Shown here piece by piece: positions 1 to 64,000 of a stretch of 64,000 nt of DNA. Position numbers and translations under genes: made by a program. The notes under the pieces are model-generated. The model was not told the origin of the DNA. It made no database searches and worked only from the letters and a program-made list of their open reading frames with translations. This DNA is from Phorcus lineatus (taxonomy: Eukaryota > Mollusca > Gastropoda > Trochida > Trochidae), in assembly GCA_921293015.1 (NCBI GenBank), contig OV121088.1, positions 26,387,645 through 26,451,644 on the forward strand. The letters run 5' to 3'. How positions within the stretch are numbered: position 1 is the first letter of the stretch; the number at the start of each line of letters is the position of its first letter.

Positions 1-1
1 T

Positions 2-757
2 GTTACTGTGGATCTAGATGATGACGGGAAATTCCATGAAAAACTGCTGAAAGTGTTTCAAAGTAAGGATGCCATGGCTGCAATGTGTACAACGCTCTCT
101 GAAGTGATTAGACCCATGTTTAGGGAAGAAATGGAGGGTCTGGTGTCAAAAACGAAAGCTCTGGAGTCTGCTGTGTCCTCGCTACAAAAATCTCTGGAGG
201 TTAAGAACGACGAGATCAAGATACTAAATGAACGACTCGACAGAACCGAGCAGTATTCCCGCCGGAACAACGTTAGGATCTCTGGGATATCAGAAAAACA
301 AGGTGAGAACACCAACGATCTTGTTCGGAAAGTCGCCGAGTTTATCGGACTTAACGTTGACGAAAGCCACATCGACATTAGCCACAGGGTGCCTCGTCGT
401 CCTGTTACGCCACAGGATAATCCCAGACCAATCCTAGCACGGTTCGTGAGTAACGCTACACAGAGATCTTTCCTGCGAAACCGGTCTAAACTAAAATCTG
501 CCAACACAGATCTTTCTACACGACGCATCTTCATCAATGAAGACCTTACCAAACCTAGAGCGGATCTGGCCAAACAAGCAAGGCGTTTTGTGTCTGAAGG
601 GCGATTTGATTCGAGCTGGGTAACTGGGGGTGTGGTATTAATTAAACTTAAAGACGGGTCCGTGAATAAGGCCGCAAATGCCACACAGTTTCATACGATT
701 CTTGAAGGCACAGGGTTGAAAATGAAAATAAATCTCACTCAAGAAACTATCAATTAA
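2..757 (+). CDS. LINE ORF1 protein (coiled coil plus RRM-like), 5' truncated by window edge
   Basis: About 250 residues are open, and the frame continues off the left edge; no ATG precedes the conserved part. ORF1 proteins of non-LTR retrotransposons bind RNA and act as chaperones in the retrotransposition RNP. Seen here: an Asp/Lys-rich start, a heptad-like coiled coil around residues 40-80 (EEMEGLVSKTKALESAVSSL), then the ORF1 hallmark EQYSRRNNVRISGI. An RRM-like core follows (DISHRVPR, RPILARFVSNATQRSFLRN, RRIFINEDLTKPRADLAKQA) and a C-terminal basic/beta segment ending at a stop at 755-757. It lies on the same strand as the ORF2 at 2443, but 1.7 kb of unrelated sequence intervenes, so whether both belong to one element is inference. 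The family assignment is firm; the subfamily is not. Confidence 0.85.
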   Translation, partial: VTVDLDDDGKFHEKLLKVFQSKDAMAAMCTTLSEVIRPMFREEMEGLVSKTKALESAVSSLQKSLEVKNDEIKILNERLDRTEQYSRRNNVRISGISEKQGENTNDLVRKVAEFIGLNVDESHIDISHRVPRRPVTPQDNPRPILARFVSNATQRSFLRNRSKLKSANTDLSTRRIFINEDLTKPRADLAKQARRFVSEGRFDSSWVTGGVVLIKLKDGSVNKAANATQFHTILEGTGLKMKINLTQETIN

Positions 758-1370
758 TTTATGAATTGGATACGTTTTTAAAAATATATCATAAACAGAT
801 AAGTGTCCATATGTAGACTTGCTGATAAACCAAGTGGCGCCTTTATAGACAAATGATATGGTCTATGTGACTGTTACTATCAACCAATTATCAAGGTGTT
901 CCTATTAAGCTTATTTCTCTTGACAATGACAATCTCCATCATCGAATCAATATATAGAATATGATGTTGTTTGACATAAAGTGATTTAACACTTTCGGGT
1001 TTGTTTTAGTTCTGTTTTGCTTTTGTTTTTGTTTTTTTTGTTTTTTTTGGTTTTTTTAATCCTATGATTTTCCTACTGGAATGTTGCATCAACATAGTAC
1101 AAGTGATGCATATTTAAGCTCATGGTTGATCTTAAAGTTGGGCTTGTTTTGGTTTTTTGGGGTTTTTTTTTTTTCTTGTGTGGTTCTTTCATGTTCTTAG
1201 GGTTTGTGCTTTTGTTTTTGTTTTGTTATCCGGGTTTTGTCTTAATTTAGCTATATAATTATTCCTGGTTTTTATGTTAATTGTTTTGTTTTTAAATCTG
1301 CTAACGAATGTGGCTTGTTGTTTTGTTTTTTTTTCTTTCCCTCTTCACTCGGACTTTTGAATATAATTAA
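758..1370. other. non-coding, T/G-rich stretch
   Basis: No ORF or terminal repeat is recognisable. From 1005 to 1345 the plus strand is dominated by runs such as GTTTTTGTTTTTTTTG, resembling a decayed 3' untranslated region or simple-sequence expansion after the LINE ORF1. Nothing else could be supported. Confidence 0.4.
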
Positions 1371-1379
1371 TTTCATTTA

Positions 1380-1835
1380 TTTCATTTATTCATTGTCTCC
1401 CCAAGATGATTCTTAGCACTATATTTCTGGTTTTGTCTATATTTAACTAAATAATTATTCTCAGACTCAGACTCAGACTCAGAGTCTTTATTTCGTAAAT
1501 GATGGCCTGTGAGGCCTATAGTACATTTGCATAAATACAGACTGATCATTGGTTTGTTACGAGAGCGCGAGATGTTCACATCGCATATTAAACATTTTTG
1601 AAATATAAAGTGCTAAATTATTTATGGTAGTAGGATTTTGACTGGACAGCAATTGAATAAACTTTTGGTTTGATGGGTACTTGTGAAAATACATTGGTAT
1701 ATATTTACTTCGTAAGGTAATGTATAATGGGCAAACTAATAGAGTATGGTATTCATCTTCAAGGTCATCCCCACAACACGGGCACATAGCGTCAGTAATA
1801 ATTGTCGAAATGGAGCGTCTATAAGATACAATATT
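1380..1835 (-). mobile_element. 3' fragment of a second LINE (C-terminus of ORF2)
   Basis: Reading the minus strand from about 1835, the frame gives ISTIITDAMCPCCGDDLEDE then YHTLLVCPLYITLRSKYI. This is the Cys-x2-Cys...His...Cys knuckle and following helix found at the C-terminus of many LINE ORF2 proteins. The frame ends near 1557, and the rest down to about 1380 would be its 3' tail. The (TCAGAC)n simple repeat at 1460-1485 lies inside. Endonuclease and RT domains are absent, so this is a typical 5'-truncated insertion, inverted relative to its neighbours. Confidence 0.7.
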
Positions 1836-2442
1836 TAGTTCAGAAGCTGAATAATTATTCAGCCCTTAGGTTCTGTCGATTGATAGTATCACTACATATA
1901 ACATGTATAAAAATATACGACTTGTATACTTTCTTCACAGAATCACTAATGAAGACACAAACACATATTTATATATACATTTATATATAAATATATTTAC
2001 TTACAATTTTGATGTTCCAATTCACAGTATGTATCCATAAATAATTCCGATATCACATCAAACATGCACACCATTGTCTCCATCCAGCTCACACGCATGC
2101 ACGTGCAACACGCTATTCACGCTCGCTGTAACGCGGTCGCCTACTCTCGCTTAGTCTGATTTCAAATTCCACCAAATATTACCAACTGGCATAAAATGTC
2201 ATTTATCTCCTATCTATTCTTCTCATTTTTTGTTTGTTTCTCTTACAACAAAATATCTTTTACGTATCACAGTTCTCCAATCAAATGCTCCATTTTATGT
2301 GTTTACCATTTGTTGCTTCATATGTTATGTTGTATTATCTTTTGCATTGATGCTTATTGCTTGCTTACAATAAAGTTCCTACTTATGCTTATAACCTTCA
2401 GTCCAACCACCGCCATGTATTCTCTACATTTGTTTATGATAG
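1836..2442. other. AT-rich spacer / 5' region before LINE ORF2
   Basis: Contains a (TA)n-like microsatellite at 1965-1995 and a more GC-rich patch at 2060-2160 with no ORF similarity. The stretch 2160-2442 may be 5' UTR of the following LINE, but no boundary or target-site duplication was found. Confidence 0.35.
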
Positions 2443-4113
2443 ATGCCGGTTGATATTGTCCAATACAGGCGGTCGGTTGGACTTTTCTCTTTGAAAAATT
2501 CATGCAAGGCATACGTAAACTTTATACTCTCATCAATCCTCTTTACTTCAAATTGTCTTTACAAATTACAAACTCCCTTATACATAATTATCTTGCTGTT
2601 ATGTTGTGGCGATATCCACCCTAATCATGGCCCACGTAAAGACGATCTTAAAATTGTTCATCTAAATGTAAGAAGTCTAAAGGATAAAATAGACCTGCTA
2701 TCTCTAGAATTCAATTCTTATGATGTAATCTGCCTAACAGAAACATGGTTGCATAACGGTATCCTCCAGAGTGATATATCCATCCCTAATTTTCATCCAC
2801 CGTACCGTAACGACCGTCCAAGCCGGGGTGGGGGTGTCGCTATATACGTTAAAGAGAACTTCTACGTTATAGACATGGACCATCTTCTCATTTCAGGACT
2901 CGAGGCGCAGTGGGTTCAAATAAAACGTAATAATAAGAAATACTTAGTCGGAAATTTTTACCGTGCGGATAAAAGTGATGCGTATTGGGATCTATTAGAT
3001 CGGTCAATATGTAATGCTATGACATTAAAGATGCGAACGATAATAACGGGAGATTTTAATATAGATATTCTAAATGAAAACAACGTTAAAATCGAGAGCT
3101 TAAAGGCATTATACGGACTGACGCAACTGATAACTGAACCAACTAGGATTACATCCACCTCTAGAACTTTGATTGACTTATTGTTTGTATCTAATGCTGA
3201 TAGCGTACTTAGTTCGGGTGTGTCTGATCCTATTTGTAGTGACCATTGTCCCATAAGTGTGACAATAAAGGATGATATTCCTAAAAATAATAATTTTAAA
3301 AGGAAGGTTTACAATTATAACATGATTGATGAAACAAATCTAAAAGATAACCTTAGTTCATTCGACTGGCAGACTGTTCTGTCAACAAACGATATTGATC
3401 AAGCAGCAGAAGCGTTTTCAAATTCATTTTTAGATATATGCAATACCCATATCCCAAATAAAACAGTAACTATTAGACCTAATGATCCATTATGGATTAC
3501 GGGTGATGTCCGCAGATTGATTCGAAAACGAAACCGTATACACAAAGTAGCTAAGAAATATAACCGACCATTGGATTGGGAAAAGTTTCGTAGATTACGG
3601 AATGACGTAATATCAGCTGTACGTACCGCAAAAAGGAAATTTGTCTCAAAAGTTGATGATAAGATAAACGAATCATACGGTAGCAAACTCTGGTGGCGCT
3701 TAGTCAAAAATTATCTAAAATCCACTGGCAACAAGACAATATTTCCACCCATCACATTTCAAGATGCAGTTTATGACGATGTAAATGATATCGTCACTAT
3801 AATGAATAACTACTTCTGTGATCAAGCAACTGTAACGACTCCCGATAAAACATTACCGGACTTAATTTTTAAAACTGATAAAACTTTATCTTCAATATCA
3901 CTGACTGTCTGTGAAGTTGAAGATATTTTACTCTCTGTTAACACCTCCAAAGCAACTGGACACGATGGCATCGGTAATCGATTACTAAAGCTTGGTGCCT
4001 CAGCAAAAGCTGATCCCTTATCGAAAGTCTTTAACTGCTCGTTATCAAAGTCAAATTTCCCAAATATTTGGAAAATAGCGTCAGTAATACCCATTCATAA
4101 GAAAAAATCGTAA
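2443..4113 (+). pseudogene. LINE ORF2, 5' part: endonuclease and start of reverse transcriptase
   Basis: ORF2 of a CR1/L2/Jockey-group LINE makes a protein that nicks target DNA and reverse transcribes the element RNA. Residues 1-55 are a hydrophobic leader ending in CGDIHPNHGP, a degenerate 2A-like motif. Residues about 68-280 are an APE-type endonuclease: HLNVRSLKDK, LTETWLH, GGGVAIYVKE, ITGDFNID, SRTLIDLLFVS and SDHCPISV (catalytic E, D, N, D and H visible). A basic linker (WITGDVRRLIRKRNRIHKVA) leads to the first RT blocks (NTSKATGHDGI, WKIASVIPIHKK). The frame stops at TAA 4111-4113. The sequence then jumps to late RT motifs in another frame, so the block carrying the first catalytic Asp is missing and the enzyme cannot be active. 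The first ATG is uncertain. Confidence 0.9.
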
Positions 4114-5414
4114 TCAACGGCTATAGCTCTGATTTTAAATCTGTCTCTGCCGGTGTCCCACAAGGTTCCGTTCTCGGACCACTGCTTTTCTTGATCTATA
4201 TTAATGACATTGTTGACGATATTGACAGCAATATACGGTTATTTGCCGACGATACATCGCTTTACGTAATAATTAATGACCCCAATGTTGCCGCTCAGAG
4301 CCTAAATGACGACCTGTCCGTCATTAACACCTGGGCTAACGAATGGCAAGTTGATTTTAATCCAAGTAAAACCGTCTCAATTCAATTCAGCCGTAAGCAT
4401 GCTCCGACTTTAAAACCAGTTTTATCTATGAATAATACACCTATAAATGACGTTTCATCTCATAGACATCTAGGATTAATTTTACAACAGGATTGCATGT
4501 GGCATAACCATATTGATAGTATTATCAAAAAGGTAAGTCCAACGATAAATTGCCTTAGAAGTTTTAAATACCGCCTCAATCGTAAAACCCTTCAGACCAT
4601 GTATAAATCATTTATATTACCAGTTTTCGATTATTCATGCCACATCTGGGATAATTGTACAAAAGAGCAATCTGTACTTCTAGAAAAACTTAATCTGGAC
4701 GCAATTATTACTATTACTATTACTATTTGTGGTGCCGTTCGCGGCACAAGTCATGAAAAGTTATACTCAGAAACTAATATTACTTCATTAGAGAAGCGTA
4801 GACATCGCCAGAAATTGTATGTCTTTTATAAGATGGTTAATAAACTAGTACCTGAATATTTATCAAACCTAATACCTGACACTGTGTCAGACGCAAGTCG
4901 GTACAATTTAAGAAACTATTCCGACCTTCAAAGCATAAAATGCAACACAAGTAATTACTCTAAATCGTTTCTACCAGACACGGTCAATATCTGGAATTCC
5001 CTCCCCCTGGACGTGGTCAACTCCAGCTCACTTGCAGAATTCAAAAGGAAATTAAAGGACACCAATAGCATCCCGATTCATTTTAATTTATTTCATGGGT
5101 CAAGATTCTGCCAGATAATTCATTCCCGTCTTCGGCTTGGCTGCAGTGACTTAAACGGTGATAAATTCATCAGATATATATCCGATACCCCTTACTGCAA
5201 CTGCGGTCATCACTTTGAGGATGCACTCCACTTCTTCCTAATTTGTCCCAATAACCACGAATTAAGACTAAACACATACTTTTTTCAAAAAGGTTATAAT
5301 CTACCATCTATCCTTTACGGCAACTCTGGCTCTACTGATCAACATAATAACAAACTTTTAAAATCTGTCTATAATTACATAGTTTCTTCTAAAAGATTTT
5401 CAGATTTGTCTTAA
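4107..5414 (+). pseudogene. LINE ORF2, 3' part: RT palm/thumb and C-terminal Cys-His knuckle
   Basis: Continues the preceding ORF in a different frame. Between about 4107 and 4190 the frame reads NGYSSDFKSVSAGVPQGSVL, then GPLLFLIYINDI, the RT VPQGSVLGP block. It goes on to RLFADDTSLYV (catalytic FADD), the thumb region SSHRHLGLILQQD, and QTMYKSFILPVFDYSCHIWD. The C-terminal knuckle is YCNCGHHFEDALHFFLICPN. About 150 codons expected between IPIHKK and NGYSSDF are absent, matching a deletion of roughly 450 bp. A short ATTACT repeat (4703-4729) has altered the usual sequence before GAVRGTS. It is followed by a plausible 3' UTR to about 5640. Confidence 0.9.
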
Positions 5415-5640
5415 CCAACTTACATTACGTTCTTCAATTGCCTTGCGAAATTTTAAAAGAATTTATCTTTAAATCATAGTAAGTAAGCCTGCAAATGTAC
5501 ATGCATATCTGATCTGTTCTTCATTGTTTTGTGAACGTCATCATTTCTTGAAAGTTTATATTTGTATATTGTCGGGAGAGGCATTCATATAAGCAAAGAT
5601 TTTGCTTGTTTGCCAATCCAATCAGTTTTTCTCTGAATAA
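5415..5640 (+). mobile_element. 3' UTR of the LINE
   Basis: AT-rich sequence directly after the ORF2 stop. It contains a small imperfect hairpin (AAGCAAAGATTTTGCTTGTT, 5593-5612) and ends about 5640-5655 near AATAAATATG. The exact end is not fixed because no tail repeat or target-site duplication was identified. Confidence 0.4.
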
Positions 5641-5655
5641 ATATGTTTACACCAT

Positions 5656-6113
5656 AATTACCCCCGGCAGGAAAGAAGGGGACACACTTTGGCCCCCATC
5701 TTGGAAGAAACATGGAAGGGAGGTAACAATTTACATTTCTCATTAGACTATGTCAAGGATTGGCTTTTCATTGCCTAAGGGTGAGTGAGAAAAATTTTTG
5801 TGCTTTCCCTTGTTTCATTTTAGTGCAAAATCAAGGTATTAAATATTACAGGTATTTGAAATCTCTTGACAGAAAAAACGAAGCCAATATTTGAAATAAT
5901 GTGAAGGTTTTGTTTTGGAAATTGAAATGAGATAGGTATACACAAAATACATGGTGACTGTTAAATTTGATATTCATTATGTAGTACTGATAATGTCCGT
6001 GAACATATATCTCATCAAAGTTAAGTCTTTAAAACATTAATGATATTGTTAATTAGTCTTCATAATTATCATTAATTTTTTTTTTTCTTCCATTAATCCA
6101 CTTCAATAGACCT
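5656..6113. other. unassigned AT-rich spacer
   Basis: No ORF, repeat boundary or RNA gene could be supported here. Confidence 0.3.
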
Positions 6114-8643
6114 CTCTTAATATTACGTCACGAATATTCATGAGCTATCCAAAACGAGGCTAAGCCCGCTCGAACGAGCGCCACGAACCCGGAAGTCATT
6201 GACGCGATTATTGCTCGTAACATGCCGCTCTTAAACTTCGTTTTATGCAATTTTCAAGTGTTATGACTATGTTCAAATTTGGCCATACATAAAACAGCAT
6301 CTCTTGTGTTTATTTAGTCAAAAATAGCGTTGTTTGATATTCAGGTTTTGGTGAAACGACGACTTTTGCTCAGGTAAAAGTTTATGTCATTTTTGAAACC
6401 ATGAAATCGGAGATTAATTTTTGCCTCTTCAAAGTTCTTTTGCTGATTCAAAATGTTTAATGAACCACAATTTAAAAGATAATGATTTTATCGAATGATA
6501 ACTTTCACATAATTGTTTGTATTTTCCCTAATGTAGGAATATGCTTGAATATTTTAAAACCCGCTTGAAGGTTCCAGTTTCGCAATCATTGATTTTGACA
6601 AGAAGAAATCTAGTCATTCGTGGTTACATTCAGTTGCAGATTACTCAGAAAACTGTGAACTGTAAATTGTCTGAATATATTCAACATGAAAGTCTATGGT
6701 TCACAATGATTTGACATCATCAGCAAGTTGTCCCAAAAAATCGACACCAGCCTAGCTGCCACAGTAAAAGTTATCGGTATTTCAGTCAAAAACTTTCCTG
6801 TTGGCATTTTTTTCCCCCAATAAAACACTGATAAGGTAAGTTATCATATTTTTAAAATATAATTTGAGTGCATATTTACGCAAATAATTGCATACTTTAG
6901 AAATAAAATTCCATAAGAATATTAATCCGAGAGAGTGAATAGTGACATTTTGCATATATTTGATTATTTTATAAGAGTTGAAACGTCAGAGTGAAATAAA
7001 ATCAAACATTGAGATAATATATGCCTACTGTAGCATACAATGTATAAAGACTCTATATTTCCTTTACATTATTAACTGGCATAAAATTGATATATCCCTT
7101 TCTTTCAAAAATAAAATATGAAATATTATAATCTACCGATGACACACATAGATTGAAATTAAATAATAATTCATTGTGTGCTTTTTCCAAGCACCATTTC
7201 ATAAATATACATGTCATAATCCAGGTCTTGTTAAAATAGTAAATCAAAGACTGGTGATAAAAAATAATGTCTTCGTGTATAAAAAAAATAATTTTGCCAA
7301 CAAGTACAATATGTCACATCCGATGATATTAATGAAAATTTTAGTTGGTGGAACTGTTGGTGGAACTGATATTTACGTTTTAAAAATGTTATGTTGTTGT
7401 CAGATATTTATACGATTCGTTAATTCTTTTACCCAGAACTATTGCAGTTTGGTCAATTTGAATATTTCAGATTTGACTGCCCAACTTGATAATATTTCCA
7501 AAAGCTTAACAATTCAAATGATTTTATGTAGTGATCTATTTTGCCTGAAATTTTTCTTACTGAGATATAGTGTAAATATTTTGACTTTTTGTCACAAAAG
7601 TATGATTTGAACAAGTTAGCTATATATATGAAATCATCTGAGAGCCTTTGTTGGTATAATAATTAGGAATCTACTTACATGTATGAAATATTAGTTGTCA
7701 ATGAAAAAAAGGGAAAGATTTAGTTAGGAAAGTTTTAGTTTTAGATATTTCATTCTAGCATTATAAGTTAAAATTTCCATTTTATAATCAACTTTAACAT
7801 GATGCCACACGTTCAAGAAATGACAAGCAAAAATGTTTAGCCATGTTTTATTTTTGTGTATGTTTTTCTAAAAATCCATTTTGTTAAAAAAAAGGCCAAT
7901 CGATAGATAAATATGACAAATACCACGATTATAGGGTCCACCTTGACTCCCAAAGAATTTAACAGGCCTGTGCAGACTGTAAGTGGTAGACTAGACCATA
8001 CTTATATCTCCTCATTTATCTGGTTTGTTGGTCTGTAGACGGTGAATGACGTTTATTTAGAGAAGTATTAAGCTGATGAGTCACATTATGACTTATATAT
8101 AGGCCTAATAATTATATGATAGAATCTGTGTCCGAGTTGAGGAACGAAATTGCACTCGACACTCGGCTTTTGTTGATTGACTGTACGAGATTTCAATCGA
8201 ACGACAGGAAAACCGAAAAATTAAATCATTACGGTAACTGGGATAACCATCGATTGTTGTAAGAAAATTTATAGGTATTTCTGCAAACGAAATAATGTTT
8301 CTCATCTGAAATTTTCACCTGAAGTTTGTAAAATTCAAGATATTTGATCGATACTCATCTTAACAAATCGACGTTCCGCGATGTTTTGAAATTTTTGCAA
8401 GGCACGATATGAATGAAAACTTTAATCATCGGTGACAATTTTAAAACCAAGTCCTTGTAAATACAGCAAATGATCTTTTTGCAAAAGGATACATCTTTCT
8501 GTTACTTTTTATTGACGCCAGTCGCGAAATACTACTGCAACTCGCGAACTGAAAAATTGCCGTGGCCGCCTGCCATTTCCGAAGCTTGCGGGCTTAGCCT
8601 CGTTTTCGATATCTAGGTCACCGCTATGCATAAGTATTAAGAG
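6114..8643. mobile_element. 2.53 kb element with terminal inverted repeats, no recognisable transposase
   Basis: The left end CTCTTAATA (6114) and right end TATTAAGAG (8635-8643) are inverted. A perfect 19-bp inverted pair AAAACGAGGCTAAGCCCGC occurs at 6151-6169 and 8588-8606, with partly matching sequence between. The interior is AT-rich; short open frames (for example 7176-7610) show no transposase motif. The outer sequences are CT-rich on the left and start TCGGC on the right, so no clear target-site duplication is visible and the superfamily is unassigned. A non-autonomous DNA transposon is the best reading. Confidence 0.65.
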
Positions 8644-8684
8644 TCGGCTATGAACATGCAATCTGTAAATAATCTTTCTACGGT

Positions 8685-9530
8685 TGAGTCCCGGTCTGCC
8701 TACATCCCATTCTGCCTACAGCCCAATTTGCCTACACAAAAAATGTAGGCAGACTGGGACATAAGTTAACACCCCTAAAATCATGGGCATGACCCAAGTA
8801 TCTGAGTCAAACCAAACAAGTGGACCGAGTAGAAGGATTAGTTCATTTAAAAAAATGAAATATTTGTGGAACATCCTGATAAAAGATTAAGTAATCCGTA
8901 ACTTCTCTCTTTTGAAAACATAACACTTTGATCAAAGAAAATCCTGTTTTTATAACAAAATAGTTTCTAATAAATTAAATAGTTCACAATAGTAGCATAC
9001 TCCAATGTTTTGATAGGGGATTTAAAAATCAGTGACTTCTCTGTCTAAGCGAACATAACATCTTGATCAAAGGAGAGTGTGTGTTTATAAGTAAATAATG
9101 AGAGAAATTGTGAAATTTGTTAAAGGGATTAGTTAATTAACAATTATCACATGCTTCAAAATGCAATGCTTTATAAGCTGGGTGAAAATGTTGTCTTCAG
9201 TCAAAATGGCTAACCTTCAGAGAGTTGAGTTCATCATGTCACAGTCAGGAGGTAAACAGATTCTTCATGCAGGCTTTCGCAATCTCTGGTACTTAAGTGG
9301 TACTTCAATGTGAAACAGTCTAATAAATCACTAGTGCTGTATCTATGCAATATTGTTGTCTTATTTAAAATGGTTGACTGTAGGCAGATTGGGACTATGG
9401 ATGGAAGATTCCATTAATTCAGAGGTATGGCACATGACTATTCACCCATGAAAAGCCGTGCACCAGACCGTAACATGTTGTTTTAACAGTGTAGGTAGAA
9501 TGGGATGTAGGCAGAACGGGAACATGCCCT
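8685..9530. mobile_element. candidate element built on inverted TGTAGGCAGAATGGGA motifs
   Basis: The 10-bp core TGTAGGCAGA occurs seven times with up to one change. Three copies read on the minus strand (8695-8704, 8711-8720, 8727-8736) and four on the plus strand (8744-8753, 9379-9388, 9490-9499, 9506-9515). Each is usually followed by a TGGGA-like extension. The outer copies form an inverted repeat of about 40 bp (GGNNNNNTCCCG then TCTGCCTACATCCCATT). Clustered motifs facing inward at both ends resemble subterminal transposase-binding repeats. No target-site duplication was found and the superfamily is unknown. Confidence 0.55.
9206..9313 (+). pseudogene. 35-codon ORF resembling the start of a FLYWCH zinc finger
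   Basis: An ATG-initiated frame reads MANLQRVEFIMSQSGGKQIL then HAGFRNLWYLSGTSM before a stop. The pattern (val-x-phe...Ser-x-x-Gly-lys-x-x-Leu-x-x-gly-phe) resembles the first half of FLYWCH fingers found at the N-terminus of Mutator-like transposases. The second half, with the Cys and His ligands, is missing. It sits between the two motif clusters of the surrounding element. This is a weak, short match and could be chance. Confidence 0.3.
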
Positions 9531-10366
9531 TTCTACCTTATTCTCATTATCCCCTGAATTTGATTAGGTCACCTGAAATACACATAAGCATTTTGTAAAT
9601 ACTGTCTTTTTGTCTCCTTTTACGTTTCTACCAATATTTTTATTCTATAGTTATTCTCTCCATCCTTTGCCGCTCCACCTTTACATTACCCCTCCAGATT
9701 TTCCATTATTCATCCCCCAAGCACCTATTACCCTTTATTTTCTCTAAACCTGATTTTACAACTGATTTACTTGATTCTTTTGAGAGAAGATTTGCACACA
9801 AAAAGGAGAGATGGAACAAGGAAGAATTCTTCATCTCCATGTATTCTTATGCAGCATGTGGACTGAATAAGTCTTGAAGTAAAGATCAAACATTACAAAA
9901 TATTTTTCATAGAAAATGATAACATTTTGTGAAAAAATAATGGTGGGTTAGACATTTGGGAGACACTTTTAATTCATAAACAGATCGAAATGGGGTTCAT
10001 ACACAGATAAAAAGAGATCATTTTTTCAAGATAATAATCTCATTGACCTTTATTCATTAAAGTGATTGTATCACTGATAATCTGCCTGTCAATGCTGAAT
10101 ATTTTTGCTAAGATTAAATAAATATAAAAGGATAATATATCATCAGTCATATTTAAAGCCTCTAAATAATAATTTTATTGCAATTTTATTCTACACTACA
10201 ATGGTGATGAATCCACGATCAATCTGTCTACGAACCCAAAAACGTTTATGCCTGCAAACCTGTAATGTCTACAAAAAATCACTACACCCGATGTGTCTGC
10301 CTGATTCATCTTATCAACATTGTGCATTATCAGATTGGATGATTTTAGAAAAGTTCTAACACACTG
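9531..10366. other. unassigned spacer
   Basis: AT-rich sequence with no supported gene; short open frames lack any recognisable domain. Confidence 0.3.
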
Positions 10367-10374
10367 GTTTGTAC

Positions 10375-11354
10375 CAGGGTTGCAGAAATATGTATATTTG
10401 CCGGACATGTCCGAATGGGGACCAGTCTGAACAATTTGAAAATCGACCAGTCTGACATTTGAAAAATCATATGACCGTTTGAGGAAAAATCACAGGAAAA
10501 AATTAACATATATACTCAAACTTACTTATTTGGTTATAAAAACATGACCCGGTCAACAAAGAAATCACAACTCTTGTTTTCACACGGCACTATTACCTTG
10601 TTAATTGAATAACTTAAGTGTTTGCACTGCTTACCTTTTGATCTTTAGTAAGAGATATTCTCAAATATAGAGTGAAAGGTATCAAATTCGTTACAAGAAA
10701 TTGCTGAGATGGAACTTTTTTCATTTCACAATGACAAAAAAAAGTGCAAGATGAAGACGAGGTGCTATCAAATCTGAAACCGACAAAGCCCAGACGCTCA
10801 TACGACAATACATGGCAGCAAACACTTGACTGGCTAAATTTTGACGAAAACCTTACCTATATGTCATTTTTTGTCAGGCATTCAATTAATCTTATGGACC
10901 GTCACCATTTTTAATGTTAGCAATGAAAAGTACTGTCGTAGTTTATCATTAGCTAAGGCTTACTGCCCTGATCTAACATTACAAAGTGTTATATCTATAA
11001 AAACAATTATCACCTGTTAAGTGTAGTCACATGACCTGAGAAACTTTATTCTCGTACTGATTTGCAATTTGTCCCATGTTGATTTGTTTATTTACATTTC
11101 AAATACGTCAGGAACATGGCCAGAAACGATCGTTCATTGAAGGATCGGCACACTTTTGGAAATCTTCACTAGTAGATCATTCTTTACTTATTATTTCTTT
11201 ATTATCATTATTTTTTGAAAGACAATTGTATATATTTTATTGTCATTTCTATATGTTATTCATGTCATTATCATAAGAAAGTAATATCAAAGTTTACTTC
11301 GGGTCAACTTCAAAATGAAATGTCAGACTGGAAAATTTTTAATCATCAACCCTG
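10375..11354 (+). mobile_element. hAT-type non-autonomous element, copy 1
   Basis: Starts CAGGGTTGCAGAAA (10375) and ends CAACCCTG (11347-11354). It is flanked by a perfect 8-bp duplication GTTTGTAC (10367-10374 and 11355-11362). An 8-bp TSD and CAGGG termini are diagnostic of the hAT superfamily. There is no transposase; the interior is AT-rich. The internal segment 10850-11330 is shared with the inverted copy at 14459-15018 and the fragment at 23240-23665. Relative to the shorter copy it carries about 440 extra bp after the left terminus. Confidence 0.85.
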
Positions 11355-11362
11355 GTTTGTAC

Positions 11363-11600
11363 ATAAAATATTTTTATGATTTAAGGTGTATTTCATGTAG
11401 TAGTTTGCATTTCAGAGCTGTTAATATTTAAATGTTTATTAAATATATTCTAATACAGATACATGTTTTGTTGTATTTTTTGTGTTTGAAAATTGAAAAA
11501 CGAAAAGTATACATGGTAGATTAACCCTTAAGATACAACATGAATTAAACATTTTGAATAACATCTATTAAACAAATTACTATACAAACATTTTAACAAC
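11363..11600. other. unassigned AT-rich spacer
   Basis: Short AT-rich stretch between the hAT element and piggyBac copy A; nothing supported. Confidence 0.3.
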
Positions 11601-11604
11601 TTAA

Positions 11605-14002
11605 CTCTTAAGATGCGGGTCCCGGGCCTGTCCGGGTTGAAATTTGCTTTGACCGCATGTCTTCTGGGCGAGATGCGACATCCAAACTCTATTTTTCTCA
11701 CGCTAGCTCATTAACGCCGAGGTTCACAGTAGCGAAGGACGGGCTATTGTTGAACGGCAGTAGTGTCAGTTTAACGCTAGTACTTTCCGTCCGTGTGTCG
11801 CTAAGCTACCGAATTTTGTTTCGTTGTTGTTCTAAATAATGCGCGAACATGCTCCGAAAGTTATGAGAGTATTGATAATGTTTATCGTACCGAAAATAAA
11901 CGTTAAAATCACTCAAGTTTTCCCCAAGCGCCGCCGAATGTGCTAATTGCCTGTGAGCATTTTCTACCCTCTTGCACGAGCTTACCGACCCGCGCATGCT
12001 ATTGTTTACTGAGACGCGTGCATTTTGACCCTATGCACGCCTTCCTATCGCACGCCCTATGTTCTGAACCCTTGGGCGGATTTCAATACCGGTTGGATCA
12101 TTTGAAAGAGAAGAAAATTGTCTTCAATTCAATATAAAATACATAACTACGCTACCTGAATTGAAGATACAGCATGTGCCGCAAAAAAGGTGATTTTTAC
12201 ATATTTTTAGTTTTACACCATTTTGTCACACCAATTTTCCATCATGTGCTCAACGTTCTTTGACAATTTTTATATCATAAGACAGAGGGAAAGATTGTCT
12301 TTCTTTTCATGTAAAATGTGTACATGCGCAAAAATAAATAAAGACACGGCAAGCGCCGCACAAAAAGCTAATTTCTCGATTCAAAACATGTGAACTGAAC
12401 GGCGATTTTGACACGTGCCTTTCTTTCGCTCATATCTTCTCAACATCTAGGCGTATTTTGAAATTGATTACCTCGTGATAAAGAAGGAATAATTGTCTTC
12501 GATTTGATATAAAAAAATTATATACACCATATAGAATAAAGATACAGCAAGTTCCGCAAAATTGTGACATTTGTTTATTCTTTACGTTTTTATCATTTTT
12601 TCGCACTTTATATCACATAAAGTTCTCGGTAAATTTTGCAATTTCATATATCAAAATATAGAGAAAAGGATGATCTTTATTGCCATATAAAATTGGTATG
12701 TACAAGAAAATCAGAAAGGACCGGGCGAGCATCGCACAAACAGACAATTTCTCTATTCATATTTTGTTTACCGAGAAGCGATTTTTTTCAACTGCTTTTT
12801 ACACTTCCTATCCATTTAACGGCAGAGCGCATTATCATCTTTTTTATATCACAATAAAGAGGAAAGGGTCGTCTTCAATTCTATATAAAATTTGCAAATT
12901 ACAATTAGACAATAAAGGAGCGGTTAGTGATGTCGCAATTATCAAAATCTGTTCTAAAATACCCGAGGGTACCATCTTTGCAAAATTTATATTTTCCAAA
13001 CCAAGTGGTACATATTTATTATTTACATATCATCGTAAAGCAGAAATAAATACCTTCATTTTCATGTTAAATTTGCCCATATGTGCATCAAAATAAAACG
13101 TGTGGAAACGATGCGACATATGTTGCAGTAAGGCGATTATCAAAGATTTTATTACTAGCTATTACAGTGCAAAAGATTGTTATGATTTATTTCTTCGTAA
13201 AGAAGAATAAATTGCCTTCAATTCCATATATAATTTGCATGTATACAAAGCGAATAACATGATTTATAAAGTTGGAAATAAAGACAATTTATATTGTGTG
13301 TGAGTGTATGTTTCAACGGGGATATCCCGCCTGCACGCGCTGAGCGCGTGCGTTTGCCCGAGGCTATTACCTTAGTAATATTACTGTGGGGTCAGAACAT
13401 TATCGGGATTTATCATTACCCTGTTTTCGTAATTTATATCTTTCGTTTAGGATGGCGTATCGTAATAAAATTTATCGTGAAATATAGAGCAATAAATTAG
13501 CTTCAATTCCATATATAATTTGCATGTGTGCACTCAGTGGTTATATGATTTTATAATGTTTGAAATGAAGACAATTTTTAAAATTTAGTAAAATTCGTTC
13601 CAGACGTATTATAAAAATAATTTTTATTTCGATGTGAAGAAGAACCATTCATCTTTAGTTTCGTTTTGATTTCGCGGATGCGCTCTTGGAATTTATTGAG
13701 TTATGGCGCCCGAATTGAAAACAACTTTACTTCAGTTGTAGAAACCGTTCCAGGGGTGATAGAAATTTCATTCAAAGTGTCAAGTAAGTATCATCCATAT
13801 GTAACACGGGATTCGCCAATTAGCTTTGTATAAAACGACGATAACATCCCTATTCCGCCATGTAAACACACCATATGTTGTTAAAACGGTGCAAAATAAT
13901 TCAGCCACAGGGGCTAATTGCGCTATAACTGAGCGAGGCCAGTGCTGGAAAATTCAGCCACGGGGGCAAAACTGGTCAAAATAATATTCAGCAACTTAAG
14001 AG
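11605..14002 (+). mobile_element. piggyBac-type non-autonomous element, copy A (2.4 kb)
   Basis: Bounded by TTAA target duplications (11601-11604, 14003-14006) and inverted ends CTCTTAAG...CTTAAGAG, the piggyBac signature. Its first 500 bp match the right end of copy B in inverse orientation (CTTAAGATGCGGGTCCCGG, the CGATAAACATTATC region and the GCACGCCCTATG region). Its last 120 bp match the left end of copy B (GCCCCTGTGGCTGAATTATT and others). No transposase is present. The interior is at least eight degenerate units of about 160-290 bp, each with a 'GTCTTCAATTCNATATAAAAT' segment near 12114, 12292, 12490, 12668, 12866, 13050, 13212 and 13498. Open frames inside arise from this repeat and are not genes. 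Confidence 0.88.
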
Positions 14003-14006
14003 TTAA

Positions 14007-14450
14007 ACTTCATTATGGTAGTACATTTGTAAAGGAAATGGATTTGAGGTGGCTGTGTGTTGTTGGAATGGTTGTTTGTATGCTTTTTAAGGGGAAAAGG
14101 GGTGATGTTGTTAGTCGGTGAAATGTATTGTTTGATTCTGAAGTAGCTGTGATAGTGATGGTAAAGTAAACAGTGAATCAAATGAAGTGCTTCCGAACCA
14201 TTTTCACAAAGTTTACGATTGCCTGAAGGTTTTATAGCTTTCTCGCAATTCTTTCGCAACATCTCCACACTTAAATTTATGAGGGTTTGAGAAGGTTTTA
14301 TGGCTGTCTGGCAATGCTTCCGAAACCTTTCCGAGATGGTTTGGAAGTACTGACAGATACCTTTCGGCAATGGCAAAATTCTTGTTGTTCAAGAAATTGC
14401 ATTGTACGAAGTGCCTCTATTATTAGAAAAACGTAAGTTGTTTACAAATA
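14007..14450. other. unassigned spacer with short internal duplication
   Basis: A segment containing GAAGGTTTTATAGCTTTCTC (about 14225-14245) recurs with changes at about 14290-14315. No gene or element boundary is visible. Confidence 0.3.
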
Positions 14451-14458
14451 GTGATGTC

Positions 14459-15018
14459 CAGGGTTGCAGACTCAGAATTTTGCAAGTCAGATATTTCATT
14501 TTGAAGTCGACCTGAACTTTGATATTGCTTTATTATGATAAAGGCTTGAAAAACATATGAATATGACAAAAAAATATATACAATTGTTTTTCATAAAATA
14601 ATAATGAAAAAGAAACAACAATTAAAGCATGATCTTTTAGTGGAGATTTCCAAAAATGTGCCGATTTAATGAACGATCTTTTCTGGCTATGTTTCTGATG
14701 TACTTGAAATGTAAATAACAAATCAACATGTGACAAATTGCAAATCAGTTCGAGATTATTATTTTTTAGAAAACAAGGTCATGTAACAATTTTTTTTCAT
14801 TTTGATTACTTTTTTATTTATCATTTTTATTTAATTGATTCTAATGATTAATTGTTATGATAGATATAACACTTTGTAACGTAAGATTAGGTCAGTAAGC
14901 TTTAGTTATATGATCAACTACGCCAGTTCTTTTCCTCGCTAACATTAAAAATGGCAAAAATTGATAGGATTAATGACATGCCTGACAAAAAATGACTTTT
15001 AGGTTTTCTGCAACCCTG
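14459..15018 (-). mobile_element. hAT-type non-autonomous element, copy 2 (inverted)
   Basis: Ends CAGGGTTGCAGA...TTCTGCAACCCTG. Flanking octamers GTGATGTC (14451-14458) and ATGCTGTC (15019-15026) agree at six of eight positions, a decayed 8-bp TSD. Inverted, it aligns with copy 1, including the segment around GTTAGCAATGAAAAG and the AACTTCAAAATGAAAT end. It lacks copy 1's extra 440 bp and is therefore either the shorter progenitor or an internal-deletion derivative. Confidence 0.8.
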
Positions 15019-15026
15019 ATGCTGTC

Positions 15027-16060
15027 CATGGGCATAGCTAAAAATAATGTGACATCACGAAATTATGTTGATGCAGGTATGAATTGAACAGTGCATGTTC
15101 AGGGAATCAGACTGCGCAAAGCAATTGCTTTTTATCTATTATATAGTAACCCATATGGTCTTTTGTGTCAAATAATTATATTTCACAGGTATCATATAAC
15201 ATTGGGTGTTCTTTATATGTTGAGTTTATGTGATATCATCAACTTTGAAGTGCATGATATAAAAACCATATAGTGCTGATTTATGTATCAATTGTTACAT
15301 TGCTACGAAACTATACTAAAATCGTTACATTTGTTGCTTGGTGTTATTCCTGTCTTAATACATGATGAATGAATAAAAGACACCAAATTCAAACCCAAGC
15401 AGCGTTCCTTCCAAGTACTGCTACATGGTGGTGGCTGCTGAGACGCTTATCAAGAACAAATTGGTCATCAAATCTATGAATTATATTCCTCATAAGATCT
15501 CAGCTTTCGCCTGTCCCTTCTAGCGAAGATGAGAATAGGCTTTTAGGGATTGGCTCCTAAAATAAAGGTCACAGGGTCTACAATCTATAAATTATTATCC
15601 TCACATGTCAAGGAGTTTGCACACAAGATTTCTGATTGTTAGAGTCCCTTGTTCTAGAGAAGACATAGAAAAATAAAAAGTTAACAATGTACAAACAGAC
15701 ACACAGACAGATGGATGGACACCACGCCATGTCATTCGCCCGTCAGGCCTTTCAAGCCTGATGGGCTTAAAATGTGTTAAAAAAATTTACAGGAGACAGA
15801 CAGGCCATGCCTTAATTTAAGGTTGACCCATTGGCTTATAATATCATAAAAGGTAATACAAGACAAATGCTGAAATGATGACTTGAGACTCTCCTCAGCA
15901 CAACCCAATCTGCCTTTTAAGAATGATCAGCTAAAACTTATGAGAGTATATGGCAAAAAGTTTCAAAGAGGATTGGTACAAATAAAAGATCAACAGACGG
16001 TTGGACACACTGATTATTACATGCCATGACTACTTAGAAGAAAGACAAACACGAAAGCAG
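15027..16060 (+). repeat. dispersed-repeat remnant with hairpin tail
   Basis: Sequence 15405-15785 belongs to a dispersed family seen again, diverged, near 16740-16960, 40555-40800 and 41550-42050 (shared TCTATAAATTATNATCCTCA). It ends in (ACAGACAG)-like repeats and a hairpin GCCCGTCAGGC...GCCTGATGGGC (15739-15767). No coding potential. The remainder is unassigned. Confidence 0.5.
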
Positions 16061-16067
16061 AGATTAC

Positions 16068-16101
16068 CTTCAATGTAACTTGTGAAACCAGATTGCTGTT
16101 T
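16068..16101 (-). CDS. host gene, exon 7 seen (34 nt)
   Basis: Minus-strand micro-exon with acceptor TTTTAATTTCAG and donor G|GTAATC. It reads KQQSGFTSYIE in phase 0, exactly the phase left by the exon at 18106-18233, and leaves phase 1 for a further exon not found below 16068. Alone it would be weak; its phase fit with the next exon supports it. Product unknown. Confidence 0.6.
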
Positions 16102-16129
16102 CTGAAATTAAAACAAGTAGGGAAGTGAA

Positions 16130-16501
16130 TCACATACCCCATAACTTTAAATTATGGTCTGGTTTTCTGTGTTGGTCTAACCCTCAAAAGGGTCATGGTT
16201 GATAAGTGTATTAAGTTTGGTGAATCTAGCATGTGAAGTTTAGAAGATTTGCTCAGGAAAAATCACTTTATCATAGAGTCAATGTTTTAGTAATGTTTCT
16301 ATGGAAATCACAAAAAAATAAAAATCATTTGTTGGTCTAACCCTCAAAAGGCACATCTAGGGATCATGGTTGATAAGTGTATGAAGTTTGGTGAAACTAG
16401 CATGTATAGTTTAGGGAGATATGCTCCGGACAAAGATTTGTGACGGACGGACATACGGACAGAATGAACACTATATACCCCCGCTGTAAGGCGGGGGTAT
16501 A
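16130..16501 (+). repeat. two tandem units of the 'CATCTAGGGATCATGG' repeat with terminal hairpin
   Basis: Two units of about 160-180 bp share GTTGGTCTAACCCTCAAAAG and the TTTGGTGAANCTAGCATG segment. The array ends in (GGAC)-like repeats and a perfect hairpin TATACCCCCGC / GCGGGGGTATA (16474-16501, 6-nt loop). The same organisation recurs at 19500-20492 and, in related families, at 37887-38392 and 52265-52514. Origin unassigned. Confidence 0.75.
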
Positions 16502-18105
16502 ATTATAATGCAAAGATTTCATTCTCTTACTTTACTCTTTACCACATTTGTATAGCCAATACAATTGATTCCTTTTTAAGTTACTGAGATACATACTCTC
16601 GAAACATGGGGACAGACACTGACATTAATTTGCATAAAGTTACAGAAATATTGACCCCCAAAAAAATGATTTTAAATTTACAAATTTTAGTCTTCATGTC
16701 AATACGTTCCATTAAAATGTGAGGTTTTACTTATAACCTTTGTGTCTATACACAAAATCTCAGCTTTCAGGGCTCTTATTAGTTCTGAAGATGAAGATGA
16801 AGGGGGCCACTGCATGGGTCATTAAATTTATGATTAGTAATCCATTAAGCAATAACTGTACATGCGAGACCGTTTGTGTCTTATCTTTCTTGAGAAGAAG
16901 ATCTAAATAGGTTTTCCATGCCATCATCTTAAGGGATCATATTGTTGCCAAATCTATACTCTCTTGTATGTTCGAAAGATTTAAGTTTTCTAGTCTTTGT
17001 TTTTGAAAATAGCATTTTCTCATAACTTTATTTTTTGTTGTTGATGTAAACACGCATTTAAAACATACATGGTGGCAATATGGAAACACGGAAGAAATGA
17101 ACATGGTAATTCACAGAATGAACCGACAAACTTTCATTTGAAAAAGAACTATTCTGACATCTCATTGACAATCTAAGGATGTACATTAGAATTCAATTTA
17201 TATAATGAGTGAAAAAAAAAGGTTCATGTTTGAACACCTGGCTTAGAAAATTTCAAAACAGCGAATTGGTAATTTTTTTAATAAAGTACCAGATATTTGG
17301 TAATAGGAATTATTGTTTCAACACTTTCATTGCAAAAGTTGCATTTGTCATTGCATTCATAGTCGATTTTTGTTAATATACTACCGCGTTTGTAAGTAGA
17401 ACATTCTATGTATCAAACATAATTGAAACCACAATTAACTGCACTTTTAGCTTTTGTGGTAATTGGAATTGGTCTATTATTTTCTATTTTTTTCTGAGAG
17501 ATAACATTCATAACTTTTTATAAATTTTATTTTGTGACTTTAGTTTCATTTATGTTTTCAAATTGCAAGATATGATAAAACTCTCAAGAAACAGCTCTAT
17601 TTACTGTTAATTTAAAAAAAAAAAATATGGTGGAATTAATTTGGTGGTTAACAGCTGATTACTTTATTTGTGATTTTATGTAAAAATTTGCTGCTGGAAT
17701 GATACCCACAATTAAAAAATATCTATGTTTATCTTTTTTAATAGTCTGTAATGTCACAGTATTTTCCCTGCAAGTATGTAACATATTTTCCATATTTACA
17801 CCATCTCCTCACAACCTTCTCATATGCAATGGTTTTTCATTTACAGTACAATTGTCAGTGTTAATCCTCAATGGTCAAGTAAGTTTATTATTTGCTGTCC
17901 TTCCTTTAATTGCCCCATGCTCTCATTAGGGACCACAGAGTCACAACATTTTCATTTAGAATTCCTATTGGCTATGGCCAAAAGATCTGGTCAAGATGTC
18001 AAAATAGTGAAAATGTTTTACGGACAGATGGACGGACTGATGCCACAACATGCCATAAACCTATTGGGCCTAACAGACTAGAAGAGCTAAAATTGTATTT
18101 GGTAC
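16502..18105. other. intronic sequence, no gene seen
   Basis: AT-rich. The segment 16740-16960 is related to the dispersed repeat near 15405. The end (18010-18080) carries a GACAGATGGACGGAC tail of a similar repeat just before the host exon. No other feature was supported. Confidence 0.4.
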
Positions 18106-18233
18106 CTCTTTGTCACCGATGTACTGCATGATTTCCCTGTATGCTGCTTCCATGTCGTCACTTGTCCTTGCTGTGATTCTAAAGGCTCCAACTCCTGATG
18201 TTGGTGACGTAAAAGCAGTATCTGCCCGTGGGA
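18106..18233 (-). CDS. host gene, exon 6 seen (128 nt)
   Basis: Minus-strand exon with acceptor CTCTCAG and donor GAG|GTACCA. Read in phase 1 it encodes PRADTAFTSPTSGVGAFRIT then ARTSDDMEAAYREIMQYIGD and KE, open throughout with mixed, protein-like composition and higher GC than its surroundings. The incoming phase matches exon 35257-35430 and the outgoing phase (0) matches exon 16068-16101. The family is not recognised; the C-terminal part looks helical. Most of the neighbouring sequence is repeats, so the contrast in composition adds support. Confidence 0.72.
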
Positions 18234-18239
18234 CTGAGA

Positions 18240-19495
18240 GACATTAGAATAATAAGTTACAGCTAGGCTTTATAGTTTATCACACATTACAAACTTAACA
18301 TTTAAAAGATAAATTTTACAGACATTGGCTTCTTAGCTTTCAAGTTTTATGTAACATATCATAGGTAATAAAAAAACAACGTATGACATACAATTTTGTC
18401 AGCAATTATTAGCGGTTTAATAGATTCTAAAATCCCTTTTTTTTCAGTTGGCATAGGATACAAAAATATAAGTTCTATAGCACTTTCAGTCATACAATCT
18501 TTAAGATTCCAGCTTCTTAAATTTTTCTAAAGACAAAATGGCCCCTAGCTGTAAGTGTTAGACAAGAGAGTCACAAATCAAAATCAATAACCTAAACATG
18601 ACCATGTCGCCCAATCACAATCCCGAAACGAACTAAAATGGTGGAATACAGAGTTTCTACAGAGAAGTAAGCTTTTTAAATTGTTACGATCGTTATGAAA
18701 TGGTACTCAATACAGAGATTGATAACATCATAAACCAAGGTTTAATTTCTACCTTTAGGTGACAGTAAGAATACTAAAATCTTTCAAGTGACCATTTCAA
18801 TTGTACAATACATTGTCTTGTTTTAGAAATATGTCATTTATAAGATGTAGGGACAAACTCTTTGTGCCTAGGTACATATAAAAATATGTTAAGGAAACCG
18901 TAAATTTTACAAACGCACCGTAAATTTTACAAACACAACTATATTTATCGATATTGTAACATGACCGTTAGTTATTAGAAGTTTAAGAGAGAACTCTGTT
19001 TTTGCATACTTATTTCGTGTGCAAAGGACTTTGCGACTGTTCTTTTTCTATAAGAGGTGTGTTAAGGTCTAACCTAATGTGAATTCCCAGCATAATTACA
19101 AACATTGGTCTGATAATACCAATAGTGGCATTGGTAACAGCGAGATCTAACAAAATACTTGTTCAACATTTTGAGGCCTATAAATTAACAATTATAAAGC
19201 TCATAGAAAAATATCGTAAAACCCCAAGAAAAAAGTTTAAATAAGCCCAAGACTATGTGAGAGCGATGCAAACACTGTGACGTCAAAACGGTTGACCTTT
19301 GTGGTGTCATATCATAGCAACAACATTCGAAAGAAGGTGGCCGCACTTGGACTAAGTATACCAGTTGAAAATATTTTCGTTCTTCAAAAATAAATCATAT
19401 TGAAATTTATTTGTAATATCTTATTTGTGGGCATTCATTGTCATTCAACATAAGGTAAATTTTCAAAACAACCAATCAGAATCGAGAATACAACG
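18240..19495. other. intronic sequence, no gene seen
   Basis: AT-rich with a short direct repeat (CACCGTAAATTTTACAAAC twice near 18895-18940). Nothing else supported. Confidence 0.35.
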
Positions 19496-19499
19496 GAGT

Positions 19500-20492
19500 C
19501 ATGTTACAAATGTGTATGAAGATTGTTGAAGCTAGCATGCATAGTTTAGGAGATATGCTCCAAAACGACTTCTCAGAGTCACTGTTCATGTAATGTTTCC
19601 ATGGTAACCACACAAAAATATAAAAAAGACACAGATCTTACCCTAAAAATGTCACAAATAGGTTTTTACCATCAAAAGGCATATTTAGACACATTGATTA
19701 CCATGTGCAGAAAGATTGGTGAAGCTAAGATGTATATTTTTGCACATAAACTCCAGACAAGACACCTTGTCATAGTCACCTTGTAAGTAAAGTTTTCCAT
19801 GGAAACCGCAAAAAATAAAATAAACAATCATTTGTTGGTCTAACTCTCAAAAGGCTCATTTTCGAATTATGGTTGATAAGTGTATTAAGTTTGTTGAAGC
19901 TAGCATGTATAGTTTAGGAGATATGCTCAGGAAAATGCCCTTTGTCTTAGTTATTGTTTTAGTTATGTTTCCATGGAAACTGAAAAAAAAAGAAAACTGA
20001 AAGGCACATCTATGGATCATGGTTGATAAGTGTATGAAGTTTGGTAAAGATAGCATGTATATTTATAAAGATATACTCCGTACAAAGGACTTTGTTACTG
20101 TTTTTGTCATGTTTCCATGGAAAGAACAAAAAATAAAAATCGTTTGTTGGTCTAACCCACAAAAGGCACATCTAGCTAGTTATAAGTGTATGAAGTTTGA
20201 TGAAGATAGCATGTATAGTTTAGGAGAAATGCTCCTGACAAGGACTTGGTCATTAAGTCACTGTTTTAGTAATGTTTCCATGGAAACCGCAAAAAATAAA
20301 AATCATTTGTTGGTCTTACTCTCAAAAGGCACATCTAGGGATCATGGTTGATAAGTGTATGAAGTTTGGTGAATCGAGCATGTATAGTTCAGGAGATATC
20401 ATCCGGACAAAGATTCGTAACAGAAGGACAGACGGACAAACCGACAGAATGAATGCTATATACCCCCGCTTACGCTGTAGGGCAGGGGTATA
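19500..20492 (+). repeat. six-unit tandem array of the 'CTAGCATGTATAG' repeat with terminal hairpin
   Basis: Units begin near 19500, 19680, 19870, 20020, 20170 and 20345 (150-190 bp spacing). Each has a GAAGCTAGCATGTATAG-like segment, a GATATGCTCC segment and usually the palindrome GTTTCCATGGAAAC. The array closes with GGACAGACGGACAAACCGAC and an imperfect hairpin TATACCCCCGC...GGGCAGGGGTATA (20459-20492). Short open frames here are repeat-derived. Confidence 0.8.
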
Positions 20493-21880
20493 ATAATATT
20501 TTCAAGTGTAACTTCACGCATATGATACTTAAAGAAAAGTGTAAATACCCAAGAAAAAGTTTTGTCTGCTTAATGAAAATCACTCATAGTAATCGTTTAC
20601 CTTTCTGGATCAATGTAGAACTGTCTAAATACCTGAATTAATGGTTTGGTTTGTTGGAAAAACAAGTAAAATCGAAGCTATGGAGTTATCTTTCGCAAAG
20701 CAAACTCTGCATTCCTCAACGTTAAACGTAGTAGACCTTAATTATCAATCCAAATGCTTATTGTGGAAACAGTAAGGTTGAATAAATGTTTCCTCTCTTA
20801 GTAGAAATCGCTGAATGATTTTAAATTTCGTGAAACATATTAACCAAAATCATGCTGAGAAACAAAAACAACCAAAACATGTAGAAATGCCAATACTAGG
20901 TTTCTTGATATTTTTTTATTAGTCATGCACGACTTTTATAAGCTAATGAGATTGACCCTTGTTTCGTCAAAGACTAAAATATTATAAATAAATCTGCTGG
21001 GTTGAATCGTTTTTAACGGACATATGCAAATATCTTCCAATTGATTTGTGTAAAACCGAAAATGTTTAAGATTTTCAACATCTACTTGCGTAAGTATTAG
21101 CAATTTCTTTAAAGGCTATTTAGAGCCACGAAGTGGGATTGATTGATGGTATCTGCGGCAATCCAATGAGATTTACAAGGTCAAACAGAAGCAAAGGTTA
21201 ACCTGATGGCTTGAGTAAGGGAGCCTAGTGAGATCTATAATATCTGCAATATTAGATTTTATTTTAATGAGATTGAACAGTAAGATTTTCAAACATTTTG
21301 GGTTTGTTAGCTAAGATTAAGTTTTATTAACAATTTTTAATAGGCTATAAGTCATGTAAGAAAGCACCTGTTTGTTGTCATGCAGTCACTGATGACGTTG
21401 ACATGCTGATTAAACTCCGGTCACTTTAACCTCTCAATATTTTACCCTCCACTACTTCATATTTTTCTCAAGATTAATAGAACTATCCTGTAACCTGCTG
21501 ATAGCATTTAAATTATACAAATGTTTCTCAAACCTGATTGTAATCTGTCAAGTGTCGACAGTAAGAGCACAAAGTTCACACCACATCATAATTATTGAGC
21601 TATAAACATGGGAATGTAGTATATTTTGAAATACCACCATTATCAATACCTCTCAGCCTTAAATAATGAATTAAAATATACCACCGTTTTGAATGAGCTG
21701 TCTAACTTCACCCCATTGTAAACGGTAAATCAACGCTTCACGCATCTCTCACAGATTAGGCAAGTCCATTTCATTGTAGGGGTGAAGAATTAAATCTAAT
21801 ATTACATAATTATGGTATGATATATATAAACCATCCAAGGTTTATAGAACTGTCTAAGCTCGTTTTCGTTTGTTCAACGT
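20493..21880. other. intronic sequence, no gene seen
   Basis: AT-rich. A small inverted pair CTTCACCCC (21708) / GGGGTGAAG (21779) is present. A possible splice-bounded segment at 20601-20632 was considered and rejected as an exon. Confidence 0.35.
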
Positions 21881-22425
21881 ACAAGGGGCAGTCAATAAGC
21901 TCATAGACGTGAGTATTGATACACCCCTGAAGGCATCATCAGTGCCATAGATAGGCCATCTGAAGACCGTTTACAGATATAAACAAAACCTTACTGGTCA
22001 TATACTTGAGATTTACAGCCTGCGAATCACAGGTACCCTGGAGCAAGATGGTTTTAGTTCTACAGATGATATGATTGCATGGGTCAATCACGTTCGATCG
22101 TAGAATAAAGGTTGACGAGATACCTTCAGAGTTTTAGATTTCTCATGGAAGTGTTTGCATCATAATTGATGACAACTTGAACATGTCTTAGGTGTCTGCA
22201 AGATTGGTGCCACGAATCTCAAATACACAAGATCAAGTTGTGAGCTCTTGGACATCCACTATGCTGATTCAGATAACTTCATGACTGTCTGGTTACAGGG
22301 GAAGATACTGAATTTATCATTGGGAAACTAACACTAAGCAAGTATCCATGCAATGGAAGCATAACCACTCCCCTACTTCCTTCTGCTGAGGTCCGGAAAG
22401 ATTGTATTTTTAAAAAATATTTCTA
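21881..22425 (+). mobile_element. mariner-type transposon fragment
   Basis: Begins with a mariner-like end TACAAGGGGCAGTCAATAAG. Shifting plus-strand frames then give ISHGSVCIIIDDNLNMS followed by VSARLVPR, the N-terminal domain of mariner/SETMAR-type transposases. Further on are VTGEDTEF (position of the first catalytic Asp) and KQVSMQWKHNHSPTS. Several frame changes and stops make it inactive. The 3' half is missing, replaced by a DIRS fragment. Confidence 0.65.
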
Positions 22426-22439
22426 GACCATTGGCCAAG

Positions 22440-23100
22440 ATTTTGTCCAGGGGTTTACCTTTGGAGATTCAGGCCCAATCTCTCACAGTCCAGACAAACC
22501 CCTCCCTCACAGGTTGGGGGGGAGTGCTGGACAAGCTCACTGCATCGGGTCTTTGAAACGAGCAGAAGTGCAACCTGCACATAAATGTCCTCTAGTTGAG
22601 TGCGGTCAGACGGGTGTTTCAGCAATTTCTGTCTCAGGTTAGGGGTCAGCAGGTCTATCTTGAATTGGACAACCAGACTGCCATGACCAAAATTCGGAAC
22701 CAGGGAGACGCTGTGTCTCCCTCTCTCCTGCAGGAGACCTGGCAGTTTCTGCTGTGGTGCAACCTGCACGGAGTGAGAGTGACCCCCAGATGCTCTGTCT
22801 TGGCACATTCTGGCCCCCCAGGAAAGGTTGCTCAATCTGGAGATTTTCAAGACTATTTCCCTATTGTACGGGTCATTCCAGGTAGATATGTTTTCCTCTG
22901 GGATGAACCACCAGAAACCAGTGTTTTGCTCCCGCATCCCAAATCCAAGGGAGGTGGCAGCAGACGCTTTTCACATAGGTTGGAAGGGCAGTGGGCGTTC
23001 CCACCAGATAGCCAGAGTTCTTGCTCAGAAGCCTTCACAGCAGAACACCCTATCTGTATCCGTCTGCCGGCTGAGGGAGAAGAGTTTAAACCGGAAGCTT
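22440..23100 (+). pseudogene. DIRS-type retroelement fragment (RNase H region of pol)
   Basis: Plus-strand frames give, in order, LTGWGGVLDKLTASGL, LSAVRRVFQQFLSQVRGQQV, YLELDNQTAMTKIRNQGDAV and SPSLLQETWQFLLWCNLHGV, then (other frame) VDMFSSGMNHQKPVFCSRIP and NPREVAADAFHIGWKGS. This is the order of the RNase H domain of DIRS elements (DASLTGWGA..., LDNxTAxxYINxQGG..., VDLFAS..., DAF...W). RT motifs and the tyrosine recombinase are absent. In-frame stops and two frameshifts show decay. Confidence 0.75.
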
Positions 23101-23239
23101 AGATGTCAACTCATTGTCAAAATAATGAAATATAATTACTTTAATATTATATATTTTTTTGTTTATTATTACTATTTATAGTAATATTGATAACAATTTT
23201 ACTTGCAGAGATGGACTCATATACATCACTTAATAACAA

Positions 23240-23665
23240 TGTTACAATACAAAAACAAACAAAAAAAGATGACAAAATTAAAATGAGGTGCTATCTAAAC
23301 CGAAACTGACAAAGTTTAGTCAGTATTTCAACAAGACTTGACTGCAAATCTTTGACTTACTAGACGTCTTTAATTAACCTTATCGTTTGTTGCCATGTTT
23401 AATGTTAGTGATGAAAATCACTGCCATAGAACATTAACTAAGGCTTTTGCCCTGTTCAAACATTTTAAAGTGTTATACCTATCATAACAATTAAGAGTAT
23501 AAATCAAATAAAAAAGTAACTATGAAATAATACACTCGAACCAAAGCGCAAGTCACATGTTTAACTGAAGTGTAGTCACATCACCTGATTTTCTTAGAAA
23601 CTTAGAAACCGATTTGCAATTTGTCACATGTTGATTTGTTTCTTTACATTTCAAGAACGTTAAAC
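23240..23665 (+). mobile_element. hAT-type non-autonomous element, internal fragment
   Basis: Aligns with the interior of the hAT copy at 10375 (GAGGTGCTATCNAATCTGAAACC-like start, AATGTTAGTGATGAAAA, AAAGTGTTATACCTATCATA, GATTTGCAATTTGTCACATG). Both termini are missing. Confidence 0.6.
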
Positions 23666-23759
23666 ACCGGTCAAATTTACAACAATCCCTTTTAAAACAA
23701 ATGCTACAAAACAATGACGTAAAACAACTCACTTTGAAAATTACAGATACATCAACTTA

Positions 23760-23882
23760 CTGTAGCTTGTTTTATGTCGACCTGCCTCCAAGATGTGCTA
23801 GTAGGGGGGTCGCCTTATACACTAGGTATATGATTTTGACAGCATTTTGGGGGTCGCCTTATACATTGTAATATACGGTAAT
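23760..23882. repeat. short MITE-like repeat with GGGGGTCGCCTTATAC
   Basis: The string GGGGGTCGCCTTATACA occurs twice within 60 bp and the segment ends ATATACGGTA. A diverged inverted relative lies at 49935-50045 (CGACTTATACGCTGTCATAT). A related terminus (CCGTATTCGACTTAATAACC) occurs at 46172. Boundaries are not fixed. Confidence 0.4.
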
Positions 23883-24635
23883 ATTGTTTTTCAGGTCTAA
23901 CCCTCAAATTTCAGAAGGCACATTTGTAAATCATGGTGGACATGCGTGTCAAGTCGATACAGTATACTTTATAAATGACCCCAATCTTGAATGTATTTGC
24001 CTAGTATATGGACTATTTGTGGTTTGTCTTCAAGACCCTTACGTTGCTGAATATTATTTTGACCAGTTTTGCCCCCGTGGCTGAATTTTCCAGCACTCGC
24101 CTCGCTACGGTAATAACGCAATTAGCCCCTGTGGCTGAATTATTTCGCATCGCGAGTCGCGGCTGTTTTTTCGATAAATGGTGTATTCACATGGCGGATT
24201 ACGGATGAAACTGACCGTTCGATACAAAAGTAGCCCGCCAATCCCGTACACAAATGAATGATCTTTATCCGACACTTTGAATGAAATTTTTATCTTACCT
24301 AGAACGGTTTCTATTGCAATATGAAGATTGTCTTTATTGAGAGTTACGGAAAATCCTTAAATATAATCGCACAATTAATTTTTTTATATGGAATTGAAGA
24401 TACATTATTCCTCTTTACGATGATATATATTTTTTTACAATGCGACCTCTAGTTAGATTTCTACAATTATCTAAAGATTGTCTTTATTTCCGGCTTAATA
24501 AAATCCCTAATACTTAGCGCGCATACATGTATTATATATGGAATTGTAGACAATTCATTCTTCTTTATGATGATGAAAGATTGTTAGAATATGTCACCCT
24601 GTTCAAAAGATATATGCCGCGAAAGATGTTTGGGG

Positions 24636-24890
24636 GTACCCCGAGGATGCTCTGACATAACGGGATTTAGCCAGAACTAATTCTCCCTTGGGCAGTCTGG
24701 CATCGGTTCGGTAATTAGTACCGTTATACCCCCGGGGCACCCCCGAGGCACCAGCTTGCGAGTGCCAGTGTTCTAAGCACCAGCGTTGCTTCCTGCTGTA
24801 CCGATCCTCTCGGCGCGTGCAGTCACACGCGGGCGAACATTCCGAGATAATAAAATCAATCATTCTATACGCACGCCGCATCGTTATTTC
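24636..24890. other. GC-rich block inside the left arm of piggyBac copy B
   Basis: About 250 bp of markedly higher GC than the flanking repeat arm, with GGGGGTACCCCGAGG and CCCCCGGGGCACCCCCGAGG segments. No ORF with recognisable similarity. It could be an insertion or a retained original part lost from copy A. Confidence 0.4.
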
Positions 24891-25799
24891 TTGCTGCGTA
24901 TGTACAAATTATACATGGAAATAAAGATAAATCTTTCGTCCTTAAGACTGTGAAAAAATAATGAAAAGGTGCCAACTGGTTCAAAAGATATGAAAAACGA
25001 AAGAGTGATACGCTCAACTACTTGAAAACAAATTTTGATAAGCGTTCTATTTGCGACACCAGTCGCATCACTCACGGCATCGTTATTATGGACTGCGCAT
25101 ATGCATATTATACATGGAACTAAAGACAATTCTATTCCCTTGAAATAGGTGAAAAAATATATAAAAAGTATAAAATAGTTCGGGAGATATGAACCGCTAA
25201 AGAGCGACACCCTCAACTACTTGAAAATAGATTTTGACAATTGTTTTATTTGTGACATTTGTCGCTGCACTCTCCGCACCATTTTTATTAATTGCGCACA
25301 TGCATATTATACATGGAATTAAAGACCATTCTTTCTGCGTGAGAAAGGTGGAAAAAAAATTAAAAAGTGCCAAATAGTTCGGGAGATATGAACCGTTAAA
25401 GAGGGGTACCCTCAGACATTTTGGGAAAAAAATTTATAATTGCAACATTTCTCGCATTATTTGCCGCTTCTTTATTATGTGTTGCGCACATACACATTTC
25501 AAAATGAATCAAAGCCAGTTCTTTTCCCTTTACGATGATGTAAAAAGTATGAAGTTTCGCCACCCGATTCTAAGAATACAAATTGCGAAAGATCGGGGGT
25601 ACATTCGTGATGCGGCTCGTATCGAACGTCCAGTGACAGCTCACATTGACTTTCTCTGTCTCTTTTACGACTTAAAAAAAAAAGAATATTTTATTGACAA
25701 TCAGTATTTTATATTACACTTATTCATCTTATTGATGTGAAGAATAAACTTTATAAGGAGAGTAACGCTCATCCACACTTCTGCTTCTTTCTTCTTTCT

Positions 25800-27800
25800 T
25801 CAATCTTCTTGATTATCCCCCTCATTTTCCTTCTCTGACATCAAACTGATATAAGCTTTAGTGCAATCTTGTGACGGGTGATAAATTCTGAAACATGGTG
25901 CTGCACATAGAGCCACATTACACTCGATACATTCGAAAGACGATTCTTTGCCTACCCTTTTCTTCTTTCGAACTGATTTGTTTCTTCGAATTCCCTTCGA
26001 CGAAGTTCTCTATTCGCTTTGAAGCAAACAACACACATGCGTGAGAGGTTTTTCTTCTTTCCAACAGGCTTAATATTTGATGGAAAGTGACGACCATGGA
26101 GTCGCAAGACACTATCGTCGCTCGTGCTTGGCCGGCCGCGAGGACGTCTGTGCAGGGAGGGCACTTTTTCTGTTTCGGCGAAGGTGATCACATGCTGCAC
26201 CAAATCTGTTCTAAATTGACGGCTTGTTCTCAAAGGTTTGTCTTCTGAGAATTCTTTATAGATAATGTAAGAATTCAACATGGCAACGTTCAACACATGA
26301 AACCACACACGCTTCCACCATTTAAGAGTTTTCATTTTGAACAGGGTGTACGACAGCATCTGGTCGGCCCGATCCACACCTCCCATATATTTGTTGTATT
26401 CGTGCACAATACGTGGTCTTGTATTTGCTTCCCCAGTCACTCGGTTCTTCTTTCCTGTCTCTACAATTTTGGCGTCTTCTACGGTTGACATGAGCAACAC
26501 TGACTTCCTGTCCTCATACCGCAAAACGAGTAGGTCTTGATTGTGATAGACTGTCATATCCCCTTTCTTCTGTTTCTTCTGTGCCTTCTTTAGCTTTTCA
26601 GGAATGCCTTTGCGATTTCCTCTCAAAGTTCCCGTCGCACCAGTTCCCATTTCCCACAAGTTTATATACAATGCCACCGAGGAATAGAAATTGTCCATGA
26701 ACACATGATACCCTTTCCCAGCATATTCCTTCACCAAGTCCATGACGAGATCTTCCGTTTTCCCACCAACAGAAACAGCTTCATTTGTTTTTCCAGTGTA
26801 GAGTTTGAACTTGCAAACATAACCATTTGTTGAGTCACACAACATGTAGGCCTTTATCCCATACTTCTTCGGCTTGTCGGGATTATATACTTTGAAACTC
26901 AGATTGCCTTATAAGGCACCAACCCTTCGTCAACACAAATGTTTTGATGCGGCTTATAAACTCTGGAAAAACGATGCACGATGCGTTCGTACAGATAGCC
27001 AAGTTTATTCATTGGTGAAAAATGCGGAGTGTTTCGTCCCGGCATTAGGTTGTTATCATTCAAATGTAGATACGTTAGCAGAAGCCAGAACCTGTGGCGG
27101 GGCATGCACTTGGAAAAGAAGGGCGTCGACGTAACATCACTTGTTGACCAATACTCAGAGAAGTTTCTCTGTACAACCAGAGACATTGCTATTGTCATTG
27201 CAATGAATACTTTCATTTCTTCGGCATTCGTATCATACCAGTGCCTCAACCGTGAACAGGGTTTCAGAACCTTATCATCGACCTGTTGGTGGAAGTATCT
27301 GTTGGTTTCTGCTTCCAATGATCCATAATCATCTTCATGAAAAAACAGTCCGAAAAAGTCTACAGGTGCGGGTTATCAGGCAATTCTATGAACCGTCCTA
27401 ATCCAGTTGCGCAAGTAAAATGCAATTCAACACGTCCACGTTGCCTCGGCCCCTCTTCCCAGCGATCCATAAAATTATCTTGGCCATCAAAATGTGTGTC
27501 CATTTCATTATATTGCTCGTCAAAGCCACTGAACTCTTCCTCTGTGGAAGTACCAGCCGTAGCAGTTTCACCCGTACCAGCTAATATGTCTCTTTCAATG
27601 TTTCTTATTTCTTGATCACTATCAATGTCACTTTCACTATCAATGTCACTTTCACTATCACTGTCACTGTCACTATCACTCTCATCAGTTGATTCCATAT
27701 CAGAAGCTTCATCGGCATGGACCTCGTTGATGAAGTCGTCGTCGCTAGACGTTGACGGACCTTCCCAACTCCTGGTTCGCGGCCTCCTGGCCTTAGGCAT
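25800..27800 (-). pseudogene. piggyBac transposase, near-complete with three frameshifts
   Basis: DDE-type transposase that excises piggyBac elements and inserts them at TTAA. It starts at MPKARRPRTRSWEGPSTSSD (27800). An acidic Ser/Asp repeat region follows (about residues 35-65), then the DNA-binding region (FHQQVDDKVLKPCSRLRHWY, FIAMTIAMSL). The catalytic core shows ICVDEGLVP (first Asp), VFMDNFYSSVALY (second) and YNKYMGGVDRADQM (third). A C-terminal zinc finger, ECIECNVALCAAPCFRIYH, ends at the stop at 25800. Single-base frameshifts occur near 27365 (after LPDNP), near 26908 (after VPYK) and near 25960 (after ERRK). All key residues survive, so the copy is only lightly decayed; assembly error could explain some shifts. 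Confidence 0.92.
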
Positions 27801-27989
27801 CTTTCACATCAATCTGTAAATGATTGAAAATAATTTAGGCACACGCAAGATATAATAACATCAACACATGACCTGTTGTACAGATAAATTCAATGTGAGC
27901 TTTATGGACATTCAATTGCCACATTTTGTAAGTGTTTGAAACAAATTTGCCGTTGCGCGGCTTTGGCGCCAGCGGTCATCAATAATCCG

Positions 27990-28270
27990 GACATTTTCTA
28001 ATTTTGTTTCACGATTTGCAAAAATAACAAATCAGGACAAATTCTAACATTGCTTGACAATTTCTAACTTTTGGACGACTTTTCACAATCCCGCCGTAGG
28101 TGCCGCCGCCGTTGTATCAACATTATCAACCCTGATGCCGCCTTCTGACTCCTTTGCAACGAGCCGGCGAGTCGCGAACAACTGCCTTCTACGTCAGGAA
28201 AGTTCTGATTGTCAGTTGTGGATTACAAAAGTTGTTCAACTCTTGTCTTAAGTTCACTGGAAGGAACTCA
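27990..28270 (+). pseudogene. divergent segment upstream of the piggyBac transposase, related to the ORF in copy D
   Basis: Reads away from the transposase. The part 28085-28255 encodes (with a frame change) VVSTLSTLMPPSDSF ... CLLRQESSDCQLWITKVVQL, aligning with VSTLSTLITSSDFLS ... CLIRQGGSDCWIWISRVLQL in the ORF at 47944-48375. Function unknown. It may be a second piggyBac-family gene or a captured host exon; here it is broken. Confidence 0.5.
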
Positions 28271-29639
28271 TGCCATCCCGACATATATAGCAAACTATTT
28301 AAAACATTGGAATGCTACCAAACTTTTTTTTCAAAAATGAGTTTCCTCGACCAACAAAAATTTGGCAGAAAAAAACACATACCTGCTGGCGGTGCCCGAC
28401 GAAAGTCCGCTGAAATTTTTTTTCTCGAACACGAACATTTTCGTTGGACACATTTTCTCATGACCTGATGGCGGTGCCCAGCGAAAGATCCCCGACATAT
28501 TGTGTCTCCTTTGTTTTAGCGCATGTACATTTTATATATCACTTTGTAGACAATTTATTCCTCTTGATAATGATATAAATGATTTTGAAATGTGTCATTC
28601 GTACACGGGGATATGAAGTGCCAAAGTTTCCCTATTTGCGTCATTAACGGAATTGCGAAGTGCGAAAGTTGTTCTTCTTACGGCACTTGTTGAGTCTTTA
28701 TTTATTTGCGCGCATAATAATTGATATAGGGAATTAAAGACAATTCATTTGTCTTTATAGTGATGTAAAATTAAACAAAATCTTTTTCACGGTGTAAAAG
28801 AAATTCATTGTGAAAGAAAGGCACATGAAAATCGCGCTTCAGATCACATGATAAGAAAGTCGGCAAAATTACCTTTTTGTGCGGCGCTTGCTGTATCTTT
28901 ATGAACTGTTGCGCATGTACACATTTTACATGGAATTAAAGACAATCTTTTTCTCTATCTTGTGATATAAAAAATGTCAAAATATGTTGAGCACATCATG
29001 AGAAAATTGGTGTGACAAAACAGTGTAAAACTAAAAATATATAAAAATCACCTTTTTTGCGGCACATGCGGTATCTTGATTTCACGAGGCGCACATATGT
29101 TTTTTACATCGAATTAAAGACATTTTTTTTCTCTTTCAAATGATCCCACCTATATTGAAATCCGCCCAAGGGTTCAAACATAAGGCGTGTGATAGGAAGG
29201 CGTGCATAGGGTCAAAATGCACGCGTCTCAGTAAACGATAGCATGCGCAGGTCGGTAAGCTCTTGCAAGAGGGTAGAAAGTGCCCACAGGCTATTAGCAC
29301 GTGCGGCGGGGAGTGGGGGAAAATTTAGTGATTTTAACGTTTATTTTCGGTACGATAAACATTATCAATACTCTCATAACTTTCGGAGCATGTTCGCGCA
29401 TTATTTAGAACACCAACGAAACATAACACGGTTGCTTAGCGACAGCCGGAACGAAAATACAAGCGTTGAACTGAGACTACTGCTAGGCAATAAATTTCCG
29501 GGCCCCGCTACCGAGACCCGCGGTCATAATTAGTTAGCGTGAGAAAAATAGAGTGTGCTACTCGCATCCTGCTAAGAGGACTTGCGGGCAAAGCTAATTT
29601 CATCCCGGAATATTCCGGGACCCGCATCTTAAGGGTTAC

Positions 29640-30950
29640 GGATGTGTTGTATCTTTGTGGGATTTAGGTTTCATTTTAGCAGTTTGCTTAGGTGTTTAGG
29701 TGGTTGTTGAAGTGTGTGCACTGTGTTAGTATGTGTGTTGTTTCTGGGTATATGCAGTGTGGGCGCGCTGGGTTTTGTGTGTATCTCGTATTTTTATAAT
29801 TCCATTGTTAAGTTTGATGTGCCTTGTTTGTAGTTTAGGCTCTCATTTGGAAGATGATGCCTGCGCTGTTTTTTCATGGACTTTTTCAGTGAGCATGAAA
29901 GGAAAAAATATTTTAGAGTGTAATGTTGAATGAGTGGATTTTGAAGTACTACCAGAATGGCCATGAGCTCAGCCGAAAAGAAAATTTGGTCATATGAGAG
30001 TTTGTGTGATGATGGTGGGTTTGGTGTGCGGTAAATGTGGTAGCAGAAGCCTGTGGTGCGAGCCTCGGGACCCTTGGATCCATGGATCCATTACAATATA
30101 GGCAGTACCAATCAGGCGAATTGTATATTGTAGTGTTGTTGTTTCAGCGTATGCAGGGTTTTGTTTGTCTGTGATTTAGGTGAGGTGTAGGTTTATGCAG
30201 GATGCTGGGAGTTGAAGTGTGAAGTATCGTATGGTGTCGTTTTGTGGTAGTTGATGAGTTTGAGGTTTATTTGTGATATGAGATTGTTTATGCAAAGAGA
30301 GACTAGAGAGATAAGTGGGTTTTTGTTTGCAATTTTTGTTTTGACTTTGGATAATAATGAAATTAGGTTTTTTTATATTAGTGAGTCTTCCTGTTAGGGA
30401 CAGTTAGGGCTTGAACAGATTCCAATGTAGGGTCCTCCAACCTCTACCAATACTGTGCCAAACAAACATATCCTAGACAAAAGGTTACTGAAATGATCGG
30501 CTGCATTCCCAACATTTGAAGCTATTTCAGTGGTTAAATTTGGTGATAATTGTGCTATTTGGCTGAGAAATTAATTCAAGACCAATATGATAACATTAAA
30601 CATTTCATTATCGACAGATAACACCCAATAGTTAATCTAAATATACAGATAACCATCTTTCAGACAAGATAAATACTCTTACTACGTTACAAAACATACA
30701 ATAATCATAATTTTCTCGTCAAAATTTGTCTACTCAAGATTTCAGCATTTAATTGCTTATCCTTAAAATGGATTAAAATAAGTAACCTATTTGACATTGA
30801 AGTAGTGATCAATAGAGATGCCTGTATAAAATACCATTACTTGATAACAAAGAAAAAACAAAACAAGAACCAAGAACTGGAATCCTGTGGGTTATACATA
30901 CACACTATACAAAATAATGAAGGCAGTCTAGTAGTTGAGCACAATGACCA
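29640..30950. other. G/T-rich then AT-rich spacer
   Basis: From 29640 to 30370 the plus strand is strikingly G+T-rich (GTGTGTTG, GGTGTTTAGGTGGTTG runs). The rest is AT-rich. No gene or element boundary was recognised. Confidence 0.35.
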
Positions 30951-31960
30951 CTATGGATAAGCCATAACTGCCTGTGCCTGAGCAATGTCAACCTGAGATG
31001 AGCTTATGTACTGAGTATAACAGTTTGAAGACCATCGTCCAAGGGTTTGAATCATATGGTCTTGGATGTGAGACTAAGCTGCTGATGTCACTGCTCCGAT
31101 GCGAAAGGAGTTGCCATTGTACTTCAATTGATCAAAGCCACAGTGTTCAATTAGAAGCTTGAGGTACTTCATAAAGTAAGCTCTTTGTAGAACTTGTCCG
31201 TCAGGAGTGACAAACAAAGGGTCCAGCGGCTGACACTGTTGCTGTTGTCTTAGAGAGGGGGGGGGTTTTAGAAAAAAAGCTGGTAACTGGGCAGATGGGG
31301 GTCTAACTTTGTTGATTGTTAACGTGACACCTCTCCGAAAGGGATCAGTTTTAGAAGTTTTCTGACACATGGTGAAGTATGACAAATCACTTGCAAACTG
31401 CACAGCATTCAGTGAGATGGAATTGAGGATGGAAGTCGTCACACGTAAACTCCCCACATCTCAGGAAACTGAAGTAGGCACGGCAACACACTGCCTTCAT
31501 TAACACTGACAACTGATATTGAAATACACCCTTAGTGAGAGTTAAACATTTAATTCTAAGCACACTTTTTGTGATTGGTAAGCGACATATTTTTGGAACA
31601 CCCTGAATTCTCTTTACAGCTTGAAAATTGCATGCAACCAACTTAATGATCAATAACTCCATGGAGTTTCCACACCGTTTTTGATGTACATGAACCTTAT
31701 ACCACACAAATATGATTTAACAGTAGACACATTCAGTTTGAGATTTTTTACACAGTAGGCCACAAACAGCATCAGATATTACTCTGATATGTAAGGCAGG
31801 GTAGATTCCCAACTTAGCTTGTGTTGAGACACAAATGAAGCATAAGCCCGATAACCTGATTGGTATACTTGGGCGGTCCTCTTGGATATTACTGCGGACC
31901 AGAGGTCATTCAGTTGTTTCTCAACAGATCCTAGATAGGTAGTGTCATTAGCTGGTTGAA
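30951..31960 (-). pseudogene. DIRS-type tyrosine recombinase
   Basis: Tyrosine recombinases replace an integrase in DIRS-type retrotransposons, integrating a circular cDNA. Minus-strand frames in order: VEKQLNDLWSAVISKRTAQV, YQSGYRAYASFVSTQAKLGI, CRLPITKSVLRIKCLTLTKG, AYFSFLRCGEFT (box I Arg), SKTDPFRRGVTL, PLDPLFVTPDGQVL, KYNGNSFRIGAVTSAA (box II) and DHMIQTLGRWSSNCYTQYIS with the nucleophile Tyr. The family's GHSFR His is Asn here. At least two frameshifts and one stop occur. The order after RNase H (32010-32400) is the DIRS arrangement. Confidence 0.85.
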
Positions 31961-32009
31961 TGATGGGCAGGGGTCGGATCTCTCGCTGCTAGGGTTCCGA
32001 ACCGCGCAA

Positions 32010-32400
32010 TTTGCAAACGAGACACTGCATCACTCATGCAGTAGAGTTTGCCTGGTACATGTCTTGCACTTAACACAATATTACATGTAACTGCTGTTTA
32101 AGTATGTTAGTTTGCGCATAAGACACAAGATAAACTGACAACGGGATCTGCCTTTGTTAATGATTTGCACAGTAGTCACATTATCACAATAAAATCAAAT
32201 AGCCTTATTGCACCACTCCTGACCCCAGACCACTGCAGCAGTGAGCTGGGATACAATTCCATCCAAGCTATCGAAGATGTATCTGGGTGTTGGTCATACA
32301 TCCATGGAGGCCATTCCATGCAAACCACTGGTCTCTGCAACATCCGCCATAGCCAATGGAACCTGCTGCATCCATGAATAACTGAAAATCTGGAGCATCA
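32010..32400 (-). pseudogene. RNase H domain of the DIRS-type element
   Basis: Minus-strand translation begins PDFQLFMDAAGSIGYGGCCR then DQWFAWN, the start of retroelement RNase H (FxDAAGSxGYGA). A CDYCANH-like remnant stands for CDNxAVV. A changed frame then gives MYQANSTA*VMQCLVCKL, recalling the 'VPGKxNxxADALSRLQ' end. Multiple stops and shifts; non-functional. Confidence 0.65.
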
Positions 32401-32639
32401 AGTGTTTTTTTCAATAAACATAGATACACCATTCAACGAAGCCGAGAATGTTTCCCACATGCAAAAATCAAACCTACAGTCACTATTGATATTTACTTTG
32501 CCTTGTAAGTTTTGAGTCGAGTGAGCAAGCTGTAGGAGATAACTGACAAAAGATCTTCCTGGTCAGGTTATTTTCATAGCAAAGTTCATATGACCTACGA
32601 TGACCAACATGTCTCTTTTTGTCATGAGTTTCTTAGCTA

Positions 32640-33240
32640 GAACAGATTGTATCATAGCCACAATATGTTAAATCTTCTCTTTGGGTAAAGTGGTTTGCAT
32701 TTTAACGGAATCATTATTGATGCCAAGATATTCTAGTTTTTGGACCAACAGTTTTGTGGGATGACAGTGGTACACTAAGTTGAGAAAACATAGCTTTCAA
32801 ATTGCACAAAAACTGGTGTCCTTGAGCCTCCTCATGATCAAAACAAATAAAGTCATCAAACAGATTTAAGAAAAAAATGTTTAGCCATCCAGCAGATTAA
32901 GTCTATACTTCTTGGAATATTTGACCTGAACCACTATTGTGTTGTCTCTTGTCTTTCTTAGCTGAGGAATCAAGTGTTTTATCCCTCCCACATCTGAGTT
33001 TTGGATGATCAGCCTTGCAAACAAGGAGTAAACATGTAGAAAACGGCAATGTTGGTGAATACATTGAAGTTGTTACATAGAGCTTGGCCCTGGTAGTACA
33101 CCATAGGTTTCCCTTTAGAGTCTGTCAAGTCTCTCCTGGGGGTCTGGTAGTTGTGGACTGCCGGCTTACTGGATGGAGGTTTGCCTCACATTGGTTTCCT
33201 CCAGAATTCTAGGGTATGGTTAACCTCCTGACAGTTGTCA
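32640..33240 (-). pseudogene. reverse transcriptase remnant of the DIRS-type element
   Basis: Minus-strand frames give KPTVHNYQTPRRDLTDSKGK, LFDDFICFDHEEAQGHQF (equivalent of the YxDD-containing block, with FDD) and PTKLLVQKLEYLGINNDSVK, the motif preceding the RT thumb. The palm domain between them is interrupted by many stops. It precedes RNase H and the recombinase in the expected order. Confidence 0.6.
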
Positions 33241-34100
33241 CAGATATTGACTGCTGTAGAATTGTATACTTGAAGGTAAATGGCCTTCTCAAGAAAGCCT
33301 CAAAAGAGTTGTTCTTGGTATCTGGCCAGTGTAGCCGCTGCCTTCGCTGGAAACAGTTAATGGTAACAATACCATGCAGAGTTATTTGTTTTGGCCTTCA
33401 GATTCAGGATCTGTTGAAAGTCCAATTCATTAGAACACTGTGGTTGCTCTTCAAGAATGACCCATTTATAGCCGTCAAAAGCCACATAGCTCTGTGCAGC
33501 CTGTGGTCTGGAGTGTTTTTTAAAACGAATTGCGAATTGGTGTACAGTAGGGTGGTCTACACTTAAGTACTAGGCACTAGTAGTAAAGCAAAAGACATCC
33601 TTACCAGCTTGAATTTACTGTTGAAGGTTGTTTTTTGACTGTGTCAATGATTCCCACTGTACTGGAGTACATCCTTATGGTACCACATTATGTGACGCAC
33701 CCGAAGTAGGATGTCCAATAGGTGGAAGTTGTGGCCCTTCCTCGCTGTTGGGAACCAGAACACTGTTCAAGGCTTGCTGATGGAGGTTGTTGGGTAAGAT
33801 GACTTGTGTAAGGGGGGGGCGACATTTCCTGAAGTGATTTCGCTGTCTGTGACAACTTGTGAACAACGATGGTCTCTGGAGGGTGTGTCACGCACTGTTG
33901 TGGAAATCTCACTTTCTGACAATGTAACGGTTGCTGATGGTACTCTGGTTGATCAAGGCTTTCTGGTTTCTGTGAAAGATCTGCGTGTGTTGCATCGGTA
34001 GATATGGATGAGCTGAGCTTTCATTTAAGAAGGTGGCAAATTTGAGGGTGCTAAATAGTCTTGAATCAGTTTGTGAGGTGGTTCACTCTCAATTCTTTGC
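33241..34100 (-). pseudogene. possible gag/leader region of the DIRS-type element
   Basis: Upstream of RT on the same strand. Short Gln/Pro-rich frames (for example SLQEMSPPPYTSHLTQQPPS, 33688-33912) are compatible with a DIRS gag-like region but show no diagnostic motif. Assigned by position only. Confidence 0.3.
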
Positions 34101-35256
34101 TTCTTGTGAACATTATGCCATCACCATAGTGTGGAAATAGTGTGGTAAAATTTTACTTAGATAGGGAAACTGAGACATTCGTAAAAAAAAAATAATTATG
34201 CACATGCGCAATGAACCCCTTTTTTATTTGGAACAAGCGCGATAGTAAAAATAGATTATGGATATGCGCATATGATGACAGCAGGTATAGAAATTAAAGG
34301 AGAAAATTACAAACTGTCAAACTGAAATATTTTCATCTATTGTGATATGATAATAAACTAAGTTTTGCAAGTTGAAACATATTTAAATCTCAGACATTGG
34401 AAAGGAATATAAACATAAATGAAAATGTATGTTTAAAAATTACAGTTGAATCCTTCTGTCTGTCACTGTAAACAAGACTTCACTCTAAGTCACATTGTAG
34501 CTGAGGTCAGCAGGGGCAAAGTAGACTAGACTTTTTGCCTTCAACAAGCCATCTTGAAAAGTGATTACCAGTATTATGATTAAATTTCACTTATTAAAAG
34601 TGCTACAGATATAAACTTGGTTTCATTTGAATCCTTATTACCAAATCAATGTGATGGAAGTGAACATTTCAAAAATCTTTTTGAAAGGGTCAGCCTTTTT
34701 ATTTGCACCTCTGCCAGATAGGTCCTTATTTGTATGAACTCAGGACACTGAAACTTACAGACTTCAGTCTCCATCTTACAAGGATAATATTCTCAAAATA
34801 AGAGATTCTTAGGGTTAATTGTTACTGAAAAAAAAGATGACATCATTGGAGGGTTATAGACACCCCGTCACGCCCATATATAAATCTACAAATATACACT
34901 TGATGAAACAAAGAATTTGCTCTTCCTATGCCAACTGGTGTTGTTTTCACCTTAAGGTTGCACCCTTGTTACAGCCTTATTCTTGGAGGTAATAAATTTA
35001 TATTTACACATCAAAGTACGAGGTTGTGAAATATGGCTGGTATTAGTAAAAATTAAAATATTAAAGTTTTTGGAACCCAAAACTTTCATCCCTTGAAGGC
35101 AAATCAACAGCCCTAAGGTAACATTCATACCAAATTTCAAGTTCCCATATCATTTAGTTTTTGAGTAAAGCTCCAGAAACAATTTCAGAGGCGTGTGAAG
35201 CGCTGTATGCCCCTGGCTATGTCATAGCAGGGATATAAAAATCCAACCATACATAC
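34101..35256. other. intronic repeats, no gene seen
   Basis: AT-rich; 34860-35230 has the character of a dispersed repeat ending AGCGCTGTATGCCCCTGG. No coding potential supported. Confidence 0.35.
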
Positions 35257-35430
35257 TGTGTGACTGCCACCAATTTCCACTGCTAATTCCATCTGCTTTT
35301 GCCAATTCTGGAGCAATCTTCATGAAAACCTTCTTTGATGTCACGTAAATATTGACAACTTTGAGCTTCTGCGGTAAAGTCTGTTTTCCACAAATGTAGT
35401 TTGCCAAAGCAACTGCCAACACTTCTGACA
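35257..35430 (-). CDS. host gene, exon 5 seen (174 nt)
   Basis: Minus-strand exon with acceptor CCTTTTGCAG and donor CACA|GTATGT. In phase 1 it reads SEVLAVALANYICGKQTLPQ KLKVVNIYVTSKKVFMKIAP ELAKADGISSGNWWQSH, all open. Incoming and outgoing phases (1 and 1) agree with exons 43249-43410 and 18106-18233. The first 40 residues faintly recall the last helix and strand of a macro domain (cf. PARP14-type proteins), but this is a loose impression; no further macro motif is seen. Confidence 0.78.
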
Positions 35431-35839
35431 CTGCAAAAGGTAATCAAAAGCTATCATGATAATGGTCACTGCATATGTACATAATAACATTCATCAATAA
35501 CTATAAATCAACATAAAATTAAGTCTTAAGTTATTTGCTCTTTAAAGATATGATAAATATACGCTGTGTAATCCATGAGTAAAGACATGTCTACCCATGC
35601 GCTCCACAATGGGGGTAAGTTTACAGCAATATAGGCATGAAAATGAATGCTTTGTACAACCATATAAGTAGAAGCCAGTGGCAGCGCGAACTCACATTGT
35701 AGTAAATACATAAGTGACGACATGATGAACATGATAAAAGTAAACAATGAAGAAGTAAATGACAAAATCTTGAACAGAATGTTCTTTTTTGTAGGGAAAG
35801 TGACATTTGATACGCACACAGTCATCACATATTATAATT

Positions 35840-36210
35840 AGCATCTACAGCCCCCAATATGCACCGAGTTCAAATTGTTTCCATGGAAACCAAGCAAAAT
35901 GAAAAATTAAGAATAACCAAAGTAGCAAAAGGCATTACCCAAGCACTCTAATCTATCACAATCTAATCACATACCAGGTTTAGTAAAATAATACTCATTA
36001 GATTTTAATAGAAAGGTTGGAAAATTACCCTACCCCCATATGCACAAAGTTCAAACTGTTTCCATGGAAACCAGAAAAAAAATAAAAAATTGAGTAACCA
36101 AAGCAGCAAAATAAAGGCACCACTCCATCACTAGATCTTACAAAATCCCAAGTTTCCAAAAGAAATATTGAACAGTTTTTTAGATATGGCCCAGAAACGA
36201 AAGCATACAA
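35840..36210. repeat. two tandem units with GTTTCCATGGAAAC
   Basis: Two units about 182 bp apart share TATGCACNNAGTTCAAANTG, the palindrome TTTCCATGGAAAC and AACCAAAGNAGCAAAA. Related to the tandem repeat families at 19500 and 52265. Confidence 0.6.
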
Positions 36211-36329
36211 AAGAATTGATAATTTTATATCTTTTTCATATATTAAGTCTCAACAAAAAAACATTTGCAATAGGGAAAACCAGTCACACTATAGCAGTTT
36301 AGTTTTGATACATATCTCTTGAACAAGAA

Positions 36330-37640
36330 ATTTTTAACGAATCAATAAATGTTTAACTTCAACAATTCTGAGACCACCATCTTCATAATCTTGCATTAAA
36401 TGTATTCATTTTAACTTGTCCCTTTGACCTTTCCATATAAAGTTGAAAAATATTTCACTTAAGTTTATAATAAAATCTTTAAGCGGGTTTGGGAGAGACA
36501 AAGAATGTGAACAATGTAAGATAACGCCAATTTTGGTAAAAGTTATTTTCCCTATCAAAGTTAAATTTCCAGTTCCAGTTTAAAAAAAGTCTTTTTTTTA
36601 GTGTTTATCACCCAAAGATTTTCCAAATCTCCATTTAGTTTAATTCCCAAAACATCAAAATTTTCTGTATGCCAATCAAGCTTAAAATCATGGGATAAAG
36701 TTATGTTATTGCCAGCCATTGACCAAACCAAATTGCTTTGGTTTTGTCCATATTGATTTATAGACCTGACATATCATAAAATTTCATGAGCGTTTTCATG
36801 ACTTCAAGAAAAGAAGCTTCTGAACCATCTAGGAATAACTCTATCGTCTGACCAATGATGTTCAATTTCTTTGAGAACAATTCCCTTTATGTTTTCAGAT
36901 CTCTTATCATTATTCCTTGTATTTCAGCAACAAATAGGAATACATATGGGAAAATTGAGTCGCTCTGTGTACACCCCCTTTCATTTTCAAAGAGAGAAGA
37001 TAGGTCCATTTTGAATGATACATGATGTAGCATTTGATATCAAAATATTAACCCATTTCTGAATGCTATCTACGAAACAGAACTTATCAAAAACCATTAT
37101 AATGAATTTTTTGGAGACGGTATCGAAAGTGTTTTCAAAATCAATGAGGAGCTGGACTTCTTTTTTATTTTTGAATTTTTTTTCAAAAATGATGTCATAT
37201 AGAAGTCCAATATGTTCTGTAATGCATCTAGCTGGTATGGAACCAGTTTGGTTTTCATGGATCAGAATATAAAGTTTCTTTTTAAGCCTCATTACTAATA
37301 TAATATATATATATATATATATATACTAATTTACAAAATACTAATAATCTATTACAATACCTTGAGTAGAGATTGGACGCCAGCTTTAAAGAAATCTTCT
37401 ATCTTTGCCTCCTCTATTCATTGTCATTGTCATACTATTTTTGTTAAAGGTTTCTTGAACATACTGATGCACGCAAACTTTCAGTCTTTAAAAAACTTAA
37501 AGAACTCTATGGAGAAACCATCGAGACCAGGGCTTTAATTGTTTTTCATTGATATGACAGCAAGTGCTAGGTCTTCAAGATTAATATCGCGTTATCGTTC
37601 ATCCAACTGCTTGTTTAAGAAAGGAGTGGCGATATTTTGT
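36330..37640 (-). pseudogene. L1/Tx1-like LINE, reverse transcriptase part
   Basis: Minus-strand frames in order: MKNN*SPGLDGFSIEFFKFF; HENQTGSIPARCITEHIGLL; VQLLIDFENTFDTVSKKFII (first catalytic Asp, FxDFExxFD); ATQFSHMYSYLLL (replacing the RQGDPxSPYLF block); LVWSMAGNNITLSHDFKLDW then LGIKLNGDL; and FNFIWKGQRDKLK in the C-terminal region. Stops, deletions (the YADD block is not readable) and an (AT)n microsatellite at 37304-37325 inactivate it. It belongs with the endonuclease part at 38400-39500. Confidence 0.8.
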
Positions 37641-37886
37641 AAAATAGTTTTGCTATCATCATTTCGAGTTTGTCTTTAGATAAACTATGAAGTGTTTTTA
37701 CTCGTAAAAACAGATGTCTCCCCCGTACACCATTTCAGCATATTGGGTTTTTTTTGAAAATTCTTATCAGTTATTTTAAACTCAAATAAAATTTAAATTT
37801 TTTTCTATTTATAACAACATAAACTTTAGGTTTTGGTTAATGAACATCTCCGAAGTTTTGACAAAATACAAAAAGAAAATATAAAA

Positions 37887-38392
37887 TTGAAAAAGAAGTT
37901 GAAACCCCCAAAAGCACATCTACATGATATGAATTGGATATGTACCAAATTTGGTGAAGATTGGTCATGTAGTTGTAAAGTTATGCTCCGGAAACTAACC
38001 CTACCCTTTAAAATGACAACTCCAAACTATTGCCAAGGAAATAAAAAAAAATGAGAATTGAAAAAGAAGTTAAAACCCCCAAAAGGCACATCTACATGAT
38101 ATGAATTGGATGTGTACCAAATTTGGTGAAGATTGGTCATGTAGTTTCATTGTTGTGCTCCGGAAACTAACACTACCCTTCAAATTGACTAAGTCCATCC
38201 TGTGGCTATGGAAAAAAAATAAAAAAATCGAAAAAGAAGTTGAAACCCCCAAAAGGCACATCAACATGATATGAAGAGGATGTATACCAAATTTGGTGAA
38301 GATTGGTCAAGTACTTTCAAAGTTATGCTCCGGAAACGCTCAGGAACGCCAACGCGGACGCGGCCCCCTTCGGTGGGAGACATATTTTAGAG
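37887..38392 (+). repeat. three-unit 171-bp tandem repeat inserted in the LINE
   Basis: Units start at 37887, 38058 and 38228. Each begins TTGAAAAAGAAGTTGAAACC and contains CACATCTACATGATATGAAT, TTTGGTGAAGATTGGTCATG and GCTCCGGAAAC. It sits between the RT and endonuclease parts of the LINE and ends near GGTGGGAGACAT. The unit is related to the one at 52265. Confidence 0.8.
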
Positions 38393-38814
38393 AGAAGTGT
38401 TTAATCAATATTTTGAAAATTATTTCTACATTCATCTTCTGAACAACTTTTCCAATTCCTTATATTTTATATATCTTAGTGCTTAGATCTTCTGTTACTA
38501 AGAAAGAAATTCAGCCCAGCTTGTTGTTAGGGGTTTCTTTTCCAAAAAGTATATTTTGTAACGTCAGTGTTTACTTCTCTTGATGCATTCAGTATGTTAA
38601 TGTTTTACCAATGATCTATAAGGATTTGTCGAGTCGAGGGTTGTTAACGTGTTTATAATTTTTTATGTCTATCGAGGGATCTAAAACAAGGTTCCAATCT
38701 CCACAGATCACAATGTACTCGTTACCCATGTCAATTATCTTATTGAAGAAATCTCTTTAGAATTAAGAATTGTCTAAATTTGGTCCATACAAGTGTAACA
38801 GAAGTGATTTTAAG

Positions 38815-38895
38815 ATCACCTCCAGCGGGATTTGAACCCAGGACCTCCGGGTGAGAGTCCTACACTCTACCGATTCAGCCAAAGAGATATCCCTC
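38815..38895 (-). ncRNA. tRNA-like sequence inside the TRIM 3' LTR
   Basis: Minus strand from ATCTCTT through TGGCTGAATCGGTAGAGTG (A-box-like) to GGTTCAAATCC (B box) and TGGAGGT. Acceptor arms pair at about six of seven positions with wobbles; D-stem at three of four; T-stem at four of five. The anticodon arm is irregular (AGGAC...GTCCT with an oversized loop), so it is unlikely to be a working tRNA. It could still be an internal RNA polymerase III promoter. Confidence 0.6.
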
Positions 38896-39084
38896 TGGCC
38901 AAAGCCAGTAGGAATGATTTAACTTCACCCTGCCACATACACCCCCTCCACAAAGTGACTCGTCCTCGAGTCCAGCCAAAATGGAGTCATAAAGCACCTC
39001 AGTTCGACGTACTCAGGGTGCAGTGAGCACTAGAGAGTTGCCCCGGCCCCACGTTGGGCGCCAAACGTAACAGAAGTGATTGTG

Positions 39085-39157
39085 AGATCACCTCCAGCGG
39101 GAATCGAACCCGGTGAGAGTCCTACACTCTACCAATTCAGCCAAAGAGATATCCCTC
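39085..39157 (-). ncRNA. tRNA-like sequence inside the TRIM 5' LTR
   Basis: Same structure as in the other LTR, with a perfect B box GGTTCGATTCC and A-box-like TGGCTGAATTGG. A 10-bp deletion in the anticodon/variable region shortens it. Its position inside the 5' LTR would place a pol III start upstream of the primer-binding site. Confidence 0.6.
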
Positions 39158-39599
39158 TGGCCAAAGCCAGTAGGAATGATTTAACTTCACCCTGCCACAC
39201 AAGTTTGTAAGAGTTAGCCTTATACCCTCTATAGTCATATCCAAAATAATAAAATTTCCATTTCAATCTTTAGAAATCTTATGTATTTCACATTCAAAAG
39301 AATTACTTAATAGAATGGCTACTACTCGAGAATTTGCCTTAAAAGGTGAACTAACGCAATCAATTAATTTTCCTTATGATTTTCATGGTCTTTATAAATT
39401 TAGCATGTCTTGCAGACATTTAATCAAGAATTTCTTTTTTCTGTATGTTGGCGCTTTCTAAGACAACGTTAACACTCTCAATAATTTCTGTCATCAAAAT
39501 TAACTTTTTTATTTAGGGTTTTCCCCAGTAACTTCTTTCAACCATTTTATTATGGGAATCAAGCTAAAACCTTTTAAGTGCAATTCTCTACTTATAAGT

Positions 39600-39900
39600 A
39601 CATACTTATCAATTAAATAATTTTCCAATTTCATTATGTGGAAATAAAAACAACTTTCCCTGAGAGATTCAAACTATTCTGCCATATTTAAATACTCATG
39701 AATTCTTTGCTTGCATTCACTGAGAAAAGCAGTTTTATTATACACTTATTATGCCAAACAACATTACCCAAATTTCTGATGATAGCAGTTAGCTTTATCT
39801 CGCAACAGAGTAGCCCTGTTTTACTTTCTGCCCTTTTCAATGATTGGTCAATCGTTACATTATAAATCTTACATATATAACCATCATCAAGAAACTCCAA
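39600..39900 (-). pseudogene. possible ORF1 remnant of the L1/Tx1-like LINE
   Basis: A minus-strand frame reads MEFLDDGYICKIYNVTIDQS and further on KCIIKLLFSVNASKEFMSI, upstream of the endonuclease part. The motif is compatible with ORF1 of this LINE group but short; assignment is mainly positional. Confidence 0.35.
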
Positions 39901-39905
39901 CTATT

Positions 39906-40048
39906 AAACAATTATTGACTTCAAGTGAGGTTGATCCAATGATTTATCGACCTTGGACGTGTGATATTCACTTCGCCTCTTGTGAATATCACATGTCCAA
40001 GGTCGATAAATCATTGGATCAACCGAGTCTGAAGTCCATAATTGTTTT
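39906..40048. repeat. foldback element, arms about 65 bp
   Basis: The arms 39906-39971 and 39982-40048 are near-perfect complements (GATTTATCGACCTTGGACGT / ACATGTCCAAGGTCGATAAA) around a 10-nt loop. The transcript or single strand would form one long hairpin. Confidence 0.85.
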
Positions 40049-40165
40049 ATTATATGAATTAGGTCTTGAATTACCATTCTTCTATTTTTATCCACCGGAG
40101 GTGTTTGGATTGTTATAACAACCTCTCACGATCCACACAGGTTGATATCGCTTGACGTCATTGCT

Positions 40166-40253
40166 GTCATGTGACCAAGTAGGCCAATCAGAAAGACGTA
40201 AATAATCCATTCATATAATAAACAACTTTATTATATGATCGGTCACATGACAG
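40166..40253. repeat. second foldback, nested arms
   Basis: The outer arms CTGTCATGTGACC (40166-40178) and GGTCACATGACAG (40241-40253) enclose an inner hairpin CATATAATAAA-CAAC-TTTATTATATG. It lies 120 bp from the larger foldback and may belong to the same composite element. Confidence 0.65.
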
Positions 40254-40789
40254 TCCATAGAAAGAGATACTGACTTGACAAAAATTGCAAAAGTCAATCA
40301 ACTTTGATATTGACCTATTGTTGACGTATTGCCTATGTGACGTCACGTCAACAATTGCTTAGAAACGTTACGTCACCTTTGATGTCGGCGTCTCTTACCG
40401 TGAATATGAATCGCTTTGACAACGTTAAAAAAAGATCTAAGTGAAAATATAACTTTGCCAAAACATTTCAAACTCCCTTCAACTTCCAAGGTACAAAGCA
40501 TCTCAACTTTCTGAGCCAATTCTTTCTAGAAAAGAAGAAAAGAGGGGCTCCAGGCCCCCATCTATAAATTATAATCCTCACTAGTCAAGGCATTCATGGA
40601 AAAAATATGAGATTCTCAGAGTTGATCATTGGTTGCAGAGGAGAAGAAGAAAAAAAGAACCCTTGGCTCTGTAGCTCATCAGGCTATCTATGATTTATCA
40701 TACAAATGGTCACAGTATCACCAATAGGGGGGGCCCTGAATCACCAAATCTATAATTTATATTCCCAATCAGCTAAGGAGTTTGTATAC

Positions 40790-41548
40790 TACTGTAAAAT
40801 AATTTATTTTCGCGGGTTGTTATTTTCGTGCAAACATAAAAAAAATGACTGATTCGCAGGGTTTAATTTTCGCGCATATCGACTAAGCAATAGCAAAAAA
40901 TTGGTGAGCAAAACAACATGTACCGTGCAGCAAAGATTACACTGAAACTAGTAGTAATTAACTTATAAAAACAATATTTATTCAAAAAGTCAATGATCAA
41001 ATTTTAAAAAATTTATTGTCATTAAACGTCTTCAAGTTTTGAAGTGGTAACGATACCTGTCGCCAAGTTTTCCCAGAAGTAAACATACGCAACAGTTTAG
41101 TTTGATCTTTAACTCCAAACAATAGTGTTTGAATGATGTGACTTCTAGAGATCTCGTTCAAAGAAGTATCATACTGAACGGAAAATATACACACCAAATC
41201 GAAGCTCAAGCATACCCGATCAAAACTTTGGGACACGCATATTGGCGATCAAGAGTGGATTCCGCCAGGCCGGATGATTGTGATGACTGTGTTTGCACAA
41301 CAAACAACATGCATGCATATCTGTTTGATGCACACACTTGCGAGAGCTATAATTAGTGACTCGTCATAAATAAACGGACAAAACATTCCTGTGAGTAGAA
41401 ATATGTGTCAACCAAATTATTTGTCTGTTATAGGTTTTCTTCACGTTCATAACCATAATATTTTGTGATGTTTTATAAATCGCACATTATGGCTCTGCGC
41501 GAAAAGCGCGAAAATTAAAACCCCGTTAAATATCATGATTGTACAGTA
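40790..41548. mobile_element. MITE with TACTGTA ends
   Basis: Left end TACTGTAAAATAATTTATTT and right end ATGATTGTACAGTA are inverted, with TTTTCGCG-rich subterminal blocks at both ends. A TA duplication typical of Tc1/mariner-derived MITEs fits. A second copy of the left interior (GATTCGCAGGGTTNAATTTT, CATGTACCGTGCAG) is at 49180-49400. No transposase; short ORFs are incidental. Confidence 0.7.
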
Positions 41549-41650
41549 AGTTTTATCTTTCTATGCCTTTTTGGATCTGGAGAAGAAGATGAAAATAGGT
41601 TGTGTGGCCATTATAAGGTGTTAGCGGATCATATAATCTTCAAAATCATA

Positions 41651-41955
41651 GGGGGGCAGGATAGCGCAGTGGTAATCTCATTCAGCTTTGGATTAAGAGG
41701 TCCGTGGTTCGAATCCCGCCAGGGGCTCGGCAACTTTGTCTGCAGTAGAGAACTGTTCTACATGCAGTCAGGTTTGGGTGCAATTCTACACTGAATTTCA
41801 GCGCAGTACCACCCATGGTTCACTAGTTCCAGTCGATGCTCGCAGGTTTCACCGCATTGCATGCCCACAATGGTGTTGCGGGTTTTCTCCCTGCAATAAT
41901 ACTAGCATCCGCGATATAAGTGAAATACTCTTGAAAGCGGCGTTAAACACAAACT
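41651..41955 (+). mobile_element. tRNA-derived molluscan SINE
   Basis: The head has a pol III A box (ATAGCGCAGTGG, 41661-41672) and B box (GGTTCGAATCC, 41706-41716). A conserved central region follows (CAGTCGATGCTCGCAGG, TGTTGCGGGTTTTCTCC). The 3' end GAAATACTCTTGAAAGCGGC plus GTTAAACAC is the LINE-derived tail common to mollusc SINEs. Transcribed by pol III and mobilised by a partner LINE in trans. Apparently full length. Confidence 0.8.
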
Positions 41956-42067
41956 CCCCTCACCTAAAAATCATAATCCCCATTAACTGAGGACTCTTCA
42001 GATTTCTAGGCCTTTTGCACTGGAAACGAAGATGAAATTAGGTTTTTAAGGTGTGGCCTGTTACCCT

Positions 42068-42242
42068 TAACTCATTAACGCAGAGAGCCGCGAATATGCG
42101 TCAAAATAATGACATGCTCACAGCGAGAGCCGCATATAAGCGTCCGTTAATTAGCAGTTTCTCACAGCGAGAGACGCCTATGTGCGTAAATAGAAAGCAT
42201 CTCTTATTCAGCGAGAGCCGCGTATGTGCGTCCGTCGTATAG
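42068..42242 (+). repeat. four spaced copies of a GCGAGAGCCGCRTATGTGCGTC motif
   Basis: Motif copies near 42079, 42121, 42166 and 42211, each about 22 bp, with unrelated spacers. The first is preceded by TTAACTCATTAACGC. GC-rich against an AT-rich background. Confidence 0.6.
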
Positions 42243-43248
42243 TATAACAATGAACTTATTCTAAATTCAGTTTAGCATCCATAAGTGTAGATAACAGTTT
42301 CGTAAATAAGATGCTATCCTCAAGAAAGCAATAAGAAATGAAAATCGTTGCTCTTTGTGCAAAAATATGCTACGTTTGGTAAATGAAAACATTCTGCATA
42401 TGTTGGTCTTGGAAGGGGAAAATAAACACTTTGAAAAGAAGGTTTATTAAATCAGATGAAACGATACCAATTTTGAAACATTGTTAGATATATTTTTTTT
42501 GTTAAACGCATTGAATTCATATATATATCTAAGACGAAACGAGAGGAAGCGTTATTATAAACATTTATGTACATGTATTCATAAATCATTTGATAGGAAT
42601 TTGAAGCTATTGAAAGTTACACTTTGATTTTAACTTTACTTCTTGAATGCATCACTTTGGGATTGCATGTCATGAATTATCAATTTGATAATTGCATGTA
42701 ATTAATATTTTGAACACCAGTGTTGTTCTACTTTGAATACTATTATTAATATGACAGTTTGTTCGAACAATAATAGTTTTAGCATGTACATGGTTTGTTT
42801 TTTTAACTTCTACAATACCCTTCATAGATCCACGACTTTGTCTGCCATTGAATGGATACACGCACATGTTAAATTATAATTAGAGTTGACAACGTCCCAA
42901 CAGAATAAATCACTTGGTCTATATTAATCATTTCATTCGTTAATGTTACGTGCTTTCTCTTAAATTGGGATATCATCTCTATAAATCCTTAATAATAATT
43001 CAGATAGTTGAAATACCGACACATCGTATCTACTCAACATGTGTAGATATGCAGCATTTGTATTTACAAATGAAAGTGCATATAAATCAACGTATGTGAA
43101 AATACTCTTTGAGCATGTTTATGAATTGAAATCAGACAAACTGCAAAATATCAACTCAATGGTGAAATATCACATGTTATATTCCTGTAAAGTTAAGCAG
43201 TTAAAGATGCACCAAATTAATCCAATTCTGACATTTGATAGTACTTAC
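42243..43248. other. intronic sequence, no gene seen
   Basis: AT-rich with no repeat boundary or ORF that could be supported. Confidence 0.35.
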
Positions 43249-43410
43249 TTGCAAAAATGTGTCTTGAACGAAAACCATCATATTTCAAAACTTTTTTCAA
43301 GTTTTCAGGTAATTTTTCTTTTTCTTTCACAATGAACAGTTTTAGCTCATCTATCTTGCTGAAAACACCTCTCACGTGTGCATACTTGTTATCCTTCAAA
43401 TCATTTTCAG
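43249..43410 (-). CDS. host gene, exon 4 seen (162 nt)
   Basis: Minus-strand exon with strong splice signals (TTGTTTTCAG acceptor, GCAA|GTAAGT donor). In phase 1 it reads ENDLKDNKYAHVRGVFSKID ELKLFIVKEKEKLPENLKKV LKYDGFRSRHIFA with no stop. Lysine-rich and probably helical. Phases join exons 50750-50794 and 35257-35430. No domain recognised. It is the best single exon in the window. Confidence 0.82.
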
Positions 43411-44849
43411 CTGAAAACAAAGAATCATGAAACATATATTTATACATAAACAATAAGTAATGTCCAACATTTTTGCATCTAGTTATGCAGAGTGTGGATT
43501 AATCATATGATAGTCTTCGAGTGAGTTTTACATTCTTTTCTACTCAAGTGAGATATTTTAAAATTCAAGCGTTAACTTACGCTATACTCCTATATAATAA
43601 TTGGCAAGGATTTGCCACTGAAAATGACAATGCTAATGAGTTAGTGTGTGATAATGTGTGTCTTATTGCATGCCCTATGATCTGAACCCTTGAGTGGACA
43701 TGACTATGGGTGGGATAATTTGAAAAAGAAGAAAATTTTCTTCAATTCGATACAAATTCGCACTTAGTAACCTGCAATCAAGATAAAGCATGTGCAAGAT
43801 TTTAGTTTTATACCATATCTTTTAACACCATATTTCTCATGATGTGCTCAATGTATATTGACATTTTTTATATCCCAATACAGGGAGTAGATCATCTTTA
43901 ATCCCATGTAAAAAAATTTACATACTTGAAACTGAAAAAAAGACTTTTTTTTTTTTTTTTTTAAAAGATTTTTACTTTTATACTTGTGAAATGTGTAGGG
44001 ATTTTGTCATTTTCTTTCCTCTAGTACTTCATATCTTTTGGAACCTTGGGTGCATTTTGAAACCTATTATACCACGATAAAAAAAAGAATAGGTCTTCAA
44101 TTCTGTGTACTATCAAACACAAAGTATTGACACAGGATGTGCCACAAGTAGGGCAACATTGTCACTTTTCATCTCTGTAACCAAAAAAACATTATTATCA
44201 GTGTCAAGAGAAATAAATTGTCTTCAATGCGCTAATACAGAAAAAAAGAATTGTTTTCAACTGCTTACATCAATGATATATGCTTGGACATATGCTTAAG
44301 GGACAGCAAGTGCCATAAAAACGGCACTTTGCATCTCTGTATCAAAATCTGGTGCACTACAACTTCATATATCAATGCAAAGCAAACATATTTTTCTTCA
44401 ATTTGATATATATTATGTATAGGTGCAAAGAGAGAAGATACAAAAAAAAATGAAAAAATGTTGAAGGTAAAATGTAAAAAGTAAAAAAATTATGAAAGAA
44501 ACAGGGTTCCTTTATTCTTCAGTTATAGAGTTTTATGAATAATTGAAATATGTTGAAACAGAACCTAGTTTTCCTAATTTTTGCGTTATTGATGTTTTTT
44601 TTAGATTAGCATTTAGTATCAGCCATCACCAAGAGGTTATTGAGAAAGTATTAACAACAATGTCTTAGCTGAGCTACAATATCCCAAAATCTTGCATCAG
44701 GATTTCTCATGAGGTAACCAAGACAATTGTCGTAGAACAATTATAGTTGCCTAGGTAGTAAGAAAATGACATCAAAGTCATCCATGTTAGCATGGCAGCC
44801 GTCGACAAAGTTGCGTAGCAATTAGGTCGCAGGACAATTAAAAGTGTCA

Positions 44850-44932
44850 GGCATAATTGGAATCTGTTTCTGTTGGAGGGAAAACTTATGATCACATCAT
44901 GGACTTGGTGAAGAATTATGCAGGATATCATG
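44850..44932 (+). pseudogene. piggyBac transposase, middle fragment of copy C
   Basis: In one frame it reads SVSVGGKTYDHIMDLVKNYA, matching AVSVGGKTEDLVMDLVKEYA in copy B, just before the second catalytic Asp block. Truncated on both sides. Confidence 0.65.
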
Positions 44933-45039
44933 AGTTAAGTATTTGTAATGTCAACCAAAGAAGACAGTGAAATTGTAGAGAACCGAAGAAGAAACCGCCA
45001 ATAGTGCATGAATATAACAAATATTCTACTCAAAAGAAG

Positions 45040-45960
45040 TTAAGGGTCAACCATTTATTTTTGTTTGACATTTTATCACACACAGAGAACATGTAAATAA
45101 AAACTTTTAAGCACACTCAGAATGAGTTCAGTATGTTTAAATGTTGAGTTTGTAATGCAAAGCATAATGCACTCTTTACAGACAACTATTCTGAGGATCT
45201 GATGAAATATCGCCATTTTGAGCATAAACAACTAAACTGTCTCAAATTTCATAACTTTGTTAATAATGAGAGAAACCATCACGTGCTTGTAAGCAGTTGA
45301 TACAACGAGGAGACATTCTGTTGATGAGACGTCGAAAAAACATCTGAGGAATGGCCTGCCACTCTGCCTGAAGGAATTGAACCAATTCTTGAAGATTATC
45401 AGGTTGCCTATGATTGTCTCTCACACGTCGGCCCAAATCATCCCATGCATTATCAAATTGGTGCCAAGTCAGGAGAGTATGCAGTGAGTGAGAAAATAAT
45501 TAACAACTTGTCATCATTGTCATCTTGAACCTGCTCCAATTTGAAGAAGGGATGATGACTAAAGGCTGTAAAATTTTGTCTCTGTACCTGATACCAGTCA
45601 AATTACCTTGAACGACAAAAAAAGGAGTTCTGTTATGTACCGAAATTCCAGCCCACACCATTATCTACCACCTCCAAAACTTGGCAATGTCTGACTTTAA
45701 CATCAGCAAATCTTTCTCCTTGCCGCCTATGGATGTGAAGTCAGACATGACATGCCGGTCTTGACGTTCCAAAGTTGATCTTGGCCTACCTGACCGTGGG
45801 CGACTGGAATTGAATTGGTTGCCTGGAAACTCTGCCATAGTCTCCCAATCACACGCTTGCTAAAATCGATTCTCTGTGCAACAATCCTTTGTGTAAAACT
45901 CTCTTGAAGCCACGCAATGGCTCTTCCTCTGTCAGGTTCCCTCAGCAGACATCTGAACTT
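45040..45960 (-). pseudogene. Tc1/mariner-family transposase remnant inserted in piggyBac copy C
   Basis: Minus-strand frames give QRIDFSKRVIGRLWQSFQAT, GRPRSTLERQDRHVMSDFTS (the Tc1 GRPRxTTxRQDRxI linker), MVWAGISVHNRTPFFVVQGN then LTGIRYRDKIL (around the second Asp), and FLQAEWQAIPQMFFRRLINR then MSPRCINCLQARDG at the C-terminus. Stops and frame changes show decay. Termini not resolved. Confidence 0.8.
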
Positions 45961-46244
45961 GTAGAAATTTCAACTGAGAGCAGCACGGTCATGGTAGGTT
46001 TTTTTAAGCCCAAATTGTTCATGAAAAATGCAACGTGCAAGGACAATCAACTCCAAAAAGTTGTACCCTACTGTGCTTGGGTGATGCAAACAGCTTTGTG
46101 GAGCCTTGTTTTGAGATTTAGTTTATGGTTTCTAAGGAGACTGTCAAAATCGTTTTGTTTGAAAATGACATACCGTATTCGACTTAATAACCGCCCACTC
46201 CCCCATAAGCGCCCACCAATTCATAAAATCAATTCAGAAAAGAT

Positions 46245-46850
46245 TCTTTGCAGCATATGATCACCTTCGCTGACACGGAAAAAGTGAATACCCTGCGTAG
46301 ATGTCCTCATGGCCGGCCAGGCACGAGAGAGGATAGTGTGCTACGTACGTCTCCATGGTCGTCACTTTTCAACAAAGATTGTGACTGTTGGCATGAAGAA
46401 GAATCTTACAAATATGTGTAGAATAGAGAAGTTCTATGAAAGAAAGTTTTAAAAAAACAGTCAGTTTGAAAGAAAAGGGTAGGCAAAGAAACTTCTTACT
46501 AATGTAACGAGTGTAGTGTGGCTCTGTTTGCAGCACCATGTTTCATACTTTAACACACGTCACAAGATGAATTGTTTCAATGGCATTCTAGAAGTTGGTA
46601 GTGTAAGGAGGACAATGATATATGGATATACAACTTCTTTATTACACAGTGGCAATAACGATATAAGGATCTCTACCAAAATGTCGCCACTGTGTACTAA
46701 AGAAGTTGTATATACATATATCATTGTCCACCTTGCGTAACAAGATTACACTAAATCTTATATCAATTTGTAGAATAGGATTGAAGAAAGAAGCTGAAGT
46801 GTGGATGATTGTTTCTCTCCTGATCCAGTTTATATTTCCCTCAAAGTGAC
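46245..46850 (+). pseudogene. piggyBac transposase, C-terminal fragment of copy C
   Basis: HMITFADTEKVNTLRRCPHG RPG... aligns with VITFAETEKVPSLHRRPRGR in copy B. The nucleotide match continues through the zinc-finger region, interrupted by a foldback insertion (46569-46739), and beyond the stop into the 3' region (GATTGAAGAAAGAAGC). Frameshifted. Confidence 0.8.
46569..46739. mobile_element. foldback MITE inserted in piggyBac copy C
   Basis: 171 bp flanked by ACAAGAT (46562-46568 and 46740-46746). Copy B has a single ACAAGAT-like site at the corresponding place, so the insertion is demonstrated by comparison. The arms 46599-46653 and 46686-46739 are inverted (GGACAATGATATATG / CATATATCATTGTCC). 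About 30 bp precede the left arm. Confidence 0.85.
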
Positions 46851-47170
46851 TGCTAAAGACTTAATTGTAAAATTGTAAATTGTTACATCATTGTAATTAA
46901 ATAATATTTATTTTATATCGTAATAGAGACAGAGAAAGTCAATGGGAACTGTCACTGGACGTTCACTAAGAACCGCATCATGAATCTCTGCCCAATCTTT
47001 TGCAATTTATTACTTTAAATCGTTTGGCAAATCTTAATAACTTATACATCATCGAAAAGAAAAAAGAATTTGATTTAATATGAAATTTTCTTTCTGGCAA
47101 GAACAAATAAAGAAGCAGCAAATGATGCAAAAAATGTCGCAATTATGAAAATTTGTTCATAAATGGGTGA

Positions 47171-47500
47171 GGGTACCCCTCTTTTCTGGTTTATATCACC
47201 AATGCTTGTGACTGAACACTAATTCAACTAGTGCACATGTCACTCATATTTTTCATTAATGGAGTGTACTTGCATTTCAAATCACCTTTTACAAACTATA
47301 AAATTAAGTTCATCTTCTATCTGTTTTAAGTAAAATAATTGAATAATCATTAAATTGAGTATGATTTAAGTAGAAATTCTCAATTCCTTTTAAAAAATGG
47401 CGCTGTAGGCACTTACTTTTTAAGGAATTGAGAATTACTCAGACATTTACCTTTCAACTCTGAATTAAGGCAAGTCAACACGTTCAGGGCGTGATCCAAA
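47171..47500. other. junction between piggyBac copies C and D
   Basis: AT-rich, with an inverted pair TCTCAATTCCTTTTAAAAAA / TTTTTAAGGAATTGAGAATT at 47377-47397 and 47416-47436. No element ends recognised. Confidence 0.35.
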
Positions 47501-47552
47501 ACTCAACCCCCCCGAGCTTTAGGAAGTTTTCATGATCATGGTAGTGTGTATC

Positions 47553-47815
47553 TTAGTAATTATGTTTCTCATCCAAGGCACTGAAGTCATCCTCAGTGGA
47601 AGTACCAGATCTAGCAGCACCACCAGTAGCAGCTGATATGTCTTCCAATGTTCCTTGTTTCTGGATCACTATCCATGTCATTATCACTATCACTCTCATC
47701 AGGTATTTCCATATCAAAAGTTTCAACAGCATGGACATTGTCGTTAAAAGTAATTGTCGCTTGATGTTGTCAGCCCTTCAGAACTCCCTGTCCTTGGCCT
47801 CCTGTCCTTAGGTAT
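47553..47815 (-). pseudogene. piggyBac transposase, N-terminal fragment of copy D
   Basis: The minus strand shows the acidic Ser/Asp-rich N-terminus, then LEDISAATGGAARSGTSTED DFSALDEKHNY, aligning with the DILAGTGETATAGTSTEEEF region of copy B. Frameshifted; stops after about 60 residues. Confidence 0.75.
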
Positions 47816-47943
47816 ACTTCACTTCAATCAGTAATTGATTGAAAGGAACTTAAGAACAAGCAATATATAACATCAACACAAGAACTCCCATACAGAAAAA
47901 TTTAGTGTTAGCTTCATGGACATTCGATTGCCACATATTCTAG

Positions 47944-48375
47944 GTGTCAGAAACAAGTTTGCCCCGTTTCATTCATGAACTTTGTGATGACAGTGGTAGA
48001 AATCAGGGCATGTTGTTAGGACATCTTGTAAAAAGACTTTGCAAAGTCGAAAATCAAGAATTCCAATTACTGTTGGATGACTTGCCAAAGGTGCTGAAGG
48101 CACCCACAGCTGCCAACTTTGTGTCAACATTATCAACTTTGATAACATCTTCTGACTTCCTAAGCAATGACAAAACAAGTTGCGTAGATTGCCTTATACG
48201 TCAGGGAGGTTCTGATTGTTGGATATGGATTAGTAGAGTTCTGCAACTCTTGACTTCTCTTCCTAGAAATAGGTTTAACGGACATATCATCAAGGAATCA
48301 CTACTCCACCCATTTGTTCACTCAACAGAACTCATGCATTATGCATTATATTTTTTTGGAGGCAGGTTGACATGA
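47944..48375 (+). CDS. 143-codon ORF divergent from piggyBac transposase, function unknown
   Basis: Open from just after a TAG (47941-47943) to 48375; the first ATG is at about codon 23 (MLLGHLVKRLCKVENQEFQL). The protein is leucine-rich and looks helical (LLLDDLPKVLKAPTAANFVS, CLIRQGGSDCWIWISRVLQL). It lies head-to-head with the transposase fragment, and a diverged counterpart exists in copy B (27990-28270). Presence in two copies suggests it belongs to the element family. A captured host exon is the alternative. No known domain recognised. Confidence 0.5.
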   Translation: MSETSLPRFIHELCDDSGRNQGMLLGHLVKRLCKVENQEFQLLLDDLPKVLKAPTAANFVSTLSTLITSSDFLSNDKTSCVDCLIRQGGSDCWIWISRVLQLLTSLPRNRFNGHIIKESLLHPFVHSTELMHYALYFFGGRLT

Positions 48376-49179
48376 AACACGCAGCACGTTGAGAGATTTA
48401 GTTACGGTAAGTTTATGTATCGGTAATTTTCAAAGTGAGTTGTAATTCGTCAGTGTTTTGTAATACAGTAAGTAATTGTTTAATAAGAGATTGTTGTAAT
48501 AAATATATTATATATAAATATTAATAATGAAAAATACATACGTGTGTGCTGGTGTTTGTTCTTTTTTTAAAAATAATTTTGTGTCATTTACTTCTCGGTA
48601 CATGCACCTAGAGTGCGTATTTGTGTAATTAGTAAATAACGCATCTATAATGAAATGTGGCGTAAAAAATCATAACTACTGGGCCACACCATACGCAAAA
48701 AACATTAAGTACGTATTTATATGCATATCGTGCGTAGCATTCGGTTTCTAACTCAATTTAAATGTTACGGTTTTCATAACGAAATTTGGAAATTCCCATA
48801 ACTATTTATAGCACATTACCAAGAACTCATAACCGTAAGTGACCTCAGACAAAAGGATAAATTTAATTGGTTAATTCAGAATGCCCTTACGTGATTTGAG
48901 AGTAAGGATACATTTCATTGGATAATTCTGTCATAACCTCTCGCACTGCTTTTCTCGGAAATTGATAGTCGGAGTCGTGAAATTCCGAGTATTTTTCGCG
49001 GTGAAAAACAAACCAAATGACTTCATCAAATTCAAAGAATGCTAGAAAAGTAATTGATTTTTTCACGGAGCAAGGTAATATGCGTCTACTTATGAGGGGT
49101 AAATGATAAAATTCGTGCCGATAACATTTCCGATGTGACTACACTTTAGTATAACATGTGACAAATCGTGGTGTGTTAT
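48376..49179. other. AT-rich sequence, no gene seen
   Basis: No supported gene. Contains a (TA)-rich patch near 48505-48525. Confidence 0.3.
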
Positions 49180-49400
49180 TTTCCCGCTAACTTAAAAAAT
49201 GATTGATTCGCAGGGTTAATTTTTCGCGCATATCAACAAAGAAAAACTGCATGTACCGTGCAGAAAAATTACAGTGATACTAATAGTAATTACCTATCGG
49301 TTCTCCTGTAAATGTTACGTCCATGTTACGTTTTGTTGACAGTCATTGAACCGTATATCCATCGACGTGCATATCAGCGAAATATAATGAATTTACAGTA
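49180..49400. mobile_element. second copy of the TACTGTA-ended MITE (partial)
   Basis: Shares TGATTGATTCGCAGGGTTAA, TTTCGCGCATATC and CATGTACCGTGCAG with 40840-40935, and ends AATTTACAGTA. Much shorter than the copy at 40790. Confidence 0.6.
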
Positions 49401-49639
49401 CGTCTTTTATTTAATTCATTTTCATAACTAAAAGTTATGATAGAAATAACGTTAGATCAGGGAAATAAGTCTTAGCTAATGTTCAACTTAGACAGTAATT
49501 TTTCTTCGCCGAACATTAAAAATTCAAAATGGCGTCGATCGATAAGATTATTTACAAACGGATCAATTTCAAATTGATCAAACTGGATTCCCAATCGTAG
49601 TAATTTATATATTTTTAGGAATTGAATATAACAAAAAAA

Positions 49640-49915
49640 AACACTTAAATATGTTATATTAATTAAAGTCATTTTATTTCATTATTTTGACAATGTGTTG
49701 ACATCGTTGCTTCCAGTTTGAATCGTCATGGTATGTCTATAAAATTGTCAATTAAAAATGTATTTCAATAGATTATAATGTTTTCTAACTTTTAATGGTA
49801 ATATATAACAAACAGTAAAGTATGTAATAATTATTAAAGTAATTTTATTTCAATATTTTGACAATGAGTTGACATCGTGGCTTTCGGTTTGAATCTCGTC
49901 TGTTTGTCTCCTACC
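49640..49915 (+). repeat. two tandem units about 175 bp apart
   Basis: ATTTTGACAATGTGTTGACATCG at 49684 recurs as ATTTTGACAATGAGTTGACATCG at 49856, with matching upstream TTAAAGTNATTTTATTTC. No coding function. Confidence 0.6.
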
Positions 49916-50749
49916 GGCAGATCATCACTTGACCTCAGAATATTTAGGTCTCAAACATAGACCTCATAGATAAGTCAACCCCCCTCCTTGACCCCTCAAT
50001 TTCTGGTACAAAAAACTCGACTTATACGCTGTCATATACGTTATTACTTTTTACTAATAATATTTTTTCTGCGGTTGCTGTGTCTTTTTTTTCTGTGAGC
50101 ACATATGCAAAATATATATTACCCCTTTGAAGAAAATTTTATGCTCTTAACCTTGATCTCAGAAGTTGTAAAGCAAGCCACTTGGTTACAGAAATATAAA
50201 GTGCAAAATTTGCGCATTTTGGGCAATTATGGTAACTTTATTCATTTGTGCTCATTAGAGTTCTATATATGGGATCAACGAACATCAATTGTTTCTTCAT
50301 TATTGTGATGTAAAATTTGTCCAAATCCGCCAAATGGTTATGAAACAAGGCAAAAGTGAGCACAATTCACATACCCCTGCCTACAGTTTGAACGTATTAG
50401 TTATTTCAGAACCATGTGAACTCAATCATATATATGAATGAGGATCATATACAATGAAAAAGGTTGACGGTACATATTTGGACAATTACAGGTAAACACA
50501 TAGCTCATATAAATGATCAAACATTTCTTTTGCTGTTTTAGGCCGAAGGATATCAGGAACTTGGCGGAGACAAATACGCTGATGTAACAGGATGAACTGT
50601 CAACAAACGGTCATAAATATCATTATCTATTACAAATAATCTAAAATAACTTTCTTCCTTGAACAAATAAACATTTTCAAGGCAAAACAAAAGTAAACCT
50701 TATACAAATAAAACTAGAGAATAAAAGAAAATGGAATAAACTTTATTAC

Positions 50750-50794
50750 CTTTTGTTCTCTCATGATCCGGCAAGGACAGCGTATCCAGGAAAT
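50750..50794 (-). CDS. host gene, exon 3 seen (45 nt)
   Basis: Minus-strand micro-exon with acceptor TGTCTCACACTAG and donor AAAG|GTAATA. In phase 1 it reads FLDTLSLPDHERTK. It fits between 57218-57337 (out phase 1) and 43249-43410 (in phase 1). Short, so identified mainly by splice signals and phase. Confidence 0.68.
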
Positions 50795-51229
50795 CTAGTG
50801 TGAGACATAAACATATCGTATTAACTATTTTGAAAAGTTAGTTTCAGTTAAAGATACACCACACATTAGATAAAACAACAATAAAAACAGTTGCGATAGC
50901 AATTTGATGTAGCTGTTGATTGTAACAAATCAATATCCTTTGATTATGATATTGTATCGTTGTTAATGTGTCATATATTGAGGAAGAAGAAGGTTTGGAA
51001 TTGAACAAGGCTTTTATCTTGTTATGACATTAAAGTGAGTTTAAGTATTCAACTGAAAGATATTGTTTTCTGATTATCACAAGCTCCTATTTGGAAATCA
51101 CCTCTTCAAAACATCCCCTACTGGAAGTACATCCACTGTGCAGCTCCAACAGCTATCTACCCCCAAAAGGCTGATGGTTGAGACATTGCTGGTAATTCAA
51201 TCGGAGCAGATACGTGGAATGAATGATCC
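50795..51229. other. intronic sequence before the DIRS remnant
   Basis: No gene supported. 51085-51229 may be the 3' part of the adjacent DIRS element. Confidence 0.3.
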
Positions 51230-51540
51230 ACCTTCAGGAGGTATGAGTCGGGCAGTCTAATGCTGACTTGTGAAAGACAGTCAGCTCGGGATCAGAAGAC
51301 ATCGCATGGATCCCACCTACCCGTCTACTCAATGTAACCTCCACCAAGACTGCAACTGCAATGAGATGGAGTTGAGGTCCCGAAACGAGGGTCCTCAACA
51401 ACAAATCAAGAACATAAGCAAGTTTCCAAGTAGGGCTGACTGACCGCAAAGGTGGACGGATCCTGTCCACATCTGCTAAGGATATCTGGACCATAGGATG
51501 ACTACCCAGGAGGAAGTCATCCACCTTATCTGAAATGCTG
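51230..51540 (-). pseudogene. DIRS-type tyrosine recombinase fragment
   Basis: MDDFLLGSHPMVQISLADVD RIRPPLRSVSPTWKLAYVLD LLLR, then LHLIAVAVLVEVTLSRRVGG IHAMSSDPELTVF. This is the N-terminal core-binding to box I region of DIRS recombinases (HPxVxxxxxGxRRxRP..., SARRVSDIHALS with the catalytic Arg). Box II and the Tyr are missing. Confidence 0.75.
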
Positions 51541-51689
51541 AGATGGCTGTCGAGTAACCCTTGACTGTATACACGACTAAGCTTTCATTCAATCAGGATT
51601 GCGGATTGAAAAAGCTTGAGCACCGTCACTAAACCCGCAGAAAAGGGATTGAATAGCCCTCGACTACAACACCACCATGCACAACAGGC

Positions 51690-52145
51690 TCATCTATCTT
51701 CATATTGAATATTCATTGAATCCCTCCTCAAAGCCAGTATTGTTTCTGCAACTTATGCAGGAATAACTCAGTCCTGGGGGCAATTCCAGACACAAATGCC
51801 GTAGGTGTCTGATGCCAGAATGTTTTGGTCTGGTATCCTGGAGCAGAACACAGGTGTCTGATTTGTCACTCCATACGCAAACAAATCCATCTGGAACGAC
51901 CCCTACAACTGGGAGATAACCCTGAATACCTCCCAGTGAAGCATCCATTTTTTAGGAGCAAGAATGCGCTGGGACAAGGTGTCTGCTCGGATGTTATCCA
52001 CTCTCAGGAAGTACACTAGTATCACACGGATATCGTACAGATCGCACCAAAGTCTTGAGGGAAGCTGGGGACTCCGTTCTGCCCTGCTTGGCAGTGTATG
52101 TCATGGCAGTTTAATTGTCCTTTTCTAGATGTACCACCTGACTCA
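51690..52145 (-). pseudogene. DIRS RNase H fragment, same element
   Basis: In shifting minus-strand frames: AMTYTAKQGRTESPAS, VDNIRADTLSQRILAPKKWM LHWEVFRVISQL, and MDLFAYGVTNQTPVFCSRIP D. These match the RNase H end of DIRS pol (NVLADxLSR..., EWxLHxEVF, VDLFAxxxN). Same family as the fragments at 22440 and 52520. Confidence 0.72.
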
Positions 52146-52264
52146 TACCAAGTGAAACAAGCAGACAGAGTCAGCTATATCCCCCACCAAAGGGAAAGGG
52201 TAGTGAAGGATACTAGTTGTGGAACATTGAACAGTGATCATGTTGTTTTTCTACAAACAACCTT

Positions 52265-52514
52265 AAGAAATCTTATGTTACGTTTCTATGGAAACGGGTA
52301 AAAATAAAAATGCAAAGAAGTCGAAAACCCCAAAAGGCACATCTCAGCATGATGCCCGTTGCACATACCAAGTTTTGTCGAGCTAGGTCTCACCGTTTTG
52401 TAGTTGTGCTCCGGAAACATTATCGGACGGACGGACGGACGGACGAACGGACGGACGAACGGACGGAGTGAGACCATTTCAATATCCCCCACCAACTATG
52501 TTGGGCGGGGGATA
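52265..52514 (+). repeat. single repeat unit with (GGAC)n and terminal hairpin, inserted in the DIRS remnant
   Basis: Starts GTTTCTATGGAAACGGG, contains CCCCAAAAGGCACATCTCAG and GCTCCGGAAACATTATC, then (GGAC/GAAC)n at 52431-52468, and a hairpin TATCCCCC...GGCGGGGGATA at 52483-52514. It separates the RT and RNase H parts of the DIRS remnant. Confidence 0.75.
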
Positions 52515-52519
52515 AAAAG

Positions 52520-53000
52520 CGGTCACTGCCCGATGTCCCAGCACATTGATGAGGGACCACAGGGCCGAAGCTGACTCCTACCAAACCTGAGGGGGGGTGT
52601 CCGGCTGAACTGTGATTGTAGGCAGCGGAGTCACCAGCTGAAGACCCCTTGAGAGGTTGCTTTCTACTAGCCACAATTCCAGATGAGTGGAAAGCCAATC
52701 TGGAATGGCCACCGATCTTTCCAGAATCTCGGAGTTAGACCATAATCCTGCCAGAGCTTGTTGGATTTGCCTCATCCTCAAACAAGACCTCCAGATCACA
52801 TCCACTGCGCCACCATGTTCCCCAGTAAACGGAGCCTAGTCCAAGCGGAGCGAGGGGGTGACTGCAAGAACTGCAGTGTGTTCTGGATCAACATCAGCTT
52901 GGTGAACACTGTTGGTGCCGTTGAGATGCCAAAAGGTAGGGGTGAAACAGCTTACCGCGTTGTATTCGTAATGCGGTATTAATTGACAGTTTGATGCAAA
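52520..53000 (-). pseudogene. DIRS reverse transcriptase remnant
   Basis: Minus-strand frames include RMRQIQQALAGLW, PDWLSTHLELWLVESNLSRG then LQLVTPLPTITVQPD, matching the RT/RNase H junction of DIRS pol (LRMRPLQxxLxxxW..., WWLxxxNLxxGLPL...). The upstream part is decayed. It continues 51690-52145 across the inserted repeat. Confidence 0.6.
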
Positions 53001-53316
53001 GAAAATTTTACTTTGGGTTTTTGTAAATTTCATCTTTTCTCACTGTTCTCTTGTCTATTGCTGTCAAAAACACTAAAAAGTGTTATCTCAAACTCATTGT
53101 TATCTGCCAAATGTAATTTAAAACTAATCCAAAGTTCAAACATCATGCAAACATACTGACGATACCGTCTCAAGTCTGCAAGAAAAATGTCAAAAAGACA
53201 GCTTAGTAACAGTAGTATATGTCAATAAAAATAATATAAAGCATGGGCAAGATTCATCAATTAATAGCTTTAAAAACGCAAACTTATATTCAAAAAGCTT
53301 TAGTAGATACAAAAGG
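53001..53316. other. unassigned AT-rich spacer
   Basis: Nothing supported between the DIRS remnant and the tandem duplication. Confidence 0.3.
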
Positions 53317-53526
53317 GGGGTTCTGGACCACGGGAAATTTTTAATGTATTTTTAATGTATGAATTACATTAAAAACCTCTTTTTTAGACACATATAATTT
53401 TTAATGTACGAAGTACATTAAAAAATGATGGGGTTCTGGACCACGGGAAATTTTTTAATGTATTTCAAATGTATGAATTACATTAAAAACCTCCTTTTTA
53501 GACACACATATTTTTTAATGTACATC
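53317..53526. repeat. 113-bp tandem duplication with internal palindromes
   Basis: GGGGTTCTGGACCACGGGAAA occurs at 53317 and 53430. Each unit continues through ATGTATGAATTACATTAAAA and a TTTAGACACA segment. The junction has a TTTTTAATGTACGAAGTACATTAAAAA-type palindrome. Directly adjoins the Polinton integrase remnant. Confidence 0.75.
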
Positions 53527-53533
53527 TTATCTC

Positions 53534-54050
53534 TCACCGGGGATTGTGGACAGTATCCGATGGCACGATTAATAATTCTTCTTTAACAAAGCCTCGCCCT
53601 GGTCCATCTTGTAAGTAATAAAGTGTTGGTTCACCCTTTTTAGAAACATATCGACTAATTTTATATATTTTAAGAGACCATATGGGATCCGTTGCTCTAA
53701 ATCTTTGATCACCCTCGTGTTCACCCGGTTGAAATAAATATCTTACGTTAACTCTATCTGGTATTATTTTTTCATCTCTTAATAAAGGTGCAGAAGATTC
53801 AGCCACAACTGATTTCAATTTAATAGCTTTTATAGGTTTCTTATTTATAAGTCGAGTCTCTTCATTATTTATTGCCGATATAACCTCGGGCAATCTACTT
53901 ACCCATTCGGTAGACCTTGTCTTTGGATTCTTTAATGGCTTGTTTCATTAACCATGCAATTCTTCGCTTCTGCCTTAGTGACCTTTGCAGCCTTGGCGAG
54001 TTTATCTACAGCTGCTAGCTAGGCCTTTCCAATATCCCTGGAGGCTATAA
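53534..54050 (-). pseudogene. Polinton/Maverick-type integrase with catalytic core deleted
   Basis: The C-terminal part is clear: RSTEWVSRLPEVISAINNEE, VRYLFQPGEHEGDQRFRATD then PIWSLKIYKISRYVSKKGEP and GRGFVKEELLIVPSDT, the chromo/SH3-like tail of retroviral-type integrases in Polintons and related elements. Just upstream (53925-54050) a short N-terminal piece reads LAAVDKLAKAAKVTKAEAK. The DDE core that should separate them (roughly 200 residues) is absent, so this is an internally deleted pseudogene. Assignment to Polinton rests on family memory plus the adjacent DNA polymerase. Confidence 0.7.
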
Positions 54051-54099
54051 TAAATCTTTTGCATCTTCTTCGAAGAAGACATCTCTTATATAAGAAGGA

Positions 54100-54783
54100 T
54101 TATGTTCTTAAATACCCATATGCGTATGTATTTACACCATCATCGGCAATCCATCTTTTCGTATCTAATGGAGATAATGATGTCTTTTTAAGTCGCATTG
54201 CGTACATATTATGTCCTTCACTTCTCAAAGTATTCATTTCATGTTTAAAAGTCTTCTTATCGAATAATGCCTCTTTATTCTGCTTAAGGTTGGTATAATT
54301 CTTAACTACATACTTTTTAATTCCTTTAGCTTTCTTAATTTCTGCTTTAGATTTTTTAATACAATACATCTTCGGTCTTAATCCGACGTATTCAGAAATA
54401 GGAACACCCGAACATTCGTCCTTAAATTTACCTAAAACCTTCTTATTTTTTATGCTGTCCAATGGGTGGGCCTTATCAAAATCACTAGTATCGTACAAGT
54501 CAATTTTTTCTTTCATGTCTTCGTAAACATCATCGGTTTGTATCTCTAATAACAAAGAATCTGTATCGGTATATAATACTTCGCATTTATTTCCATATTG
54601 TTTCTTCATCTCATTATAATAAAAGTCATACATTAAGTGTTTCGATAAGTCTAATATACTCATACCAACGTATATTGGTTTGTTCAATTTTACTTTTGTT
54701 TTATTCATATGAACAGCGGCTAAATCGTGGTCAAAGATTCTAAATTCATTAAAAGCAGGATTAGCAATAGCCTTTCTTCATGG
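54100..54783 (-). pseudogene. protein-primed family B DNA polymerase, C-terminal fragment (Polinton/Maverick)
   Basis: Polintons replicate with a protein-primed DNA polymerase B. The frame from about 54783 gives AIANPAFNEFRIFDHDLAAV, KPIYVGMSILDLSKHLMYDF, the catalytic motif VLYTDTDSLLLE, DKAHPLDSIKNKKVLGKFKD and EYVGLRPKMYCIKKSKAEIK KAKGIKK, ending at a stop at 54100. The exonuclease domain and palm motif A are missing upstream. It ends 50 bp from the integrase remnant on the same strand, supporting one truncated element. Related animal virus groups share this polymerase, but nothing viral such as a capsid gene is visible. Confidence 0.85.
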
Positions 54784-54939
54784 TTCTTCTTCTTCACACG
54801 CTACCTGCTTTGTCGATTGATAAGTGAAGTGATTTATGTGTGGCTTGGTCACGTGGACCAATGAGCTTGCAGAAAGAAAGAATGAAAATTACCCAACTCT
54901 GTACTACACTACACATCGAACGATTGCGTAGACATAGCA

Positions 54940-55220
54940 TTACCGAAAGGGAGCACACAAAACTGGTAACACAATCTCCACCGAAAGCAAACTTGAGGTT
55001 ATGATTGAACTTGCAGCATGGTGCATGGGAACATGGACGAACGCATTTTTGAGGTGGAATGACAACAGCCCATCCCCTGCCTCTACAAATGCTATTTCTA
55101 ACCTCAGTGTCTCCATCTTAAACAATGGTACCTCCAACATCTTGTTCAAGTACTTCAGATTCAGTATGAGCCAGAAGCTTCTGTTCTTCTTGGTAATCAG
55201 GAAGTAAGTCAATTAATACT
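54940..55220 (-). pseudogene. DIRS-type reverse transcriptase fragment
   Basis: TYFLITKKNRSFWLILNLKY LNKMLEVPLFKMETLRLEIA then GLLSFHLKNAFVHVPMHHAA, matching RT blocks YSxxFLVPKKDGGxRPILDLRxLN and SIDLKDAYFHVPI. The first catalytic Asp of SIDLKDAY is His here. Downstream motifs are gone, cut off near the Polinton remnant. Confidence 0.7.
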
Positions 55221-56240
55221 CACTTTCTTCCTGGCCCTTTGGAACTACTTCTATGGACGCTTGGTCAAGCAGAGCTGCAACTTTGGTACAGAGGATTTCC
55301 GCCTTCTCAGGGGAGGATGGCACTGGGGGGCGCCTCACTCCGGTAAAAGAAGGTGGCCAAAGCTTCTGATAAGACAAGTGTCTGTACCTGTATGTCTACA
55401 GGGCCAGGAGTTTGACATTCAAAGGCTTTCATAGGAAGTGCGAATTCAGAGGACTCTAACTCCTTAAGAACACCCACCTGAGGGAAGGCAGTGGGAAATA
55501 GGGAGGTCTGTAGGATACAGCTCCGGACTCCCACCAACCTCCATCTCCTCTTCTGAACAATCGCCCATCCCCTCCGAGTCCTGAACGGATAAGTTTCCGA
55601 GAAATTGGCCAATTGGAAGACAAAGGAAGCAAGGGGATGAGGAACAGCAACCCATCAACGAACTGTCATTCCCTAGAAGGGGGCGGACCTTTGGTCGAGA
55701 AGCGGACCCAGACAATGAAGCGCCGGGACATCAGCTCTTGGGACCCCCGACCTCTTGATGTTTTCGAGATTACTCGGGGGTTCCTGTGTGATGGTGCAGG
55801 AGGGTAACCTGCTGGACAGGCCCTCCTCTCCGCCAGAACCGATGCATCACCTTGCGGAGCTCAGACATCAGCTGTCCCCCATCTCTGAATCAGAAATCTC
55901 CTTAGATGGAATTGTGGGGGGTGGGGGAGAGACACCTGTCTTCTTACAGACCCTCTGTTTAGAAGATGGGGTCAAGCCCTTGAATCCTCGCTCGCCTCCA
56001 TCATCCCCTGGAAGAGGATGGCGTCAGCCCTGTCTCTTCTTCTCCATCTCGTTCCAGAGCCCCTACAGATGGAGCAGTTACTGTCAACATGCTCCTAGAC
56101 AAGGCATGCAGCTTAGGTGCCCATCTGCTTGCAGAGTCCTGGTCCCACACTCAACACACTTCTTGAATGGCTGTAAGCCAAACGTAAAAGAAATAATTGA
56201 AGGGGGAGGGGTGGGAAAGTGTTTGTGCAAATCTAAGTAA
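55221..56240 (-). pseudogene. probable gag/leader region of the same DIRS element
   Basis: GC-richer than the surroundings. Several overlapping minus-strand open frames are Ser/Pro/Glu-rich (SEEEMEVGGSPELYPTDLPI and others, 55464-55715). Upstream of RT on the same strand, as expected for DIRS gag, but no diagnostic motif was seen. Confidence 0.4.
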
Positions 56241-57217
56241 ATATGTAATCCTAAGATATATATAATACTATACGATAAGCAGCCGTGGCATGAATAGTGA
56301 GAATCGTCTATGAAGCAAGTACTACAACCACAGCCTGATATAAAAAAAGAGCATGTAAACAACATGACTCGCTAAACAAAAATTTTCATCAAGTTAATAA
56401 CCAGGTGAAAAAGATTGCCATTGATGTAAATAGATGCTTATTTAAAAATAACATCAAGTGCCAAACAAAGGTTGATTCCATACGGGAAAAACAATCTTTG
56501 TCCTTTTTCCAGCCCTCTGAAAGAAGCATGTGGTTTGAACGATTTGGGGAAAAACATAAGTTGGAATGCAATGGATTTGCGAAAATGGTAACCGATTCTC
56601 AATTATGTTTAGTCAAAAGGGTTACCATACATTAGTCTCTATAGTCTCTATACAATAGTCACTGATTATTCTAAGAATTTCAAAGAAAAAACTGAGCAAG
56701 GCTTCAAAGTAAACACATGCGTCTCCATCTATGGCAGATTGACAGGTGGTGAGAATAGAGTTATCTGCCCTCGTTGCCCATTAGGTTTTGGAGGCTTAGG
56801 GTGGTGATGTATGAGAAAAAATGTTTTTATTATGTTTTTTGTATATTTTTTATTCAAAATATAATCACAACCTGTCATATAGCAAAAATAAAACTATTTT
56901 ATGCAAAAGTACCCAAAGGAGGATCCCATTCTGAAAAAGAATTAATAATAAAAGCCTGATAACCAAAACTTTATAGCAGCATCCCTTGGTGAATTCTTTT
57001 TCATAGGGGCATGGACGAAAAACAAAAACTAAAAATGGATGGTATAACAATACAAATTGAGCTGAACCATACTAACTCATATCCTAGCATGTCATTTACA
57101 ACTCAAATGCCTGTGCAGTTTACTCTGTAACACGTTACACAGGTCTCTGAATAACATCAAATGGAGAAAGAAATTTTTGTATTACCATTTGAAACAATTT
57201 TTTAAACGCATGCTTAC
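56241..57217. other. intronic sequence, no gene seen
   Basis: AT-rich, no supported ORF or repeat boundary. Confidence 0.35.
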
Positions 57218-57337
57218 TGTTTACTTGGGAGGCCTCGAGACAAATAATAACTTCTTTTGACTTCACATCGTTGAATGATCCTACGACAATTTGAATTACA
57301 CATGGTGCATTCAAAAGTTTCAATACACATCTGGGAT
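57218..57337 (-). CDS. host gene, exon 2 seen (120 nt)
   Basis: Minus-strand exon with acceptor TATTTTTATTTCAG and donor AACA|GTAAGC. In phase 1 it reads PRCVLKLLNAPCVIQIVVGS FNDVKSKEVIICLEASQVN. Alternating hydrophobic residues suggest beta strands. An alternative donor GTAAAC nine to ten bases earlier would break the phase with 50750-50794, which favours the one chosen. Product unknown. Confidence 0.75.
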
Positions 57338-57339
57338 CT

Positions 57340-58627
57340 GAAATAAAAATATTACTTATTACATTTCAGGTTTTTATTTTTTTCGTATGCATTAAAAGCA
57401 AGTTTAACTATTTATTGCAAGACAAGAAAATTATTTATTATTTAATAGGCAATGAAATACCGGGATTTATCAGTGAAATTAACCTTGTATGTGTTGACAG
57501 CAGCCATATAATATACCGTCACTGCTGGTGAACTTCCGAGGGGCCTCTTTGTGCCGGGACAACTTTTAGGGTTAAGAAAAGTTTATCGACTTCATAAAAA
57601 CTAAAAATCAACAAACTTAGAATGAAATTATCAAATAAATAGAATATTTTATTAAGTTTGTCAAATACGAGGTTTATCTCATCTCGTGGTTGGGTTGAAG
57701 TTGATATTTTCACTCGTGGCTGCGCCGCTATTGACAATATCTGCTCTCGTATTTAACAAACTTGATTAAATATCCTCTATATATCTTAACATTATAACCA
57801 TTCAAACCAATAAAAAAAACAATTGACAATTTCTGAATCCGAACCATACTTAATCACAGGTAACGTAACAATAGCCCCCTCAACCCCAAGCAATCCGGAA
57901 ACACAATGAGCATGATTGATTTAATAGTCATTTTATTTGCAAATATTTGGGCAAGTGAAAATGAAATCAGGGCAAGTAAAAACAGGCTAGCTATACTGTG
58001 TTTGCCCGAGGGTAAGGACAAAATTATTTAAAATTTGCTCCTCTGATGGAACTTTCAGCCAAGAACAGTGATTCAACTTTGCCTGAATCCTGATCAAGTT
58101 ATATTCCATTGTTTATGTCACTGTGATGAAATCTATAGGTAGTCATGTTTTTTTTAATCATTTTTTTTTACAGTTACGGATATCGGCCCTGTTCCATGTC
58201 CCAATGTACCCCAGGGTGCCGCAGTTTAGGACAGCATTTTTTATGTTTTTATTTCTTATTCATAAAAATAGTTTGTAAGGATATTTCATTGTCTCTTGAT
58301 TTCATTTTTTTAACAATAAAGATTGCTTTAAATCTGCACTGTTCGTGTTGTTTGTTTTCATAGATTAAGAACAAACAGGAAAATAGTGTTTTTTGTCCAA
58401 ATGTTCCCCAAGCTCCCCTACATTATGAAGTGACACACAGCCGTTTAGTGAAAACTATTATAATTTCATTATTTACTAAATCATCTATCAACCTAGTCTT
58501 ATAGTTCTGTTCAGAGCAGTCAGACAACCACATGATTTGCATTCCGGTCAATTTTCAACTACAACCAAATTGTAAGGATAATCTACATAATCAACATTAA
58601 CTAACAAAGATGTGAAATCAAACTCAC
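57340..58627. other. intronic sequence with an imperfect inverted repeat
   Basis: Around 57635-57775 the sequence TATTTTATTAAGTTTGTCAA is mirrored by TTAACAAACTTGATTAAATA. A similar architecture (TCGTGGCTACGCCACTCGTG) occurs at 61240 inside the pogo element. No gene seen. Confidence 0.4.
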
Positions 58628-58676
58628 TTCCTTTTGATGTCTGCAAATAGCGCAATTCATACTCCCCCAGGAAAAT
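58628..58676 (-). CDS. host gene, exon 1 seen (49 nt; not the true first exon)
   Basis: Minus-strand exon with strong acceptor TTTTTTCTTTTCAG and donor GGAA|GTGAGT. In phase 0 it reads IFLGEYELRYLQTSKG and leaves phase 1, as needed by 57218-57337. It lacks an initiator Met, so the gene continues upstream, beyond 58676 or out of the window. Confidence 0.72.
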
Positions 58677-58990
58677 CTGAAAAGAAAAAAGACTTATCAT
58701 GCTCAACATTAAATCGATGTGAAGTTAAGTTGAATCTGTTGTGTTTGTCATGATGTTTACATGGTCTTTGCTATAATACAGACACATGTTCATTCAAAAG
58801 AATGATGTTACAGAAGGTTTACAAAATAAATATGAGATATCTTGAAAATAAAAGCTTTAGAAGATGTCTGTTTTTAATTTGTGGTTTTTTTTTATTTCTT
58901 AACTCACGACCATGACCTTTGACTTTCAATGTTAGCTTGTCAAAACCATTCCCAAAGGGTATAAGTAAGAAGTCATGTACACTCACGTTA

Positions 58991-61355
58991 CCTTGATTCG
59001 TGGACTTAAGGAAATCACGGCGGATAACTCGGTTAATATATCACTTTAAATTTTCAAAATAAATAATAGGTAAGTACATCATCTTTTACAGCAATTTTTC
59101 ATGGCCATACTATTGATTTGTGGCAGATTTGTTTACGTTCCGCAGCCATTTGCAATCATCATCTCTTTCAGTGCACACAAAGCGTGACGTCACCATGATT
59201 AGTGGATAAAGTAATACAGTACGTGAACAAAGTTAAGGTATATGCACTGTCCCCACATCACAAAGAACAGAGATGTACATCGTGACAGTTCACTTGGCTG
59301 AAATTGACTGCACACACAACACTTTCCCTCGTCAGTTGCGGGTGAGTCGTCGTCACTGTCGCTTCTGTATAGGAGGTTTATAGCACCTGATGGACCTGGT
59401 TACGATGGTCTTAGATTTCTTTTGAATTGATTTACTTGTTGTCTGTTGTTGTTGTTGTCTAGGACGCTTTTTAGTTGTTTATGATTTCCCGACAGTAGAA
59501 TTCTTCACGTACTCTTTAACTGCACTCTCTACTTCTTGTTCTGTTATAGCTCTACCTCCAACGATCTTATGAATAGATTTTCTTGGTTTTCTTGACTTTT
59601 TCTTGAGAACCGGTAGATGATCAGCAAAGAAAGTGGTCTAGTTGACATGTAGGTGTCAAACTGTCTGTTTCCTCTTCAACATCAGGTGTCGGTTCATCTT
59701 CACTTGATGTTAATTGCTTGTCAGTTTCCTTCTCGTGCGACTTATGTATGAAAGCTGCGGGCTGAAAGGCCGTCTTGTCAATAACATCTCGGAAAAATGG
59801 ATAAATACCACACTTCCTGAATGAAGATTGGAGATGACTGGAGGTCAATGCAACAGTTTATGCCTTAGAGGCCAATGGTGTTCCTTGGCCCAGACGATCA
59901 GTGATGGCGCTATGTGTGACTTGTGACCATCGTACAGCAGAAGTGGTTTCGTCGCTGTGGCGGGTGTAGCATAATGGAAGAAATGTTTTTCAATATAGTC
60001 TTGATATAAAGCACCATTTGACCATCCAGATTCAGACATAGTTCCACCATTTCCCAGACTACAACCCTCAAGTAACTCACTTCGCATTCTAGAGCCAGAA
60101 AATACAAAGAAAGGCGGGATAAATGTCCCGAGCGCATTTCCACAACCCAAGAGTGTGACGAGACTGCCTTTTTCTGATGATATCTCGTATGCTACTGAGT
60201 CTCAACTATTTTTGGTGACACGTGTGATTGGTTGATACCCTTTTCATCTACATTATAAATAGCCTGAGGTCTGGTTGTAAAATTGTATTTCTCAAAAATG
60301 GCGCCAAGTTCATCAAAATACTTGTTCACACATTCTTCTGAACTAGCCTTAGCACGAAGTTCTGTGAGGGATTTTGGGTTTCTGACTTTAATTTCTGGCC
60401 ATCGACCTAATAGACCGTACAACCACTTGACAGACAAGGGATGAGCTTTGTCACATTTTCCCAAATGACATGCAAAGTCAGAAATGAGTTGGATAAGCTC
60501 TTCCCTGCTATACCCGTAGACAATAGATGCCATATACATGACATGATTGACAAGTTTATTTTCTTCCTCTTGGTCGAATATTGGTGACGCCGCTGACCTG
60601 ACGGTATCAATATTAATCTTTCCATGGTCTCTGAGTGTCTGTTCCGGTACACAGTATGTGATTGCAGCTTTATGAACTGATGTTCGGTTATTTTTTTACA
60701 TCTAAATATGCATTAGTTAGAGCGGTTGGAGAAAAGCTCTTGTAATTGTGTCGGATAGGTGATGGCGATCCCTACAAAAAGCACAAAAAAGAGATTGTCC
60801 AAAAAAGTTTCCATAGATTTTAAATTTTGACAGCCGACATCGCTTCTTGTGACGTGATTTCTATTTTCAGATTGGTAAACTAGCAGCCGACAAAACATGA
60901 GAAGGCTGCTGCTTACCGTATCTTTTTAATTTGACTTTAGATGAACTTGAAACTTTGTATTAGTGATCTAAGATGTATTTTAAGTATGTTTGACAATTTA
61001 TATGTGTTAACTTACGTGTAGTGGAGCAATTCGGAACATTTTGGTCAGCGAAGCAATGGAGCGACTGCACTTCAAAAGTACCGCTATGTGACGTCATACA
61101 AGTTTTTAGTAACAAGATATCGCTTTATTATATTTTGAATGGTGAAGTATGCCATTTATCGGTGAAAATAAAACCCGTATTTTCCCTGAGTGAAATAAAA
61201 ATGGTATCTCGTTAAGTAGAAAATCATATATTTACACTCGTGGCTACGCCACTCGTGAAAATATAAATTTCTACTTTACTCGATGAGATATCCATGGTAT
61301 TCGACGAGAAATGTCAAATATCCTCTATGTATTTACAATCATCCACGAATCAAGG
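58991..61355 (-). mobile_element. pogo-type DNA transposon (2.37 kb)
   Basis: Perfect 14-bp TIRs CCTTGATTCGTGGA (58991-59004) and TCCACGAATCAAGG (61342-61355) are flanked by TA on both sides (58989-58990, 61356-61357). The TA duplication and internal DDE_1 transposase place it in the pogo branch of Tc1/mariner. Inserted in the intron upstream of exon 58628-58676. Confidence 0.88.
59620..60700 (-). pseudogene. pogo-type (DDE_1) transposase, frameshifted and internally deleted
   Basis: Minus-strand order: helix-turn-helix SVHKAAITYCVPEQTLRDHG; CENP-B-like middle EENKLVNHVMYMASIVYGYS then KWLYGLLGRWPEIKVRNPKS; IYNVDEKGI with the first Asp; a frameshift near 60185; GCGNALGTFIPPFFVFSGSR; SESGWSNGALYQDYIEKHFF; LLLYDGHKSHIAPSLIVWAK with the second Asp. 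Then the sequence jumps to SHLQSSFRKCGIYPFFRDVI and an acidic tail. The block with the third acidic residue (normally QPLDV) is missing, so the enzyme is dead. Confidence 0.88.
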
Positions 61356-61699
61356 TAATTCATGAATTTAGGCAATGTCAGTGTATATCATATCTGAAAA
61401 ACTTAGTGGGAAAAGTTCTAGCTAAACAAAATGCACAGTCTCAGAGGCAGTGAAAACTATACAGAAACTATTAACTGCTCAAACTTAGTCAACTGGGAAT
61501 TGCCTGAGGTGCCAATATCTGATTGGGGGTCAGTCCCGACATTGTTTCAGATTTTTTTCAGTCATAGTGAAACAAATGTCTCATGAAGCTAAAAGATGTT
61601 GACACATTTTAAAAACACAATTAGTCAAGCATCAAAACAAACAAAAAGTCAAATTATATTTACTGATGTAATAGGCGTGCCCTCTAATAGGCAGCCCAG

Positions 61700-62724
61700 T
61701 GACAGTGTGTAATGTAAATTGTACCAAGATGTTAAACTGTATGTGTTTTCTATGTGAGGACTTTGCGTTGTGTATTTGTTTACTGATGGAAAATTATGAA
61801 TACGTTAATACAGCGTACAATCTCTTCAGTTCAATGGCATTTATCAATTCTTTCAACCAAAATATAACCCAAGTGAGAGATGTAAATAATAATGATTTAA
61901 TGCTGGAAGAAAACAAGGGAAAATCGGAAATAAATAAACTCAACAAAAGTAAAACACTCGCTCACAGAAACCTTTCCCTAACCTATCGTTTCCTAGCTCT
62001 AATTTCTCCCCCTTCCCGCTACCTATATAATAAATAAACGTCTATTCTACATAACTACTGGCTCTAAACTCTCAATCCTACGTCATCTTAACCTTCCTTT
62101 AAACTCACTCTTATTCCCTAAACAACTACTTACAAATTATTCCTACATGTTTCCTAAGCTAATGTTTCCCCCACCCGTCTAACTACATATAGATAATGTC
62201 TTACGACTAGCCTACTTCTAAGAAAACGCCAGAGAGATATCCCCCGTAGGCGGCAGTGGACTTACTATTGCAGATTGCTGATTCAGTAATGGCATCGATC
62301 GATAGCGCACCAGGCCTCTTATACCCCAGAGCTAACCCCTGATTGGCTGGCGACAATAAACAACTTTACTGCAGTACTTGCCTAACTTCTGGTTCCGCCC
62401 CACAACAATCATGGCGGACACCTAACCGATAAACAAATACTCTAGCGCTACCATCGGAGGAAATTCCAAAGGAATATTACTGCCAAATGTACATATAAGT
62501 AGATAAATGAACTACAAGGTAACGGCATCAATAGAATACCTACTTGAATAGCAAAATACGTTAATAAGCCACCCATTAATCCCATTAACAGCTATGTTTA
62601 CATTATCGATAAAATCATGAAAAGCCACCCAAACACCCGATAGCTGAATAATAATTACCCGTTATAACTAATTAATACCACCTGTCAACCATTTATAAAT
62701 TATACATAACCCCGATTTCCTACA
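61700..62724 (-). mobile_element. candidate 3' LTR of a Gypsy element (left end uncertain)
   Basis: On the minus strand a polypurine tract (CTAAGGGGGGAGGAG, 62725-62739) is followed by TGTAGGAAATCGGGG, as expected for a PPT-LTR junction. A TATA-like TTATTATATAGG lies near 62020. The far end is not proved; TGTAATGTAAATTG near 61709 is one possibility. No second LTR is in the window to compare. Confidence 0.4.
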
Positions 62725-62810
62725 CTCCTCCCCCCTTAGATCAAAATTACCCCTAATTTTGTCCCCAGGTTTCTTTAACAAAAATAAAAACTTTCCCTCT
62801 GCTCCAGGAT

Positions 62811-63446
62811 CTACTGGCGGGGCGTCGGCATCAGCTCCATAAGCTCCAGTTCTTCCTCCTCCCTCTCCTCCCTTGAGCGACGACGAGATGGCAGGGCATG
62901 CCTCCTGTCCTCTTCCTGCTGACGAAGGAGCAAACGGCCTGGAGACAGGGGCGCTGGCGGAGGGGTGGAAAGAGCTGAAGTCTGGGTGGACGGCGGAGTG
63001 AAGTCCAGTGGCTGAAAGGGTCTGTACGTCGCGAAGATCCGTCCCTTGTCCCTCAACCTCTGGTCCTTCAAACTCCTGGGCAGGTGGGTCGGGCGACTCA
63101 TCCCCTCTGGAACTGTTGCCCTCGGTAGCAGCATTGATCCCGGGGAGATAAAGGCGGTGTTCTTAATCCATACCTCCTCAATGATAGCTCCCCGATGGCG
63201 TTGGAGGTGCTGGCGGCTGGAAGATTTCTTCCGCCACAAGCGTCCACACCTCGAACACTTGAACCGTCTGACCTCAGACTTGTGCACCTCCAGCCAATGG
63301 TCTAAAAGTCCCCAATATTTAACAAAGTGGGTGCGCTCGGGACAAAAAGTCACATGGTATCCCATCCCCTTCTCGGGGAAAACTATGCGATCCTCCTCCA
63401 GTTTGTCGATCTCCTCCTGTGGAACACTAAGCTCTAAGACATCCAT
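62811..63446 (-). CDS. C2H2 zinc-finger ORF downstream of Gypsy pol
   Basis: From the first Met (MDVLELSVPQEEIDKLEEDR) about 211 residues are open. A degenerate Cys/His segment (TFCPERTHFVKYWGLLDHWL EVH) is followed by a good C2H2 finger FKCSRCGRLWRKKSSSRQHL QRH. The tail is Pro/Ser-rich and then strongly basic/acidic (RRRSREEREEEELELMEL). It lies between the pol stop (63723) and the candidate 3' LTR on the same strand, the place where some Gypsy elements carry an extra ORF. GC content is higher than in the surroundings. Its role is unknown: nucleic-acid binding is inferred from the finger only. A host gene is the alternative. Confidence 0.6.
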   Translation of the reverse strand: MDVLELSVPQEEIDKLEEDRIVFPEKGMGYHVTFCPERTHFVKYWGLLDHWLEVHKSEVRRFKCSRCGRLWRKKSSSRQHLQRHRGAIIEEVWIKNTAFISPGSMLLPRATVPEGMSRPTHLPRSLKDQRLRDKGRIFATYRPFQPLDFTPPSTQTSALSTPPPAPLSPGRLLLRQQEEDRRHALPSRRRSREEREEEELELMELMPTPRQ

Positions 63447-63479
63447 ATTTCCTTCCTGAAAGCGAGAAGTACCAAGCAA

Positions 63480-63722
63480 AACTCAAAAACCAAAAATGCA
63501 AAAAAACAATAAAACAAAGAAAGCAACTTAAACAGAACAAGCGAGCGAGTGTAACTTAAAATTATTTTTAAAAAATGCATCAAGATATATCCAACTGCCT
63601 AGCCTAAAGGTGAACCCCCCCCCCCCCCTGCGTAAATCCCTAATCTCCTTGGTAATCCCTACTGGAGAACACTCCAATAAGAACACTATCAATAAAACCC
63701 TGACTTAAAACGAAGAGCACCA
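63480..63722. other. pol to zinc-finger ORF spacer
   Basis: Contains a 14-nt poly-C tract (poly-G on the coding strand) at 63616-63629; otherwise nothing seen. Confidence 0.4.
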
Positions 63723-64000
63723 TGTTCAAGGAGAATATATACTTCTTGGTTTCACTGCTCTCCCCACTCTCGTCCTCACTGGAGACTTCTCAAGAGGAGA
63801 ACTTTCAACAAACCCCCCTCCCCCCACAGAAAAAGACTCAGAATCTTCTTCAGGTTCTGAGTCCACATGACATGATGCCTCAGAACTGGTACTTGTTGAA
63901 TTATCCAACCAGTTATGCGGCATGGAACTACCCTGAAATGGTTTCAAATGATCTACATGTACAGAAATGACTGGAGCACCAGCACTCTTCTGAATCTTAT
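63723..64000 (-). CDS. Ty3/Gypsy Pol, C-terminus (cut by window edge)
   Basis: The minus-strand frame enters from the right edge and reads KIQKSAGAPVISVHVDHLKP F..., the end of the integrase C-terminal domain in Gypsy Pol (VVHVDRLKPY). An acidic Ser-rich tail (SEPEEDSESFSVGGGGF) and RTRVGRAVKPRSIYSP before the stop follow. The rest of Pol lies beyond the window. Integrates the element cDNA in intact copies; activity cannot be judged from this piece. Confidence 0.75.

Follow-up and report, generated by a model that had tools for sequence, protein, structure and literature searches.

The closest described relatives of the element reported here are the Helenus TRIMs, which carry a tRNA-derived sequence in their LTRs (Kojima 2024, PMC10886601). 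Helenus elements are 311-1263 bp long, present the motifs TRGCY...YGG and GGTTC in the LTR together with a primer-binding site (PBS) and a PPT, and show 4-bp target duplications in the animal families (PMC10886601). In bivalves, 51 families are distributed among five orders of Pteriomorphia, with tRNA-Lys, His, Ile, Pro, Glu or Ser as primers (PMC10886601). The PBS region of animal Helenus is resembled by Gypsy elements only, which makes Gypsy the likely helper, and conservation has been reported around both boxes (PMC10886601). The predicted structures of Helenus do not support a tRNA function (PMC10886601). A 2026 meeting report cites the group again (PMC12859917).

Among TRIMp3 (pol III-transcribed TRIMs), transcription by pol III was validated for Cassandra only (PMC10886601). 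According to the same article, transcription of Cassandra begins within the 5S-derived part of the 5' LTR and terminates within the corresponding part of the 3' LTR (PMC10886601).

In the 64-kb window (the whole stretch of DNA that was analysed), positions 38794-39199 very probably hold a full-length TRIM of the Helenus type in a mollusc genome, for which we infer RNA synthesis and mobilisation in trans by Gypsy machinery. The complete element was recognised by its LTR pair, PBS, purine tract and single 4-bp duplication, and its sense strand is the minus strand. With 406 bp, two LTRs and no coding capacity, it is as short and as simple as Helenus TRIMs are; no stop-to-stop frame of at least 110 aa overlaps its interior.

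The 3' LTR (TGTGGC...TGTTACA) covers 144 bp at 38794-38937, and the 5' LTR (TGTGGC...TGTTACG) covers 134 bp at 39066-39199, both on the minus strand. Across 134 aligned bases, 6 substitutions separate them; in addition, the 5' LTR has one 10-base gap, immediately before the B box. The two direct repeats of 144 and 134 bp that had been proposed are borne out by a self-BLAST match with an E-value of 4e-50, as is the 128-bp interior lying between them at 38938-39065 (minus strand). Their reported TG...CA ends hold for the 3' LTR, which ends in CA, but not for the 5' LTR, which ends in CG. Comparison of the flanks also recovered the expected CAAG duplication, at 38790-38793 on the 3' LTR side and at 39200-39203 on the 5' LTR side (strand not assigned). 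This agrees with the 4-bp duplications of animal Helenus, in one insertion only, and, at this base composition, two fixed positions would agree by chance over 4 bases 1 time in 194. Within the 64-kb window there were no further copies of the 406-bp element. The LTR and PBS patterns gave 0 matches in viral and prokaryotic contig collections, a result of little weight as these collections may omit relatives of the window's genome.

The PBS, TGGCGCCCAACGTGGGGC, is located at 39046-39063 (minus strand), by the 5' LTR as had been described, two bases (TT) after its end, and agrees with the tRNA-Lys1,2 site in 18 of 18 bases. An identical 18-letter sequence carries the label Lys,1,2 among tabulated PBSs (PMC1084362), and the PBS of human foamy virus matches that of the element over its 17 quoted bases (PMC3386198). 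As in Helenus, the site is complementary to a tRNA 3' end, that of Lys in this case, just inside the 5' LTR. When the PBS letters were used as literature search words, the matching titles concerned retroviruses or tRNA methylation. The purine tract, GGAGGGGG, is at 38942-38949 (minus strand), followed by TGTA and then by the 3' LTR. Because these 4 bases intervene, the tract is near the 3' LTR and not adjacent to it: the preliminary description was right about its presence but placed it directly next to the LTR. A purine tract at this end is also a Helenus feature.

Each LTR contains A and B boxes in tRNA order, as the preliminary description had stated. On the minus strand, the A boxes of the 5' LTR (TGGCTGAATTGG, 39132-39143) and of the 3' LTR (TGGCTGAATCGG, 38870-38881) agree with the consensus in 11 of 12 bases, and the B boxes (GGTTCGATTCC, 39100-39110, and GGTTCAAATCC, 38828-38838, respectively) in 11 of 11. 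The gap from A to B box is 21 bases in the 5' LTR and 31 bases in the 3' LTR. With a strict setting (at most one mismatch in the A box and an exact B box), the window gave three places, namely the two LTRs and a SINE at 41662, and none of its 60 dinucleotide-shuffled versions had such a pair; these shuffles preserve the composition of the whole window, which is lower in G+C than the element. With a looser setting (at most two mismatches in A and one in B), the window gave 6 rows, against an average of 1.3 and a maximum of 5 in the same shuffles. Both LTRs also present TGGCT...TGG or CGG, plus GGTTC, in agreement with the Helenus motifs.

The tRNA likeness of the LTRs is partial. In the 3' LTR, the tRNA-like stretch spans 72 nt (38817-38888, minus strand), with 6 of 7 pairs in the acceptor stem (two of them G-U), 3 of 4 in the D stem and 4 of 5 in the T stem. 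In the 5' LTR, it spans 62 nt (39089-39150, minus strand) with the boxes in tRNA order. The matching stems of the preliminary description are therefore present to this extent, but the tRNA-like stretch has no regular anticodon arm by inspection. A tRNA detection on the LTR, which had been suggested as a check, did not back a true tRNA: on the element, ARAGORN found no tRNA and Rfam gave nothing at gathering score. At an E-value of up to 10, Rfam returned six rows, all under their gathering scores: Virus_CITE_3 twice, ssNA-helicase, RMST_4 and the tmRNA T-arm twice (best T-arm row with an E-value of 0.0021). We take these six rows as chance or T-arm likeness. RF00005 was not among them (two same-clan matches were omitted by the tool), and 5S rRNA was absent as well, so the element lacks the mark of a Cassandra type. 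The misses of ARAGORN and Rfam carry little weight because the ordinary tRNA-SINE head at 41662 was missed too.

That SINE is tRNA-headed, lies at about 41652-41960 on the plus strand (extent set by eye) and has the A box TAGCGCAGTGGT and the B box GGTTCGAATCC; neither ARAGORN nor Rfam detected it. Its tail ends in ...CTTGAAAGCGGCGTTAAACA, which we assume to be typical of bivalve SINEs.

Altogether, every testable feature of Helenus is present in the element when it is compared with the published description. It is like animal and bivalve Helenus in its length, in the tRNA-like A and B boxes of both LTRs, in the tRNA-Lys PBS and purine tract, in its 4-bp target duplication and in the inferred Gypsy helper. 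Thus, a TRIM-like element with a tRNA-like promoter in its LTRs, as proposed in the preliminary description, was the right structural reading and fits animal Helenus (PMC10886601). The novelty implied for such an element in animals does not stand: it has been in print since February 2024, bivalves included (PMC10886601). Among the papers listed by our literature searches, no report of tRNA-like LTRs was seen besides the Helenus work, and five LTR sequence words used as literature queries gave no matches. The element is real and its kind is already known, so one more copy of this little-studied class, in which LTR elements acquired a tRNA promoter, adds little by itself.

Other described systems share less with it. 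The LTR of Cassandra, a plant TRIM, likewise carries a pol III promoter, but this comes from 5S rRNA instead of tRNA and the LTR has conserved terminators, whereas the LTRs of the element have no run of four T. The nemertean Ajax is also an animal TRIM whose LTR promoter comes from a small RNA, but that RNA is 5S, and Ajax has 5-bp duplications and a tRNA-Leu primer (PMC10886601). The TRIM biv-TRIM, from bivalves, differs in its repeats of 202-218 bp (TDR), its interior of 77-80 bp and the lack of an unambiguous tRNA PBS, and 'polymerase III' has 0 occurrences in the main text of its report (PMC6934838). The element does not fit biv-TRIM, with LTRs of 134 and 144 bp, an interior of 128 bp and a PBS of 18 of 18 bases. 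Finally, tRNA-derived SINEs have pol III A and B boxes too, but they lack LTRs, PBS and purine tract and are mobilised by LINE machinery.

At the level of transcription and mobilisation, the element would be transcribed by pol III, or by pol II from neighbouring DNA, into an RNA that begins close to the A box in the 5' LTR and extends into or past the 3' LTR. This RNA would then be packaged and primed with tRNA-Lys, and the proteins of an autonomous Ty3/Gypsy element using the same primer would perform its copying and integration in trans. Use of the boxes by pol III is probable though well short of assured, mainly because Kojima reports conservation around them (PMC10886601).

How the RNA is made is also the point on which the best-surviving alternative differs. 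It holds that the element is an ordinary pol II TRIM whose LTR happened to capture part of a tRNA from a SINE, where the boxes are passengers and transcription comes from pol II or from neighbouring promoters. We regard this as possible but unlikely. The distribution of T runs is in its favour: neither LTR has a run of at least four T, and the only such run of the element is a TTTT in the interior (38978-38981, minus strand, the sense strand), a possible weak pol III stop; the next such run is 108 bases away from the element, outside it. Because the LTRs lack T4 and the interior has TTTT, a pol III RNA may stop early or run on, and this pattern argues against simple transcription of this copy in the manner of Cassandra. 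It also fits a pol II TRIM that the tRNA fold is not favoured. The sense strand, however, has no TATAAA, TATATA, AATAAA or ATTAAA (TTAAAT occurs once per LTR), and both boxes are still consensus-like, which, with the conservation described by Kojima, argues for their use (PMC10886601). A concrete question raised by the element is whether pol III truly transcribes Helenus, given LTRs without a T4 run.

It is very improbable that the two repeats are independent tRNA-derived SINE insertions in tandem, with no LTR element at all. The A and B boxes of each repeat do resemble those in the head of a tRNA-SINE, and a tRNA-derived SINE sits 2.5 kb away. However, neither repeat alone is duplicated at its borders: the sense-strand flanks are ACTTG/TTTGG for the 5' LTR and GTGTA/CTTGT for the 3' LTR, and CTTG (sense strand) flanks the whole unit only, at the chance of 1 in 194 given above. 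Both repeats start and stop at corresponding bases, an A-rich tail is absent from both by inspection, and the 18 of 18 tRNA-Lys PBS and the purine tract occupy the positions expected in an LTR element. We rejected the tandem insertions for the one shared duplication and the PBS. Separate target duplications had been named in the preliminary description as what would overturn an LTR element, and only the outer flanks agree.

That unrelated repeats resemble LTRs by chance or artefact is next to impossible: a single copy was seen, but the self-match (E-value of 4e-50), the 0 of 60 shuffles, the 18 of 18 PBS and the duplication (1 in 194), all at LTR-element positions, refute it jointly.

For the Helenus-type TRIM, no Gypsy partner was identified in the window among the 10 ORFs scanned. 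The tail of the interior has the pattern CTCGAGGACGAGTC followed by a G run, which we take to resemble the 3' tail of Gypsy elements. One viral contig matched this pattern, with reading frames that look phage-like by eye, and we take this match as chance.

A second concrete question is how such an RNA avoids tRNA processing, and a rod fold of the LTR is a testable answer. Folding predicts an RNA rod of 24 pairs with a 4-base loop and two bulges in the 3' LTR (38863-38916, minus strand) and the same rod in the 5' LTR (39125-39178, minus strand). The core of the predicted rod corresponds to LTR bases 22-75, its hairpin includes 7 G-U pairs, and it would pair the LTR sequence just upstream of the tRNA-like stretch with the half of that stretch that contains the A box. 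The main text of the Helenus paper has 0 occurrences of 'hairpin', 'palindrom' or 'inverted', and we saw no account of a rod fold in it (PMC10886601).

The LTR folds reach -61.6 kcal/mol (z -5.1) and -54.1 kcal/mol (z -4.2), with 0 of 200 shuffles as stable for each, and 0 of 3000 shuffles fold as well as the 3' LTR or its rod segment (bases 21-76). The antisense strand of the 3' LTR folds less stably, at -40.7 kcal/mol. Compared to the best LTR fold, enforcing a cloverleaf costs 15.8 kcal/mol in the 3' LTR and 18.6 kcal/mol in the 5' LTR. When all 406 nt are folded together, the most stable structure (-180.3, z -8.1) has the rod arms of each LTR paired with those of the other instead of with one another, so the local rod is not assured in the full RNA; the A-box half is likewise paired there, but by the other LTR. 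All 6 LTR substitutions spare the predicted rod pairs, as do 1973 of 20000 random placements, and 1036 of 2000 simulated LTRs are at least as stable as the 5' LTR. As random placements and simulated LTRs do as well, these comparisons give no support for selection on the rod. What favours the predicted rod is its stability against shuffles, in one sequence.

If the rod forms, its pairing of the A-box half would prevent tRNA folding of the RNA. On this model, the LTR rod would be a working part of the element, with the DNA keeping a tRNA promoter and the RNA escaping cutting by RNase P and RNase Z; we consider this quite improbable. If true, it would explain how an element whose genomic RNA has to remain intact can use a tRNA promoter within it. 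It would also predict compensatory changes that preserve the rod, rather than the cloverleaf, among Helenus copies and families.

Several other features were observed in the window. Short direct repeats of about 80-105 bp with a spacing of 160-181 bp occur at 49636-49895, 35852-36111 and 16170-16434; they showed no A/B box pair at the settings used and no tRNA-Lys-type PBS by eye. Tandem arrays with units of 163-199 bp are found at 37871-38337, 20000-20412 and 24908-25414, the first of which ends about 450 bp from the TRIM element. Two frames at 53534-54777 (minus strand) look by eye like a Polinton-type integrase tail and a protein-primed DNA polymerase, with no Pfam match at an E-value of 0.001. 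For the ORF at 47944-48375, no relative was found at an E-value of 0.001.

Two proteins in the window have relatives that point to a mollusc, probably a bivalve, as the host. Positions 2443-5414 hold a non-LTR retrotransposon (LINE) whose endonuclease and reverse transcriptase domains lie in two frames that overlap. For its frame at 2443-4113, the 13 organism-named entries among the 120 matches listed were Mercenaria, Patella, seven MAGs of Candidatus Thiodiazotropha (symbionts of lucinid bivalves) and four others, namely a coral, a beetle, a fly and Moritella. A piggyBac-like transposase is located at 25952-27803 (minus strand): the frame at 25952-26908 matches DDE_Tnp_1_7, and those at 26899-27372 and 27360-27803 would be its front part, by position and eye. 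Among the 120 matches listed for the frame at 25952-26908, 16 were organism-named: seven bivalves, the brachiopod Lingula and eight others (insects, frogs and fishes), which the bivalves and Lingula outscore.
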